From assembly GCF_902364945.1 (NCBI RefSeq), contig NZ_CABJFS010000002.1, positions 124,001-188,000 on the forward strand: a DNA stretch of 64,000 nt. Reading direction: 5' to 3'. Shown here one piece after another: positions 1 through 64,000 of this stretch (the stretch's first letter is position 1; each line of letters starts with the position of its first letter). This DNA comes from Collinsella aerofaciens (GTDB lineage Bacteria; Actinomycetota; Coriobacteriia; Coriobacteriales; Coriobacteriaceae). The position numbers were made by a program, and so were the translations under genes. Under the pieces are notes generated by a model. The model did not search any database. It was given only the letters and a program-made list of their open reading frames with translations, and was not told the origin of the DNA.

Positions 1-1641
1 GTCGGCAACGGCCACGCGTGCGATGGCGAGCAGTTGGCGCTGGCCCTGCGACAGGTTGGCGCCGTCGGCCGTGACCGGCGTGTCGTACCCTCTAGGCAGG
101 CGGCGGATAAACGAATCCGCGCAGGCTGCCTCGGCAGCGGCGCGCACCTCCTCGTCGGTCGCGTCGAGCTTGCCAAAGCGGATGTTCTGCGCAATGGTGC
201 CGCTAAACAGGTGCGTGTCCTGCAGCACAATGCCGAGCGACCCACGCAGACTGGCCTTGGCAATGTGCTTGACATCGATGCCGTCGTACGTGATCTCGCC
301 GTCATCGACCTCGTAAAAGCGGTTGATGAGGTTGGTGATGGTCGTCTTTCCGGCGCCCGTCGAGCCCACAAACGCGATTTTTTGCCCCGGCTTGGCAAAC
401 AGGTTGAGGTCCGTGAGCACACGGGTGCCCGGCACGTAGGAAAAGTCCACGGCATGGAAGCGCACGTCGCCGGCAAGCGGGACCAAGCCGCACGTGAGCT
501 CGGTACCGTCGGCAGCCACCGCACGGCCCGACTCATCAACGGCAGCCACATCATGCAAGTGCCCGTACGCGCCCACGCCCTGGCCCTCGGGAATCTTCCA
601 CGCCCACGAGGCGTCGCCCGTCTGCACCAGCTCCACGCAGCCCTCGTCCACCTCAGGCTTAAGGTCCATCGCGGCAAACAGACGCTCGGCACCGGCCAGC
701 GCATTGAGCAAGAAGTTGCCCAGCTGCGTAAACTGGTTGATGGGCATGGCGGCCTGGCGTACGAAGACCAGATAGCTCGCAAGCGCACCTACGTCGGCGA
801 GTCCCTTGATGCAGAGCATGCCGCCCGCCACGGCGACGATGGCGTAGTTGGCATAGCCGATCACCACGGTCATGGGCACCATCGAGTTGGCGTAGGCTTG
901 CGCGGCGCCACCGGTGCGGCGCAGTTCTTGGTTGCGCACGTCAAAACCAGCCACGTTGGCCTGTTCGTGATTAAAGACCTTGATGACCTTTTGGCCCGAG
1001 ACCATCTCTTCGATATATCCGTCCAAATCGCCCAGCGACGCCTGCTGAGCGGCAAAAAAGCGCTTGGAACGCATGCCCGAGTAGCGCGCGTACAGCACAA
1101 TGGCCGCGTCGCACACGAGCGTGATAATCGTGAGCTGCCAGTTGAGGATGATGAGCATAGCCGTGGTGCCGACCATTTGGATGCTCGCCTGAATCACGTT
1201 GGCAAAGCTGTTGTTGAGCGCCTCGGAGACGGTGTCGACGTCGTTGGTAAAGAAGCTCATGATGTCGCCCGAGCGCGTGCTGTCAAAATAACTGAGCGGC
1301 AGCGTCTGGATGTGCGCGAACAGGTCGCGGCGGATATCGGATACCACGCGCTGGGCCGCACGCACCATAATTTGCGAGTAGCCCAGAGCGGAGGGTACGC
1401 CCACGGCGTAGATGATCGCCGTCAGGATGACCTGCTTGGCGAGCAGTTCCTCCCCGCCCGTGGCCAAACCGTTAACGATGGGGCGCACCATGTAGGTGCC
1501 GGCGAGGCTCGCGATGGCGGCGACGGAGGCGAGCACGCCCACCGCGAGCAACGAGAACTTGGCATGCCCCATGTAGGAGAGCAAGCGACGCACAGTGCGC
1601 TTGAGGTCGGCAGGGCGTGCTTGGGCTGCGGTCTTAGGCAT
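1..1641 (-). CDS. ABC exporter half-transporter (permease-ATPase fusion), partial at window edge
   Basis: Reads leftward from an ATG at 1641 and runs off the left edge, so 547 residues are visible and the C-terminus is missing. The N-terminal half is a six-helix type IV ABC exporter membrane domain. The nucleotide-binding domain follows, with Walker A 'GSTGAGKTT' near residue 427 and signature 'LSQGQRQ' near residue 528; Walker B lies outside the window. The start overlaps the end of the upstream ABC gene by 8 bp, which suggests translational coupling and a heterodimer with that protein. Substrate is unknown. Such pairs (BmrCD or TM287/288 type) usually export drugs, lipids or peptides. Confidence 0.9.
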   Translation of the reverse strand, partial: MPKTAAQARPADLKRTVRRLLSYMGHAKFSLLAVGVLASVAAIASLAGTYMVRPIVNGLATGGEELLAKQVILTAIIYAVGVPSALGYSQIMVRAAQRVVSDIRRDLFAHIQTLPLSYFDSTRSGDIMSFFTNDVDTVSEALNNSFANVIQASIQMVGTTAMLIILNWQLTIITLVCDAAIVLYARYSGMRSKRFFAAQQASLGDLDGYIEEMVSGQKVIKVFNHEQANVAGFDVRNQELRRTGGAAQAYANSMVPMTVVIGYANYAIVAVAGGMLCIKGLADVGALASYLVFVRQAAMPINQFTQLGNFLLNALAGAERLFAAMDLKPEVDEGCVELVQTGDASWAWKIPEGQGVGAYGHLHDVAAVDESGRAVAADGTELTCGLVPLAGDVRFHAVDFSYVPGTRVLTDLNLFAKPGQKIAFVGSTGAGKTTITNLINRFYEVDDGEITYDGIDVKHIAKASLRGSLGIVLQDTHLFSGTIAQNIRFGKLDATDEEVRAAAEAACADSFIRRLPRGYDTPVTADGANLSQGQRQLLAIARVAVAD

Positions 1642-3463
1642 GGCGCTCACCCCCTTCCAAAGGCGATCCGCTGGAGGCGAAGGAAAACGGATCATTCGTG
1701 CGGTCATCATCGCTGCCGTCACCGGTGTCTGCGTTCCCCGCGAACTCCATCTGCGAGGCATAAATCTCCTGGTAGATGTTGTCGCCCGCCAGCAATTCCT
1801 CGTGCGTGCCCTCGCCGTGGACACGACCGTCGTCCAACACCACAATGCGATCGGCATCCATGACGCTCGCGATGCGCTGGGCGATGATGAGCACGGTCGT
1901 ATTGGGAATCCGAGCGATGTGTTCGCGAATCTTAGCGTCGGTCGCCATATCGACCGCGCTGGTGGAGTCATCAAAAATGAGCACGCGTGGATGCTTGAGC
2001 AGCGTGCGCGCGATGCACAGGCGTTGCTTCTGGCCACCCGAAACACCGGCGCCGCCTTGGCCCAACTCGCCGTCCAGCCCGCCGATGCGATCAAGGAACT
2101 CGTCCACGCACGCCGCACGGCAAGCCACGAGGAGCTCATCGTCCGACGCCTGCGGATTGCCCCACTGCAGGTTCTCGCGCACGGTGCCCGTGAACAGCAC
2201 ATTCTTTTGCAGCACAATGCCCACGGCGTCGCGTAGGGCCGCAAGGTCGTAGTCGCGCACGTCGTGTCCGCCCACAAGCACGGTGCCCTCAGTGGCGTCG
2301 TACAGGCGCGCAATCAGCTGTACAAGCGAGCTCTTGCCCGAGCCCGTGCCGCCGAGGATGCCCACCGTTGAGCCGCTCTCGATGCGAAGGTCGATATGCT
2401 CGAGCACATCCTCGGCTGCATCCGCGCGGTATTTAAAGGAAACGTCGCGAAACTCGATACTGCCGTCCGCTGGCGCCGCAGTCGCGAGGTCTCCCGCAGG
2501 GTTGGCGATAAAGGGCTCTTCATCGAGCACCTCCGCGATACGGCCCACACTCGTGAGAGCGCGCGTGAGCAGCAAAAACACGTTGGAAATCATCATGAGC
2601 GAGTTCATGATCAGCAGCACGTAGCTCATAAAGCCCGTGAGCGAGCCCACGCCCAAGCGACCTTCGATGATCATGCGGCCGCCAATCCACAAGATCGAGA
2701 GCGCAGCCACGTACATCGAGAGTTGGAACACCGGCAGGTTGAGCACGGCGGTGCCGAAGGTCTTGGTCGCCGTGCCGGCGAGCTCGGTATTGACGGTGTC
2801 GAACTTGTCACACTCGTGCTCGGCGCGCACGTAAGCCTTCACGGCGCGCACGGCGGTAAGGTCCTCTTGCACCACGCCGTTGAGGTGGTCCATCGAGGTC
2901 TGGAGTTGGCGGTAGAGCGGGCTCACGCGCACGGTAATGATACCGAGCACGATGGCGAGCATCGGCAGAATGACGGCAAAGACCGCCGCGAGCTCGCGCG
3001 AGAGCGCAAAAGCGTAGACGAGGCCCATGACCAGATTTACCGGCCCGCGCACCATGGGGCGGAAGCCGTTACCTACGGCGTTTTGAATCACGGTGATGTC
3101 GGTGGTCATGCGAGTGACAAGCGAGCTGGCGTCGTAGTTGTCCAGATTGCCAAAAGCGAGCGTCTGGATCTTGCGATACTCCGCCTCGCGCAGGTTAGCG
3201 CCCAGCCCCGAGGCGACGCGAGCAGACGTGCGTGCATAGCCCAAGCCAAGTACCAGCGAACATGCGGCGCATACCAACATATACGTGCCCTGCAACAGCA
3301 TGTAGTTGATGTCGCCCGCGGGCACGCCCACATCGATGATATTTGCCATGATGACCGGGATAAACAGCTCGAGCGCCGTCTCGGCCGTCACAAAGAGCAC
3401 GCCGAGTATGGCATCGCGGCGGTATGTCCCCAGATAGGAAAACAAAATCTTGAGATTGCGCAC
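1634..3463 (-). CDS. ABC exporter half-transporter (permease-ATPase fusion)
   Basis: A 609-residue protein, the usual length for a fused half-transporter. Six membrane helices occupy roughly residues 1-320. The ATPase domain has Walker A 'GGTGSGKSS' near 371, signature 'VSGGQKQR' near 474 and Walker B 'VLIFDDSTSAVD' near 494. In Walker B the usual catalytic Glu is Asp, as in the degenerate-site subunit of heterodimeric exporters. It is followed with an 8-bp overlap by a second half-transporter, so the two probably form one heterodimer. The start is GTG with a GGGGG stretch about 10 nt upstream. No substrate can be assigned. Confidence 0.92.
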   Translation of the reverse strand: MRNLKILFSYLGTYRRDAILGVLFVTAETALELFIPVIMANIIDVGVPAGDINYMLLQGTYMLVCAACSLVLGLGYARTSARVASGLGANLREAEYRKIQTLAFGNLDNYDASSLVTRMTTDITVIQNAVGNGFRPMVRGPVNLVMGLVYAFALSRELAAVFAVILPMLAIVLGIITVRVSPLYRQLQTSMDHLNGVVQEDLTAVRAVKAYVRAEHECDKFDTVNTELAGTATKTFGTAVLNLPVFQLSMYVAALSILWIGGRMIIEGRLGVGSLTGFMSYVLLIMNSLMMISNVFLLLTRALTSVGRIAEVLDEEPFIANPAGDLATAAPADGSIEFRDVSFKYRADAAEDVLEHIDLRIESGSTVGILGGTGSGKSSLVQLIARLYDATEGTVLVGGHDVRDYDLAALRDAVGIVLQKNVLFTGTVRENLQWGNPQASDDELLVACRAACVDEFLDRIGGLDGELGQGGAGVSGGQKQRLCIARTLLKHPRVLIFDDSTSAVDMATDAKIREHIARIPNTTVLIIAQRIASVMDADRIVVLDDGRVHGEGTHEELLAGDNIYQEIYASQMEFAGNADTGDGSDDDRTNDPFSFASSGSPLEGGERHA

Positions 3464-3651
3464 GCAGATTCATCCCCCATCAAACGTTGTTCGCAAACCC
3501 ACGTATTATGGCGCGCCGTGCGGCGGTGTCAAGTGATGCGAAATCGATTTCTGCAAGGCTAGTGCAGGCGCCATGCTCACAGGGCGCACGTCCGTATTCA
3601 ATTAGAAATGAACGCGAGCGTGACTTTTTCGCCCCACTGCCGACACAAACC

Positions 3652-3687
3652 TTGACTCTACAATCGTTGTAGGGTTTTCACTACACT
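3652..3687 (+). promoter_or_regulatory. MerR-type promoter/operator of the MATE efflux gene
   Basis: A TTGACT -35 hexamer at 3652-3657 is followed by a dyad at 3655-3675: two 9-bp arms (ACTCTACAA and TTGTAGGGT, one mismatch) around TCG. The inner 15 bp (3658-3672) are a perfect palindrome. A weak -10 (TTCACT, 3677-3682) lies 19 bp from the -35, the long spacer typical of MerR-activated promoters; TACACT at 3682-3687 is an alternative. The MerR regulator at 5127 is the likely ligand-dependent activator. Confidence 0.65.
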
Positions 3688-3724
3688 GGTACGTAAACGA
3701 CCCAAGCCAGAAAGTGCCCCGCCC

Positions 3725-5071
3725 ATGGAACACGACCTCACACGCGGCAATGTCCTCAAGACCATCGCGGTCTTTGCCCTGCCTTATATGCTCTCGTACT
3801 TTTTGCAGATGCTCTACGGCATGGCCGACCTGTACATGATGGGGCAGTTCAGCGGCGCCGCCGGCATCACCGCCGTAGGCAATGGCGCGCAGACGCTCTA
3901 TATCATTACCGTGACGCTCGTGGGCCTGGCCATGGGAACGACGGTTATCGTCGGCCACGCCGTGGGCTCGCGCCGGTTTGACCGCGCCGAGACCGCCATC
4001 GGCAATACCATCACGCTCTTTATGGGTGTCTCGGTGGTACTGGCCGCTGTCCTGCTCGCGCTTTGCCCGCAGATCGTGGCGCTCATTGGCACTCCCGCCG
4101 AAGCCGTCGAAGGCACTGCCGCCTACCTGCGTATCTGCTTTATCGGCATTCCCTTTATCGCCGCGTACAACATTCTTTCGGCCATCTTTCGCGGGCTGGG
4201 CGATTCGCGCTCGCCCATGTACGTAATTGGCGTGGCATGCATCATCAACATCGCGCTCGATTTTCTGTTTATCGGCCACATGGGGCTCGGCCCCGTGGGC
4301 GCGGCGCTCGGCACGGTGACCGCGCAGACGGCCAGCGTTGCCCTCGCGCTCGTGTGGCTCAAGAGCCGCCGCACGAACATCCACGTTAAGCGCAGCGACC
4401 TGCGCCCCCAGCCCGAGGTGCTCGGTAGCATTCTTAAGATCGGCGTGCCCGTGGCCGTGCAGGACGGCTGCATCCAGGTGGCGTTTATGTTCATCACCGT
4501 CATCGCCAACCACCGCGGTCTGGTCGACGCCGCCGCCGTGGGCCTGGTCGAAAAGATGATCAGCTTTTTGTTCATTGTGCCGAGTTCCATGGGCGCTACC
4601 GTCAGCGCGCTCACGGCGCAAAATGCCGGCGCGGGCAAGGGCGATCGCGCGCGTCAGGTACTCAAGGACGCCATGACCATCTCGGTGGTGTACGGCTGCC
4701 TGATCACGGTGCTGATGTGGCTGGTGGCGCCGGCGTTTATCGGCTTTTTTGCCAAGGACGCTGCAGTAGTCGCCGCCGGTACCGGCTATATGCGCAGCTA
4801 TATTTTCGACGCGATCTTTGCCGGCATCCACATTTGCTTTAGCGGCTTTTTCGCTGCGTATGGCAAGAGCTACATTGGCTTTGCGCACAACGTGCTGGCC
4901 GTGGTGCTCATTCGCGTGCCCGGCGCATGGCTGCTGTCGAACGCCTATTCCGACACGCTGTTCCCCATGGGCATCGCCTCGCCGTGCGGGTCGATTCTGT
5001 CGGCGGGCATCTGCGTGATTGCATTTACCGTGCTCAACCGGCGCGGGGCTTTTGACAAGCTGGTGGCGTAG
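3725..5071 (+). CDS. MATE-family multidrug/Na+ antiporter
   Basis: A 448-residue, 12-helix membrane protein of the usual MATE length. It opens with the family-typical segment 'LTRGNVLKTIAVFALPYM', followed by 'LYGMADLYMMG' and a duplicated six-helix architecture. MATE proteins expel cationic drugs or dyes in exchange for Na+ or H+. It starts at ATG 3725 and is followed 55 bp later by a MerR/GyrI-type regulator on the same strand. Its promoter carries a MerR-style dyad, so it is probably a drug-inducible pump. Specificity cannot be read from sequence. Confidence 0.93.
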   Translation: MEHDLTRGNVLKTIAVFALPYMLSYFLQMLYGMADLYMMGQFSGAAGITAVGNGAQTLYIITVTLVGLAMGTTVIVGHAVGSRRFDRAETAIGNTITLFMGVSVVLAAVLLALCPQIVALIGTPAEAVEGTAAYLRICFIGIPFIAAYNILSAIFRGLGDSRSPMYVIGVACIINIALDFLFIGHMGLGPVGAALGTVTAQTASVALALVWLKSRRTNIHVKRSDLRPQPEVLGSILKIGVPVAVQDGCIQVAFMFITVIANHRGLVDAAAVGLVEKMISFLFIVPSSMGATVSALTAQNAGAGKGDRARQVLKDAMTISVVYGCLITVLMWLVAPAFIGFFAKDAAVVAAGTGYMRSYIFDAIFAGIHICFSGFFAAYGKSYIGFAHNVLAVVLIRVPGAWLLSNAYSDTLFPMGIASPCGSILSAGICVIAFTVLNRRGAFDKLVA

Positions 5072-5126
5072 CGGGGCGACGCGGGCCTAGCGCCTCTCCC
5101 CTGTTTTTACCGAAAGGAGTGGTCCT

Positions 5127-5975
5127 GTGACCGACATGCCAAGTGAACACACCGAGGGCCTGCTCCGCATTGGCGAGGTGGCGCGCCTGCTCAATTTAAG
5201 CGTGGGCACACTGCGTCATTACGAGCAGATGGGGCTGTTGGAGCCGGCATATGTCGATCCGGCAAGTGGGTACCGCTACTACGGATCGCGGCAGCTCTCC
5301 ACCCTCAACACCATCGGCAACCTGCGCGTTCTCGACTTGCCGCTGGCGCAGATTCGCGAGTTTGTCACTACGCGCGATATGGATTTGATACAACGGCAAC
5401 TGACCAAGCAACAGGAGTTAATTGAGCACAGGCGGCGTGAGTTGGAGCGCATGTCGCGCAAGATTGACCAGCGGCTTGCCTTGCTTCATGGCGCTTTGAA
5501 TGCTGATCTCGACACCATTAGCGAAATCGAGGAACCCGAACTTCGCTGCGCCACGCTGCACGAGCGCGTCAATCCCACCGACGCCTATTCGCTGGGATGG
5601 CATATCCGCCAGCTTCAGCAGGGGCAGCACGAAACCTTTGCCTATCTGGGCAATCTGGGTGTGGGCATCGCGCCCGAACGCCTCGCCGCCGGCGACTTTG
5701 ATGGCTACGACGAGGTCTTCCTGCTGCTCGATGACACCGATGATTACTTGGGCGACGTTGAGACGCGACCTGCCGCGCGCTGCCTGACCATAAGCTTCCG
5801 CGGCACGCACGGGCAAGCAGCCCCGCGCTATAAGCAGCTGCTCGGCTATATGCGCGAGCACAACCTGGCGCCCACCGGGCCTTCGCGCGAGATCGCCCTT
5901 ATCGATGACATCATCAGCGACGACCCGGCAACCTACGTAACGCAGATCACGGTGCCGGTTGCCCCAGCAAAGTAA
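5127..5975 (+). CDS. MerR-family regulator with GyrI-like effector domain (BmrR type)
   Basis: A 282-residue protein from a GTG start with an AAAGGAG ribosome site. Residues about 12-80 are a MerR winged helix ('RIGEVARLLNLSVGTLRHYE', 'GYRYYGSRQL'), about 85-125 a charged dimerisation coil, and about 130-280 a GyrI-like ligand domain. This is the layout of BmrR-like multidrug sensors, which twist a promoter with an over-long spacer once ligand binds. Placed after the MATE pump and probably co-transcribed with it, it likely activates the pump and itself through the 3655-3675 dyad. A strong terminator follows. Confidence 0.9.
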   Translation: MTDMPSEHTEGLLRIGEVARLLNLSVGTLRHYEQMGLLEPAYVDPASGYRYYGSRQLSTLNTIGNLRVLDLPLAQIREFVTTRDMDLIQRQLTKQQELIEHRRRELERMSRKIDQRLALLHGALNADLDTISEIEEPELRCATLHERVNPTDAYSLGWHIRQLQQGQHETFAYLGNLGVGIAPERLAAGDFDGYDEVFLLLDDTDDYLGDVETRPAARCLTISFRGTHGQAAPRYKQLLGYMREHNLAPTGPSREIALIDDIISDDPATYVTQITVPVAPAK

Positions 5976-5978
5976 GAA

Positions 5979-6008
5979 CCGCCCGGAAGGCATCGTGCTT
6001 CCGGGCGG
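5979..6008. terminator. Bidirectional terminator between merR-type gene and ligA
   Basis: A perfect 11-bp GC-rich stem (CCGCCCGGAAG, 8-nt loop, CTTCCGGGCGG) lies between two convergent genes, 4 bp after the regulator stop and 25 bp before the ligA stop. The T-tract is modest on either side. Confidence 0.8.
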
Positions 6009-6032
6009 ATCTTCACTTTGGTTATCGATGCG

Positions 6033-8294
<2,262 letters not shown>

Positions 8295-8447
8295 CTAGAG
8301 TACCACCGGTCACCATGGCGCCGAATAACCCTTTCGAACCGCACCGAATCGGCAGCCGCCAGACTGGGGTGGATCGCGCGATCAAACCATGCCCTTGCCA
8401 GTTCTAAATGATCCGTTTTCCTCCATCCCCAATGGATCACTACGAAA

Positions 8448-8483
8448 AGAGGGGTTGTCCCGCGTTGGCGGAACAGCCCCTCT
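8448..8483 (-). terminator. Rho-independent terminator of the HtrA gene
   Basis: Read on the minus strand, a long stem of 7 outer GC-rich pairs (AGAGGGG/CCCCTCT) plus an inner imperfect stem is followed by TTTTCG. It lies 27 bp beyond the htrA-type stop codon. Confidence 0.85.
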
Positions 8484-8509
8484 GGCATCGGTATGTGCGA
8501 TACGGCTCG

Positions 8510-9976
8510 TTAGTAACCCTGGCCGTAGCCTTGACCCTGGCCCTGGCCCTGCTGGCCCAGCAGCTCCTCCAGGTACTGGCGCAGCTGTTCATCGGTAATA
8601 CCACCGTTGCCGGTGTCGGTCGCGCTGTCATTCTGCTGCTGGTTCTGCAGCTCCTCGTCGGAGCCCAGCTCGACCGTGACCTTCTTCTCTTCCTTGCCGC
8701 GCATGAGCGTGATCTCGACCTTCTCGCCCACCTCGTGGCTGCGCAGCGCGATGATCAGACCATCGGCGCTCGAAATCTCATCGTCGCCCAGCTTGGTGAT
8801 GACGTCGCCCTCCTGGATGCCAGCCTTGGCGGCGGGACCGTCCTCGACGACGCTCGCCACGTACGCGCCGCTATCGGTGCTCAGCTTGTTGGTGCGGGCG
8901 TTAAGCGCATTGACGCTCGAAAGCGTGGCGCCCATGTACGGATGCACCGGCGTCTTGCCGTCGATGATCTGGTCGGCAATGTTCTTGGCGTAGTTAACGG
9001 GAATAGCAAAGCCCACGCCCGAGCTGGAGCCCGAGTAGCTCTCGATGAGCGAGTTGATGCCCACCAGCTCACCATTGTCGTTAACGAGCGCGCCACCGGA
9101 GTTGCCCGGGTTGATGGCGGCATCGGTCTGGATCATGTTGGCATAGATGGTGTTACCGCTGGTAGAGCTCATGGCCGTGGAGCGATACAGCGCCGACACA
9201 ATGCCCGTGGAGACAGACTGCTCATTGCCAAACGGCGAACCGATCGCCATGACCCACTCGCCCACGTTGAGCTTGGAGGAGTCGCCGATCTCGATCGGGG
9301 TGAGCTTGGAAGCATCGGCGTCCTTGAGCTTGATGACGGCCAGGTCGCTCGAGGCATCGTTGCCCACGAACTCGGCCTCGTACGTAGTGCCGTCATCCAT
9401 GGTCACCACGTACTGATCGTAGCCATCGACCACGTGGTTGTTGGTGAGAATGTGGCCCTCGGTATCGAGTACTACGCCCGAGCCGACGCTGCCCGAGTTA
9501 TTCGAATCGTCAGCAGACTGCGAAAGTGAGCCATTCTGGCTACCGCTCGAAGTAGCGGTAATGGAGACCACAGAGGGCAGGGCCTTGGCAGAAACGGCCT
9601 CGGCCAGCGTGGTGTCCTCGGAATCAATCGTAATCTTTTGCGTCGACGAACCCGAAGCGCCCGCCGTCACGGCATTCTTGCCACCGCCGATATCGAGCGT
9701 GCCACTCATAATGAGTGCGATGACCAGCAGGGCGCCGCAGGCGCAGCCGGCAAGCGCCGTAATAAAGATCGGCAGCTTTTTGGTCTTGGTCTTGACCACT
9801 GTGTGCTTGTTTACAACCTGCTGGCTGCCCAGCGGCTTGCCGGTCTGCGTGTCGTATGCCTGCACGTAGGGAATGTTGCTGTCGGCAGGCGTCGACTCCA
9901 CCTGCACACGCGGCTGCTGCTGGGTCTCGCCGGCGTTGCCCGCATCCTGGGGACGCTGGGAATCGTTCTCGCTCAT
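8510..9976 (-). CDS. Membrane-anchored HtrA/DegP-type serine protease with PDZ domain
   Basis: A quality-control protease of the cell envelope. The start is placed at ATG 9976 (488 residues, 'MSENDSQRPQD') because AAAGGA precedes it; the open frame upstream lacks a ribosome site. A Gln/Pro-rich cytoplasmic stretch is followed by one transmembrane segment at about 67-90. The trypsin-like domain has catalytic His ('TNNHVV', near 178), Asp ('SSDLAVIKL', near 210) and Ser ('GNSGGALV', near 292). One PDZ domain covers about 370-460, and the C-terminus is a Gly/Gln-rich tail ('GQGQGQGYGQGY'). It has a strong terminator after it and a hairpin in its leader. Confidence 0.93.
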   Translation of the reverse strand: MSENDSQRPQDAGNAGETQQQPRVQVESTPADSNIPYVQAYDTQTGKPLGSQQVVNKHTVVKTKTKKLPIFITALAGCACGALLVIALIMSGTLDIGGGKNAVTAGASGSSTQKITIDSEDTTLAEAVSAKALPSVVSITATSSGSQNGSLSQSADDSNNSGSVGSGVVLDTEGHILTNNHVVDGYDQYVVTMDDGTTYEAEFVGNDASSDLAVIKLKDADASKLTPIEIGDSSKLNVGEWVMAIGSPFGNEQSVSTGIVSALYRSTAMSSTSGNTIYANMIQTDAAINPGNSGGALVNDNGELVGINSLIESYSGSSSGVGFAIPVNYAKNIADQIIDGKTPVHPYMGATLSSVNALNARTNKLSTDSGAYVASVVEDGPAAKAGIQEGDVITKLGDDEISSADGLIIALRSHEVGEKVEITLMRGKEEKKVTVELGSDEELQNQQQNDSATDTGNGGITDEQLRQYLEELLGQQGQGQGQGYGQGY

Positions 9977-10005
9977 GGCTGCGATCCTTTCGTCAAATAA
10001 CCAAA

Positions 10006-10029
10006 GGCCCGCCAAACACGTGGCGGGCC
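10006..10029 (-). promoter_or_regulatory. Perfect hairpin in the leader of the HtrA gene
   Basis: A perfect 9-bp GC-rich stem (GGCCCGCCA / TGGCGGGCC, 6-nt loop) sits 30 bp upstream of the htrA start. On the minus strand it is followed by TTTGGTTATTT. It could be a late terminator for the response regulator gene or an attenuator of htrA; the sequence does not decide. Confidence 0.5.
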
Positions 10030-10148
10030 ATCGTTGTTCACGTTGAGTTGTACCCCAATATGCGGGCACAAGTGTATGAGAACGCAATCTTTTAGGAAGG
10101 CTTAAGTTCTGTTGCAGATTCGAGAGGAACCCGCACCTGCGTCAAAGC

Positions 10149-10181
10149 CACCACAAAGGTGCCTGTCCCCTTTGTAGTGGA
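10149..10181 (-). terminator. Hairpin after the response regulator gene
   Basis: Arms CCACCACAAAGG and CCTTTGTAGTGG (one mismatch) around a 9-nt loop lie 3 bp beyond the regulator stop codon, with a weak T-tract. It may serve as a terminator or be an intergenic palindromic repeat. Confidence 0.5.
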
Positions 10182-10184
10182 AAT

Positions 10185-10847
10185 CTAGTCCTTAAACAGA
10201 TAGCCCACGCCGCGGACGGTGGTGATGTGCGCCGCGATCTGCGGGCCCACCTTGGAGCGGATGCGTCGAATGTGCACGTCGACGGTGCGCGTGCCGCCGC
10301 AGTACTCAAAGCCCCACACGCGGTGCAGCAGCACCTCGCGGCTGTAGGCGCGGTTGGGGTGCGTCGCCAAAAAGCTCAGCAGTGAGTACTCCATCAGCGT
10401 CAGGTCGATGGGCTCGTTATCGAGTGTCACCTGGTAGGTAGCTAAGTTGATCTCGAGGTTATCGATGTTGAGTACATCGTCGGCGGTGACGGTCTCCTCC
10501 TCGCCCATCAGGCGCTGCGCGCGAGCCTTGAGCTCGTTGGGTGTCGCCGTGGGGCATACAAAGTCGGCATGCGCGTGATTGGGCAGGCGCAAGGTACCGA
10601 GCGCCTCGTCGTCGACGATCACCAGCATGGGGACGCCGCCGCGATCGTCAAGCCACTTGGCAATCTGATCGATGCGGTCGCTGCGGATGCCATCTGAATC
10701 GAGAATCAGCAGGTCAAAGTCGTGCGCCGCAGTTGGCGAATCGGGGGTTGCCAGGCTCACCTCGACACCCAGGGTAGTCGTCAAGCTGCGGGCAAACTCG
10801 TGGAAGCGCGTCGTGCGCGCCATGAACAGGGCACTCTTTTCGGACAT
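10185..10847 (-). CDS. Orphan OmpR-family response regulator with degenerate receiver (GlnR-like)
   Basis: The start at ATG 10847 (220 residues) follows GGAGG by 6 nt; longer frames overlap glnA and lack a ribosome site. The C-terminal half is a clear winged-helix DNA-binding domain ('LTLMEYSLLSFLATHPNRAY', 'GTRTVDVHIRRIRSKVG'). The N-terminal receiver is atypical: it lacks the acidic pair that binds Mg2+ and the conserved Lys near its end, though 'LLILDSD' keeps an Asp at about the phosphoacceptor position. No kinase is adjacent. It lies just downstream of glnA, as expected for a phosphorylation-independent nitrogen regulator of the actinobacterial GlnR type. That role is inference from context and domain layout. 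Confidence 0.8.
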   Translation of the reverse strand: MSEKSALFMARTTRFHEFARSLTTTLGVEVSLATPDSPTAAHDFDLLILDSDGIRSDRIDQIAKWLDDRGGVPMLVIVDDEALGTLRLPNHAHADFVCPTATPNELKARAQRLMGEEETVTADDVLNIDNLEINLATYQVTLDNEPIDLTLMEYSLLSFLATHPNRAYSREVLLHRVWGFEYCGGTRTVDVHIRRIRSKVGPQIAAHITTVRGVGYLFKD

Positions 10848-10897
10848 ATCGGCCTCCAAAGAAATGAGCTCAATCGTACTGGAACAAGCCAGCGCGA

Positions 10898-12235
10898 TTA
10901 GGAGTTCGCCAGGTAGTGCTTGATCTCCCACTCGGTGATCGTAGACTCAAACTTATGCCACTCGTCGCGCTTCTTTTTGAGGAAGAAGCTGTGGATGTGC
11001 TCGCCGAGGGCATCCTTCATAAACTGCGAGTCCTCAAACACGTCGAGCGCCTCTTTGAGCGAGCGCGGCAGCGGCGCGTAGCCGGCCTCGACCATCTGAC
11101 GGTCGGTAAGCTTGAGCGTCTCGGCCGTGGCCTCGGGCGGGAGTTCCAGCTTGCGCTCGATGCCGTCCAGACCAGCCGCCAGCGTGACGGCGTTGACCAG
11201 GTACGGGTTGGCCATGGGGTCGGGACTGCGCAGCTCGATGCGCGTGGACAGCGGCTTGCCGGGCTTGTAGACCGGGATGCGGACCATACTCGCGCGGTTG
11301 CGCAGGCCCCACGTGGCGTACTGCGGCACGGAGTCGCCACCCGTTGTGATGCGCTTGTACGAGTTGACCGTGGGGTTGGTGATGGCGCTGATTTCGCGCG
11401 CGTGCGCCAGAATACCTGCCATGTAGTGCTTGGCGACGTCGGAGAGATGGTACTTCTCGTCGTCCTCGCCCCAAAAGACGTTGTTGCCGTCATGGTCGAA
11501 CAGCGACTGGCACAGGAACATAGCACTGCCATCCTCGCCCGCCAACGGCTTGGGCATAAAGGAGGCGTGGCAACCGCTCTCGTAGGCCTGCTGCTTAATG
11601 ATGAGTTTGGCCGTAGTGATGGCGTCGGACATGCTCAGGGCCTCGGCGTGACGCAGGCTCATGCCATGCTGTGAGCGGCCGGCGGCGTGGAAGGTGTACT
11701 CCACGGGCACGGACATCTTCTCGAGCGTGAGAACCGTGTTGCGACGCAGGTCGCGGGCGGCATCGCTCACCGAAAGATCGAAGTAGCCCACGTTGTCGAG
11801 CGGCTCGGGGGTGTGCTCGTCGGGGAAGTAGTAATACTCCAGCTCGGCACCCACGTTGAGCAGATAGCCAGCCTTCTCGGCCTTGCGGAACATGCGGCGC
11901 AGGGCATCGCGCGGGTCGCCGGCAAATGGCTTGCGATCGGGAGTGCACACGTCGCAGAACACGCGGGCGACGCCGTTGTGGCTCGGGCGCCACGGCAGGA
12001 TCTGGAAGGTCGAAGCGTCTGGGAACGCCAGCATGTCGGCCTCCTCGGGCGTGGCAAAACCCTCGATGGCGGAGCCGTCAAAGCCAATACCCTCCTCAAA
12101 AGCGACCTCGAGGTCCTCGGGGCTAATGGCAAAGTTCTTGAGGCGGCCGAGAATGTCGACAAACCACAGGCGCACAAAGCGGATGTCACGCTGCTCTACG
12201 GAGCGGAGTACGTAATCGATGTTCTGCTGGTTCAT
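10898..12235 (-). CDS. glnA: Glutamine synthetase type I
   Basis: ATP-dependent amidation of glutamate to glutamine; cytoplasmic dodecamer. At 445 residues it matches the short GSI-alpha class. It has the beta-grasp start ('RFVRLWFVDILGRLKNFAI'), 'GFDGSAIEGF', and the active-site segments 'NPTVNSYKRI' and 'RIPVYKPGK'. The 'NLYDLPP' adenylylation site of GSI-beta enzymes is not seen, so control by feedback and by a transcription factor is more likely. The orphan OmpR-type regulator lies 50 bp downstream on the same strand. Confidence 0.97.
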   Translation of the reverse strand: MNQQNIDYVLRSVEQRDIRFVRLWFVDILGRLKNFAISPEDLEVAFEEGIGFDGSAIEGFATPEEADMLAFPDASTFQILPWRPSHNGVARVFCDVCTPDRKPFAGDPRDALRRMFRKAEKAGYLLNVGAELEYYYFPDEHTPEPLDNVGYFDLSVSDAARDLRRNTVLTLEKMSVPVEYTFHAAGRSQHGMSLRHAEALSMSDAITTAKLIIKQQAYESGCHASFMPKPLAGEDGSAMFLCQSLFDHDGNNVFWGEDDEKYHLSDVAKHYMAGILAHAREISAITNPTVNSYKRITTGGDSVPQYATWGLRNRASMVRIPVYKPGKPLSTRIELRSPDPMANPYLVNAVTLAAGLDGIERKLELPPEATAETLKLTDRQMVEAGYAPLPRSLKEALDVFEDSQFMKDALGEHIHSFFLKKKRDEWHKFESTITEWEIKHYLANS

Positions 12236-12369
12236 GTCGCTCCCCTTTCTTTCGGGCGGGTTTCGACTGGTCTATATCGCAGATACTATCGCAGAAAAAT
12301 GTTTCCGCAGGGTTAAAGCGTATCAAGCGCTCAAAAAACGTGCTTGAGCAGGCCGTTGCGAACGAGCGG

Positions 12370-13392
12370 CTAGCGCGAGGTCGAAGCGCGGTGTTCGATG
12401 TGGCCGGGGATCTCGATGCGCTTGGGGGCGAGCTTTGCGGCATCGCCCACCGTAGTGGTAACGACATCGATACGCTCGGACAGGCGCTCGACTACGCGCT
12501 CGGCAATGGTAAGAGTGTCCTGCGCGGCCGTGGTCACACCGCCAAAGAGGACGTGGTTCCAGGGATAGTCGTCAAACGTTGCAATCTTGAGACCCGCGGG
12601 CAACGAGGGCCCCAGCTGGGCCAGCGCCTCGGTCAGGCGCAGGAAAACCAAGCCGTTGACGGCAATGAGGCCGAGCTTTTTACCCGCATAGCCGCGGATG
12701 GTCTCGTCCAGGCGACTGACACCCTCGACACCACCGTCCGCCAAGGTGACGACCTCGCCGGCCAGGCCGCGGCGCGAGAGCTCGTCGGCAAACGCCTCGG
12801 CGCGCTCGCGACGCACGGGGCTGTCATCGCTTGCCTCGGTGAGCAGGCACAGGCGCTCGCTGCCAGCAGAGGCCAAGGCGTCTACCAGGCCGGCGACCAG
12901 CTCACGGTTGTTGGAGGTCACCAGATCGACACCACCGTCGGCAACATCGCGGTCGAGCAGCACGACGGGCAGGCGTCCCGCAGCCTCGGCGATCGCCTTG
13001 TCGTTGCCTCCGCAGGTATTGACGACCAGGCCGTCCACGCCGGCATCGATAAGTCTGGTGAGCGACTCTGCCTCCTTGGCGGGGTCGTTGCCGCTAATGG
13101 CCGTCATGAGCGAGCAGCCGCGCGCGGCGGCGCTGGCGGAAAGCCCTTCGAGCATGGCGCTGGAGAACGGGTTAGCAATGTCGGCCAAGATCACGCCGAT
13201 GAGGTTGGTACGCGAGCTGCGCAGATTGCGCGCGGCGGCACGTGGACGATAGCCGGTGCGCTCGATAACTGCCGCGATGCGAGCACGGGTTTCCTCGGTC
13301 ATCTGCCCGGGGCGGTTGTTGAGATAGCGCGAGACCGTGGCCGGGCTCACGCCCGCCTCGGCAGCAATGTCCTTAATCCTCATCTGCGCCAT
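12370..13392 (-). CDS. LacI-family transcriptional regulator
   Basis: Start chosen at ATG 13392 (340 residues, 'MAQMRIKDIAAEAGVSP'), since GGGG lies just upstream and the longer frame to 13440 has no ribosome site. The N-terminal LacI helix-turn-helix ('IKDIAAEAGVSPATVSRYLN') is followed by a periplasmic-binding-protein fold of about 280 residues ending near 'GLKIATFDDYPWN'. It most resembles the KdgR-like branch, which answers to sugars or sugar acids. No metabolic gene lies next to it (glnA is downstream), so its regulon is elsewhere or unknown. Confidence 0.88.
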   Translation of the reverse strand: MAQMRIKDIAAEAGVSPATVSRYLNNRPGQMTEETRARIAAVIERTGYRPRAAARNLRSSRTNLIGVILADIANPFSSAMLEGLSASAAARGCSLMTAISGNDPAKEAESLTRLIDAGVDGLVVNTCGGNDKAIAEAAGRLPVVLLDRDVADGGVDLVTSNNRELVAGLVDALASAGSERLCLLTEASDDSPVRRERAEAFADELSRRGLAGEVVTLADGGVEGVSRLDETIRGYAGKKLGLIAVNGLVFLRLTEALAQLGPSLPAGLKIATFDDYPWNHVLFGGVTTAAQDTLTIAERVVERLSERIDVVTTTVGDAAKLAPKRIEIPGHIEHRASTSR

Positions 13393-13517
13393 AGCGCACC
13401 CCGTTTCCCAATTGTCAGCAGTCTGAGCCATTTTAGGCATTTTTTTAAAAATCTCGCTTGCAAAACGTTGTAGGTGAGCAGGATCGTTTTTGCGTCTCGA
13501 GCAGATGCGGTGATGGG

Positions 13518-14210
13518 CTAGATAGACGAGTCTTTGGACAGCTCGAAATAGTCGGGATGCAAGGCGATAACCGGGCCCTGCTCCTCGGGCATCAGGTGCA
13601 AGTGCGTCTCTGCCAGGTAGCTCGCCGTGTCGGTATCGCCCCTCTTAATGGCCTCGAGAATCCGACGATGTTGTCGACGAATCGGCTCCCAATCCAGATC
13701 CTGCGACACCATACGCAACCAGTTGTATCGCTCAAAATGCGTGTTGACGCTCTTCATCCAATCCCACAGCATGTGACGACCGGCAATCTCAAAACACGTC
13801 TCATGAAACAGGTTATCCAAGTCGAAAAAGCGACGCGTCTCGCTATGGTCGAGCGACTCGGACTCGGCAAGAATCTGCTCGAGCCGATGCTTTTGCTCGG
13901 ACGTGGCAGCCGGACAACATTTAATGAGTACGCTTCTTTCGAGTTTCTCGCGCAAGAAACAGGCATTCTCGGCGTGTTCCATGCTGATCTTAGAGACGTA
14001 GGTGCCGCTCTTGGGACGCGTTTCCACCAGCTCTTGCTCGCGCAGGCGCACAAAGGACTCGCGAATTGGCGTGCGCCCGATCCCCGTCTCCTTTTCCAGA
14101 CCAATCGCCGAAAGGCGCGTGCCGGGCTTGAGCTCGGCATAGATAATCTTGGAGCGCAGTGCGTTGTATGCCTGATCTTGCAGGCTCTGATAATGCTGGT
14201 GTTGTTCCAT
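13518..14210 (-). CDS. GntR-family regulator with FCD domain (FadR subfamily)
   Basis: Start set at ATG 14210 (230 residues), 5 nt after GAGGG; a GTG-started form to 14252 is possible. The N-terminal winged helix is typical GntR ('LKPGTRLSAIGLEKETGIGR', 'TPIRESFVRLREQELVE'). The C-terminal all-helical FCD domain has candidate metal ligands Asp and three His ('FDLDNLFHETCF', 'HRRILEAIKRGD', 'LAETHLHLM'). FCD regulators sense carboxylates or amino acid derivatives. It stands alone after a structured intergenic region, so its target is unknown. Confidence 0.87.
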   Translation of the reverse strand: MEQHQHYQSLQDQAYNALRSKIIYAELKPGTRLSAIGLEKETGIGRTPIRESFVRLREQELVETRPKSGTYVSKISMEHAENACFLREKLERSVLIKCCPAATSEQKHRLEQILAESESLDHSETRRFFDLDNLFHETCFEIAGRHMLWDWMKSVNTHFERYNWLRMVSQDLDWEPIRRQHRRILEAIKRGDTDTASYLAETHLHLMPEEQGPVIALHPDYFELSKDSSI

Positions 14211-14349
14211 AAAGCCCTCGGATGAAGCCCACGGTTTGTCGAATTCCACCACGTAATACTATCGCATCGACACGCCCCAGCTCCCAATCAGTCTTTTTGG
14301 GACGGGGCTCTTTTAGCTACCCTGGCCCGCAGATCGGCCCCCTTGCCAC

Positions 14350-14498
14350 AAAAGTGGCCCATCTACTACGTTAACACGGATAGCCTCGGCCATACCGAAA
14401 ACCGTGAAAACAAAACCGCAGGTAGACAGCTTGTCGATTTTCGAAAAAGCCGACTATGGTTGACCCCTGCGGCTTAAACGTAGTAGATAGGCCCTTTT
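14350..14498. repeat. Structured inverted-repeat element (candidate miniature mobile element)
   Basis: Part of a gene-free stretch of 540 bp. Imperfect 25-nt terminal arms (14350-14374 and 14474-14498, sharing ATCTACTACG and its complement) enclose two further hairpins: CACGG/CCGTG (14375-14406) and CCGCAGG/CCTGCGG (14416-14472) with an inner GTCG/CGAC stem. No reading frame is evident. The layout looks like a folded, non-coding repeat unit. Confidence 0.55.
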
Positions 14499-14599
14499 CG
14501 TGACGCAGTACTACCGCACCCCAAATTGGCACCCCGAGCCTGTTATAAGTTGCTGTGAAATACGGACGGTGATAATCAAGGGTTGATAGTCAAGGCGCG

Positions 14600-14660
14600 C
14601 TATACGGCTTGCTATATTTCACTATACTTTGCTGTACGTCGCTATACTTTGCTATAACTT
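14600..14660. repeat. Phased 10-bp CTATA tandem repeat
   Basis: CTATA occurs at 14600, 14612, 14622, 14642 and 14652, and the variant CTGTA at 14632. From 14611 to 14660 this makes five degenerate 10-bp units (consensus GCTATACTTT). The period matches one helical turn. It lies between the GntR and AlbA_2 genes; no function can be assigned. Confidence 0.6.
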
Positions 14661-14693
14661 GACAATAATCGGCCCGTTACCATCCGGGATATA

Positions 14694-14727
14694 ACGGACC
14701 CCAAGCCAACGCTGGCTTGGGGTCCGT
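14694..14727 (-). terminator. Perfect 15-bp hairpin after the AlbA_2 gene
   Basis: Arms ACGGACCCCAAGCCA and its exact complement surround an ACGC loop, 22 bp after the stop codon of the gene at 14750. The T-tract is weak, but the position fits a terminator. Confidence 0.75.
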
Positions 14728-14749
14728 CTTGTACCATGGCTCTTTTGGA

Positions 14750-16003
14750 CTATGAGCGCTCGTATTTCGTGGCCCGCCCGGTTCCCTGCCTTACGATTGC
14801 ATTCCGTTCAAGCAGAGATTCGAGTGCCGCCAACGTCCGCATGCGGCTCAGCCCCGTCTGTTTTTCAATCTCGCTTCGCGACATAATTCGCCCGCCCGAC
14901 AAGGCATTGAGAACCTGGATCTCTTCCTCGGACCCTTCAAAGGCATCGGTAGCGGGCAATGTGACGGCCACCATGCCGCCGCGAACATCAAAAATTGGTT
15001 GATTGATCGAATCGCGATAGGCACGTCTAATGCGCGCGATTCCCGTGCCAAATTTCTCGATGTAATCCAGCTTTAAAAAGACCTCGGCGACAATTGGGTT
15101 TCTGAGCACGGATATCTGCCCATACAGGTATTGTTCCGTCGTCAAACCGGCGGGCAGTGATCCGGGCGAAGTCACAACAACACGATCGTCGTACAAGGCA
15201 ATTTGAACATTCGCTCGAACGTCCCACGTCCGATGCACCAAAGCGTTTGCAACAGCTTCGCGGAATGCCTCAAGAGAAATTCGATCGGTTTGGACGCGCT
15301 CCATCCCTTCGATACGCTCAAAACGGTAGTAGCGTGCAAACATAGCCACCGCCCTGTCCACCTGCTCAATTGCGGATACATTTGTCGTCGTCTCACGGTC
15401 CAAGATCACATCCTCGGTATCGCCAAAACGGACGCAGTCGATGCCCGGAGAATCATTCTTATCCGCCAAAATCGCCGCAGCGTTGGTATAGCCATCTTTG
15501 CCGAGCAAGCGAAGCGTGCGCATAATATCCGGCGTTAGCTCGGAAATGCCGAGATGTTCAACACACTTATGCTCGAGCGTGTGAAAACTCAAGTCCTGGC
15601 GAGCCGACGTGAGCGCGTCGAACGTTACGTTGCTGCCTTCGAGCGTCAGCCTGCCATACTCAAACCGGTCGACCTCCACCGTTGCCGAATCGTTTCGCCT
15701 GTAGGCCTTTCCCTTGCTTCGATAGGGTTTGTCCTGGCCCTCATAAACCGTAAGGATTACGGTCCCGTGTTTCTCATCGCGCTCGAGCGTGTAACGGGGA
15801 GCGGGATCCAAGCTGTCATTAATCATGTTCTCGATGCGGAGACACTCTGCGACCGGATCTGCAAGGCCGACAGCCACGCCCTCGTCATCAACGCCAAACT
15901 CAATCTTGCCCGTCCCGTAGTTTGCATAGGCGCTCACCGTTTTAAGAAACGTCGGCGTAACGCTTTCCTTGTATTCGACTGTAGGGTTCTCTCTAACAAC
16001 CAT
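14750..16003 (-). CDS. AlbA_2 (Schlafen-like) domain ATP-binding transcriptional regulator
   Basis: Start taken at ATG 16003 (417 residues) after GAGAGGG; a longer form to 16030 is possible. The N-terminal AlbA_2 domain ('VEYKESVTPTFLKTVSAYAN', 'GKIEFGVDDEG') covers about residues 1-125. The middle contains an ATPase-like C-terminal module of COG2865 proteins ('ISLEAFREAVANALVHR', 'FGTGIARI'). The end holds a winged helix ('MSRSEIEKQTGLSRMRTL'). Family members are poorly characterised regulators. An 18-bp perfect inverted repeat touches its promoter, suggesting autoregulation. Confidence 0.82.
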   Translation of the reverse strand: MVVRENPTVEYKESVTPTFLKTVSAYANYGTGKIEFGVDDEGVAVGLADPVAECLRIENMINDSLDPAPRYTLERDEKHGTVILTVYEGQDKPYRSKGKAYRRNDSATVEVDRFEYGRLTLEGSNVTFDALTSARQDLSFHTLEHKCVEHLGISELTPDIMRTLRLLGKDGYTNAAAILADKNDSPGIDCVRFGDTEDVILDRETTTNVSAIEQVDRAVAMFARYYRFERIEGMERVQTDRISLEAFREAVANALVHRTWDVRANVQIALYDDRVVVTSPGSLPAGLTTEQYLYGQISVLRNPIVAEVFLKLDYIEKFGTGIARIRRAYRDSINQPIFDVRGGMVAVTLPATDAFEGSEEEIQVLNALSGGRIMSRSEIEKQTGLSRMRTLAALESLLERNAIVRQGTGRATKYERS

Positions 16004-16040
16004 ATGCACAACCCTCTCGTTTCGTACCATTCATAACCGT

Positions 16041-16100
16041 ATTATAAGACGAAAACCGTTTGCATACTGATTTATCAAAGACGCAAACGGTTTTCGTCTT
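16041..16100 (-). promoter_or_regulatory. Promoter with 18-bp perfect inverted repeat upstream of AlbA_2 gene
   Basis: On the minus strand a perfect TATAAT -10 box lies at 16046-16041. Directly upstream sits an inverted repeat: 16046-16063 and 16083-16100 are exact 18-bp complements (one arm begins AAGACGAAAACCG) with a 19-nt spacer. The arms cover the -35 region, a repressor-like layout. Confidence 0.65.
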
Positions 16101-16200
16101 TATTTGCGTACGGAATTAAGACGCATAATTTCGCTTTCGTATGGCTCAATACCGGACACAGACTGTTTTCGTCTGTCAATACGCCTGCAATCCAAACGAA

Positions 16201-16234
16201 AAGAGCCCCGAGCTCGTATGAACTCGGGGCTCTT
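16201..16234 (-). terminator. Terminator downstream of the flavin oxidoreductase gene
   Basis: A 12-bp perfect stem (AAGAGCCCCGAG / CTCGGGGCTCTT) with TTTT after it on the minus strand. It lies 137 bp beyond the oxidoreductase stop; the gap holds a perfect palindrome at 16322-16338 but no convincing gene. Confidence 0.8.
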
Positions 16235-16370
16235 TGTGCCGCACATCTATGAGAGGAGAAATTCGATGCGTACGGGCGCTACTCCATGAAGCCGCAATGG
16301 TGCAATGGGGCCAGATTTACATGCACCAAGTTGGTGCAAAGTAACCTGCCCCCACGCAACAAGGAGTTGA

Positions 16371-18320
16371 CTAGAGCTCGCAGGCAACCTTGTAGCCATC
16401 GCCGATGGCATCGCGGATGTTGCCGCACTTGTTGGCATCGCCCAGCACGTGGGTGGCAACACCGGCAGCGGCAAGGTCGTCGGCCAACTTGGTATTGGGA
16501 CGATAGCCCATGGCGAGCACCAGCGTATCGGCATCGGCGATGGTGTGGGCCTCGCCATCCTTCTCGTAGCTGATGGCATCCTCGGTGATCTCGGTCACCT
16601 TGGCCTCGGTTAGCACATGGACGCCCTTGGAGAGCATGCGCGTGATGAGCACCGCGCGACCGGCACCACCCTCGTTGGCGGCGAGCGTCTTGGTCATCTC
16701 GATAACGGTGATGTCGCGGTTTGCCGGCGACAGATCGTTGACCAACGGGGCCAGGTAATCGGCCGTCTCGCAACCGACGGTGCCGCCGCCCACGATGACA
16801 ATCTTCTTGCCCGGGAAAGCCTTGCCACCCAGCAGGTCGTCAGCCGTCATGACCTGCTTAAATCCCTGCATAAAGGCCGGGGCGATGGGTTCGGCGCCAT
16901 AAGCCAGGACAACCTCGTAGCCCGCGTAGTCGCGCTGGATGTCCTCGGCCGAAAGCTCGGTACCGAAGACGCACGTGACGCCGGCCTCGGCCAGGCGACG
17001 GTACTGATACTTGATCACGCGCGTGAGCTCCTGCTTTGCCGGCGGAACGGCCGCAATGCGCATCTCGCCGCCCGGCTCGTCCTGCTTATCCACGAGCACC
17101 ACGTTATGGCCGCGCTTGGCGGCAATATAGGCTGCCTCCATGCCCGCGGGACCGGCACCCACAACGAGCACGTTCTTTGCCTCGGCGGCAGGCTCGTAGC
17201 CAGCCTCGTCACGCTCCACGTCCGGGTTGACGGTGCAGGAGATGCGCTTGCCAAACATGATACCGTTCAGGCAGCGCAGGCAACCGATGCAGGGGCGGAT
17301 GTCGTCGGCGTTGCCGGCAGCAGCCTTGTTGCAGAATTCGGCATCGCACAGATTGGCGCGGCCCATCATGCAAATGTCGGCAGCGCCGTCCTCGATCAGC
17401 TCCTCGGCGATCCATGCCTCGTTAATGCGGCCGACCGTGGCAACGGGAATGTTGACGTGCTTTTTGATCTCGCGCGAGCAGGCGGCGTGCGAGGCCTGCT
17501 GCGTGCCGGCGGCGGGAATGGCGGAACCGCGCTTGATGGTGGTGCCGCCCGACACATGAATCATGTCGACGCCGGCCTTCTCCAGGCGACGCGAGACGTA
17601 GATCATGTCGTTGAGGGTCAGGCCGCCATCGGTGTACTCGTCGCCCGAGATACGGACGTCGATGATAAAGTCCTTGCCGCAGCGCTCGCGAATCTCGGCG
17701 ATGACCTCGAGCAGGAAGCGCATGCGGGCGTCGAGCGAGCCGCCGTACTCGTCGGTGCGCTTGTTATAGAGCGGGGTCAAAAAGCCGCCGAGCATGCCGT
17801 GGGCGTGTGCCGCATGGACCTCGACGCCGTCGACACCGGCCTTCTGCATGCGCACAGCAGCGTCACCAAACTGATGCGTGAGCTCGTGGATCTCATCGAC
17901 CGTGATGGGGCGCGGCGCCTCGCGGGCATAGGACGGGCCCACAAAGGACGGAGCGATCAGGCGCGGCGTGCCCGGAATGTTAAAGGCCATGTAGGCGGGG
18001 TGGAAGAGCTGCGGCATGATCTTGCAGCCATACTCGTGGACGGCTGCGGCGAGCTTTTCCCAGCCGGGGATAAACGTGTCGTCGTAGCAGCACATATCGC
18101 CCGGCAGATAGGTATAGGTGGGCTCGACCGTCACGACCTCGGTGATGATGAGACCCACGCCGCCCTTGGCGCGGGCACGGTAATGATCGACCAAGTCGTC
18201 GGTCACATAGCCGTGATCGGCCAGGTTGGTAGATACCGGCGGCATAAAGACGCGGTTCTTGACCTCGGTCGTACCGACCTTGATCGGGCTAAAGAGCATC
18301 GGGTAGGCGGAGGACTCCAT
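16371..18320 (-). CDS. NADH:flavin oxidoreductase, old-yellow-enzyme/2,4-dienoyl-CoA reductase type
   Basis: A 649-residue three-cofactor flavoenzyme. ATG 18320 follows AAAGGA; upstream codons are not conserved in type. Residues 1-340 form the FMN TIM barrel ('LFSPIKVGTTEVKNRV', 'HAAHAHGMLGGFL'). A 4Fe-4S cluster is expected from 'CIGCLRC' plus a further Cys ('RISCTVNP'). The C-terminal part has two dinucleotide folds ('VLVVGAGPAGMEAAY' and 'IVIVGGGTVGCETADY'). Family members reduce enoyl-CoA, bile-acid enone or other alkene substrates (FadH, BaiCD, BaiH). The substrate here cannot be told; no bai or fatty-acid genes are nearby. Confidence 0.92.
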   Translation of the reverse strand: MESSAYPMLFSPIKVGTTEVKNRVFMPPVSTNLADHGYVTDDLVDHYRARAKGGVGLIITEVVTVEPTYTYLPGDMCCYDDTFIPGWEKLAAAVHEYGCKIMPQLFHPAYMAFNIPGTPRLIAPSFVGPSYAREAPRPITVDEIHELTHQFGDAAVRMQKAGVDGVEVHAAHAHGMLGGFLTPLYNKRTDEYGGSLDARMRFLLEVIAEIRERCGKDFIIDVRISGDEYTDGGLTLNDMIYVSRRLEKAGVDMIHVSGGTTIKRGSAIPAAGTQQASHAACSREIKKHVNIPVATVGRINEAWIAEELIEDGAADICMMGRANLCDAEFCNKAAAGNADDIRPCIGCLRCLNGIMFGKRISCTVNPDVERDEAGYEPAAEAKNVLVVGAGPAGMEAAYIAAKRGHNVVLVDKQDEPGGEMRIAAVPPAKQELTRVIKYQYRRLAEAGVTCVFGTELSAEDIQRDYAGYEVVLAYGAEPIAPAFMQGFKQVMTADDLLGGKAFPGKKIVIVGGGTVGCETADYLAPLVNDLSPANRDITVIEMTKTLAANEGGAGRAVLITRMLSKGVHVLTEAKVTEITEDAISYEKDGEAHTIADADTLVLAMGYRPNTKLADDLAAAGVATHVLGDANKCGNIRDAIGDGYKVACEL

Positions 18321-18455
18321 GCAGGTTTCCTTTCGATTGAGCCGCTCGGCGGCAGTTACTGACGTACCTATCGTAGCAGTAACTGCGCAGCACCCGACAG
18401 ATCGCAGATTGCACGGCACTCGTCAAAAGGAGAAACAGAGACGTCCCCGTTCACC

Positions 18456-18656
18456 TTATTTGATACCGCGGCCCAAGTCTTCGGCGATTTTGTCTACGCC
18501 CTTAAGTGCGGCGCAGGTCTTTTTGTTGGAGCAATGTCCTGTGCAAACGCCACCTTGAGCGCAGTCGGCGCAGGTGCCCTTGCGATAAATGCGCACGCAC
18601 ACGGCGACAAACGCAATGCCGATAACAGCCAGTACAACAATATCGATAGGTGCCAT
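18456..18656 (-). CDS. FeoB-associated Cys-rich membrane protein
   Basis: A 66-residue protein with one N-terminal transmembrane helix ('IDIVVLAVIGIAFVAVCV') and a cysteine cluster ('CADCAQGGVCTGHCSNKKTC') holding six Cys. This matches the small FeoB-associated family (PF12669 type), found beside feoB in many anaerobes and thought to help Fe(II) uptake. It lies 175 bp downstream of feoB on the same strand, but a terminator (18774-18802) separates them, so it is either read through or separately expressed. Confidence 0.85.
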   Translation of the reverse strand: MAPIDIVVLAVIGIAFVAVCVRIYRKGTCADCAQGGVCTGHCSNKKTCAALKGVDKIAEDLGRGIK

Positions 18657-18773
18657 AGCAAGCCTCCTCTAGTTAACCACCACTTACTTTACCCCATTCT
18701 CCACCTGCCAAAAAGGGACAGGTATATTTTGGTCGGTTTTATCTGCGGAAACGCCACATCTCCCTCACCAAAA

Positions 18774-18802
18774 AGCCCGAGTGTCGCTGGGACACCCGGG
18801 CT
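18774..18802 (-). terminator. Terminator after feoB
   Basis: On the minus strand the stem AGCCCGGGTGTC / GACACTCGGGCT is followed by TTTTT, 29 bp beyond the feoB stop. Confidence 0.85.
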
Positions 18803-18831
18803 CGTGGAAAGGGGCTAATCCTTATTCGGAC

Positions 18832-21159
18832 TTAAGCGGAAACTGCGGCGGAAGCAGTGTTGGTCTCGTCCTCGTCGGTCCATGCATGCTTGGGCATGGG
18901 ACGGAAGATCTGGAAGAGCATCGCAACCAGCAGCACGATGGCTACAATCGTCCAAATACCAAACTGGCCCAACACAAACAGGTTGTAGAACTGGTTGATG
19001 AACAGGCCGATCACCCAAGCGAAGGCGCACTCGTAGCCGATGGCAATCGCGGTCCACTTGCCGGAGTCCATCTGGTTGCGGATAGTGCCCATGGCGGCAA
19101 AGCACGGAGCGCACAGCAGGTTGAAGGCACCAAAGGCCACGCAAGCACCCATGGTGGGGAACATGCCCGCAAACGCGGTCCACAGGCTCGGGTCGGTCTC
19201 GCCAGCATCGGCGACGGAGAGCAGCGAGCCGGCGGTAGCGACGACATTCTCCTTAGCCACGAGGCCGGAGACGGTCAGCGCGGTGGCCTGCCAGGTGCTA
19301 AAGCCGAGCGGGGCGAAGATCCAAGCGACCAGGTTGCCGAGCATGGCGAGCACGGAGTAATCCATGAACTCCTCGGGGATGCCGTCCATCGCGGGCAGGA
19401 AGCCAAAGGAACCGTTGTAGCTACCAAAGTTGGAGAGGAACCAAACGACGACGGTGGACGCGAAGATGACCGTGCCGGCCTTCTTGATAAAGGCCCAGCA
19501 GCGCTCCCACACGTGCAGCGCCCAAGAGCGGATCGCCGGGAAGTGGTAGGCGGGAAGCTCCATAACGAACGGCGTCGGGCGACCGGCGAAGAGCTTGGTC
19601 TTCTTGAGCATGAGGCCCGAGGCGATGACGGCAAAGACGCCCAAGAAGTAGAAGAGCGGGCTGATCCACGCAGCGGTGGTAGAAGAGTCGCCAATGATGG
19701 AACCCATGAGCAGGGCGATGATCGGCAGCTTGGCGCCGCAAGGGATGAACGTGGTGGTCATGACCGTCATGCGGCGGTCCTTCTCGTTCTCGATGGTCTT
19801 GGTGGCCATGACGCCGGGGACGCCGCAGCCCGAGGACACGAGCATGGGGATAAAGGACTTACCGGACAGGCCAAACCGGCGGAACACGCGGTCCATGATG
19901 AAGGCGACACGGGCCATGTAGCCGCAGTCCTCCAGGAAGGACAGCATCACAAAGAGCAGGAACATCTGCGGAACGAAGCCGAAGATGGCGCCTAAGCCGC
20001 CGACGATACCGTCGCAGACCAGCGAATCAACCAGGCCGCCGTCCTCGGTACCACCCGCCACAAGGGCGTCGTGCACCACGGTGGTAATACCCGGGACATA
20101 GGGGCCGTACTGCGCCGGGTCGACCGAGTCGGCGTTGTCGCCCGCAGCCTCAACAGCTGCGTCATAGGCGTCACGACCCTGACCGAGCACGTACCAGCCG
20201 TCGGTGCCGAAGAGCTGGTCGTTGGTGAAGTCGGTCACCGTGCCGCCCAGGGTGGAAACGGCGATGTAGTACACGCAGAACATGATGACCACAAAGATCG
20301 GCAGGCCCAGGATACGGTTGGTAACCACGCGGTCGATCTTCTCGGAGGTGCTCATCTTGGCAGGAGCCTTGGTGAGGCACTCATCGATGATGTGCGCGAT
20401 GACACCATAGCGCTCGCCGGTGATGATGGACTCGGCGTCGTCGTCGCAATCCTGCTCGCACTGGGCGACCAGCTGCTCGACGCGAGCGGCCTTCTCCTTG
20501 GTGAGGTTGATGAGCTTGCAGGCGTCCGCGTCGCGCTCAAACAGCTTGACAGCGTAGTAGCGACGCTTGTTGGCGGGAACGCTCGCCGGCAGGTTGTTCT
20601 CGATGTGGTCCAGAACGTCCTCGATGGAGGAATCGAACTTGTGCTCCGGCACCTGGCCCTTGGAAGCAGCAGACTTCTTGACCTGCTCGAACAGCTCCTT
20701 GATACCCTTGTTTTTAAGGGCCGAGATCATCATGACCGGGCAGCCAAGCTTCTTGGAAAGCTTGTCCGTGTCGATCTTGTCGCCGTTCTTCTCCACGAGG
20801 TCGGCCATGTTGAGGGCCACGACCACGGGCAGGCCGGTCTCGATAACCTGAAGCGCCAGGTACAGGTTGCGCTCGAGGTTGGTGGCATCGACCACCTGGA
20901 CAACGACATCGGGCTCGCCGCTCATGAGGTAGTCGCGCGAGCACTGCTCCTCGGGGCTGTAGGGGGAAAGCGAGTAGATGCCGGGGAGGTCCGTGATGGT
21001 AACGTTCTTGTCGCTTAGGAGCTTGGCTTCCTTTTTCTCAACCGTGACACCGGGCCAGTTGCCAACGTAGCCGTTGGCGCCGGTGATCAGGTTGAAAAGC
21101 GTGGTCTTGCCGCAGTTGGGGTTACCCGCCAGCGCGACATGGATCTGAGAATCCGCCAT
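18832..21159 (-). CDS. feoB: Ferrous iron transporter FeoB
   Basis: A 775-residue GTPase-coupled Fe(II) importer. The N-terminal G domain has G1 'GNPNCGKTTLFN', G3 'DLPGIYSLSPYSPEE' and G4 'NMAD'. A helical linker follows, then a membrane domain from about residue 285 with the two Gate motifs; 'SSGCGVPGVMATKTI' and 'CGAKLPII' carry the conserved Cys. It is preceded on the same strand by two feoA genes and followed by a FeoB-associated Cys-rich protein. A DtxR-like inverted repeat (21235-21254) lies in its upstream gap, so iron repression is likely. Confidence 0.96.
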   Translation of the reverse strand: MADSQIHVALAGNPNCGKTTLFNLITGANGYVGNWPGVTVEKKEAKLLSDKNVTITDLPGIYSLSPYSPEEQCSRDYLMSGEPDVVVQVVDATNLERNLYLALQVIETGLPVVVALNMADLVEKNGDKIDTDKLSKKLGCPVMMISALKNKGIKELFEQVKKSAASKGQVPEHKFDSSIEDVLDHIENNLPASVPANKRRYYAVKLFERDADACKLINLTKEKAARVEQLVAQCEQDCDDDAESIITGERYGVIAHIIDECLTKAPAKMSTSEKIDRVVTNRILGLPIFVVIMFCVYYIAVSTLGGTVTDFTNDQLFGTDGWYVLGQGRDAYDAAVEAAGDNADSVDPAQYGPYVPGITTVVHDALVAGGTEDGGLVDSLVCDGIVGGLGAIFGFVPQMFLLFVMLSFLEDCGYMARVAFIMDRVFRRFGLSGKSFIPMLVSSGCGVPGVMATKTIENEKDRRMTVMTTTFIPCGAKLPIIALLMGSIIGDSSTTAAWISPLFYFLGVFAVIASGLMLKKTKLFAGRPTPFVMELPAYHFPAIRSWALHVWERCWAFIKKAGTVIFASTVVVWFLSNFGSYNGSFGFLPAMDGIPEEFMDYSVLAMLGNLVAWIFAPLGFSTWQATALTVSGLVAKENVVATAGSLLSVADAGETDPSLWTAFAGMFPTMGACVAFGAFNLLCAPCFAAMGTIRNQMDSGKWTAIAIGYECAFAWVIGLFINQFYNLFVLGQFGIWTIVAIVLLVAMLFQIFRPMPKHAWTDEDETNTASAAVSA

Positions 21160-21234
21160 TCAATCCTTCTTCCTTGTGTGCCCGCGCTGTCATCTCCGAG
21201 CGGGCTGGATATTGTGCTTCAACGTTGCATTGCT

Positions 21235-21254
21235 AAGTTAGAAAAACCTAACTT
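21235..21254 (-). promoter_or_regulatory. Candidate iron-box inverted repeat upstream of feoB
   Basis: A perfect inverted repeat AAGTTAG-AAAAAC-CTAACTT in the 123-bp gap between the proximal feoA and feoB. It resembles DtxR/IdeR sites (TTAGGTTAG half-sites). Regulator identity is inference; no dtxR gene is in the window. Confidence 0.55.
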
Positions 21255-21282
21255 TACCTGCAAGAATACATGCCGCTGGCCC

Positions 21283-21504
21283 TTACTGGACCTCGACGAC
21301 GGCAGCCTCCTCCTTGCGGATGGAAAGCTCGTAGCCGCGCACGTTGATCTCGACCGGATCTCCGAGCGGTGCGACCTTTACGACCTTAAACGACGTGCCC
21401 TTGATGAGCCCCAGGTCCATAAGGTGACGGCGCAGTGCACCCTCACCGTGAAGCTTGACGATGGTAGAGCTCTCGCCCACCTTGACGTCACCCAACGTCT
21501 TCAT
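21283..21504 (-). CDS. feoA: FeoA-domain protein
   Basis: A 73-residue SH3-like FeoA protein ('RRHLMDLGLIKGTSFKVVKV', 'GDPVEINVRGYELSIRKEEA'), a cytoplasmic partner of the FeoB G domain. It is the second of two consecutive feoA genes, 40 bp after the first and 123 bp before feoB, all on one strand. GGGGG precedes the start. The 'LGDPVEINVRGYELSIR' end is the classical FeoA form. Confidence 0.93.
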   Translation of the reverse strand: MKTLGDVKVGESSTIVKLHGEGALRRHLMDLGLIKGTSFKVVKVAPLGDPVEINVRGYELSIRKEEAAVVEVQ

Positions 21505-21544
21505 GTACTTGTCCCCCTTTCAGCTTTTTGCGAAATGCTACGAA

Positions 21545-21787
21545 CTAACCGACGGTCATGATGTGCATGGCAACCTTGGAATCGATACCAAAGCGTGCAC
21601 CCAGCACCGTGACGATGATATTGGCGCCACTCGAGCTCACCACGTGGATCTCGTTGCCCTCGACAAAGCCGAGGTCCTTGAGATGGTGCTTCATATCCTC
21701 ATTGCCCTTTACGCGAGACACGCGCACGGTTTCGCCCGCTTTTACCATCGAAAGCGGCATAGCCGGCATCTGCGGTCCGCAAGACAT
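21545..21787 (-). CDS. feoA: FeoA-domain protein, first copy
   Basis: An 80-residue FeoA-like protein ('MKHHLKDLGFVEGNEIHVVS', 'NIIVTVLGARFGIDSKVAMH') with an N-terminal Cys ('MSCGPQMPAMPL'). It is the promoter-proximal gene of the feo cluster. Tandem, diverged FeoA proteins occur in several Firmicutes and Actinobacteria and may form a complex with FeoB. A 15-bp inverted repeat lies 44 bp upstream of its start. Confidence 0.92.
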   Translation of the reverse strand: MSCGPQMPAMPLSMVKAGETVRVSRVKGNEDMKHHLKDLGFVEGNEIHVVSSSGANIIVTVLGARFGIDSKVAMHIMTVG

Positions 21788-21830
21788 GAGTGAGCTCCTA
21801 ACGTCAGTTCGTCCTCAACATCGACGCAGC

Positions 21831-21884
21831 AAAAGTTAACCACGTCTATGTTCGCTATAGTAAACTAGCACGTGGTTAACTTTT
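21831..21884 (-). promoter_or_regulatory. Operator-like 15-bp inverted repeat upstream of the feo cluster
   Basis: AAAAGTTAACCACGT (21831-21845) and its exact complement (21870-21884) are separated by 24 nt. On the minus strand the spacer contains TACTAT/TATAGC, a plausible -10. The arms share AAGTTA with the second feo site at 21235-21254. A metal-dependent repressor is the natural candidate. Confidence 0.6.
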
Positions 21885-21936
21885 TGGAAAGGGTCCCCAT
21901 TTAGATTTCGAAAAAGTTTCCTATACGAAACAAAAA

Positions 21937-21967
21937 GGCGCGGCAAAGAGCTGTCCTTTGCCGCGCC
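21937..21967 (-). terminator. Terminator of the HPr gene
   Basis: A 12-bp perfect stem (GGCGCGGCAAAG / CTTTGCCGCGCC) with TTTTT after it on the minus strand, 9 bp beyond the HPr stop. Confidence 0.92.
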
Positions 21968-21976
21968 CTGTCATGC

Positions 21977-22225
21977 TTAGAGCGAGAGGTTTCTGATCGA
22001 TGTGACGCAGGAAGCCTCGTCTACGCCCGAAACGCGGAAGATGATGTCCTCGCCGCACTCGCCGTAGAGAGCCATGAGCCCCATTACATCGCGGCCGTCG
22101 GTATGGCGATCGCCGATACTGACCGATACGTTGCTACGATGCTTGGCAATGATGTCGTAAAGCAGCGCAACCGGGCGGGCATGCAGTCCCAACGGATCTT
22201 TAATCGTCTTTGTAAACTCGACCAT
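21977..22225 (-). CDS. HPr-family phosphocarrier with Asp at position 46
   Basis: Start at ATG 22225 (82 residues) follows GGGAGGGG; the longer frame has no ribosome site. The active-site loop 'LGLHARPV' places the phospho-histidine at His15, as in PTS HPr. The second loop reads 'GRDVMGLMAL'. Counting from the start, Asp46 and Met48 align with Ser46 and Met48 of Bacillus HPr ('KSIMGVMSL'). The regulatory serine is therefore replaced by a phosphomimetic acid. The gene is monocistronic with its own terminator and has no ptsI neighbour. Confidence 0.9.
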   Translation of the reverse strand: MVEFTKTIKDPLGLHARPVALLYDIIAKHRSNVSVSIGDRHTDGRDVMGLMALYGECGEDIIFRVSGVDEASCVTSIRNLSL

Positions 22226-22320
22226 GTCCCCTCCCGCGGCATCGCACATTCGGCCGGCAAACCCAACCACGTGGTAGTTATTGTAGCGTTAGATGCTTGT
22301 CGAGAGCTCCTCTGAACACC

Positions 22321-22543
22321 TCGTGGGCAAAAAGTGGCAAATATGAGTACTGTCACCGATTTAGTAGCAGCAAAATCGCGAGCAAAGTGCCTGCTTTGAG
22401 CGATTCGAAGAGGTTGAAAGCCGTCAAACGCCCTTTAAAGGGGGTTAGATAAATTGATTTTGAGCCCGTTTTTGCTCAGAACAGGCCGAAAAATATGACA
22501 CCTCTTTTGCAACAGTACTCATATTTGGCATTTTTTGACCACG
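22321..22543. repeat. MITE-like element with about 25-33-bp terminal inverted repeats
   Basis: Occupies a gene-free gap of 420 bp. Terminal arms 22328-22352 and 22512-22536 match at 23 of 25 positions (inner end AGTACTGT / ACAGTACT) and extend outward to CGTGG/CCACG. The 160-bp interior has no open reading frame. No obvious target-site duplication was seen. It could be a miniature inverted-repeat element or a long structured intergenic RNA. Confidence 0.6.
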
Positions 22544-22571
22544 GGGTCCAAAACCATGCCCCAAAACACAA

Positions 22572-22599
22572 AAGGAGGGGCCTCGTAAGGCCCCTCCTT
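22572..22599 (-). terminator. Terminator of the APC permease gene
   Basis: Stem AAGGAGGGGCCT / AGGCCCCTCCTT with a 4-nt loop, followed on the minus strand by TTTGTGTTTTGG. It lies 48 bp beyond the permease stop. Confidence 0.88.
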
Positions 22600-22646
22600 A
22601 GGAAAGGGAATCGATTTATTCCACAGCCGTAGATTAATCCTAGCCG

Positions 22647-24122
<1,476 letters not shown>

Positions 24123-24263
24123 TCATCCGTTATATCTCATCTAAAACCGTCCGGACTGCAAGCGCAATCGTGGACGGCGCACCTGCTAAGGGGAATGGGG
24201 AAAAGGGAGTCAACAAAGCCATCCCCCTTAACGGCGCGAAGCAAACGTCCAAACGGACGAATA

Positions 24264-24719
24264 CTACTTGTTGGGGAAGGAATAACCTTCAACCGTCACG
24301 TGCAGTACCACGACGCGGGAATCCGCGGCATCGGCCACGACACGGTAGGCCTCGTCAATTTCGACGACGGCAACGCCGCCGGCGGGAATCGTCACGGTCT
24401 CCCCCGCACCCTCAAAGCGCTCGCGATCATCGATATCGCTGTAAGCACGGATGCAGGTGAGGTCTGCCTTGGGGGCAACCTCGACGGTCAGGTCGCCGTC
24501 GAGCGGAGCGAGCACGGCATGGTAGCGACGGTGACCGACCAGATCGGCGGTAGCGGCCTCGCGGGCATAGACCCACCAGTACACCAACGAGTCGCCGATG
24601 GAGTAAGCCACGTCGTGCTGCAGGTCGGCAACGCCATCGAGCGCCTGACCGGTGCGCATCCACTTCTTGACGGACTTCATCTGAGCGTCGAAATCGGCGC
24701 GCGAGTTAAAGACATGCAT
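24264..24719 (-). CDS. ebgC: Evolved beta-galactosidase small subunit EbgC (YhcH/YjgK/YiaL family)
   Basis: A 151-residue cupin-like protein of the YhcH/YjgK/YiaL family ('MRTGQALDGVADLQHDVAYS', 'TVTIPAGGVAVVEIDEAYR'). E. coli EbgC is 149 residues and is needed for full activity of EbgA. It begins 3 bp after the stop codon of the large-subunit gene, so the two are surely coupled. The family call alone would be vague, but this pairing with a 1002-residue GH2 enzyme makes EbgC the best name. Confidence 0.88.
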   Translation of the reverse strand: MHVFNSRADFDAQMKSVKKWMRTGQALDGVADLQHDVAYSIGDSLVYWWVYAREAATADLVGHRRYHAVLAPLDGDLTVEVAPKADLTCIRAYSDIDDRERFEGAGETVTIPAGGVAVVEIDEAYRVVADAADSRVVVLHVTVEGYSFPNK

Positions 24720-24722
24720 GAC

Positions 24723-27746
<3,024 letters not shown>

Positions 27747-27764
27747 TCATCGTAGTGCTTCTTT

Positions 27765-27866
27765 GTGCAACCGGTTGTCCTTATCTTACGGGCGGTACAA
27801 AAATCTGTGCAACCGGTTGTCCGCCGAACGGTCGATTTTGTCGGATTAACGGTGCAACCGGTTGTA
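27765..27866. promoter_or_regulatory. Triple LacI-type operator between ebgA and its repressor gene
   Basis: The palindrome CAACCGGTTG, each time flanked as TG-...-T, occurs at 27768-27777, 27810-27819 and 27855-27864. Centre spacings are 42 and 45 bp, close to four helical turns, which would allow looping by a tetrameric repressor. The 376-bp intergenic region holds no other gene. Confidence 0.85.
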
Positions 27867-28107
27867 CAACCATGCTACTTATGTCACCCTAAGCTTAGGT
27901 GCACAGCACGGGGCATCGTTCTTGAACTCACAGGCAACTGTCGCGCCTGCCTATGTCTCGCCCATACATGCCGTGCTCAGTCGCAGTTTGATTGCAAAAC
28001 GACACCGGTCACCGGATACCATGGACGCCGTTCACGCGCGCTATAGTAATCTGTATCCGCATTAGCCTTTATCGATAGCCCACCGACCCAATTGCACAGG
28101 AGACGCC

Positions 28108-29124
28108 ATGACCCAACCAGCACGCACCGCACCCACGCTTGCCGAGGTTGCTGAAGCTGCCGGTGTTTCGCGCTCCACGGCATCGCGCGCCCTCAACGAC
28201 TCCCCCCGCATTAGCGAGGAAACTAAAAAGCGTGTCCGCGCAGCGGCGAAAAAGGTTAACTTCGTTCCCAACGCACGCGGCCGGGCGCTCGCCGTCGGAC
28301 GCACGGAAATTATCGCCGTGCTGGTTACCGAGCCTTTGAGCGAGCTGTTTAGCGATCCCACCTACAGTGAGTTTTTAAGCGGCATTACCGAGGAACTTTC
28401 GGAGTCGTCTTACTTGCCCGTGATCTTGCAGGCATCTTCCTCGCATGAGCGCAACCGCGCACGCGAGCATTTTGAGCGCCGCTCGTTTGACGCCGTCATC
28501 GACGTCTCGCCCTACAAGGGCAGTGAGCTGCTCGAGGTGCTGCGCGAGCTGGGCGTACCCACTGTGTTATGCGGCCAGCTCGAGGGCCATCCCTATCGCG
28601 ACGTGTTCTCGACGGTCTACTCCGACGACGAAGAGGGCGGACGCTTTGCGGCGCTCGCTATGAAAGATCGCGGACGCAAGGACATCGTTGCCGTGCTGGG
28701 GCCGCAGGATAACCCCGCCGTCATCGACCGCCTTCGCGGCTACCGTGCAATTTTGGGCGAAAGCCTTCCGGATGAAAATGTCATCTATACCGGATGGAGC
28801 AGCGGAGACGGCTACCAAGCCACGCGGCGGTTGCTCGCGCGCGAAATACGTGCCGACGGCGTGCTATGCGGATCGGACCGTATCGCAACCGGCGTTATCG
28901 CCGCATTCAACGAAGCAGGAATTAGCGTACCCAAAGACGTTTCGGTCGTGGGCTTCGATGACCACGAGGTCGCAGCTCGCAGCGTCCCCGCGTTGACGAC
29001 CATTCGTCAGCCGCTTCGCGAGGAAGGCCACATGGCCGCAGGCATTGCGCTCGATATGATCAATGGCGCCGTACCCACCACCACCGTCATGCACATGCAG
29101 CTCGTTCAGAGAGACTCACTGTAG
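28108..29124 (+). CDS. LacI-family repressor, probable regulator of ebgAC
   Basis: A 338-residue regulator. The N-terminal helix-turn-helix ('TLAEVAEAAGVSRSTASRAL') and hinge are followed by a sugar-binding core ('VLGPQDNPAVIDRLRGYRAI', 'DVSVVGFDDHEVA'). It starts at ATG 28108 after GGAG. It is divergent from ebgA, with three identical LacI-type palindromes in between, so it very likely represses ebgAC and responds to a beta-galactoside or its product. A strong hairpin follows its stop codon. Confidence 0.92.
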   Translation: MTQPARTAPTLAEVAEAAGVSRSTASRALNDSPRISEETKKRVRAAAKKVNFVPNARGRALAVGRTEIIAVLVTEPLSELFSDPTYSEFLSGITEELSESSYLPVILQASSSHERNRAREHFERRSFDAVIDVSPYKGSELLEVLRELGVPTVLCGQLEGHPYRDVFSTVYSDDEEGGRFAALAMKDRGRKDIVAVLGPQDNPAVIDRLRGYRAILGESLPDENVIYTGWSSGDGYQATRRLLAREIRADGVLCGSDRIATGVIAAFNEAGISVPKDVSVVGFDDHEVAARSVPALTTIRQPLREEGHMAAGIALDMINGAVPTTTVMHMQLVQRDSL

Positions 29125-29130
29125 GAAACT

Positions 29131-29174
29131 GGGCCGGGCTTTCCGCTAGGCTGCTTTAGCGGAAAGCCCGGCCC
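29131..29174 (+). terminator. Perfect 18-bp hairpin terminator after the LacI gene
   Basis: Arms 29131-29148 and 29157-29174 are exact complements (inner part CTTTCCGCTA / TAGCGGAAAG) with an 8-nt loop, 6 bp after the stop codon. There is no clear T-tract. Confidence 0.7.
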
Positions 29175-29186
29175 ATTCCGAACGCC

Positions 29187-29270
29187 GATTCTGGGATGTA
29201 CTTTCCGCCAGAAGCTCAACCGGAAAGTGCGACCCGTTATTTGGCTGGATTCTGGGTCGCAGTTTCCGCG
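29187..29270. repeat. Degenerate direct repeat with small hairpins
   Basis: Two copies of a roughly 23-nt unit begin at 29187 and 29248 (both open GATTCTGGG and contain TTTCCGC; about 18 of 23 identical). They interleave with hairpins ACTTTCCG/CGGAAAGT and GCGACCC/GGGTCGC. The TTTCCGC motif is shared with the hairpin at 29131-29174. Confidence 0.45.
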
Positions 29271-29313
29271 ACGTCCGGTCACCCTATGCCCTCGCAACCT
29301 CGGCGTATAAAAA

Positions 29314-29342
29314 ACGAGGGAAAGCACACGTCCTTCCCTCGT
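29314..29342 (-). terminator. Terminator of aspS
   Basis: Stem ACGAGGGAA / TTCCCTCGT followed on the minus strand by TTTTTTA, 25 bp beyond the aspS stop. Confidence 0.9.
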
Positions 29343-29366
29343 TGCAAGCAATATGTAGCCGCTTGC

Positions 29367-31154
29367 CTACATCAGGCGCAGGCTGACGTCCTTGAGCTGG
29401 GCGCCGGAAACGGCACTCGGAGCGCCCGACATGAGGTCGGAGCCGCTGGCCGTCTTGGGGAACGCCATGACGTCGCGGATGGAGTCGGAGCCGGTGAGCA
29501 GCATGCACACGCGGTCCAGGCCCAGAGCGAAACCGCCCATCGGGGGCGCACCAAACTTGAGGGCCTCCATGAGGAAGCCAAACTGAGACTCGGCGCGCTC
29601 CTCGGTGAAGCCCAGGAGCTTGAGCATGGACATCTGCATCTCGGCGTTGTGGATACGCATACCGCCGCCGCCGGCCTCAAAGCCGTCCATGACAAAGTCG
29701 TAGGTGCAAGAACCGGCTGCCAACGGGTCGGCCTCGATCTTGGCGATGTCGGTCTCGGTCGGCAGGGTAAAGGGCTGGTGCTCGGCTGCATAGGCCTTGC
29801 GGTCCTCATCCCAGTGGAACAGCGGGAAGTTGACGACCCACAGGAAGTCGTGGCCCTCGCGCTTGATCTCAAGCGCGTTGGCCATGTGGGAACGCATGCC
29901 GCCCAGGATCTCGTCGGAAAGCAGGCGCGGGCCGGCGGCGAACATCACAAGGTCGCCGGGCTCGACATCCATGCGCTCGCGCAGAGCCGCCATCTCCTCG
30001 TCCGAGAAGAACTTGACGATGGGGCTGTTGATGGAGCCGTCCTCGCGGAAAGCGATCCACGCCAGACCCTTGGCGCCAAACGTGGAGGCCACGCCGGCAA
30101 GCTTATCGATCTTGGCACGTGCCCAGGCACCGGCGCCCTTGGCGTTGATGGCCTTGACGACAGAGCCCTCCTCGTTTGCCGCAGTCGCAAAGACCTTGAA
30201 CTTGGAGTTGGCAAAGATGTCGGTCAGGTCGACCAGATGCATGCCATAGCGGGTATCGGGCTTGTCGGAGCCATAGGTGTCCATGGCCTCCCAGTAGTTC
30301 ATGCGACGCAGCGGCGTGGGCATCTCGACACCCATGCGGCCGAAGGCATCGGCCAGGACCTCTTCGAGCGCGCTCATAACGTCGTTCTGGTCCACGAAGG
30401 ACATCTCGATATCGACCTGAGTGAACTCGGGCTGACGGTCGGCACGCAGGTCCTCGTCGCGGAAGCACTTGGCAACCTGATAGTAGCGCTCGACGCCACC
30501 GACCATAAGCAGCTGCTTCAGGAGCTGCGGGGACTGCGGCAGGGCGTAGAAGTTGCCCGGCTGAATACGGCTGGGAACGATGAAGTCACGAGCGCCCTCG
30601 GGCGTGGACTTAAACAGGGAGGGCGTCTCGACCTCCATGAACTCACGGTTGTGCAGCGCCTCGCGAATGGCAAAGGTAAAGTCGGAGCGCAGCTTGAGGT
30701 TGGCCATCATCTCGGGACGACGGAGGTCCAGATAGCGATAGCGCAGACGGGTGTCCTCGCTGGTCTCGATGCCGTCCTCAATCTGGAACGGCGGGGTGAC
30801 GGACGTGTTGAGCACCTCGGCGTGGTCGGTCAGGACCTCGATCTCGCCGGTCGCGAGCTTGGCGTTGGTGGTCTCCTCGCCACGGGAGCGCACGACGCCG
30901 TGGATCTTGATGGGCCACTCGGGACGCATGGTCTCGGCGATCTTAAATGCGTCGCCGTCAGAGTGCTCGGGGTCGAAGGTGAGCTGCGTGATGCCCTCGC
31001 GGTCACGAAGGTCGCAGAAAATAAGGCCGCCGTGGTCACGGCGACGGCTCACCCAACCGGTGAGGGTGACCTCTTCGCCCACGTTCTCGCGGCGAAGCTC
31101 GCCGCAGGTACGGGTGTGCATGGAATGCTCGTCGATGGGACGGGTCTGGCTCAT
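29367..31154 (-). CDS. aspS: Aspartyl-tRNA synthetase
   Basis: A 595-residue class IIb synthetase of the long bacterial type. An N-terminal OB fold for the anticodon ('VTLTGWVSRRRDHGGLIFCD') is followed by the class II core with motif 2 ('YYQVAKCFRDEDLRADRQPE') and motif 3 ('GLDRVCMLLTG'), with a GAD insertion between them. It charges tRNA-Asp, and in many actinobacteria also tRNA-Asn. The start at 31154 follows AGGAGGAT. It is monocistronic with its own terminator. Confidence 0.97.
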   Translation of the reverse strand: MSQTRPIDEHSMHTRTCGELRRENVGEEVTLTGWVSRRRDHGGLIFCDLRDREGITQLTFDPEHSDGDAFKIAETMRPEWPIKIHGVVRSRGEETTNAKLATGEIEVLTDHAEVLNTSVTPPFQIEDGIETSEDTRLRYRYLDLRRPEMMANLKLRSDFTFAIREALHNREFMEVETPSLFKSTPEGARDFIVPSRIQPGNFYALPQSPQLLKQLLMVGGVERYYQVAKCFRDEDLRADRQPEFTQVDIEMSFVDQNDVMSALEEVLADAFGRMGVEMPTPLRRMNYWEAMDTYGSDKPDTRYGMHLVDLTDIFANSKFKVFATAANEEGSVVKAINAKGAGAWARAKIDKLAGVASTFGAKGLAWIAFREDGSINSPIVKFFSDEEMAALRERMDVEPGDLVMFAAGPRLLSDEILGGMRSHMANALEIKREGHDFLWVVNFPLFHWDEDRKAYAAEHQPFTLPTETDIAKIEADPLAAGSCTYDFVMDGFEAGGGGMRIHNAEMQMSMLKLLGFTEERAESQFGFLMEALKFGAPPMGGFALGLDRVCMLLTGSDSIRDVMAFPKTASGSDLMSGAPSAVSGAQLKDVSLRLM

Positions 31155-31410
31155 ACCAGTGATCCTCCTTTATGGATCTGTGCCGCCCCGTGTCGTTCCG
31201 GGCGGCGTCGTACAGATTTGCCCAGCCTGCGTAAACCGCGCAGCCAGACATGGCGTTCTATCTTATCGCACCTGTGTCGATGTGCCGCGGAAAAGTAGTT
31301 CTCGCCCAAAGACTTGACGGAGACGAAACAATTGACGCGGCCTGGCCGTCGCCAAGGCGCGCCGCGTGCGACAATGTGCCCCAATACAACTGCACTCGGA
31401 AAGGCCCGCC

Positions 31411-32046
31411 ATGACTGCACGCCTCATCGTTATGGATATCGACTCCACGCTCATCAACCAGGAGGTCATCGACCTGTTGGGCGAGGAGGCAGGCGTGGGC
31501 GAGCAAGTTGCGCGGATCACCGAACGCGCCATGCGCGGCGAGCTGGACTTTAAGCAAGCGCTCGAGGAGCGCGTGGGGCTGCTCGCCGGCCTGGACGAGA
31601 GTGTGTTCGAGCGCACCTTTGAACGCGTGACATTTACCCCCGGCGCGCTGGAGCTTGTGCGTTCGGCACACAGCAAGGGCTGGAAGGTCGGCGTGGTAAG
31701 CGGCGGCTTCCACGAGATCGCTGACAAGATCGTAGCCGCCGCGGGTATCGATTTTTGCCTGGCCAACCGCCTGGAAGTCGTGGACGGCAAGCTCACCGGT
31801 AAGTTGGCTGCCGGCATTGTGACCAAGGAGTCCAAGCTCATCCAGCTGCTGGACTGGGCAGTTGAGTGCGGCGTCGATATGGCCCATACCGTCGCGATCG
31901 GCGACGGCGCCAACGACATCCCCATGATTCAGGCCGCGGGCACGGGCATCGCGTTTTGCGCCAAGCCCAAGACGCGCGAAGCTGCCCCGTTTGCCATCGA
32001 CGAGCGCAACCTGATGCTCGCCATGGACATCATCCTGCGTGACTAA
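31411..32046 (+). CDS. serB: Phosphoserine phosphatase SerB
   Basis: A 211-residue HAD-superfamily enzyme making serine from phosphoserine. Motif I 'MDIDSTLINQE' (DxDxT), motif II 'GVVSGGFHEIADK' and motifs III/IV 'VAIGDGANDIPM' are intact; the regulatory ACT domain is absent, as in short forms. Start ATG 31411 follows GGAAAGG; the frame open from 31366 adds 15 residues without support. It precedes the larB promoter with no obvious terminator. Confidence 0.92.
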   Translation: MTARLIVMDIDSTLINQEVIDLLGEEAGVGEQVARITERAMRGELDFKQALEERVGLLAGLDESVFERTFERVTFTPGALELVRSAHSKGWKVGVVSGGFHEIADKIVAAAGIDFCLANRLEVVDGKLTGKLAAGIVTKESKLIQLLDWAVECGVDMAHTVAIGDGANDIPMIQAAGTGIAFCAKPKTREAAPFAIDERNLMLAMDIILRD

Positions 32047-32082
32047 TCGATCCGTCTAACAATTGAATCAATCCGTCCTATA

Positions 32083-32137
32083 GTTTCCGAACAATTTTGT
32101 CTTAGTGTTCGGAAACATACCCTTTGAGTGCTAGACT
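32083..32137 (+). promoter_or_regulatory. Promoter with TetR-like operator upstream of larB
   Basis: GTTTCCGAACA (32083-32093) and its exact complement (32106-32116) are separated by 12 nt. A -10-like TAGACT is at 32132-32137, and the right arm covers the expected -35 (32109-32114). The operon encodes its own TetR-type regulator at the end, the likely binder. No second copy was found near larA. Confidence 0.6.
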
Positions 32138-32160
32138 TTGCGCCGTCGAAGGGAACATAT

Positions 32161-32943
32161 ATGGATAAGCGAGATCTAGAGCAGCTGCTGAGCGATGTTG
32201 CCGGCGGATCAGTCACCCCCGCCGACGCCCTTACGCGCATCCAGACGGCTCCGACCGCCGATTTGGGCTTTGCGCAGCTCGATCTTTCGCGCGGGGTGCG
32301 CCAGGGAGCCGGCGAGGTTGTCTACGGTGCGGGTAAAACCGCCAAGCAGATTGCCGCCATTATCGAAGCGCTGCGCGATGCCGGCCAGGAGCGCATCCTG
32401 GTCACGCGTTTGGACGCCAAAAAGGCCGCCCGCACCTCGGAGCTTCTCGGCAACGGCATCGACCTGGGATATGTCCCGGACGCCCAGCTCGCCCTGGTGG
32501 GCGGCAAGCCCTCCCCCACCGGCAACGGGCGCATCGTTGTCGCCTGCGCCGGCACGAGCGACCTGCCCGTCGCCGAAGAGGCGGCACTGACGGCCGAGTT
32601 CTACGGCAACGAAGTCGATCGCCTCTACGACGTAGGTGTCGCCGGCCTGCACCGCCTGCTTGCGCATGCCGAGGAACTTGCCCAGGCGCAGGTGGTCATC
32701 GCCATCGCCGGCATGGAAGGCGCCCTGGCGAGCGTCATCGGCGGCCTGGTAAGTTGCCCGGTCATCGCCGTTCCCACCAGCGTGGGCTACGGCGCGAACT
32801 TTGGCGGCGTGGCCGCGCTGCTCGCCATGCTCAACTCCTGCGCCAGCGGCGTCTCGGTCGTCAATATCGACAACGGCTTTGGTGCCGCCTACCAGGCAAG
32901 TCTTATCAATCATCTGAGCGCCGGCACGCCCTGCGCCCGCTAA
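32161..32943 (+). CDS. larB: Nickel-pincer cofactor biosynthesis protein LarB
   Basis: A 260-residue protein related to the AIR carboxylase PurE. LarB carboxylates the pyridinium ring of NaAD and cleaves the phosphoanhydride, giving the P2CMN precursor of the lactate racemase cofactor. The C-terminal PurE-like core ('VVACAGTSDLPVAEEAALTA', 'AGMEGALASVIGGLVSCPVI') contains the expected catalytic Cys near residue 199, followed by 'AVPTSVGYGANFGG'. ATG 32161 follows GAAGGGA. larC begins 10 bp later, so they form an operon. Confidence 0.95.
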   Translation: MDKRDLEQLLSDVAGGSVTPADALTRIQTAPTADLGFAQLDLSRGVRQGAGEVVYGAGKTAKQIAAIIEALRDAGQERILVTRLDAKKAARTSELLGNGIDLGYVPDAQLALVGGKPSPTGNGRIVVACAGTSDLPVAEEAALTAEFYGNEVDRLYDVGVAGLHRLLAHAEELAQAQVVIAIAGMEGALASVIGGLVSCPVIAVPTSVGYGANFGGVAALLAMLNSCASGVSVVNIDNGFGAAYQASLINHLSAGTPCAR

Positions 32944-32953
32944 GGAGCATCCT

Positions 32954-33946
32954 ATGTCCAACCATCAGCACACGCTTATCATCGACGGCACCTCGGGCAT
33001 CAGCGGCGATATGACCGTTGCGGCCCTGCTCGACCTGGGTGCCAGTGAGGAGCACCTGCGCGAACAGCTCGCCACGCTGCCGGTCGATGGCTTTTCGATC
33101 GCCGTCACGCGCGTAAACAAGCACGGCATCGATGCCTGTGACTTTGACGTTCAGCTTGCAGAGGAACTCGAGAACCACGATCACGATATGGCCTGGCTCT
33201 ACGGTAATGAGGCTGCTGTCGAGCGCGAGCATGAGCATATGCATATGCACGAGCACGAGCACGAGCACGAGCATGAGCACCATCATCACGACCATGTTGA
33301 GCACGACCATGTTGAGCACGACCATGTTGAGCACGACCATGTCGAGCACGACTACTGCCACGAGCACGACCATGGGGAGCACGGTCATGGCCACGAGGGT
33401 CACCATCACGCCCACCACCATCACCACCGTTCTTTGGCGGACGTCACCGCCATTATCGATGGCTCGCAGCTAAGCGATGGCGCCAAGCGTCGCGCCCTCG
33501 CCATCTTTACCGCACTCGCCGCCGCCGAGGCCAAGGCCCACGGCAAAACGCCCGAGACCGTCATGTTCCACGAGGTGGGCGCCGTCGACTCCATCGTCGA
33601 CGTCTGCTCTGTCGCCATCTGCCTCGATGACCTGGGTATTGAGGACATCGTGGTTGAGTCGCTCTCCGAGGGTCACGGCACCATCCGCTGCGCCCACGGC
33701 CTCATGCCCATTCCTGTGCCCGCTGTCGCCAACCTGTGCCAGGCGGGCAATATTGCCCTCACGCCCGCACCGGTCGCCGGTGAGCTCGTGACGCCCACGG
33801 GCGCCGCCATCGTCACCGCGCTGCGCACATCCGAGCATCTTCCGGCCCGCTACTGCATCGAAGCCGTCGGCTACGGCGCCGGCAAGCGTCCCTACGAGGG
33901 CTGCTCCGGTACGCTCCGCTGCCTGCTCGTTCACGCGGACGCATAG
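32954..33946 (+). CDS. larC: LarC nickel-insertion protein, LarC1 domain only, with long His-rich insert
   Basis: A 330-residue protein. Residues 1-90 and 159-330 are LarC1 ('IDGTSGISGDMTVAALLDLG', 'VMFHEVGAVDSIVDVC', 'GELVTPTGAAIVTAL', 'GYGAGKRPYEGCSGTLR'). Between them, residues 92-158 contain 34 histidines and are built on nucleotide repeats. LarC inserts nickel into the pincer cofactor as a CTP-dependent cyclometallase. The C-terminal LarC2 domain needed for CTP use in the Lactiplantibacillus protein (made there by a programmed frameshift) is absent: the next gene, tetR, starts 3 bp after the stop. AAGGAG precedes the start. Confidence 0.9.
   Translation: MSNHQHTLIIDGTSGISGDMTVAALLDLGASEEHLREQLATLPVDGFSIAVTRVNKHGIDACDFDVQLAEELENHDHDMAWLYGNEAAVEREHEHMHMHEHEHEHEHEHHHHDHVEHDHVEHDHVEHDHVEHDYCHEHDHGEHGHGHEGHHHAHHHHHRSLADVTAIIDGSQLSDGAKRRALAIFTALAAAEAKAHGKTPETVMFHEVGAVDSIVDVCSVAICLDDLGIEDIVVESLSEGHGTIRCAHGLMPIPVPAVANLCQAGNIALTPAPVAGELVTPTGAAIVTALRTSEHLPARYCIEAVGYGAGKRPYEGCSGTLRCLLVHADA
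33248..33349 (+). repeat. In-frame tandem repeats inside larC
   Basis: Six-base CACGAG-type units (33248-33280) encode His-Glu repeats. Four 15-bp units (33290-33349, the last with one T to C change) each encode DHVEH. Both periods are multiples of three, so slippage would change His-tract length without breaking the frame. Confidence 0.9.
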
Positions 33947-33948
33947 CC

Positions 33949-34488
33949 ATGGATGCCCGCAAGGCAAAAAGCCGCGCCGCCATCGTTGCGGCGTTCTCCG
34001 AGCTGCTGCGCGAAGAGGACTACGGCAAGATCACCGTCGGCGACATCATCGCTCGCGCCCATGTGGGTCGCGCGACGTTCTACGGCCTCTTCAAGAGCAA
34101 AGATGACCTATTGTCCGAGCTCGTGAGCGACATCTGCACCCACGCCCTCGATGACGATGGCGCACCGCTCGACGACCCACTCGTGCAGGTCGAGCATATT
34201 CTCAACAATCTATGGGAACGTCGCCAGGGCGTCCGAGCGCTGGTAGCCGGCGCCGGATCACGCGTCTTCGCCGACTGCCTCCGCAAGACCATCATGTCGC
34301 GCGCAGCCGAAACCGTCCCCATCGACCCCACAGGCCCCGCCGGCACCATGGACCGCAGTTTCTTACTCCACCACATAGCCTCAAGCTTCGTAGCCACCGT
34401 CCAATGGTGGGCCTGGCACAACTTCCAAGCCAACAAATCCAACGTAGCCAAAGACTACCTCTCAGCCATACAGCCCCTCTTCACCTAA
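33949..34488 (+). CDS. TetR-family regulator of the lar locus (inferred)
   Basis: A 179-residue TetR protein. The helix-turn-helix is at about residues 8-55 ('AAFSELLREEDYGKITVGDI', 'HVGRATFYGLFKSKDDLL') and a C-terminal helical ligand domain of the TetR_C_33-like type follows. Its ATG is 3 bp after the larC stop, so it is translated from the larBC message. An 11-bp inverted repeat lies upstream of larB. Autoregulation of larBC-tetR is the simple inference; the ligand is unknown, perhaps lactate or nickel status. Confidence 0.85.
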   Translation: MDARKAKSRAAIVAAFSELLREEDYGKITVGDIIARAHVGRATFYGLFKSKDDLLSELVSDICTHALDDDGAPLDDPLVQVEHILNNLWERRQGVRALVAGAGSRVFADCLRKTIMSRAAETVPIDPTGPAGTMDRSFLLHHIASSFVATVQWWAWHNFQANKSNVAKDYLSAIQPLFT

Positions 34489-34667
34489 CTTAAAACTCTT
34501 ATCCCAAAGTCCCGCTCCCAACCCAAAGTGTCGCCCCAGCTCAAAGCACGATCCATTTCAAAGTGTCGACAGCAGAGCAACGCCCCTACCAGCAACAAGC
34601 CCCTCCCATCCAAATTCAGATATATATGTTGGCTTGCTTGTTCCAACGCGACCAGGATCCCGCAGCC

Positions 34668-34787
34668 GTCCGCATGGGGCAACTTCCCAGCGCATTCCGC
34701 AGGACGAAAGAACCCCCGCCGCAGTTCAGTGCGCAGCGGGGGTTCTTTCATGTCCGAGGACGCGCTGGGAAGTTGCCCCATGCGGAC
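34668..34787. repeat. Long-arm palindromic element A (conserved core, unique outer arms)
   Basis: Lies in the 323-bp gap between the convergent tetR and MIP-channel genes; the rest of the gap (34489-34667) shows no gene. From outside in: perfect 26-bp arms (34668-34693 and 34762-34787), 12-nt linkers (ATTCCGCAGGAC and ATGTCCGAGGAC), a perfect 14-bp inner stem (34706-34719 and 34736-34749) and a 16-nt loop. The whole folds as one near-continuous hairpin. It probably acts as a bidirectional terminator. The core recurs at 37188-37314, but the outer arms do not. Confidence 0.85.
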
Positions 34788-34811
34788 AGCGGACAACTAT
34801 GTAGCCTCAGA

Positions 34812-35543
34812 CTAGAACATGCCCAAGAAACCATGCACAAACAACGCAGCCACGATGGCACCGACAAACGGAGCGATGCCAGGAACAAGCAGGCCGTACT
34901 TCCAGTTGTTGTCAGCCTTGTTCTTGATCGGCAGCACCTGATAGGCCATGCGAGGACCAAGGTCACGAGCCTGGTTCATGGCGAAGCCGGTGATGCCGCC
35001 CATGCCCATGCCAACAGCCCAAACGATCAGGCCGACGCAGATTGCGAGCATCAGAACGTTCTCGCCGGCGCGGCTAGCGGCAGCAAGGATGGCGCTGATG
35101 AACACGAAGGTGCAGATAGCCTCGCAGAAGAAGTTACGAGCATAGTTCGTGCCCTCGGTGGTGGGGTTGGTCGAGAAGATGTTGCGCTGGGCAATGGGGT
35201 CGACGACGCCCTCGGAAGCCTTGAACTCATCGGCATACATAAACCAAGCGATCACGGCACCCACAAAGCCGCCGAGCATATCGGCAAGCATGAAGGGGAT
35301 GCAGTTGCCCCACGGCACCAGGCCGACGATGCACTGGGCAAGCACCATGGCGGGGTTCATGCACACAGCGCCACCAAAGACAAACAGGCAGACCGAGATG
35401 CCAAAGGACCAGGTGGTGATGGCAAACATATGGCCGGAGCCCTGATACTTGGTGCCCTTGAGCACGGTATCGCAGTGAACGCCCACGCCAAAGACGATCA
35501 TGAGGGCCGTTGCGCCGAATTCGCAGAGGAGTTTGGTAAGCAT
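34812..35543 (-). CDS. MIP-family channel (aquaglyceroporin type), probable lactic acid channel
   Basis: A 243-residue six-helix protein with two half-helix loops. The first signature is the standard NPA ('GGAVCMNPAMVLAQ'); the second reads NQA ('GFAMNQARDLGPR') where NPA is usual. It lies 49 bp downstream of larA on the same strand. In lactobacilli a GlpF paralogue (LarD) in the lar operon conducts lactic acid; the same role is likely here but rests on context. Glycerol or water transport is the alternative. Confidence 0.88.
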   Translation of the reverse strand: MLTKLLCEFGATALMIVFGVGVHCDTVLKGTKYQGSGHMFAITTWSFGISVCLFVFGGAVCMNPAMVLAQCIVGLVPWGNCIPFMLADMLGGFVGAVIAWFMYADEFKASEGVVDPIAQRNIFSTNPTTEGTNYARNFFCEAICTFVFISAILAAASRAGENVLMLAICVGLIVWAVGMGMGGITGFAMNQARDLGPRMAYQVLPIKNKADNNWKYGLLVPGIAPFVGAIVAALFVHGFLGMF

Positions 35544-35592
35544 AAAACCTTATCTTTCTTGTCGGTTATAAACGATTCGTTTAAGCCGCGCA

Positions 35593-36870
35593 CTAGTGCT
35601 GTGCGACAACAACACCCAGGCCATCGGGGATGACGGCGACCTTGGCATCGGCACCCTTCATCTCAAAGGCGAGCTTGAGCGCTTCCTCGATAGTGTTGAC
35701 CGGCGTCATGTGCATATCCTTGAGCATCTGGTGATCGCACAGGTCGGTGACCATGATCACAGGGTGATGCGCCAGGATGCGGGCAAAGATCTGGCTCGTC
35801 CACTGATCGGGCAGGGTCTCGTCCTTAGGACGATCGATGCAGGCACGCTCAAACTCTGCCGGATCGTTGTCGGCGATGTTGTGATAGAAGCCCTCGCCGC
35901 CGTGACCGTCGGCACAACCGGCGACATCGATAATCACGCCACCCTCGGGAAGCGTGGCCTCGGCAGCGCACATGCCCTTCACAGCCTGATAGATGTTCTG
36001 ATCGAGGGGGTAGCCGCCGTTAGTGGTAATGGCGATCTCGCACTCGACGGGCTCAACGCCGGCAAGGCTCTTCACGAACTCGCAGCCAGCCTCGTGCGCC
36101 TTGTGGATGTCGCCGGCAAAGGAGCCAATGACCTCGTGCTTGCCGTTGAGCACCACGTTGAGCACAAAGGCAAGGTGAGCCATCTCGGCGGCGGCAAACA
36201 TGTCCTCGCTCACGTGGTTGTGGCACAGGTTGCCGGCACGCGAGTGGGAATCGTTCACAAACTGACCGTTGTGGTTGTACATGATGGTCTTGTAGCTGGC
36301 GATGCCAGGCAGGACGGACTTGCGGCTACCAGAGAAACCGGCAAAGAAGTGCGGCTCAATAAAGCCCTCGGCAAGCAGCAGATCGCAATCGGCCGCGATC
36401 TTGTTGATGATGCACTCGCCACCAGAAGGCAGGGTGCCGATCTTTTTCATCATGCTGTCGTCAGTCGCGACGTGCATAACGATTTCTTCGTTGGCAACGA
36501 TCTCCTCGCCGTACTTGTTGACGAGCTCCTCGTGCGTCGACGGACGATGCATACCCGTAGCAACCAGAATGCGAACGCGCGCCTCAGGCGCAGCGGAATG
36601 GATGTGATGCAGCAGAATAGGCATCGTCACACGCGAGGGAACGGGACGCGTATGATCGGAGCTAATGATGACAATATCCTTCTTGCCAGCACAAAGCTCC
36701 TCGAGCGAAGGCGAGCCGTAAGGGTTGGCAAGCGACTCCTCCACCAGCTCTTCCTGCGATTTCGTGGTCTTAAACTCGTTTTGATGACCTTCCATCACAC
36801 CCGCGAAGTTCTTATCCTCGAGTTCCAGATGCAACGTCTTGTGGTCAAACGGCAGTTCACATTCAAACAA
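35593..36870 (-). CDS. larA: Nickel-pincer lactate racemase LarA
   Basis: Interconverts L- and D-lactate with a Ni pincer nucleotide. The start is placed at TTG 36870 (425 residues) behind GGAAGAGGG. With that start the key residues fall at the numbering of Lactiplantibacillus LarA: Asp72 and Arg75 ('SDHTRP'), His108 ('ATGMHRP'), His174 ('EPHFF'), cofactor-tethering Lys184 ('GSRKSV') and His200; Tyr293 and Lys297 are one off. LarA homologues can act on other 2-hydroxy acids, but larB and larC nearby support this call. A MIP channel gene follows; no larE is in the window. Confidence 0.92.
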   Translation of the reverse strand: MFECELPFDHKTLHLELEDKNFAGVMEGHQNEFKTTKSQEELVEESLANPYGSPSLEELCAGKKDIVIISSDHTRPVPSRVTMPILLHHIHSAAPEARVRILVATGMHRPSTHEELVNKYGEEIVANEEIVMHVATDDSMMKKIGTLPSGGECIINKIAADCDLLLAEGFIEPHFFAGFSGSRKSVLPGIASYKTIMYNHNGQFVNDSHSRAGNLCHNHVSEDMFAAAEMAHLAFVLNVVLNGKHEVIGSFAGDIHKAHEAGCEFVKSLAGVEPVECEIAITTNGGYPLDQNIYQAVKGMCAAEATLPEGGVIIDVAGCADGHGGEGFYHNIADNDPAEFERACIDRPKDETLPDQWTSQIFARILAHHPVIMVTDLCDHQMLKDMHMTPVNTIEEALKLAFEMKGADAKVAVIPDGLGVVVAQH

Positions 36871-37187
36871 TGACGAGCGCCCTCTTCCTTTCAACTGACA
36901 CACTAGATAAACCGTTGGAAGGATACGCCGCTCACCGAAAAACACCACCGTCTACCGACTCATTAACACAACGTTCATATTTGACCCACAACAAAACGGC
37001 CACGATCCCAAACGGAACCGCGGCCGCTACAGTCGTAAGTCGAGAAGCGCCACATGCATCTCAATCCCGATCGATAAGACGCGAGGCGCGAAGCGCCAAA
37101 CGCGCCGCCGGGACAAACCCCATCCAAAACGCGCAAAGCGCGCCATTATTCCCCCAGCCAGTAATCCACCGAAGACCGGACATCGTA
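36871..37187. other. Intergenic region upstream of larA, no gene seen
   Basis: The 317 bp between the larA start and palindromic element B contain only short shadow frames. No -10/-35 pair stands out, and no copy of the larB operator is present. It should hold the larA promoter. Confidence 0.5.
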
Positions 37188-37314
37188 GGGCCCGCCATCA
37201 GCTTACTTTTAGGCACACTCCGCAGGACGCAAGAAGCCCTCGCCGCACGAAGTGCGCAGCGAGGGCTTCTTGCATGTCCGAGGACGTGCCTAAAAGTAAG
37301 CTGATGGCGGGCCC
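37188..37314. repeat. Long-arm palindromic element B (conserved core, unique outer arms)
   Basis: Same architecture as 34668-34787: perfect 29-bp outer arms (37188-37216 and 37286-37314), 12-nt linkers (ACTCCGCAGGAC and ATGTCCGAGGAC), a perfect 15-bp inner stem (37229-37243 and 37259-37273) and a 15-nt loop. The right linker is identical and the left differs by one base from element A, yet the outer arms are unrelated. It begins 21 bp after the ppc stop and probably terminates ppc. Confidence 0.85.
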
Positions 37315-37335
37315 GGACGACTACAGGGCTATCGA

Positions 37336-40149
37336 TTACCCCGTGTTCTGCAATCCTGCCGAGACGCCGGTCACAGTCGAAAGAATCAGGCTCATGTACT
37401 CGGCCTTCTTCTCCTCGGCCATCTCGTCCTGGTTCATGCGCACCTCGCGAAGGGCGCGGACCTGGGCGATGGACAGGGCGTCGACGTAGGGGTTGCGCAC
37501 GCGAACAGCGCAGCCAAGCACGCGGCGGCGCTGCAGCGGCCACTCGTCACCGACGATGGCAAGGACCCACTTACGGGTGAGCTGCATCTCGGTGAAGACC
37601 TTCTCGGACAGATCCTGGCGATCGCCCAGGTGCAGGTACATCTTGGCGATGCGCTGATCGGTCTTAGCGATCGACATCTCGATGTTGTCGATAAAGGTGC
37701 GGAAGAACGGCCACTCCTGGTAGGCAGCCTTGAGCTGGTCAAGATCGCCCAGCTGCTCGCAGGCGGTGCCCAAGCCGTACCAAGCGGCCAGGTTAATGCG
37801 TGCCTGGCTCCAGCTGAAAATCCACGGAATGGTACGCAGGTCGTCGAGCGACTTGGCACCCAGGCCGCGCTTGGCCGGGCGCGAGCCGATCGGCAGCAGA
37901 CCGACCTCGGTCAGCGGCGTCACGGTCGAGAACCACGGTGTAAAGTCCTCGGTGTTCAGCAGGTCCAGATAGCGCTCATGGCTTACTGCGTTGAGCTTCT
38001 CCGCCATATCCCAGAACTTCTGCGTGGTCTCGGTGTTGGTCCTCTCGACGCTCGGGGCCGACTGCAAAAGCGTTGCGGCGGCAACGGACTCAACATGGCG
38101 CTGAGCCAGCGTGCGGTTGCCGTAACGGGCAAAGATGACCTCGCCCTGCTCGGTGAGCTTAAAGAAGCAGTTGACCGAACCCTTGGGCTGCGCCAGCACG
38201 GCCTTGTTGGCCGGGCCGCCGCCACGGCCCACGGCACCGCCGCGACCGTGCATGAGCACCAGGTCGATATCGTTCTTCTCGGCCCACTTGGCAATGCGCT
38301 CCTGCGCGGAGTGCAGCGCGAGCATGGCCGTGGTAGGACCGGCATCCTTGGAGGAGTCGGAATAGCCCAACATGACCTCCATGCGGCGGTTGGTCTGGGC
38401 AAGGCGCTTTTGCACCACGGGCAGCGTAAGCATCTGGTCGAGCACGTCGACGCAGCCCTCGAGGTCCTCGAGCTGCTCGAACAGCGGGATCACGTCGAGC
38501 TCGGGGACATCCTCCTCGTGTGCAAAGGACAGGTGGGCAAGCTCAAAGACGTCGGCCACATGCTGAGCGCTCTTGGTGAACGAGATGATGTAGCGGTGCG
38601 CCATCTTCTTGCCGTAGCGCTTTTGGATGGAGCCGATGGCGCGGAAGGTATCGATGACCTCGCGCGTCATGGGCTGCAGATCGCCGTGGATACCGTTCTC
38701 GTGGATATCCTTGAGGGCGCGGGCGTGCACCACGGAGTGCTGACGGAACTCCATCTCGACCATATGGAAGCCGAAGGACTCGACCTGCCAGATGATGGTC
38801 TGGACCGGGCCGTAGGCAGCACGGACGGCACCGCAGGCGGCCAGGGAGCGCTGGACGACGCGCAGGTCATCCAGGAACTCGTCTGCGCTGTGATACATGG
38901 TGTCGGTGATGCGACGAACGGTGGCGTTCAGACGGTCTGCCATGACGAGCATGACGGCGCGATGCGGCTCGTGCTCGGAGATCAGCTCGGCGCGGGCCGT
39001 GTACTGGGTGCTCATCTCGACCTGATGGTTCCACAGGTTGATGAGCTCGGCAGACGGCTTGCTGTAGGTGGCCTCGAGCGTCAGGTTGCGGCCGATGCGG
39101 CGGCACTTGTCCTCGAGCTTGAGCACCATGTGAGTGAAGTACTTGGCGGCGACCTCGCGGCTCACCTTGGCGGTGACATTGGGGTTGCCGTCACGGTCGG
39201 AACCGATCCAGCTGCCGGGATGGAAGAACGCCGGGCACAGCGGCGGCACGGTACCGGCCTTGTCGCCCAGCACCCAGTCGTCAAAACGACGGTAGATGAC
39301 GGGAATCACATCGAACAGCGTGTTATCGAAGATGTCGATGATGGTATCGGCTTCCTCGACCGGCGTAGGCTTCTTAAGCGCGATGGGGCTCGTACGCACC
39401 AGGGCGTCGATCTCCTGCAGCATATGGCGCTCGTTCTCCACCAGGTCGGAGCCGCCCAGGCGCGGGCGCTCCTCCAGCAGGTTGGAGATGCGGCGAATCT
39501 TGCCCTCGACGGCCTTGCGACGGGCCTCAGTGGGATGCGCGGTAAAGACAGGGTGGAACTCAAGCTTGCCGAGCAGTTCGTTGGCGCCCTCGACGCCCAT
39601 CTCATCCACCAGCTGGTGATAGGCGACGGTGAGCTCATTGGCGGGGTCGACAACGGTGTCGGTCGACGCGCCGGCCTCACGCTCGCGCAGCTGAGCCACA
39701 CGGTAGTTCTCCTCCGACAGGTTTGCCAGATGGAAGAAGCTCGTGAAGGCGCGAACGATGACCTGCTGCTTATCGAGCGGCAGACTGTCGATCAGATCGA
39801 CGACCTCGCGAAACGCCACGGCGGTGGGCTCGTCGGCGGTGGGCACGCCCTGCTCGTCGACGGCCTCGTCGGCAGCACGGGCACCGGGGTTTCCGGCGTT
39901 GGCCACAATCTCTGCCGTCAGGATCTTGTCGAACAGGTCCGCGATCTCGGGATCATACTCGCTAAGCACACGGCGCTCCAGGCGCAGGAACAGCGCCAAG
40001 TTGTCGCGCAGCTCCTCGGGGATCTCGATCTCGGCGAGACGCTCCCTGGACTCGGCATTCGAGCCGATTCGGTTAACGAGGCGGTTGACCACGGCAGCGA
40101 CGCGCGCCGCGGCTTCGGGTACAGACTGGTTGCTTAGGTTCTCAGCCAC
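37336..40149 (-). CDS. ppc: Phosphoenolpyruvate carboxylase
   Basis: Makes oxaloacetate from PEP and bicarbonate, refilling the C4 pool for fermentation and amino acids. About 937 residues from GTG 40149, preceded by GGGAGGAAAC; an ATG four codons earlier sits too close to its own GGAGGA. Catalytic motifs are intact: 'FTAHPTEARRKAV' (His), 'GSDRDGNPNVTAK', 'MLGYSDSSKDAG' (Lys) and 'HGRGGAVGRGGGP'. The protein ends 'SAGLQNTG', the usual Ppc C-terminus. Monocistronic, with a long hairpin after it. Confidence 0.97.
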   Translation of the reverse strand: MAENLSNQSVPEAAARVAAVVNRLVNRIGSNAESRERLAEIEIPEELRDNLALFLRLERRVLSEYDPEIADLFDKILTAEIVANAGNPGARAADEAVDEQGVPTADEPTAVAFREVVDLIDSLPLDKQQVIVRAFTSFFHLANLSEENYRVAQLREREAGASTDTVVDPANELTVAYHQLVDEMGVEGANELLGKLEFHPVFTAHPTEARRKAVEGKIRRISNLLEERPRLGGSDLVENERHMLQEIDALVRTSPIALKKPTPVEEADTIIDIFDNTLFDVIPVIYRRFDDWVLGDKAGTVPPLCPAFFHPGSWIGSDRDGNPNVTAKVSREVAAKYFTHMVLKLEDKCRRIGRNLTLEATYSKPSAELINLWNHQVEMSTQYTARAELISEHEPHRAVMLVMADRLNATVRRITDTMYHSADEFLDDLRVVQRSLAACGAVRAAYGPVQTIIWQVESFGFHMVEMEFRQHSVVHARALKDIHENGIHGDLQPMTREVIDTFRAIGSIQKRYGKKMAHRYIISFTKSAQHVADVFELAHLSFAHEEDVPELDVIPLFEQLEDLEGCVDVLDQMLTLPVVQKRLAQTNRRMEVMLGYSDSSKDAGPTTAMLALHSAQERIAKWAEKNDIDLVLMHGRGGAVGRGGGPANKAVLAQPKGSVNCFFKLTEQGEVIFARYGNRTLAQRHVESVAAATLLQSAPSVERTNTETTQKFWDMAEKLNAVSHERYLDLLNTEDFTPWFSTVTPLTEVGLLPIGSRPAKRGLGAKSLDDLRTIPWIFSWSQARINLAAWYGLGTACEQLGDLDQLKAAYQEWPFFRTFIDNIEMSIAKTDQRIAKMYLHLGDRQDLSEKVFTEMQLTRKWVLAIVGDEWPLQRRRVLGCAVRVRNPYVDALSIAQVRALREVRMNQDEMAEEKKAEYMSLILSTVTGVSAGLQNTG

Positions 40150-40313
40150 GTTTCCTCCCATTCCTCCTTCTATGCACGTAACATGCGGTATTCATTATAG
40201 GCGCTTGAGAAATACTTTCGACACTGATTGCGCTTTACCACACAAAAGTATTTTCTGCATTGCAAGGGTTTTTGCTCTAAATGGTCGTATTTCTCGGTGG
40301 ACGGCATACACAA

Positions 40314-40349
40314 ACGGGGGCATTCCGCATAAATGCGAAACACCCCCGT
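40314..40349 (-). terminator. Terminator of hisS
   Basis: Stem ACGGGGG/CCCCCGT with an inner GCAT/ATGC stem, followed by TTTGTG on the minus strand, 59 bp beyond the hisS stop. Confidence 0.75.
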
Positions 40350-40407
40350 AACAATCGCTCGCAATGGACGGGACACCCAAGCGGGCCCGCAGCTCAAGAA
40401 TCATGCG

Positions 40408-41721
40408 CTACAGGCGCTCGCGAACCGCCTCGACCACGTTGGCCAGATCGGCGAGGACCTCGTCGTGGCTCTGCATGTCGCGCACTTTGACCTTGCCGGC
40501 GGCAAGCTCGTCGCCGCCCAGGACCAGGATGAGTTTGGCGCCCACCTTGTCGGCCTGCTTAAACTGGGCCTTGAGGGAGCGACCCTGATAGTCAGCCTCG
40601 GTCACGATGCCTGCGGCGCGAAGCTCCTGCGTAATGGCAAAAACGTTCTGACGCAGCTCCTTGCCGGCGTTGGCGACATACACGCACGGGGCTTCCTCGG
40701 CACCCAGGTCGCTACCAAAGGCCTGCAGGGCCAGCAGGGCGCGCTCAAAACCGACGGCAAAGCCGACGCCTGCCGTGGGCTTGCCGCCCTCGAGCTCGAC
40801 CAAGCCGTCGTAGCGGCCGCCGCCGCCGATGGAGCCGACGCCGGCGCCGGGGGCCTCGACCTCAAAGACGGTACGGGTATAGTAGTCCAGGCCGCGCACC
40901 AGGGTGGGATCCTCGACATACTCGATGCCTGCGGCATCCAGATAGCGCTTGACCTGCTCGTAGTGCTCGCGGCACTCATCGCACAGGTTGTCGCCCATCA
41001 GCGGGGCCTCGGCCATGATCTCGCGGCAATGGTCGTTCTTGCAGTCGAAGGCGCGCAGCGGGTTAAGTTCGGCGCGCTCGCGGCACTCGTCGCACATCTC
41101 GTCGGCGTGATCGAGAATGAACTGCTTAACCTGCTCGCGATAGGCCGGACGGCACTGGGCGTCGCCCATTGAGTTAATGAGCAGGCGAAGCTTGGAAAGA
41201 TCGAAGCCCAGGCGCTTGTAGAACTCCATAAGCATAATGATGCACTCGGCGTCTGCCGCCGGATCGGGAGCGCCAAGCCACTCGATACCTACCTGATGGA
41301 ACTGACGCAGACGGCCCTTCTGGGGACGCTCGCCACGGAACATGGCCTCGGCATAGTAGGCCTTAAACGGCGTAGAGCCCTGAGGCACCAGGTTGTTCTC
41401 CACGACGGCGCGCACTACGCCGGCCGTGCCCTCGGGACGAAGCGCCAGGCGCTGCTTTGGCTTGAGCTTGGTGTCGATGCCCTCGGTAAAGACGCGCTCC
41501 AGGTTTGCGCCGCTAAACACGCGGAACATCTCCTTGCGCACGACGTCGGTCGACTGGCCGATGCCGTGGACAAACACGTCCACCTGCTCGATCGAGGGCG
41601 TCTCGATGGGCTTAAAGCCAAACGGCTCGAATACGCCGGCGGCAATCTGCTGCATCTTTTGCCAGGCGCGCATCTCGGCGCCGATAAGGTCGCGGGTTCC
41701 CTCCGCTTTCTGTGCCTGCAT
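40408..41721 (-). CDS. hisS: Histidyl-tRNA synthetase
   Basis: A class II synthetase of 437 residues from ATG 41721 (AAAGGTG upstream; a TTG two codons earlier is also open). Motif 1 region 'RDLIGAEMRAWQKMQQIAAG', motif 2 'AMFRGERPQKGRLRQFHQVG', His-specific 'LVRGLDYYTRTVFE' and motif 3 'GVGFAVGFERALLAL' are present, followed by the anticodon-binding domain. It contains an extra Cys-rich insertion ('CDECRERAELNPLRAFDCKN', 'CDECREHYEQ') common in this family. Terminators flank it. Confidence 0.97.
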   Translation of the reverse strand: MQAQKAEGTRDLIGAEMRAWQKMQQIAAGVFEPFGFKPIETPSIEQVDVFVHGIGQSTDVVRKEMFRVFSGANLERVFTEGIDTKLKPKQRLALRPEGTAGVVRAVVENNLVPQGSTPFKAYYAEAMFRGERPQKGRLRQFHQVGIEWLGAPDPAADAECIIMLMEFYKRLGFDLSKLRLLINSMGDAQCRPAYREQVKQFILDHADEMCDECRERAELNPLRAFDCKNDHCREIMAEAPLMGDNLCDECREHYEQVKRYLDAAGIEYVEDPTLVRGLDYYTRTVFEVEAPGAGVGSIGGGGRYDGLVELEGGKPTAGVGFAVGFERALLALQAFGSDLGAEEAPCVYVANAGKELRQNVFAITQELRAAGIVTEADYQGRSLKAQFKQADKVGAKLILVLGGDELAAGKVKVRDMQSHDEVLADLANVVEAVRERL

Positions 41722-41786
41722 GGGCAAACACCTTTCTTTTGTATCGCGTCATAGGTAGTGGACATTATACGGCACAAACACAAACA

Positions 41787-41846
41787 GCGGCGGCGCGTCT
41801 GACCGAACGAGGGTATGGGGACTCGTTCGGCCAGACACGCCGCCGC
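41787..41846 (-). terminator. Terminator of the MFS/M20 operon
   Basis: A long imperfect stem of about 23 bp (outer GCGGCGGCG-type arms, inner CCGAACGA/TCGTTCGG) followed by TTTGTGTTTG on the minus strand, 46 bp beyond the MFS stop. Confidence 0.85.
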
Positions 41847-41892
41847 GGTAGCCACGGACGAAGCGGACAAGCGGCAATGCGCTTTGGCCTAT

Positions 41893-43197
41893 CTACTCCC
41901 CCGCCACGCTTGCGCGCAGCTTGGCGGCGATGGGCTCGGATGCCAGCAGGAACACGAGCATGACCACGGAGCACGCCAGGCACACGATCCAGGTGCTCGC
42001 AAAGGAGCCCGTGGCATCGAACAGCACGCCCGAGACGATAGCGCCCACGGTGCCGCCGACCATCTCGAGCGAGGTAATGGTGCCCGTGACCTTACCGAGG
42101 TCGGCCATGCCAAACTGCTTGGACGCGGCGATGGTAGGCGTGATGGTGCCCATGCACGTTCCAACACCAAAGCTCACAGCAGCGACAATAGGACCGAGGT
42201 CCGTCGTCGGGAAACACAGCGCCACGCAGGCGATAATGCACGCAACGGAGCCAAGGATATTGCCAAAGCGCAGGCCAAAGCGGTCATAGATCGCACCGAG
42301 CGAAATCTTGGCGATAACGACGGTAACCATGTAGGCCGAAAGCACGGTGCCTGCCCACATGGGGTCGTGGCCGCCCGTGACGATCTTGGCACCGTTGACG
42401 GTAACACTCGTCATGTTGGTAACCTGGTTGGGCAGGATGGCGCCATTGACCAAGCCCATAAAGAGGAAGGCGACGACGAGCAGCCAAAATGCCGGGCTCT
42501 TCTTGATACGAGACCAGCCGACGCTAACCTCGGGGGCTGCCTTCTCGTTCTTATCACCCGTGGCAGAAGCAGACGGGTCGCCTGGATTCTCGCCGAGCGG
42601 CTTAAGACCGATCTCGGAAGGCTTGGTGCGGAAGGAATAGGCCGTGACGGGCAGCGCCGCCACCATGCAGATAGCCGCGAGCACCAGGAAGGCGGAACGC
42701 CAGCCAACGCTCACGATGAGCGAGCTCACGATGGGAGACAGAATAGCGCCGCCAAAGCCCGAGCCCGAAAGTGCGATGGAGATGGCAAGGCCTCGCTTGG
42801 CCGTAAACCAGTTGGCGGTCACCAGGCTGATGAGCAGGCGGGTCGAGGCGACGGCAAAGCAGCCCGAGACGGCAAAGAGCACGTAGACCTGCCACAGCTC
42901 ACCGACAAAGCTCATACCGGCAAGAACGGCAGAGGTGGCGATTACAGTGAGGGAGCCCAAAACGCGGCCGCTTACTTTATCGGCGACATGGCCAATGACA
43001 AGCGAGCCGATAACGCTCACCACGGTGGAGATGGCGTTGGAGATGTTGTACTGCGCAAGCGTGATGCCCAGGTCGCTTACGATGAGCGGCTGAAACAGGC
43101 TCATGCAGTTAACGAAAATCGTGTAGCACGTGGCCATGATCACAAAGCCGGAGGCCACCACGAGCCAGCCGGGGAAAAATTTACGTTGCTGGGACAT
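41893..43197 (-). CDS. MFS transporter, OFA (oxalate/formate antiporter-like) family
   Basis: A 434-residue, 12-helix transporter. The opening 'FFPGWLVVASGFVIMATC' and the central 'GFGGAILSPIVSSLI' resemble the OFA branch, which exchanges carboxylates. A hydrophilic central loop ('PGDPSASATGDKNEKAAPEV') separates the halves. It starts 3 bp after the stop of an M20 amidohydrolase gene, so the two form an operon. It may import the amide substrate or export a hydrolysis product, an inference from context only. Confidence 0.88.
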   Translation of the reverse strand: MSQQRKFFPGWLVVASGFVIMATCYTIFVNCMSLFQPLIVSDLGITLAQYNISNAISTVVSVIGSLVIGHVADKVSGRVLGSLTVIATSAVLAGMSFVGELWQVYVLFAVSGCFAVASTRLLISLVTANWFTAKRGLAISIALSGSGFGGAILSPIVSSLIVSVGWRSAFLVLAAICMVAALPVTAYSFRTKPSEIGLKPLGENPGDPSASATGDKNEKAAPEVSVGWSRIKKSPAFWLLVVAFLFMGLVNGAILPNQVTNMTSVTVNGAKIVTGGHDPMWAGTVLSAYMVTVVIAKISLGAIYDRFGLRFGNILGSVACIIACVALCFPTTDLGPIVAAVSFGVGTCMGTITPTIAASKQFGMADLGKVTGTITSLEMVGGTVGAIVSGVLFDATGSFASTWIVCLACSVVMLVFLLASEPIAAKLRASVAGE

Positions 43198-43200
43198 GGA

Positions 43201-44499
43201 TTACTCCTTGTGGTCCGCAATGTATCCGAGAGCGACGGCGGCATAAGCCGCGGCGCCGAGGGGAAGCTCGGCATCGTTAAAGCGCGCCTTGGGATGATGC
43301 TGGGCAAAATGCTCGTCCGTATCGGTCACGGCCGCGCCCACCGTAAAGTACGCACTTGTGATCTCGCTCGAGATAAGTGCGAAATCCTCGCTCGCCATGG
43401 CGTGGAATAGCGGCAGGAAGGCAGCCTTGGGCAGCACCGCGCCCACGTAGCCAAGCGAGGCCTGGGTCATATCGCTGTCGAGCACGAGCGGCGGAACGTC
43501 CGAAAGCGTCTCGATGGTTGCCAGCGTACGATATGTTGCGGCAACGCCGTTGACGACCTCCGCGATGCGGGTCTTAAGGTGAGCCATGAGCTCGACATCG
43601 AAGCCGCGCAACGTTCCCTCGAGCACGCAGGTGTCGGGGATGACGTTGGCCGCCAAACCGCCAGCGAACTTACCCACGGTAAGCGCGACCTCCTTGGCCG
43701 CCGGCACCTCGCGAGAGATAAGCTCCTGAAGCGCCAGGTGCACATGCACGCCGGCCGTGATGGGGTCGATGCAGATCTCGGGGCTCGAGCCATGGCCACC
43801 CTTGCCCTGCAGCGTGATGCGGAAACCGTACACGCCCGAGAGCGCCGGACTCCCATAGAGCACCAGGCCGAGCGGCGACTGGCTATTGACATGCATGGCA
43901 AAGGCGGCCTGGGGACGCGGGTTCTGCAGCAGACCGTCGGCGATGGCGGCGCGGGCACCCTCAAAGGTTTCCTCGCCCGGCTGGAACAGCAACTTAACTG
44001 TGGCGTTAGCGTCGACAAGCTCGGACTCGCGGGCCTTGAGCAAACGGGCCGCGCCGAGCAGCGCCGTCGCATGCATATCGTGGCCACAAGCGTGCATGCA
44101 GCCGTTGGTGGAAGCGAAAGGCTCGCCCGATTCCTCGACAACGGGCAGGGCATCCATGTCGCCGCGAAGCATGATGACCGTACCGGCCTGTTCGTCCGTG
44201 CAGACGCCATTGCCCTGGGCCGCGGCGGCACCGGCGCCGACAAGGCCCACAACACAGGAACCATCGACGAGCGTGGCAAATGGGATTTCCATCTCGGTCA
44301 GGCGCGCTTGAATATACGCGGAGGTCTGCGGGAGGCTATTACCCAGCTCGGGCATCTGGTGTAAATCGTGTCGCCACACAGCGAGCTCGTCTGCAAAAGC
44401 CTGAGCTTCTGCAACGAGACCGTCACCGATAGCGGCCTGCGCCGCTGCGGTGGCCTTGGGCGCTGATTGCGGTTGAAGATCGGACAGAGCTGGTGCCAT
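43201..44499 (-). CDS. M20D-family amidohydrolase (hippurate/N-acyl amino acid hydrolase-like)
   Basis: 432 residues from ATG 44499, 7 nt after TGGAGGG. The di-metal catalytic domain shows 'MLRGDMDALPVVEESG', 'GCMHACGHDMHATALLG' (metal-binding Cys/His), 'LFQPGEETFEGARA' (catalytic Glu) and 'AMHV'. The dimerisation domain is in the middle ('GVYGFRITLQGKGGHGSSPE'). Family members hydrolyse N-acyl or N-aroyl amino acids such as hippurate, or auxin conjugates; substrate unknown here. It is co-transcribed with the downstream MFS transporter. Confidence 0.92.
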   Translation of the reverse strand: MAPALSDLQPQSAPKATAAAQAAIGDGLVAEAQAFADELAVWRHDLHQMPELGNSLPQTSAYIQARLTEMEIPFATLVDGSCVVGLVGAGAAAAQGNGVCTDEQAGTVIMLRGDMDALPVVEESGEPFASTNGCMHACGHDMHATALLGAARLLKARESELVDANATVKLLFQPGEETFEGARAAIADGLLQNPRPQAAFAMHVNSQSPLGLVLYGSPALSGVYGFRITLQGKGGHGSSPEICIDPITAGVHVHLALQELISREVPAAKEVALTVGKFAGGLAANVIPDTCVLEGTLRGFDVELMAHLKTRIAEVVNGVAATYRTLATIETLSDVPPLVLDSDMTQASLGYVGAVLPKAAFLPLFHAMASEDFALISSEITSAYFTVGAAVTDTDEHFAQHHPKARFNDAELPLGAAAYAAVALGYIADHKE

Positions 44500-44584
44500 A
44501 AATGCCCTCCAGTAACGTTTTTGCAGCAAGCACTTTGATAGCGTAAAGTGCAAGGTACAACTTTAAGGGCGACGCATAAAAAAT

Positions 44585-44603
44585 GCCGCCCCGAGAGGGC
44601 GGC
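44585..44603 (-). terminator. Terminator of the DMT transporter gene
   Basis: Stem GCCGCCC / GGGCGGC with a 5-nt loop, followed by A and six T on the minus strand, 12 bp beyond the stop codon. Confidence 0.9.
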
Positions 44604-44615
44604 GCAACAAGTTGT

Positions 44616-45599
44616 TTACAATTGCGGGCGCGGCTTTTTGCGCAAAAAATCGAAGTGAGTCTCGCTCAAGATAATCGACAGGAAGATAAGCACGAAGCCG
44701 GCGAGCAGGCGCGAGGTGAGCGCCTCCCCCATCAGCAGCACCGAAAACAACACGCCCGAAGGCGACTCCATCGAAAGAAGCAGTGAGCCCGTCGAGGCGG
44801 GGACATGCGCCAAACCGACGTTTTGGACGAGCAGCGCCGCGCATGTGCAGCCCACCGAGAGGAAAACAGCCACACCGATAAACTCCGGCGTCCATGCAGA
44901 GAGGGGCGCCTGAGTCTCGAATAGCAGCGACGTGATTAAACTCAAAACGCCATTGCCCACAAACATCCAAAACGTGATGACGTTGATGTCCATCTTGCGA
45001 CCGTACTTGGCAGTCACCGCCATCTGGATGGCGAAGAAGATCGCGCCGCCCAAGGTAATAACATCGCCGGCATTGAACTCGACGCTATCGAGCGCTACCA
45101 GGCCAATACCCGCCAGGCACAACAACGCTGCACCCAGGTTATACCGGGTAAGCTTTTCACCGCTCAGGACATAGCTTGCAAACGGCACAAGGATGCAATA
45201 CGTGCCGGTCAAAAAAGCGCTCTTGCCCGCCGTGGTCTGTGCCAGGCCGATCGTCTGCAAACCGTAGGCACCCCACATGAGCGCGCCCATGCCAAGCCCG
45301 ACGATCAGGTTGCGGGCATTGAAATGAGCGATGATGCGCTTATGGAAAATTGCAAACATAACCAGTGATGCCGGGAGAAAGCGAACATAGACCAGCTCGA
45401 ACACCGGAATGGTGTCGAGTGCGTCCTTCATAGTGGTAAAGGAGTAGCCCCAGATAATCGCCACCGAAAGCAGTAGAACTTTCCAGAACAACGGCGAGCG
45501 TGCGCCGGCACCCCGGGGAATACCACCCGCGCCCAAATCCTCACGGGCTACAGGGCTATCGGGCATGTTTTCGATTTCGTTGGCAGCGTATTGGGCCAT
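44616..45599 (-). CDS. EamA/DMT-family transporter
   Basis: 327 residues from ATG 45599 (GAGGATG upstream). Ten predicted helices in two EamA repeats: 'VAIIWGYSFTTMKDALDTIP' and 'IPVFELVYVRFLPASL' open the first, 'NAGDVITLGGAIFFAIQMAV' the second. The family exports metabolites or amino acids. A cytoplasmic N-terminal tail of about 35 residues precedes helix 1. It stands alone; no substrate clue. Confidence 0.9.
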   Translation of the reverse strand: MAQYAANEIENMPDSPVAREDLGAGGIPRGAGARSPLFWKVLLLSVAIIWGYSFTTMKDALDTIPVFELVYVRFLPASLVMFAIFHKRIIAHFNARNLIVGLGMGALMWGAYGLQTIGLAQTTAGKSAFLTGTYCILVPFASYVLSGEKLTRYNLGAALLCLAGIGLVALDSVEFNAGDVITLGGAIFFAIQMAVTAKYGRKMDINVITFWMFVGNGVLSLITSLLFETQAPLSAWTPEFIGVAVFLSVGCTCAALLVQNVGLAHVPASTGSLLLSMESPSGVLFSVLLMGEALTSRLLAGFVLIFLSIILSETHFDFLRKKPRPQL

Positions 45600-45675
45600 G
45601 GAACATCCTCGCACTCAATCTGGGCGTGGTGTCCGCACGCGTATGGCTGCGTGCCGCCTCATGGTCAAATAAAAA

Positions 45676-45705
45676 CGGGACGCGCCGGACCCCCGGCACG
45701 CCCCG
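45676..45705 (-). terminator. Terminator of the YhgE/Pip gene pair
   Basis: A GC-rich stem (CGGGACGCGCCGG against CCGGCACGCCCCG, few mismatches) followed by TTTTT on the minus strand, 95 bp beyond the stop codon. Confidence 0.85.
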
Positions 45706-45799
45706 CTACTGTAGCAACAACCAAGCAGCTCATGCAATTCACTCAACTAAAGCGTCGAGCCGGAAGGCCTCGATGTTCCGTCAACGCCACATTGTCGCG

Positions 45800-47989
45800 C
45801 TAAATCAATTTGGTCGACTCCAGCTTTTCGATGATCCAGTCGTTGGCCTTGATGACCGGGCGGCGGAAGACGACGCCCAGGCCCAGCGACGGAATCAGGT
45901 AGCTCGCCAAGATACCCAGCTCAATCCAGTACTCCATATGGTAGGCGCCAGCCATGGCGGCGTGCATGGCGTTGATGCCGTGGGTAAACGGCAGGAACGG
46001 GTAGATCGCCTGGAACACGGGGCCGGTCATCTCGATGGGGAACGTACCGCCTGAACCGCCGACCTGCATGACCAACAGCACGACAGCGAGCGCCTTGCCG
46101 ATATCGCCAAACGAAACCGTGAGCGTGTAGACGATATTGGAGAACACGAGACTCGCGACCCAGCCCGCCAGCACAAACTGCAGCGGGTTGTCGCATTGGA
46201 TGCCAAAGAACAGGATGTCGCCCGCGCACACGAGTGTCGCCTGCAGCAGGGCCAGACCTCCAAAGAACAGGTAGCGGCCCAGGTAGATCTCGTGCAGGCG
46301 CACGGGGATCAGCTCGTTGATGAGCTCATCGTCAACCGATACCTTCATCATGGCCGCCAGCACGATCGAGCCGACCCACAGCGACAGGATCGTATAGAAC
46401 GGCGCCATGGCCGAACCGTAATTGCGGATCGGATAGACCGGCTTGCGGTCGAGCGCGACGGGGCTGGAAAGCGACACGGCCAAACCCTCGGGATCGTTGC
46501 CGATCATCGTCTTGATCGTGGCAAGGTCGTCCGACATCAGGGCGCCATCGAGCTCGTCCTTAAAGGCGCTGATCTTGTCCGATGCCTCACCCAGCTGATC
46601 GGAAGCCTTGTTGACCAGCGTCGCAGCCTTGGAGAGGCCCTTTGCGAGCGAGCCAGAGGCGTCGGTCAGACCGCTCACGGCGCTATCCAAGTCACCCGAG
46701 ATACCGTTCAGGGAATCCAGAACGCCCGAAATGGTCTTCTTGAGCTCCTTGGCCTTAACCGAGAACGTGGAATCGTAGTCGGACTTGGCTCCCGAGATAC
46801 CCGCCTTGGCATCGGCGATGGCCTGGTCGACCTCGGCACGCGAGTTGTTGACCTCCGCCATGCCGTCCGAAAGGGACTTTGCGGTCGCCGTCAGGTCCTT
46901 CGCATTGTTGCGGTACTCCACGGCAATTCTGCCCAGCGACGTCGCAGCGGACTCGAGACCGTCTTTGAGCTTGTCATCACTCACCTGGTCGGCAAGGTTA
47001 CGGAGCTGATCGGTCATCGCATCGATATCGTCAGCACGCGTATTGAGCGCCGCTGCGGCTTCGTTGAGCTGAGACACCGTAAGGTCAACATGCTGATTCG
47101 CGGCATCGAATGCCTTCGCAAGCTCGGCGGACACGTTGTCGAACGAGCCCGCGCTTCCGTCAATCGCCGCGTCAACGGCATCGTTGGCGGCCTTGAGCGC
47201 TTCCTTGGAATCATTGATGCCACTCTTGGCGTGCTCCATCAGCTGCTTCGTCGACTCATCAACGGTGCCCGTCTGCTTGAGCATGCCGCCCGCCGATGTC
47301 AGTGAATCGGACGTGGAGCTCAAAATGCCCGCGAGCGACGTCGCACTCGCCTGAACGTCCTGCAGGTCCTCGACCGAATCGCCCAGCGTCGAGGACAGAT
47401 TGGCGATAAAGCTGCTCACCTGGTCGGTACTCATATAGTCGAGCAGGCTGGACACGGTCTTAAGGCCAATGGTCGTGATGGTCTTGGTAAAGGTCTCGTT
47501 GACCTGACTCTGGACGGCGCTCGAACCCTTTTCAGTCACGATCTGTGCGATGGCGTTGGCCTTCTGATTCTCATAGAACTCGATATCGGCGTGCTTCACC
47601 TCGGTCGAGAAAAGCGTCATCATGTCGGCGCTAAACGTTTTAGGGATAACGACGGCAGCGTAGTACGCGCCCGACTTAACGCCCTCAATCGCCTTATCAC
47701 GGTCGTTGAGGACGACCCAGTCGAAGTTCTCGTTGCCGCGCAGGGTGGCGGTTACGTTTTCGCCCACGTTGACCTCGACGGGAATCAGATCGCTCTCGTA
47801 ACCCTCATCGGTGTTGACCACTGCAATCTTAAGGTTGCCGGTATTGCCGTAGGGATCCCAGCTTCCGGCGATGTTAAACCATGCATAGAGACATGGCACG
47901 ATGATCAGGCCCATCACGACGACCATGCCGATCACGGAGCGAGACACGTTTTGGACATCGCGCTTAAACAGGTGCAGGATGTTTTTCAT
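45800..47989 (-). CDS. YhgE/Pip-family membrane protein (second of tandem pair)
   Basis: 729 residues. It has one N-terminal helix ('VVVMGLIIVPCLYAWFNI'), a long extracytoplasmic region of about 480 residues rich in Ala/Ser/Asp heptads (probably coiled coil), and five or six C-terminal helices of ABC-2 permease type ('FYTILSLWVGSIVLAAMM', 'LPFTHGINAMHAAMAG'). The family includes phage-infection protein Pip and EsaA-like components. It begins immediately after the stop of the longer paralogue, so the two are coupled. Function is unknown; no EssC or WXG100 genes are nearby. Confidence 0.85.
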   Translation of the reverse strand: MKNILHLFKRDVQNVSRSVIGMVVVMGLIIVPCLYAWFNIAGSWDPYGNTGNLKIAVVNTDEGYESDLIPVEVNVGENVTATLRGNENFDWVVLNDRDKAIEGVKSGAYYAAVVIPKTFSADMMTLFSTEVKHADIEFYENQKANAIAQIVTEKGSSAVQSQVNETFTKTITTIGLKTVSSLLDYMSTDQVSSFIANLSSTLGDSVEDLQDVQASATSLAGILSSTSDSLTSAGGMLKQTGTVDESTKQLMEHAKSGINDSKEALKAANDAVDAAIDGSAGSFDNVSAELAKAFDAANQHVDLTVSQLNEAAAALNTRADDIDAMTDQLRNLADQVSDDKLKDGLESAATSLGRIAVEYRNNAKDLTATAKSLSDGMAEVNNSRAEVDQAIADAKAGISGAKSDYDSTFSVKAKELKKTISGVLDSLNGISGDLDSAVSGLTDASGSLAKGLSKAATLVNKASDQLGEASDKISAFKDELDGALMSDDLATIKTMIGNDPEGLAVSLSSPVALDRKPVYPIRNYGSAMAPFYTILSLWVGSIVLAAMMKVSVDDELINELIPVRLHEIYLGRYLFFGGLALLQATLVCAGDILFFGIQCDNPLQFVLAGWVASLVFSNIVYTLTVSFGDIGKALAVVLLVMQVGGSGGTFPIEMTGPVFQAIYPFLPFTHGINAMHAAMAGAYHMEYWIELGILASYLIPSLGLGVVFRRPVIKANDWIIEKLESTKLI

Positions 47990-50779
47990 TTATGCCTCAC
48001 CTCCTTTAGAGTGCTTGCCAAGCGAGGTGGTGTCCCCGTCGTTTACGTTTACGTTGTCAGCGCCGTCGGCATCTTGAGCCTTACGATGCGCACCGATATG
48101 CGACAGACGGCTCGTAGGCTGTTCGCCTCCCTTGGCGCCACGCTCGCTGGCGTTGAGACCAAACATGCGACGGGCGGCAGGGATGGCAGCCGTGTGCTCG
48201 CGCATCTCGCGGCGAAGGTCCTCGTCCGAAAGCGCCGAGATACGCATCTGGGTATTGAGGCTCGCACGGATGTATTCGATGTTGATGAGCCAGCCGCAGA
48301 TGGCGATAACCGAAATGATCCAGATAACGAGCAGGATGATCTTGCCGTTATTGTCGATATCGAGCACCGTCGAAAGCACAAAGAGCAGAACCTGCACGCC
48401 TACCACGGCGGCAAAACCGCCCTTGATGTAGTACGGGTAGCGATGCTCAAACGCCACGGCATGATCGAGCAGCTCGCGACGGTACGAATCCGAATCGAGC
48501 ATGACGCGCATGGCCGTGCGCAGCGAATAGCGCTGGCGCGGCAGGTCGTTGGACTCGCAGATCATGAGGCCCGTCGTGGAAAGCTGCTTGTCAAAGAGCA
48601 GGTTGAGGTTGAGCAGCAGCGGACGCAGCTGCAAGCCAATAAAGAGTGCGATGGCAAGGAACACGCCCAGGATGCACAGGTTGAACAGGTAGTTGAACGA
48701 ATACATGCCACCGACGGTCTCGCGCAGCAGGTTGATGCCATAGGTGAAGGGCAGCAGCGGATGCAGCCATTGGAAGAAGCCGGGCATCATCTCGATGGGA
48801 TACATGCCCGACGAGCCGGGGATCTGCACAATGACGAGGATGACGCCAATGGCTTTACCGATATGCTTAAACGTGGTGGACAGCGCATAGATGATGTTGA
48901 CGTAGGTGAACGAAATAGCGATGCCGCCCAGTACAAAGAGCAGCGGATTGACGCACTGAACGCCAATGACCAGATCTCCCACCGTAACGATGATGGCCTG
49001 CAACGCACCCAGGATCACCAGCAGCAGCCAGCGGCCAAAGTAGCCCTGACGCGCCGTAAAGCTACCGATGCCCTCGCGGTCGACCTCGAGTTTATAGATA
49101 GCGATGAGCACATAGCCGCCTACCCACAGCGCCAGATTGGTGTAGAAGGGCGCGATGCCCGAGCCAAAGCTCTTGACCGGATAGATTGACTTGGACGTCA
49201 GCTCAACCGGAGATGCCATGAAATCTGCCACGTCATTGACGTCGACGTCCATGAGGTCGGCTAACTCGCCCATAGACTCAGAGGTCTGCAGCGCCGCAAT
49301 GTCATTGGCGGCGGTCACGAGCTTGTCCTGAACCTTGGCAAGGGAGGCGTCGGTTTGGGACAGCGTGGTCTTTGCCTGCTTGAGCGTGGCGTCGAGCTGC
49401 GCCAGCGTGCCGCGCGCGCTCGCTATCGTGGGGGTCATACCCGACACAATGCCGGTCAAATCGCCCGAAACGGCGGCAAAGGAGTCAAGCGCGCTCGAAG
49501 CCTTCGGAAGTGCGCTCTGACCCAGATCGGTCTGAGCCTGACCGAGGTTAGCCGTACCGGTCTGAATTGCCGCGTTGAGTGCGTTGCTCGCGTTCGAGAT
49601 TGCCGTAGCGTCGTTTGCCATGGCGCTCGATTGTGCAGAAAGGCCATCCTTGATGCTCTGCAGCTTCTGGTTTTGCTCGCGAAGCGAATCGATGGTCGAT
49701 ACAATGCGCGCGTCAATTTCCTCGGAACCTGTCGACGTGTCATTAACGAGAATCTCCAAGTGCCCGATAACGGCCTTATTGTGATCGATCGTCGCCTGGA
49801 GAGACTCGAGCGAGTTGTCGATGCGGGTGGTCGTAGATGTGACCGTACCCGTTAGCTTGCCAATCGCAGCGTTCGCGGAGGCTGACGTCTTGGTGAGTGC
49901 AAGGCTACCTTCCGAGAGTGCCTTGGAGAGCGAGGTGATAGAGTTGCCCGCCGTGGCGCGAGCCTCGCCCAGCAGGTCGTTGCCCTGGGAGATTGCCTGC
50001 GTCAGCGACGGTGCCTGACCTTGCAAGCCGGCAAGCGCCGCATCAGCCGAGGCGATAGCGCCACTCGTCTTATCGATGGCGGCATTCATATCGCCAATCG
50101 AATCGCGCACCTCACCAAAGGTGTCGGATGCCTCGGACACCGAACTTGTCAGCGAGTCCTGAGTCTGGGTTGCCTTGTCCTTTAAATCGACACCGGCATC
50201 CTTGGCGATACTGGCAACAGTCTCGCCCACCGTGGAGACAAACTCCGAGTTGATCTGCTCCTCGATGGTGTTGGCACCGGTATCGGTGACCTTGGGCGCA
50301 ATGGCGCTCTTCTTCTCATTGACGTAATAGGTGAGCTTCGGCTGATGGTAATTGCCATCGAGCATCGAGACAAGATTGTCGGAGAAGTTCTTGGGGATTA
50401 CGATCGCCGCGTAGTATTCCCCGCTCTCGACGCCCTCTTTGGCATCGGCAGCCGAGTCGACGAAGGTCCAGCCCAGCTGATCGTTTTCCTTGAGCTGGTC
50501 GACCACCTTATCGCCTGCATTGAGCTCGCCCACCAAGTCATTCTGGGTGCCCTGATCGTTGTTGGCGATGGCGATTTTAATGCCCTGGGTATTTCCGTAC
50601 GGATCCCAGTTGGCAACGATGTTGTACCAGGCATACAGCGAGGGAATGACGCACACGCCCAAGGTAACCACCAGGGCGACGGGGTTCATAAGCAGTCGCT
50701 TAATGTCGCGCTTAAATATCGCAAAGGAGACCTTTGCGTTGGATAGTTTGCTGCCGAGACTCACGCTTGGACCATCCAT
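47990..50779 (-). CDS. YhgE/Pip-family membrane protein (first of tandem pair)
   Basis: A 929-residue paralogue of the next protein, with the same start ('VTLGVCVIPSLYAWYNIVAN', 'WDPYGNTQGIKIAIANND'). A long Ala/Ser/Thr-rich coiled-coil-like ectodomain (about 190-500) and ABC-2-type helices ('FYTNLALWVGGYVLIAIY', 'LPFTYGINLLRETVGG') follow. Unlike its partner it has a C-terminal extension of about 190 residues with two more helices and a charged cytoplasmic tail ('TTSLGKHSKGGEA'). The pair may form a heteromeric envelope complex; this is inference. Confidence 0.85.
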   Translation of the reverse strand: MDGPSVSLGSKLSNAKVSFAIFKRDIKRLLMNPVALVVTLGVCVIPSLYAWYNIVANWDPYGNTQGIKIAIANNDQGTQNDLVGELNAGDKVVDQLKENDQLGWTFVDSAADAKEGVESGEYYAAIVIPKNFSDNLVSMLDGNYHQPKLTYYVNEKKSAIAPKVTDTGANTIEEQINSEFVSTVGETVASIAKDAGVDLKDKATQTQDSLTSSVSEASDTFGEVRDSIGDMNAAIDKTSGAIASADAALAGLQGQAPSLTQAISQGNDLLGEARATAGNSITSLSKALSEGSLALTKTSASANAAIGKLTGTVTSTTTRIDNSLESLQATIDHNKAVIGHLEILVNDTSTGSEEIDARIVSTIDSLREQNQKLQSIKDGLSAQSSAMANDATAISNASNALNAAIQTGTANLGQAQTDLGQSALPKASSALDSFAAVSGDLTGIVSGMTPTIASARGTLAQLDATLKQAKTTLSQTDASLAKVQDKLVTAANDIAALQTSESMGELADLMDVDVNDVADFMASPVELTSKSIYPVKSFGSGIAPFYTNLALWVGGYVLIAIYKLEVDREGIGSFTARQGYFGRWLLLVILGALQAIIVTVGDLVIGVQCVNPLLFVLGGIAISFTYVNIIYALSTTFKHIGKAIGVILVIVQIPGSSGMYPIEMMPGFFQWLHPLLPFTYGINLLRETVGGMYSFNYLFNLCILGVFLAIALFIGLQLRPLLLNLNLLFDKQLSTTGLMICESNDLPRQRYSLRTAMRVMLDSDSYRRELLDHAVAFEHRYPYYIKGGFAAVVGVQVLLFVLSTVLDIDNNGKIILLVIWIISVIAICGWLINIEYIRASLNTQMRISALSDEDLRREMREHTAAIPAARRMFGLNASERGAKGGEQPTSRLSHIGAHRKAQDADGADNVNVNDGDTTSLGKHSKGGEA

Positions 50780-50965
50780 CCTGTCGTTGAATCAAATCGT
50801 ACTATCAAAAACCATTGTACGTAGGCGCTTTAGCGTCTCGAAGCACAATGGTATTGAGTTTTGCGGGTAGCAATATACTACGAAGATTAGTTAACGTACA
50901 GTTGTACAGTATCTCAAATTTCAGCAGGTCACAAAACCACAACCCGCACAAATTAGCAATCCGAA

Positions 50966-51021
50966 TAGTCATCGGGGGCGTTCTTAAACGACTACTCAAA
51001 CAAGAACGTCCCCGATGACTA
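50966..51021. repeat. 20-bp stem palindromic element
   Basis: Arms 50966-50985 and 51002-51021 pair along 20 nt with a single G-T wobble, around a 16-nt loop (AAACGACTACTCAAAC). It sits in the 430-bp non-coding gap between htpG and the YhgE-type gene, adjacent to two further palindromes. Confidence 0.7.
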
Positions 51022-51064
51022 CTTAGGGCCACGAAAGCGTCGCAGGTTGAGCATAAGTCAGCGA

Positions 51065-51162
51065 AAACGCCCCTAAGCGAGCAAGGTGACGTGAAAGAGG
51101 AGGGAAGCGTACTTTGGTACGCGGCCGACGATTGAACGTCAGATTGCCGCTTAGGGGCGTTT
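51065..51162. repeat. Nested hairpin element of 98 bp
   Basis: Perfect 15-bp outer arms (AAACGCCCCTAAGCG at 51065-51079 and complement at 51148-51162) enclose successive inner stems: GCAA/TTGC, TGACGT/ACGTCA and GCGTAC-TTTG-GTACGC (51107-51122). No coding potential. The ordered nesting suggests a defined RNA or cruciform fold. Confidence 0.7.
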
Positions 51163-51172
51163 GCAGCGTCGA

Positions 51173-51205
51173 GTAGTTACGCGGTTCGTAGAACCGCGTA
51201 ACTAC
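51173..51205 (-). terminator. Perfect 15-bp hairpin directly after htpG
   Basis: GTAGTTACGCGGTTC, loop GTA, and the exact complement, beginning 4 bp after the htpG stop codon. There is no strong T-tract; it may stabilise or end the transcript. Confidence 0.7.
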
Positions 51206-51209
51206 CCAA

Positions 51210-53234
51210 TTACATAAGCTCGCAGACAGCTGCTGCGAAGGCAACGGGGTCCTCAGGGAGGATGCCCTCGACCAGCAGGGCCTGATCGTAGAGCAGGCCG
51301 GAGTACTGCTTGATCTTGTCGGCGTCGCCGGCCTTCTGGGCAGCGACGAGCTTGGCGAAGACCGGGTGTTTGGCGTTGAGCTCGAGCACGCGCTGGCTCT
51401 TGGGCATACCGTCGGGCGCGCCCTCAGGACCCTTCTGAAGCACCTTCTCCATCTCGAGCGAAAGCGGACCCTCGGTGGTGATGCAAGCGGGGGCATCGGT
51501 CAGGCGCGCGGAGACGGCAACTTTCTCGACCTTGTCACCGAGCGCCTCCTTCATAGCGCTAAAGAGGTCCTCGTTCTCCTTGGTGGCGTCCTCGGCCTCC
51601 TTCTTCTCGTCCTCGGTCGCCAGATCAAGATCGCCAGTCGCGACGTTCTTGAGCTCCAGGTGACGATCCTCGACCTCGGGCTCGGCACCGTCGGCAACGG
51701 CCTTCTCGACAGCCTCGCGGGCGGCGTCGTCTTCGTAGATCTTAGGCATATCGGCGGCAACGTACTCACGCATAGCCTGGAACGTAAACTCATCCACATC
51801 CTGCGTCAGCAACAGCACGTCATAGCCGCGCTCGAGCACGCCCTTTACCACGGGCATCTTGGCCAAGCGCTCACGCGAGTCGCCGGCGGCGTAGTAGATG
51901 GCCTTCTGATCCTCGGGCATGCCCTTGGCATACTCGGCCAGGGTAATCATCTTCTGCTCCTTGGCAGACCAGAACAGTAGCAGGTCGGCGAGCTCATCGG
52001 CCTTCATGCCATAGCTCGAGTAGATGCCGTACTTAAGGCCGCGGCCAAAGTTCTCAAAGAACTTCTCGTAGGCCTCGCGGTCGTTGTCGCGCATGTCCTC
52101 AAGATCGGCAGTGATCTTCTTCTCGACACGCTTGGCAATGGCCTTGAGCTGACGGTTCTGTTGCAGCGTCTCACGCGAAATATTGAGCGTCACGTCGGCA
52201 GAGTCCACGACACCGCGCACAAAGTTGTAGTAGTCGGGCAGCAAGTCGTCGCACTTCTCCATAATCAGCACGTTGGAACTGTAGAGCGCCAGGCCCTTCT
52301 CGTAGTCCTTGCTGTACAGATCGAACGGGGCGCGACCCGGCACAAACAGCAGCGCATCGTACTCAAGCGTACCCTCGGCATGGAAGCTGATAGTGCGCGC
52401 GGGATCGTCAAAGTCGTGGAACGTGGACTTGTAGAACTCGTTGTAATCCTTCTGCTCAACGTCGGAGCTGCGCTTTTTCCAAATCGGCGTCATGGAGTTG
52501 ATGGTCTCGAGCTCCTGGTAGTCCTCGTACTCGGGCTTGTAGTCGTCGCCGGCGTCCTCGGGCTTGGGTTTCTGGCGGCTCTTGCTCACCATCATCTGAA
52601 TCGGGTAGCGCACATAGTTGCTGTACTGCTGAATCAGGCTCTTGAGGCCCCACTCGGTCAGGAAGCGATCGTAGGTCTCGGCCTCGCCGTCGGCGTCGAG
52701 CTTCTCGTTCTCGCGCAGCGTCAGGATGACATCGGTACCGTGCTCAGCACGCTCGCCATCCTCGATGGTGTAGCCCTCAAGACCGTCGGACTCCCAAACG
52801 TGGGCGGTGTCCTCGCCATAGGCGCGGCTGACAACCTTTACGTGGCTGGCAACCATAAAGGCAGAGTAGAAGCCCACGCCAAACTGACCGATGATGTCGA
52901 CATCGGAACCCTGCTGCTCGGCGTTCTCAGTCTTAAACTCCTCGGAGCCGGAATGGGCGATGGTGCCCAGATTGCGCTCGAGCTCCTCGGCGGTCATGCC
53001 GATACCGTTATCCGAAATGGTGATGGTACGGGCATCTTTATCAAAGGAAACACGGATGGCCAGGTCGCCCTGGTCGAGCTTGACACTCGGATCCTGCAGG
53101 CTCTTAAAGTTGAGCTTGTCGACGGCATCGCTCGCGTTGGAGATAAGCTCGCGCAGGAAGATTTCCTTATTGGTGTAGATGGAGTTGATCATGAGGTCGA
53201 GCAGTTTTTTGCTCTCGGTCTTAAATTGACGCAT
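51210..53234 (-). CDS. htpG: Molecular chaperone HtpG (Hsp90)
   Basis: A 674-residue ATP-dependent chaperone. The GHKL ATPase domain is N-terminal ('NKEIFLRELISNASDAVDKL', 'ITISDNGIGMT', 'IGQFGVGFYSAFMVA'), followed by the middle domain ('YVRYPIQMMV', 'NISRETLQQNRQLKAI') and the dimerisation domain. The middle-to-C-terminal linker holds an acidic insert ('LATEDEKKEAEDATKENED'). Start ATG 53234 follows AAAGGA. No HrcA or HspR site was recognised upstream. Confidence 0.96.
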   Translation of the reverse strand: MRQFKTESKKLLDLMINSIYTNKEIFLRELISNASDAVDKLNFKSLQDPSVKLDQGDLAIRVSFDKDARTITISDNGIGMTAEELERNLGTIAHSGSEEFKTENAEQQGSDVDIIGQFGVGFYSAFMVASHVKVVSRAYGEDTAHVWESDGLEGYTIEDGERAEHGTDVILTLRENEKLDADGEAETYDRFLTEWGLKSLIQQYSNYVRYPIQMMVSKSRQKPKPEDAGDDYKPEYEDYQELETINSMTPIWKKRSSDVEQKDYNEFYKSTFHDFDDPARTISFHAEGTLEYDALLFVPGRAPFDLYSKDYEKGLALYSSNVLIMEKCDDLLPDYYNFVRGVVDSADVTLNISRETLQQNRQLKAIAKRVEKKITADLEDMRDNDREAYEKFFENFGRGLKYGIYSSYGMKADELADLLLFWSAKEQKMITLAEYAKGMPEDQKAIYYAAGDSRERLAKMPVVKGVLERGYDVLLLTQDVDEFTFQAMREYVAADMPKIYEDDAAREAVEKAVADGAEPEVEDRHLELKNVATGDLDLATEDEKKEAEDATKENEDLFSAMKEALGDKVEKVAVSARLTDAPACITTEGPLSLEMEKVLQKGPEGAPDGMPKSQRVLELNAKHPVFAKLVAAQKAGDADKIKQYSGLLYDQALLVEGILPEDPVAFAAAVCELM

Positions 53235-53436
53235 GTGCAGTCCTTTCGCGCTACCCCCGTCCGCAAAAACGGCCCGGTTGCCCGAGCCGCATTGCAGACC
53301 TGCTATGTTCAGACTTAGATTTTATAACCCATTAGCGCGCATATATACATACGGAATCGAAAAACTGTATGTCCAAACGCTCTGATGCACCAATTGCCAA
53401 GGAGTGTCCCCGACTGCCGGCAGGAAAGGAACGTCC

Positions 53437-53937
53437 CTATCTGCCATCTACGCGCTTGGCCATCCAAACATGGGGCTGGCCCTCGTCTTCGTAGTCCACC
53501 GGGGCAATCTGCGTGTAACCCGCCTTGGCATAGAGTGGTAGCACGTATTCCTGCGCGTGCAGCTTAATGAGCTTGGAGCCGGCATCACGCGCGCACGTAT
53601 CACTGGCCTCGACAATCTTGCTCGCCAGACCGCGGCGACGCATTGGGGATAGCACCGCAACGCGGCCCATAATATAGGTCTCCCCCGCCGCGACGCCTTC
53701 GTCCATATCGCACGCCGGCGAAACCGGGGCCTCTGCATCTGCCGCGCGCTCCAGTTCCTCGGGAAACACGCGCGAGCAGCCGGCAAGCTCGCCGTCTACA
53801 TAGAGTGTCACATGAATGCAGTTCGGATCCTCGTCGATAGCGTCGAACTCATTCTCGTAGCCCTGCTCGTCCATAAAAACGACGCGGCGCACCAACGCCG
53901 CGTCGTCAAAGCATCCCGTCTTAAGTTGGATATCCAT
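53437..53937 (-). CDS. GNAT-family N-acetyltransferase
   Basis: 166 residues from ATG 53937 (GAAAGGG upstream). The acetyl-CoA binding core is clear: 'YIMGRVAVLSPMRRRGLASK' with the R/QxxGxG/A motif, then 'LHAQEYVLPLYAKAGYTQI'. The ElaA-like branch fits best, and the N-terminal 'ALVRRVVFMDEQGY' agrees. Substrate unknown. It lies 40 bp from the cpsB-type gene on the same strand and could share its transcript. Confidence 0.88.
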   Translation of the reverse strand: MDIQLKTGCFDDAALVRRVVFMDEQGYENEFDAIDEDPNCIHVTLYVDGELAGCSRVFPEELERAADAEAPVSPACDMDEGVAAGETYIMGRVAVLSPMRRRGLASKIVEASDTCARDAGSKLIKLHAQEYVLPLYAKAGYTQIAPVDYEDEGQPHVWMAKRVDGR

Positions 53938-53976
53938 AGCTGCCCTTTCATTCAACGCGAACGTTAGGGACAGATT

Positions 53977-54627
53977 TTAGCGAAAATGAGCTCCGCGCAC
54001 GCTAAACTTCGCGCGAGCCTTCGCCAGACAGTCGTAATGACCCACGTTATGGGCATCGCTCGCGATGAAGCTGTACAGGTTCTGATCGAACAGGCGCTGT
54101 GCCGGCTTTTTCTCGCGACCAAAGCGACCGCCGGCAATAAAGTCCGCCGAAGCCTGCAGCTTGCAGCCCATATCGACCAGGCGCTCCGCCACGCTTACAT
54201 CCTTTTGAACCGCACGATAGCGCTCAGGATGAGCGATGATCACCTGATAGCCACGGCACTGCAAATCGTAAATCGTGTTCTCGTACTCTCTAAACGCATA
54301 CGCATCGGCATGCGTCGAAAGCTCGAGCAGAAACTCGTTGGTCCCATCGAAATGCAAGTGATCCGCGGCATCGATACCAAGCTCAACGAGCTTTCGATGG
54401 TTGACCTCGAAGCCCATCTGGAGCGGAAAACCGTCAGCGTTATCGCGCAGCAGCTCAAAGGCATCCCACATCTTGTCGTAATCAAAATAGGGATCACGGC
54501 AGTGAGGAGTGCAAACGATTCTGGTTACACCGGCCCGCTTGGCAGCCTCGAGCATCGCCAAGCTCTCTTCGAGATCGGCGGCGCCGTCGTCTACACCCGG
54601 CAAGATATGGCAATGAATGTCACGCAT
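53977..54627 (-). CDS. CpsB/YwqE-family tyrosine-protein phosphatase (PHP fold)
   Basis: 216 residues. Metal-binding PHP motifs: 'DIHCHILPGVDDG' at the start, 'IVCTPHCRDPYF', 'GFEVN', 'IIAHPERYRAV' and 'FIASDAHNVGHYD'. Such Mn-dependent enzymes dephosphorylate the Tyr tail of the adjacent bacterial tyrosine kinase and so control polysaccharide assembly. It follows the kinase gene by 17 bp in the order chain-length regulator, kinase, phosphatase. Confidence 0.93.
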   Translation of the reverse strand: MRDIHCHILPGVDDGAADLEESLAMLEAAKRAGVTRIVCTPHCRDPYFDYDKMWDAFELLRDNADGFPLQMGFEVNHRKLVELGIDAADHLHFDGTNEFLLELSTHADAYAFREYENTIYDLQCRGYQVIIAHPERYRAVQKDVSVAERLVDMGCKLQASADFIAGGRFGREKKPAQRLFDQNLYSFIASDAHNVGHYDCLAKARAKFSVRGAHFR

Positions 54628-54644
54628 AGGTCAGCCTTAATCAA

Positions 54645-55382
54645 CTAAACGTTTGCTCGGTTGGTGAAGATGCCCTTTTTGGAAGTGCCCTGATCGTCGG
54701 AGCCCTTCTTAACCTTCTTACCGTCCTTGGTGTAGTAAGAATAGTAGTACTCGCTGGTCTCGGTCTCACAGTAATTCATGACGGTACCGATGAGCTTGAC
54801 CTTCTCGGACTTCTTAAGCTGGGCGATAGCGTTGAGCGCCTCTTCGCGCTTGGTAAAGTCCTCGCGCACCACGAACAGCGCGCCGTCGGTCAAGCTGGCA
54901 ATCTCGGCAGCATCGATGAAGGTGCCGACCGGAGGAGCATCGAAGATGACGTACTGGAACTTGGCGGACAGTGCCTTTACCAGCTTGGCAAAGCGATGGG
55001 AGACGATGATGTCGGCAGGATTGGGAATGTGCGGCTCGGCATCGAGGAAGTAGAAGTTCTTCTGACCCGTCTCGACAATTGCCTGGTCAATGGAGATCTG
55101 CTCGGAAAGGACCGCATAGAGTCCGCCGCGCGAACGAACGCCGAGCATATCGGAAAGGGACCTGCGGCGCATATCGGCCTCGACCAGGAGCACGGACTTG
55201 CCGCTCGTGGCGATTGCCTGAGCAAGGTTAACGGAAACCGTAGACTTGCCCTCGTTGGGAATCGAGGAGGTAACGGTGATGGTGCGAATGGGGTCATCCA
55301 CGCTCGCAAAGCGGATGTTGGCCAGAAGGGTCTTGGCGGCATTCTGTACAACGAGCTTATCGGTGTTCTTTGCCTTAGCCAT
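54645..55382 (-). CDS. CpsD/CapB-family bacterial tyrosine kinase
   Basis: 245 residues, a cytoplasmic BY-kinase without its own membrane part. Walker A 'SSIPNEGKSTVSVNLAQ' (near 40), Walker A' 'VLLVEADMRRRS' and Walker B 'YVIFDAPPVG' are intact. A Tyr-rich autophosphorylation cluster ('SEYYYSYYTKDG') lies near residue 210. It works with the membrane adaptor encoded 2 bp upstream and the phosphatase encoded downstream to time capsule or exopolysaccharide synthesis. Confidence 0.94.
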   Translation of the reverse strand: MAKAKNTDKLVVQNAAKTLLANIRFASVDDPIRTITVTSSIPNEGKSTVSVNLAQAIATSGKSVLLVEADMRRRSLSDMLGVRSRGGLYAVLSEQISIDQAIVETGQKNFYFLDAEPHIPNPADIIVSHRFAKLVKALSAKFQYVIFDAPPVGTFIDAAEIASLTDGALFVVREDFTKREEALNAIAQLKKSEKVKLIGTVMNYCETETSEYYYSYYTKDGKKVKKGSDDQGTSKKGIFTNRANV

Positions 55383-55384
55383 GC

Positions 55385-56041
55385 CTATTTACCACCTTTC
55401 ATAGCCGGAATTCGGCCAACAACGGGAATACCCAGGAGCTCTTCTGCCTCTTCGGCACCGCGGATGCGGGTATTGAGCATGTCTGCCAAAACGACATAGG
55501 CAACTGCGATAAAGATACCGGCGAGGAACGCGACGGCAATATACAGCGTGCGCTTGGGGCCGCTGGGGGCTTCGGGGGTCTTAGCCTCGTCGATAACGTT
55601 GATGCTCTGGGCAGCGCCGACGTTCTGAGCGACCGTACTCACCGAGCTGGCAATGGCCTTTGCGACCTCAGCCGTCTCCTTGGCATCGGTGCCGGTAACC
55701 GAAAGCGTAATGACACGCGTGGTGGTCTCGGAGGAAACAGACACCTTGTAGTCATCCAAATCGGTGAGGCCCAGTTCTTTGGCGGCGCCGCTCTTAACGC
55801 TATCGCTATCCAGCAGCGTGGCGATATCGTTGGAAAGCATCTGGCTCGCCGAGAGATCGTTGTAGCTCATCTGACCGCTATCGTCGGTCTTGGCGAGAAT
55901 GTACATGCTCGTCGTCGCGGTATAGGTGTTGTCCATCGCAACGAAGGACACGATGCCCATAGCGATCGCGCAGACCACCGGAAGGGTGATGACCAGCTTG
56001 AGGTGCTTCTTCAGCAGCTGGAACAGTTCGAGAAGGGTCAT
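55385..56041 (-). CDS. CpsC/Wzz-type polysaccharide chain-length regulator (BY-kinase adaptor)
   Basis: 218 residues with two transmembrane helices ('LVITLPVVCAIAMGIVSFVA' near 17-36 and 'LYIAVAFLAGIFIAVAYVVL' near 170-190) around an extracytoplasmic Wzz domain. The C-terminal cytoplasmic tail ends 'GIPVVGRIPAMKGGK', the segment that activates CpsD kinases. First gene of the three-gene module; no glycosyltransferase genes follow in the window. Confidence 0.93.
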   Translation of the reverse strand: MTLLELFQLLKKHLKLVITLPVVCAIAMGIVSFVAMDNTYTATTSMYILAKTDDSGQMSYNDLSASQMLSNDIATLLDSDSVKSGAAKELGLTDLDDYKVSVSSETTTRVITLSVTGTDAKETAEVAKAIASSVSTVAQNVGAAQSINVIDEAKTPEAPSGPKRTLYIAVAFLAGIFIAVAYVVLADMLNTRIRGAEEAEELLGIPVVGRIPAMKGGK

Positions 56042-56183
56042 GCAGCTTGCCTTTCATTTCCCCAGTTCGGATTGACAAAACTGTCCGTATGTTATCGCAT
56101 CTTTTTACCGAGACCAAACTCTATACATAAGAAACAGGCTCTCCTGTAAAAATGTCGGAAGCAATCGTAAAATTGCACAACAA

Positions 56184-56210
56184 CGCCGCACCCGAAAGTC
56201 AAATGCGGCG
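56184..56210 (-). terminator. Terminator of the PhoBR-like operon
   Basis: Stem CGCCGCA / TGCGGCG followed on the minus strand by TTGTTGTG, 26 bp beyond the sensor kinase stop. Confidence 0.65.
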
Positions 56211-56236
56211 TCTACATCAATATCTGTGTTGTATCG

Positions 56237-57661
56237 CTATGCGAATGGCTCGTCCTGCTGTATGGGAAACGTCACCGTAATGGTGGTTCCCACGCCCAAC
56301 TCGCTCGACAGATCAAGCGTGGCGTGATGATACAGGGCCGCATGCTTGACAATGGCAAGCCCCAGGCCGGTTCCGCCGCGTGCCTTGGACCTACTCTTGT
56401 CCACGCGATAGAACCGCTCAAATACCTTGCCCTGTTCTTCAGGCGCGATACCGATTCCCGTGTCGGCGACAGCGAGGAACGGATGGCCTTCGTCGTTGGT
56501 GCCGCACTGCAGCGTAACCGTACCGCCGGGCCGATTGTAGCGGATGGCGTTGCTTGCCAGATTATAGATGAGCTCGTCGACCAAGCGCGACACGCCTTCG
56601 ATGACCACAGGCTTGGTCTCATGACTTATCGTCACATTCGCTTGACGGGCGACCTGTTCAAGACGCTGCTCAACCGCGTAGATCGCACGCGAGAGCTCAA
56701 TAGGCTCCGTGGACCCAATGGGCACTGCCTCGCCTTCAGTTGCACGTTCGGCCTCGTCCAAGTTAGACAGCGTAAGGATGTCGTTGACAAGCGCTGCCAA
56801 GCGGCCCGCCTCACGATAGATGCGACCGCCAAAGTTGCGCAGGTCGTCCTCGCCCTCGACCATGCCATTTGCGATGAGCTCGGCATAGCCCGAAATCGCC
56901 GTAAGCGGCGTCTTGAGCTCATGGGTGATATTCGCCGTGAACTCGCGGCGCATACGGTCGTTGTCCGCTAGCACCGCCATTTGGCGCTTGAGTTCCTGGC
57001 GCTGCGACTCGATGCGCTCAAGCATGGGGACCATCTCGGCATAGGCGTGCTCATAGCTACGGCGTGGGTGATCCAAATCCACCTCTTGCAACGGCGCGAT
57101 GATGGCACGGGACTCACGGCGCGCCATAAAAAACGAGAGTACTGCACCCGCTGCTGCGATAAGTAGCATCGGCGCCAGCATCGACAGCAAAATCGCCGCA
57201 ACGCCAGGCTGGGCCTGCGCCAAGCGAACGACCTGGCCGTTATCAAGGGTGACGGCGCGATACAGCATAATCTCGTCGAGTGTAGAGCTTGCGCGCTCCG
57301 CGGAACCCGAACCACTCTCAAAGGCCTCGATGACCTCGGGGCGATCGCCATGGTTGGGCAGTGTGGAAGGCGACGCCTCGTTGTCGTAGGCAACAGATCC
57401 GTCCTTATTGATCAGCGTGATACGAAGATCCTCGCGATCGAGGCTTCGCAAGAACGGAATGGGCTCCTGCTGCTCGTCGAGGGCGGCAGCAATGAGCTCG
57501 GTTTCCTGCGCCAGATTGGCACTCGTGGCATCCGCCAAAGTGTTTTGCACAAAGAACGCACCCAGCACCGTAAACGCCACGATAACCGCCATGGCGCAGA
57601 CAAAGATCGTCACAAAAACGCGGTGCGACAGCGTATGTTTTCCCTGGGGGGCGAAGACCAC
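56237..57661 (-). CDS. phoR: PhoR-like sensor histidine kinase
   Basis: 474 residues. Two transmembrane helices (about 13-35 and 165-185) flank a periplasmic sensor of about 130 residues. HisKA follows with the phospho-His in 'FTANITHELKTPLTAISGYA', then HATPase_c with N box 'NLASNAIRYNRPGG', G1 'VADTGIGIAPEEQ' and G2 'GGTGLGLAIVKHAA'. It lies 3 bp after a PhoB-type gene, and pstB is just upstream, so phosphate sensing is likely. Confidence 0.9.
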   Translation of the reverse strand: MVFAPQGKHTLSHRVFVTIFVCAMAVIVAFTVLGAFFVQNTLADATSANLAQETELIAAALDEQQEPIPFLRSLDREDLRITLINKDGSVAYDNEASPSTLPNHGDRPEVIEAFESGSGSAERASSTLDEIMLYRAVTLDNGQVVRLAQAQPGVAAILLSMLAPMLLIAAAGAVLSFFMARRESRAIIAPLQEVDLDHPRRSYEHAYAEMVPMLERIESQRQELKRQMAVLADNDRMRREFTANITHELKTPLTAISGYAELIANGMVEGEDDLRNFGGRIYREAGRLAALVNDILTLSNLDEAERATEGEAVPIGSTEPIELSRAIYAVEQRLEQVARQANVTISHETKPVVIEGVSRLVDELIYNLASNAIRYNRPGGTVTLQCGTNDEGHPFLAVADTGIGIAPEEQGKVFERFYRVDKSRSKARGGTGLGLAIVKHAALYHHATLDLSSELGVGTTITVTFPIQQDEPFA

Positions 57662-57664
57662 GGG

Positions 57665-58393
57665 TTACTCCTCCGATGCGGTGGCCGCGGTGTCGTCGCC
57701 TTCGGCACCATCACCGGCAGAAGGCTCGGCCAGGCGATAACCCACGCCGCGCACGGTCTCGATGGCGCTGGCATGCTCGCCCAGTTTTTGGCGAAGCGTC
57801 TGCACGTGCACGTCAACGGTGCGCGAACCGCCGTCGAAGTCCCAGCCCCACACGCTCTGCAGCAACGACTCGCGGGTAAAGACCACGCCGGGCTTGCGCA
57901 TGAGGTACTCGAGCAGGTCGAACTCGCGCAGGGTGAGCTTAAGCGGCTCGCCGGCAACGGTCACCTCGCGATGGCTAGGCGAAAGCACGATGTCGCCCAC
58001 GCTGAGCACATCGCTCGCCTGCTTGACCATGCCGCCGCGACGCAGCAGTGCGCGGCAGCGGCTCGCAAGCTCCATGAGCGAAAACGGCTTAGTCAGGTAA
58101 TCGTCGGCACCGCCATCGAGCGCCATCACCTTGTCGAGTTCGGTGTCCTTGGCGGTAAGCATCATGATGGGCACCGTCGCCGTCAGGTGATCGGCACGCA
58201 GGCGACGCATAATCGCCAAGCCATCGGTGTCGGGCAGCATGATATCGAGCAGCACAGCATCGGGCACCCGTCGCGCCACGGCAGCTTTAAACTCGCCATC
58301 ACACGAAAAGCCCTCGGCCTCGATTCCCTGCTTGCGCAGCGCGTAGACTGTCAAATCCCTGATGTTGTCATTGTCCTCGACGTAATAGATCAT
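57665..58393 (-). CDS. phoB: PhoB-like response regulator (OmpR family)
   Basis: 242 residues. A complete receiver with 'YYVEDNDNIRD' (acidic pair), the phosphoacceptor Asp in 'AVLLDIMLPDTDG', and the Lys in 'DDYLTKPF'. The winged-helix output is 'LTLREFDLLEYLMRKPGVVF' and 'GSRTVDVHVQTLRQKLG'. An acidic Ala/Glu-rich tail of about 20 residues is unusual. It pairs with the kinase gene 3 bp downstream; the orphan pstB lies 64 bp upstream. Confidence 0.9.
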   Translation of the reverse strand: MIYYVEDNDNIRDLTVYALRKQGIEAEGFSCDGEFKAAVARRVPDAVLLDIMLPDTDGLAIMRRLRADHLTATVPIMMLTAKDTELDKVMALDGGADDYLTKPFSLMELASRCRALLRRGGMVKQASDVLSVGDIVLSPSHREVTVAGEPLKLTLREFDLLEYLMRKPGVVFTRESLLQSVWGWDFDGGSRTVDVHVQTLRQKLGEHASAIETVRGVGYRLAEPSAGDGAEGDDTAATASEE

Positions 58394-58457
58394 GTTGAAC
58401 CCCTTTGCGGCCGATATGACCGCATCTTAACCCTAAAGGCACCTGTAAAAGACAGCG

Positions 58458-59333
58458 TCAGCCAAAACGCCCCGTCAAATAATCCGCGGTGCGCGGATCG
58501 GACGGATTCTTGAAGAGTTGCGCGGTGGGCGCGTGCTCCACCAGCTCACCCAGCAAAAAGAACGCAACCGAATCGGAAATACGCGCGGCCTGCTGCATGT
58601 TGTGCGTCACGACCACCAGCGTGCAGATCTCCTTGAGCTCGCAGGCCAGCTGCTCCACCACCAACGTCGACACAGGGTCGAGTGCCGAGGTCGGCTCGTC
58701 CATCAGCAGAATGTCGGGCTGCACGGCAAGTGCGCGGGCGATGCACAGGCGCTGCTGCTGTCCACCCGAAAGACCCAGGCCCGACTCTTTGAGCTTGTCC
58801 TTGACCTCGTCCCACAGGGCAGCGCGACGCAGGGAGTCCTCGACCAGCTCATCGAGCACGGCGCGGTCGCGCACACCCATACCGCGAGGACCGTAGGCGA
58901 CGTTGTCGTAGATGCTCATGGGAAATGGGTTGGGGCGTTGGAACACCATACCCACGCGCTGGCGCAAACGGCAGATGTCGCAATCGCCCAGGATATCTTG
59001 ACCATCGAGCGCAATCTTGCCCTCGATGCGGCAATCCTTGATGCCGTCGTTCATGCGGTTAAAGCAGCGCAGCAACGTGGACTTTCCGCAGCCCGAAGGC
59101 CCGATGAACGAGGTGATCTGCTTGTCGCGGATCTTGATATTCACGTCCTTGAGCGCATGGTGGTCGCCATAGAACAGGTCGAGGCCCTCGACGTCGATGC
59201 GCGTCGGTGAGGCGGCAAGATCCTCTGCCGTGGGGCGAGTCGCATCCCCAACCTCGCGCTCATGCGCGGCCTCGGCCTGCGCTTCCATGAGTTCTTCAAG
59301 CTCCGTGGGCTCCACAGCCGCAGCAGCCGTCAT
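58458..59333 (-). CDS. pstB: Phosphate ABC transporter ATP-binding protein PstB
   Basis: 291 residues from ATG 59333 (GGAGGTG upstream). Walker A '[19 protein letters not shown]', signature '[15 protein letters not shown]' and Walker B '[13 protein letters not shown]' are complete, and '[19 protein letters not shown]' is diagnostic of PstB. It has an acidic N-terminal extension of about 45 residues before the ABC domain. pstS, pstC, pstA and phoU are not in the window, so this pstB is separated from its permease genes and grouped with phoBR instead. Confidence 0.94.
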
Positions 59334-59436
59334 ACCGCACACCTCCATATCGATATCAATTCAGCAGTATCGATAGTAGGAATCGCGGCTCATACGCACG
59401 TGAGCACATTGTCAAGTGTTTGTAAGGGCACGCTGG

Positions 59437-60675
59437 CTATGCGGCGGACAGCTCGATGGTGAATATCGTGTGTTCGGGCGTCGATTCACATGCAACGGTA
59501 CCGCCGTGTGCCGCGATGATCTCCTTGGCAATAGCAAGGCCCAGGCCGGCACCACCGCGATTGGTCGCACGCGCCGCATCCAGGCGATAGAACTTCTCAA
59601 AGATCACCTTGAGCTTAGCCGCAGGGATAGGATCGCCCTGATTGATAAAGCGCACGCGCACGCCGCCGTCGTCCCGGCGTCTGGCCTCAATCGTGATAGT
59701 CGAGCCCTCATAGCTATAGGCGACGGCGTTTTTCATGATGTTGTTGAACACGCGAGCCATCTTGTCGCCATCCACGAGCACCGTCAGGTCCTCGCGAATA
59801 TCAACTTGGGCTTCCTTATGCTGCTCATTGAGGATGGGGTAGAACTCGTCAGCTACCTGAGCCAGCAGCAACCCCAGATCAACATAGCCGCGCGTGAGCA
59901 CGATATCGTGGAAGTCAAAGCGCGTGATATCGAAGAACTCTTCGATGAGCGCATCGAGCCGGTGCGCCTTGTCGAGCGCCACGCCCGTAAAGTGCGCACG
60001 TTGCTCAACCGGCAGCTCAGGAGCCTCTTGCAGCAGCGAAAGATAGCCCACCACACTGGCAAGCGGGGTGCGTAGGTCATGTGCCAAGTACGTGACCAGA
60101 TCGTCCTTGCGATGCGACTCGTCACGCAGAGATTGCCGCACCTTGCGCTCACGGTCACGCACGCGGTTAAGGGCGCCCTCGACCTCCAAGAAGTCGCCGT
60201 CAATGTTGTCCCAGGTGTTGGGGTGATCGATCAGGCGATCTTGAATACGAGCGGCCAGCACACAATCGGCATGCTGCTCGCCCCGCTCGTAGCCCTGGTA
60301 GTACAGAGCACGGCCGCAAAAGAACAGCACGCACACGGCAAGCGCCAGCACAAAGCCAAGCATGTTGAATACAAAGCCGGCATCGAACAGCACCGGCCCT
60401 TCGATGCCGCCGAGCGCCATGGCGCCAATCGCCAACGTCATGGCCCACGCGGCACCGCCAATCACCACGCAACGGCGCACGATTTCGAATCGATCGATCA
60501 GCAAAAAGCCGACAAGCAGCACCGCTAAGATTCCGGCGATGTTGTCGATGCCAATCAGCAGCAGGCTCAGCAAAAAGAGCAGCACCGTCGCAAGCGCGCG
60601 GTTGTCGACGACTGCCCGTACGTATTCAAAGAGTCGATCGGGCACCTCGAATGCCTGCCTATCGTCTTTTGTCAT
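59437..60675 (-). CDS. VanS-like sensor histidine kinase
   Basis: 412 residues from ATG 60675 (GGGGAA upstream; a GTG two codons earlier is possible). Four short hydrophobic helices fill about residues 27-130. Then comes HisKA with 'VTYLAHDLRTPLASVVGYLS', typical of the VanS group, and HATPase_c ('NNIMKNAVAYSYEG', 'GGAGLGLAIAKEII'). There is no sizeable extracellular sensor domain, so membrane or lipid-linked signals are likely. It follows its response regulator gene by about 25 bp and neighbours a divergent D,D-carboxypeptidase gene. Confidence 0.9.
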   Translation of the reverse strand: MTKDDRQAFEVPDRLFEYVRAVVDNRALATVLLFLLSLLLIGIDNIAGILAVLLVGFLLIDRFEIVRRCVVIGGAAWAMTLAIGAMALGGIEGPVLFDAGFVFNMLGFVLALAVCVLFFCGRALYYQGYERGEQHADCVLAARIQDRLIDHPNTWDNIDGDFLEVEGALNRVRDRERKVRQSLRDESHRKDDLVTYLAHDLRTPLASVVGYLSLLQEAPELPVEQRAHFTGVALDKAHRLDALIEEFFDITRFDFHDIVLTRGYVDLGLLLAQVADEFYPILNEQHKEAQVDIREDLTVLVDGDKMARVFNNIMKNAVAYSYEGSTITIEARRRDDGGVRVRFINQGDPIPAAKLKVIFEKFYRLDAARATNRGGAGLGLAIAKEIIAAHGGTVACESTPEHTIFTIELSAA

Positions 60676-60700
60676 ATCCACTTCCCCACCATCAAAGGCG

Positions 60701-61396
60701 CTATTCGATTATGTAGCCGACGCCCCAGACGTTTTTGATAAAGCGCGGCTTTTGAGCGTCGTCGCCAATCTTTTCGCGCAGGTGGCGAATGTGCACCATC
60801 ACCGTATTGTTGGAGCCGGGCATAAAATCCTCGTTCCACACCGCGCGGAACAGATCCTCCACGGCTACCACGCTGCCGCGATGCTCAACCAGATACAGCA
60901 AGATGGAATACTCGATGGGCGTGAGGCGCACCGGTGCACCGTCTACCGTTACGGAACGAGCATCGCGGTTGATCTCCAGGCCGTCGAGCTGGATGGTCGG
61001 CGACTCGGCCGCCTGCGAGCGGCTACCGTAGCTGGTGTAGCGGCGAAGCTGAGCGTGCACACGCGCGATGAGCTCCAGCGGACGGAACGGCTTAACCACG
61101 TAATCGTCCGCGCCAAGCGAAAGGCCCTCGATCTTGTCTTGCTGGGCATCGCGCGCCGTCAGCATGATCACGGGATAGGTATGGCTGGAACGGATCGTAC
61201 GCAGTAGCTCAAAGCCATCGATATCGGGCAGCATGACATCCAACAGTGCCAGATCGAACTCCTGCTCCAGGATTGCCTTGGCAGCATCGGCCCCGCTATA
61301 GGCAATCTGGACATCAAAGCCCTCTTTTGTAAGGTAGATACCAACCAAGTCGGCGATGGCCTTCTCGTCATCAACTACCAAAATGCGCTCGTTCAT
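60701..61396 (-). CDS. VanR-like response regulator (OmpR family)
   Basis: 231 residues, a complete OmpR-type regulator. Receiver: 'RILVVDDEKAIADLV', phosphoacceptor in 'LALLDVMLPDIDG', 'ADDYVVKPF'. Winged helix: 'LTPIEYSILLYLVEHRGSVV' and 'NTVMVHIRHLREKIGDD'. This is the VanR/YycF-like group. It is operonic with the VanS-like kinase and divergent from a D,D-carboxypeptidase gene, which makes cell-wall control a reasonable guess. No vanHAX genes are present, so no resistance claim is made. Confidence 0.92.
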   Translation of the reverse strand: MNERILVVDDEKAIADLVGIYLTKEGFDVQIAYSGADAAKAILEQEFDLALLDVMLPDIDGFELLRTIRSSHTYPVIMLTARDAQQDKIEGLSLGADDYVVKPFRPLELIARVHAQLRRYTSYGSRSQAAESPTIQLDGLEINRDARSVTVDGAPVRLTPIEYSILLYLVEHRGSVVAVEDLFRAVWNEDFMPGSNNTVMVHIRHLREKIGDDAQKPRFIKNVWGVGYIIE

Positions 61397-61548
61397 GCGT
61401 GCTCCTCTCGCGCTCCATTATGCCCGAGGCGACGCACGCCACACACAACAAGCGTGGGTGATTAAGTCGGCCTTAAGCACCCTTGTGCCCGTTCGGGCGC
61501 GGATGTGGGCCACGCACGCACGCGATGATCGCCGACGCCGGCAAACGA

Positions 61549-61554
61549 TATACT
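61549..61554 (+). promoter_or_regulatory. -10 box upstream of the D,D-carboxypeptidase gene
   Basis: TATACT at 61549-61554 with a weak -35 (TGATCG, 61526-61531) at 17-bp spacing. If used, transcription starts near 61561, which excludes upstream start codons and favours the GTG at 61594. Confidence 0.45.
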
Positions 61555-61593
61555 CTAGTTCCAGAAGAGACCATCCCGTCGAAAGCGAAATCC

Positions 61594-62934
61594 GTGAAGT
61601 CCCTCACCTCTTTTGCAAAGCGCTCAGCCCAGCTTGCCGCCGGCTTTGTCTGCGCTATCGCCCTTGCCGCTGGCGTGCCCACCGTCGCCGGCGCCCAAGT
61701 ACTCACGACCGACAATGTTTGCGGCAAAACCGCCGATGCGCGCGGCATCACGGCCGAAAACCTGCCCGATATCGATGCGACCAATGCCCTCGTCATGGGC
61801 AAAGACGGCACCGTCTACTATGCCCGCGGCGCCGATGAGCAGGTCAAGATTGCCTCGATCACCAAGGTCATGACCGCAATCCTAACCGTCGAGAATTGCA
61901 AGATGGACGAGAAGGTCACGGTGAGCAACGCCGCAGCCACCGTGGGCAATTCAACAGCCGGCCTACTCGAAGGCGACGAGCTCACCGTGAAGCAGGCACT
62001 GCGCGGCCTGATGATTCCCTCGGGCAACGACGCCGCCATCGTGCTCGCCGAATATGTGGGCAAGAAGATCGACCCTAAGACCAAAGACGCCGAGGCAACC
62101 TTTGTGAAGGCCATGAACGAGCGCGCTAAGAAGCTCGGCTGCACCGGTACGCTTTTTGAAAACCCGCATGGTCTGGACTTTGATGAGTGGGCTGGCGATA
62201 TGCACTCAACCGCACACGACGTAGCGCTGATGATGCAGGAGGCCATGAAAAACGACACGATCCGCGAGGTCGTAGCGAGCGAAGATTCCTGGATCGAGGT
62301 CACGGGCGCCGACGGCACCGACCATTCGCATTCCATGGACACGCATAACTATTTGCTGGGCCAAGATGGCAACATCGGTGGCAAGACCGGCACTACCGAT
62401 GATGCAGGCTATTGCTTTACGGGTGCCTACAACCGCGATGGCGACGAGATCTACACCGTCGTTTTGAACTCCACCACCACCGACCAGCGCTTTACCGATA
62501 CCGCAACCCTTGCCAATTGGTACTACGGTCACAAGGTGACGGTCGCAATCGCCAACACGCAGGAAAAGACCGCCAACGGCAACCCGCTTATGGCGCGCAT
62601 CGGTCAAACCGACTGGACTGATAAGACGATCGACGCCACACTCGCCGATCCTACGGCGCAAGCGACCGTGTTTTCCCTTGCCGGCGAGGTGACCGAAAAG
62701 GTTAGCTACGACGATCTTTCGGGCACGGTGCATGTGGGCGACAAGGTGGGTAGCGTCACGCTCAAGCAGGACGGCACCAAGATCGCCGTCATGGACCTGG
62801 TTGCCGACGAGGAAGGCGCAGGGCCGAATCCCATTGAATGGCTGCTCGTGAAGCTCGATCGCTTGGGCCGTCGCATCGACAACCGCCCGCTCACGGCAGA
62901 AAGCGAGACCGTCGCCAAGGCTCCTGAGGTGTAG
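61594..62934 (+). CDS. Serine-type D-Ala-D-Ala carboxypeptidase (PBP5/DacA type)
   Basis: About 446 residues from GTG 61594, chosen because it gives a clean signal peptide ('KSLTSFAKRSAQLAAGFVCA', cleavage after 'TVAGA') and lies after the -10 box; an ATG at 61525 is also open. Penicillin-binding motifs SxxK ('SITK'), SxN ('SGN') and KTG ('GGKTGTTDDAGY') are complete. The enzyme trims the terminal D-Ala of peptidoglycan stem peptides outside the cell. A PBP5-C-like beta domain follows; a C-terminal membrane anchor is not obvious. It is divergent from VanRS-like genes. Confidence 0.92.
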   Translation: MKSLTSFAKRSAQLAAGFVCAIALAAGVPTVAGAQVLTTDNVCGKTADARGITAENLPDIDATNALVMGKDGTVYYARGADEQVKIASITKVMTAILTVENCKMDEKVTVSNAAATVGNSTAGLLEGDELTVKQALRGLMIPSGNDAAIVLAEYVGKKIDPKTKDAEATFVKAMNERAKKLGCTGTLFENPHGLDFDEWAGDMHSTAHDVALMMQEAMKNDTIREVVASEDSWIEVTGADGTDHSHSMDTHNYLLGQDGNIGGKTGTTDDAGYCFTGAYNRDGDEIYTVVLNSTTTDQRFTDTATLANWYYGHKVTVAIANTQEKTANGNPLMARIGQTDWTDKTIDATLADPTAQATVFSLAGEVTEKVSYDDLSGTVHVGDKVGSVTLKQDGTKIAVMDLVADEEGAGPNPIEWLLVKLDRLGRRIDNRPLTAESETVAKAPEV

Positions 62935-62959
62935 GGCGCAAGAATAATAAGCCCACTGA

Positions 62960-62991
62960 AAGGAGGCGTCCGAAAGGATGCCTCCTTTTTT
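62960..62991 (+). terminator. Terminator of the D,D-carboxypeptidase gene
   Basis: Stem AAGGAGGCGTCC, loop GAAA, GGATGCCTCCTT, then a run of T to 62991, 26 bp after the stop codon. Confidence 0.93.
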
Positions 62992-63030
62992 GAGGTTCGA
63001 ATCCCCAGCTAACGTGGTTCAACTAAAAAA

Positions 63031-63048
63031 GGGTCCCTTTCGGAACCC
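63031..63048 (-). terminator. Second copy of the tRNA-Ser terminator
   Basis: On the minus strand GGGTTCC-GAAA-GGGACCC followed by six T. It lies just past the duplicated tRNA 3' end and mirrors the terminator at 63221-63238. Confidence 0.8.
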
Positions 63049-63061
63049 TTCTTTAAAGTCT

Positions 63062-63082
63062 TACTGGCGGAGAGCTGGGGAT
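63062..63082 (-). repeat. Duplicated 3' end of tRNA-Ser
   Basis: 21 bp identical to 63252-63272, i.e. the last 18 bases of tRNA-Ser (CCCCAGCTCTCCGCCA and neighbours) plus 3 flanking bases, in the same orientation and 190 bp away. Each copy is followed by a similar terminator. The 63083-63220 interval is a dense run of hairpins (for example GGGCATGC/GCATGCCC and CAAACG/CGTTTG). More T-arm-like fragments in the opposite orientation are at about 62994 and 63182. It may be an att-like scar or a decayed tRNA gene. Confidence 0.65.
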
Positions 63083-63220
63083 GTCCGGGCATGCTGCGCA
63101 TGCCCTCCGGCTTCAAAACCTGGCGGCTTTTCGCCCACGGGCTACAAACGCTTTCGCGTTTGCTTAACGCCCGTGCCCTCTCGGGTTCGAACCCCCAGCC
63201 TCCTTTCTCCGCACAAAAAA

Positions 63221-63238
63221 GGGCCCCAAATGGGACCC
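63221..63238 (-). terminator. Terminator of tRNA-Ser
   Basis: On the minus strand GGGTCCC-ATTT-GGGGCCC followed by six T, 17 bp past the CCA end of the tRNA. Confidence 0.88.
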
Positions 63239-63254
63239 TTCTTTCAATTCATAC

Positions 63255-63345
63255 TGGCGGAGAGCTGGGGATTCGAACCCCAGATGCCCTTTTGGGGCAT
63301 ACTCGCTTAGCAGGCGAGCACCTTCGGCCTCTCGGTCAGCTCTCC
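63255..63345 (-). tRNA. tRNA-Ser (anticodon GCU)
   Basis: 91 nt including the encoded CCA. The acceptor stem GGAGAGC pairs with GCTCTCC. The anticodon arm is CTCGC-CTGCTAA-GCGAG with anticodon GCT at 63311-63309. A long class II variable arm (ATGCCCC AAAA GGGCAT type) and T arm CTGGGG-TTCGAAT-CCCCAG complete a standard serine tRNA reading AGC/AGU. Confidence 0.96.
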
Positions 63346-63437
63346 GTAACAGCCGTTCTATAGTAACCAAACAGCCAAGGATGAGCAAGAGGAAATTTTC
63401 TAATTGCCCAGCAGCCTTTCCTTCTTGAAAGCTTCGC

Positions 63438-64000
63438 CTACCCCAGCGAGCGGTTGAGGGAGCCGAGCTCGTCGTTGCCCATGGTGCGCCACATTTGGAA
63501 GATACAACCGCGCGCCAGGAAAAAGAAACCGTTGTCGACCAGTTGCACAGCGGCATCTGCCAGCTGATTCGTCACGGCGGACACTGGCGGCAGCTCTAGT
63601 CCAGCCTTGTGGATGGTCTCGACCGCTTCCTCGAACGTCGGAGGCTCGCTGACGCCCATCTCGTTCATAAGGCCCTGCATTTCTTCCAGCGCGCTGCTGC
63701 CCGACTCCTCGCCGCGCGGCACCAGACGGTAACAAGCCAGCGCCAGATTGAGCTGATCGCAATTCCAATAGGCAAACGCCAAGCGATAGAACAGGTAGCC
63801 GATTGCAGAACGATCGCTGGCAATACGTAGGCCGTGGCGCGCCACCTCGATAATCTCGTCAAAGCGCTCCAGACGCGCAAGCACGTTGATGAGCGCAAAG
63901 TGCGACTGCATGGACGAGCGCGCCAGATCGTAAAGATGGCGCACCTCGGGCAGTGCTCGTTCAAAGTCCTCTTGCTCGGCGTAAAAGCTGCAGATCTCGT
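63438..64000 (-). CDS. TPR-like protein, partial at window edge
   Basis: Reads leftward and is open to the right edge, so at least 187 residues are present and the N-terminus is missing. Visible helices repeat with a TPR-like spacing ('HFALINVLARLERFDEIIEV', 'YLFYRLAFAYWNCDQLNLAL', 'LVDNGFFFLARGCIFQMWRT'). The middle has a small linker ('PRGEESGSSALEEMQGLM'). No catalytic motif is seen. It could be a TPR regulator with an N-terminal helix-turn-helix outside the window, which cannot be checked here. It ends 92 bp from tRNA-Ser. Confidence 0.7.
   Translation of the reverse strand, partial: EICSFYAEQEDFERALPEVRHLYDLARSSMQSHFALINVLARLERFDEIIEVARHGLRIASDRSAIGYLFYRLAFAYWNCDQLNLALACYRLVPRGEESGSSALEEMQGLMNEMGVSEPPTFEEAVETIHKAGLELPPVSAVTNQLADAAVQLVDNGFFFLARGCIFQMWRTMGNDELGSLNRSLG

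Follow-up and report, generated by a model that had tools for sequence, protein, structure and literature searches.

The window considered here, i.e., the whole analysed stretch of 64,000 nucleotides from Collinsella aerofaciens, harbors two long hairpins, elements A and B, located shortly behind the ends of two minus-strand genes encoding an aquaporin (major intrinsic protein) and phosphoenolpyruvate (PEP) carboxylase, respectively (Table 1). The initial annotation described A as a nearly continuous hairpin with 26-bp outer arms, 12-nt linkers and a 14-bp inner stem, 24 bp from a stop codon, and a letter-by-letter check agrees with this. The linkers are ATTCCGCAGGAC (34694-34705) and ATGTCCGAGGAC (34750-34761), the inner stem is formed by positions 34706-34719 and 34736-34749, and the stop codon is the TAG of the aquaporin gene (34812-34814, minus strand). 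Element B is 127 nt long vs. 120 nt in A; its 29-bp arms pair with no mismatch, and the TAA stop codon of the PEP carboxylase gene is 21 bp away. The linkers of B resemble those of A, as had been noted, with a single difference over 24 positions. The view that the outer arms of A and B are unrelated holds in part: they mostly differ, but 12 of 26 bases are shared when the arms are aligned on the core, and a loose common pattern can be discerned by eye among the arms of many copies.

The calculated folding energy amounts to -113.4 kcal/mol for A (z = -15.4) and -119.2 kcal/mol for B (z = -17.0), with 0 of 200 shuffles as good in either case. The meaningful strand of both elements is the minus strand, i.e., the sense strand of the adjoining gene. 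Around locus A, the window contains genes which we take to be nickel-pincer lactate racemase-like (larB-, larC- and larA-like; 32128-33946 and 35593-36948), the larC-like one featuring a long histidine stretch. An aspS RNA motif (RF02930) is situated at 31166-31249, upstream of a putative aspartyl-tRNA synthetase gene.

Table 1. Features of elements A and B and their host genes (coordinates within the window).
Feature	Position	Strand	Basis or remark
Element A, whole hairpin, family copy	34668..34787	- (sense strand)	Letter-by-letter check; matches model R1 and, independently, model R2
A outer arm (3' arm on sense strand)	34668..34693		Perfect complement of 34762-34787, 26 bp
A outer arm (5' arm on sense strand)	34762..34787		Letter-by-letter check
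A cap 5' half, GUCCUCG	34755..34761	-	Invariant in 34/34 rows of alignment A2 (rows chosen on these motifs)
A cap 3' half, CUGCGGAAU	34694..34702	-	CUGCGGAA invariant in 34/34 A2 rows (motif-chosen rows); final U nearly invariant
A inner hairpin within cap	34706..34749		Long in the C. aerofaciens group; down to GGCC-loop-GGCC elsewhere
A loop, putative scar GCAGTTCA	34721..34728	+	Same letters as an end of the insertion sequence in relatives' loop
A host gene, aquaporin / major intrinsic protein	34812..35543	-	PF00230
Element B, whole hairpin	37188..37314	-	Letter-by-letter check and R2 match
B outer arm (3' arm on sense strand)	37188..37216		Letter-by-letter check
B outer arm (5' arm on sense strand)	37286..37314		Letter-by-letter check
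B cap 5' half, GUCCUCG	37279..37285	-	R2 match
B cap 3' half, CUGCGGAGU	37217..37225	-	R2 match
B host gene, phosphoenolpyruvate carboxylase	37336..40161	-	PF00311

The capped hairpin family and its distribution

Further copies of the linker pair, anticipated in the initial annotation, do exist: G001, the nearest genome compared (sharing 33% of the window's 31-letter words), contains eight exact copies at the right spacing, and the reversed control pattern gave none. Among the matches listed from an exact-linker scan of named genomes, copies with long paired arms were numerous in Collinsella; the listed matches from outside Collinsella were set aside as chance occurrences, since they pair over at most 8 bp beyond the linkers.

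Two models were employed for the search of copies. The long-form model, R1, whose early counts were inflated by reverse-strand self matches, misses copies with a short core: in the genome G021, it gave no matches and R2 at least 12; in G014, three matches were obtained with R1 and at least four with R2. Long copies number 15 in G003 and 16 in G020, and two strong short-core matches are also present in G003. The short-core copies were drawn from a search for the cap pattern, positive in 51 of 197 genomes (many of the matches have no hairpin in the gap), and from 31 stretches examined. The model R2 was built from 34 copies with a short inner hairpin (alignment A2), A and B not being among them. 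Rows entered A2 when they contained the cap motif and had no fewer than 5 of the 6 bases beside the cap paired; hence, the six pairs beside the cap do not constitute independent evidence, and the invariance of the cap is in part a product of this choice. One row (L287) was placed by hand-derived coordinates, and its ends are poorly aligned. In the window, with an E-value limit of 10, R2 matched A (34677-34778, minus, E 3.2e-9) and B (37201-37301, minus, E 1.6e-8) and nothing else.

On the sense strand, a short-core copy comprises, in this order, the stop codon, approximately 15 nt, a long stem, often a small loop, a 6-bp stem (e.g., GCGAAC/GUUCGC) and the cap, GUCCUCG-hairpin-CUGCGGAAU, with a median of 29 aligned stem positions under the cap. 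The latter consists of two small asymmetric internal loops around the inner hairpin; its sequence and orientation are fixed, and the stems are freely variable. In A2, 17 of 22 pairs vary on both sides, which none of 500 shuffles matched. Two-sided variation was also found in 23 of 38 pairs in 20 aligned copies of the long form (shuffle mean 15.9; 0 of 500 equal), where the number of pair types did not exceed that in the shuffles (36 vs. 39.8). Thus, the family combines covarying pairs with a conserved unpaired motif in a fixed orientation, the hallmarks of a conserved structured RNA.

At E <= 0.001, R2 detected the family in 104 of 395 genomes of Coriobacteriales, the order to which Collinsella belongs, representing 20 of 123 genera; 22 of these 104 genomes were weak positives (best E 1e-5 to 1e-3). 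This search scored 13 candidates per genome, and the copy counts derived from it are lower bounds; a closer scan of four genomes at E up to 0.01 returned 19, 15, 12 and 7 matches. In a phylum-wide sample of 296 genomes, 15 were positive, 10 within Coriobacteriales and five outside, four of the latter weakly (E 3e-4 or worse). The fifth genome outside the order, G561, gave three R2 matches (best E 2.8e-9), which may reflect a real wider range, transfer or contamination. The host of the best of them (L346) is a D-Tyr-tRNA deacylase gene.

No Rfam 15 family reached its gathering score at A or B in the window, nor in a permissive search of A and ten family loci; the sub-threshold matches at the elements, represented by eukaryotic microRNA precursors and a few unrelated RNAs, scored far below the gathering scores. 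Judging from the sequence comparisons, A and B represent the long-stem form of a putative 3' untranslated region element spread across Coriobacteriales, with a fixed cap and a free stem. A different hairpin, with arms of approximately 28 bp (GCCGTCGGAACAGAAGAAACCCCCGCGC) and devoid of the family cap, was encountered in G003 and G020 (L173 and L191).

Location behind genes and persistence of the loci

Gene context was derived from a hexamer gene finder and a stop-codon test, simple longest-ORF calls being misleading in GC-rich DNA. By the gene finder, 128 of 139 places (repeats counted) have the element following a stop codon in sense orientation; by the stop-codon test, 82 of 92 distinct long copies and 35 of 47 distinct short ones possess a sense stop. 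The remainder display either a longer frame on the opposite strand (one long and seven short copies) or neither (nine long and five short). Several copies lacking an assigned sense stop have short hosts, e.g., an 83-residue glycyl-radical protein and Hsp20, and 2 of the 15 long copies in G003 are without an assigned sense host. In copies with a sense stop, the distance from the stop codon to the cap is narrowly distributed, with a median of 47.5 nt (long) and 48 nt (short), the respective medians to the stem being 15 and 16 nt. In two places, a pair of elements in opposite orientation is found approximately 310 bp apart (L166/L171, G003:C1:213844-214247; L182/L184, G020:C40:11556-11955).

The hosts in G003 and G020 encode GroEL, pyruvate:ferredoxin oxidoreductase, a glycyl-radical protein, class II aldolase, Pta, iron alcohol dehydrogenase, PEP carboxylase, aquaporin, an aminotransferase, an esterase, a P-type ATPase, a GHMP kinase, an ABC transporter ATPase and a semialdehyde dehydrogenase. 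In other genomes, the element follows genes for rubrerythrin, BipA, Hsp20, a universal stress protein, an RNase PH-family exonuclease and formate-tetrahydrofolate ligase, along with off-theme hosts (a glycosyltransferase, an NlpA lipoprotein and an FtsX-like permease, for example); among the host proteins, there are some stop-to-stop frames clipped by the locus edge. With ribosomal-protein genes as the yardstick (most of them at 0.63-0.87), the codon adaptation of 13 G003 hosts had a median of 0.70 vs. 0.53 in 38 window genes (p = 4e-5), seven hosts being at 0.70-0.83 and the other six at a moderate 0.57-0.64. A second count, in which orthologues of two genomes enter twice (the 13-host count being from a single genome), gave 0.67 for the hosts, an intermediate 0.60 for the neighbouring genes and 0.52 for the window genes. 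Hence, the hosts are enriched for high codon bias, suggesting genes that are often strongly expressed.

At locus A, the hairpin is retained in all 21 relatives readable at the site, in three of them (L196, L202, L206) interrupted in the loop; four more distant aquaporin-bearing genomes, where the site is not readable, are outside this count. At locus B, 21 relatives carry the hairpin, according to a hand count 13 with a GGAC/GTCC and eight with a GCAC/GTGC inner core, and seven more distant genomes are without the element in the 210 nt compared; 13 further matching genomes are left out of this comparison. The only clear empty site is locus B of G014 (L242): approximately five bases lie between the flanks where the relatives have a hairpin of approximately 130 bp, and neither arm remains, which may signify ancestral absence or deletion.

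The same C-terminal host ends recur in distant Collinsella, namely those of GroEL (L151, L157), pyruvate:ferredoxin oxidoreductase (L153), Pta (L155) and the P-type ATPase (L156); the identity of these hosts was deduced from the C-terminal ends, and Pfam families were assigned on the G003 homologues. The copies at these genes, first seen as weak R1 matches, have long, well-paired arms that look unrelated to those in the C. aerofaciens group, and some of these copies possess a minimal inner hairpin. The inner hairpins fall into several types (GGAC/GTCC, GCAC/GTGC, GCGC/GCGC, GACCA/TGGTC, GGG/CCC), which differ at one and the same locus with similar outer arms (most clearly in L160/L190, also in L171/L182 and the locus B alleles), as if cassettes were swapped between copies.

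The interruption of the locus A loop in three relatives (G010, G025, G022) is due to an insertion sequence with the ends TGAACTGC...GCAGTTCA, which looks IS3-like by eye. The second end of the insertion was seen for two of the three interrupted copies; the insertion also concerns the loci L374 and L375, and GTG is present on both of its flanks in L375. The loop GCAGTTCA in the window looks like the scar of a past insertion deleted at GCA.

Pairing of the arms

In 105 distinct long-form copies pairing beside the core (at least 12 of 16 paired bases there were required for this statistic), the arms have a median length of 29 bp, and 66 of the 105 copies are without a mismatch. Watson-Crick pairs make up 98.1% of the 2976 arm pairs, the mismatches being 23 G-U, 22 A-C and 11 other (sense strand). 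What this requirement leaves out is seen in the 99 long copies with a folded inner part: 95 of them pair beside the core, L024 is out of register by a single base, and three have lost an arm. At one locus, behind a glycyl-radical (grcA-like) gene, one arm has been replaced by other sequence (L021, 3409-3474; L079, 7658-7723; L277), and in L021 and L079 a short-core copy is found behind the same kind of gene end. In the short-core stems, Watson-Crick pairs account for 91.8%, and 2 of the 47 are free of mismatches; near-perfection is, therefore, a trait of the long form only.

Selection on stems in the mRNA strand is expected to leave many more G-U than A-C mismatches. No clear asymmetry of this kind was revealed by the strand test, every count leaning slightly to G-U (a gapped recount gave G-U/A-C of 21/13 in long and 21/20 in short copies), and the near-equality of the two counts against simple selection on the RNA strand. 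Within orthologue clusters, 59 of the two-sided changes were transitions and 56 were transversions; the G-U and A-C states numbered 25 and 18, respectively. Between close orthologues, 24 two-sided changes were recorded (18 transitions and six transversions), and their spectrum resembles that of single changes at nearby gene ends (78 transitions and 18 transversions; Fisher p = 0.57). Another 47 events between close orthologues have a mismatched state (44 are one-sided; the states are 21 G-U and 12 A-C), so the arms may also be maintained by slow two-step compensation; the six two-sided transversions cannot pass through G-U.

According to the initial annotation, each pair of arms looked freshly copied from one side to the other. 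As an insertion event, this is not supported; as a continuing process of template switching, such copying is plausible from the sequences, given the paired changes between close relatives and the copy L203, in which an exact reverse complement of the left linker stands in place of the asymmetric right one, as side-to-side copying would give. L203 is the only such copy among 373 loci scanned and could represent an assembly error. Template switching has been proposed to create and maintain perfect RNA stems (PMC8794818), and quasi-palindrome mutations have been linked to strong transcription in yeast (PMC3820800).

Possible roles and comparison with known systems

The orientation of the element, its spacing from the stop codon and its asymmetric invariant cap point to the mRNA as the place where it operates. 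The explanation ranked first, to which we ascribe an even chance of being right, is that the hairpin works at the mRNA level, as a 3' structure that binds a factor and stabilises the message. It would sit just beyond the footprint of the terminating ribosome and block 3'-to-5' exonucleases, conferring long life on the messages for abundant enzymes and chaperones, and the invariant cap would be bound by a putative factor. The arms would be kept paired by selection for a long duplex, with template switching between them in the course of DNA synthesis copying a change from one arm to the other. The moderate codon bias of 6 of the 13 G003 hosts argues against this reading, as do the two long G003 copies without an assigned sense host. 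Besides, a 29-bp duplex is a good substrate for RNase III, hence the stem might be cut rather than protect the message.

A more far-reaching version, advanced tentatively and with odds somewhat short of even, is that of an order-wide post-stop RNA module. A dedicated Coriobacteriales factor recognizing the cap would single out the mRNAs of abundant enzymes for a long life or for the formation of their 3' ends. Its stems would be "blank", i.e., needing mainly to pair; the long-form ones would be kept perfect mainly by transcription-linked template switching, and their sequence would turn over fully.

The main rival of the mRNA-stabilising structure, which we regard as unlikely, is an unusual terminator whose GC-rich stem would halt RNA polymerase without a proper U-tract or via a cap-bound factor, in convergent pairs in both directions. 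The elements are indeed GC-rich stem-loops at gene ends, the next gene, where found, is usually more than 100 bp away, and several inner stems have A-rich/T-rich ends; moreover, a two-way function would need strict Watson-Crick pairing. A canonical terminator occurs within 150 nt downstream in 17 of 137 copies vs. 6 of 21 control gene ends (within 200 nt), in line with the same explanation. However, intrinsic terminators require neither outer arms nor an invariant cap, and some copies (L146, L177, L361, L365) have an ordinary terminator downstream. No U-tract was found directly after the stem: the raw fraction of T in the 8 nt there, given without a background rate, is 0.30 in 92 long and 0.36 in 47 short copies. 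Of the modular terminator family entertained in the initial annotation, there remains the modular gene-end family, but not the U-tract.

Still less probable is a DNA-level element akin to REP/BIME, whereby a cruciform or a bound protein (e.g., gyrase or a nucleoid protein) would handle supercoiling behind strongly transcribed genes and the RNA form would be incidental. It would accommodate the mismatches without clear strand asymmetry, the nearly G-U-free pairing of the long form and the high codon bias of the hosts; an insertion sequence in the loop, as in the three relatives, has been reported for such repeats (in a work cited by PMC8040213). Against it stand the single orientation relative to the gene and the narrow distance to the stop codon, where a 15-nt spacing serves no DNA need, as well as the asymmetry and strand conservation of the cap.

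Finally, the initial suggestion that a mobile or recombinogenic core inserts itself and duplicates its flank in inverted form is very improbable and largely refuted, since, despite the multiple copies per genome (fewer in G014 than in G003 and G020), the variation of inner hairpin types within a locus and the one empty site, the same host genes are followed across distant species at a narrow stop-codon distance, the positions are conserved while the arms are replaced, locus A is occupied in every readable relative, and the sole clear empty site, that in G014, has neither arm. Accordingly, the shifting positions and the empty sites with one target copy characteristic of mobile elements or MITEs are not displayed by the family.

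Should the mRNA-stabilising reading be true, Coriobacteriales gut bacteria such as Collinsella would share a device at the ends of their central-metabolism messages, and its cap would be a binding site suitable for fishing out the cognate factor. The family also represents a natural replicate experiment on the long-standing question of how long RNA stems remain perfectly paired, since one structure recurs over numerous loci and species, the arms being repeatedly replaced.

In the literature searched, no description of the element was found at the level of titles and the beginnings of abstracts. It may be listed unnamed in the supplementary tables of PMC8040213. The latter work names palindromic candidates from Bacteroidetes and one from Collinsella, HMP2_254, located upstream of L7/L12, which is different from the capped hairpin family. 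The Collinsella-1 RNA motif (RF01700, PMC2864571) shares with the family the genus name and the nature of a structured RNA; it matched neither the window at the gathering score nor A and ten family loci at permissive thresholds. An informal comparison of the cap with kink-turns and ribozymes revealed no fit. The attC sites of integrons, which also combine a gene followed by a folded site with a free stem, were set aside: the conserved bases would be expected in outer boxes there, and here they are at the cap.

The REP sequences of E. coli are likewise palindromic, multi-copy and intergenic, with a subset no farther than approximately 15 nt from stop codons and reported effects on translation (PMC12306157). 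However, REP are short, 20-40 bp (PMC3733652), vs. 120-127 nt in A and B, which do not conform to a short imperfect palindrome. Unlike REP, the family has an invariant asymmetric cap, free stem sequence and one orientation; its positions are shared across species, and its copies per genome are many fewer. With Rho-independent terminators, it has in common a GC-rich hairpin at the gene end, but lacks the U-tract, possesses the invariant cap and has arms longer than termination needs. Perfect stems, paired changes and the proposed arm-to-arm copying are shared with template-switch hairpins (PMC8794818); that work covers RNA genes in sequence databases, whereas here one family over loci and species provides parallel replicates. 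Overall, this is a new family within a known general kind, structured gene-end RNA, of an unusual design with a fixed cap and a blank stem.
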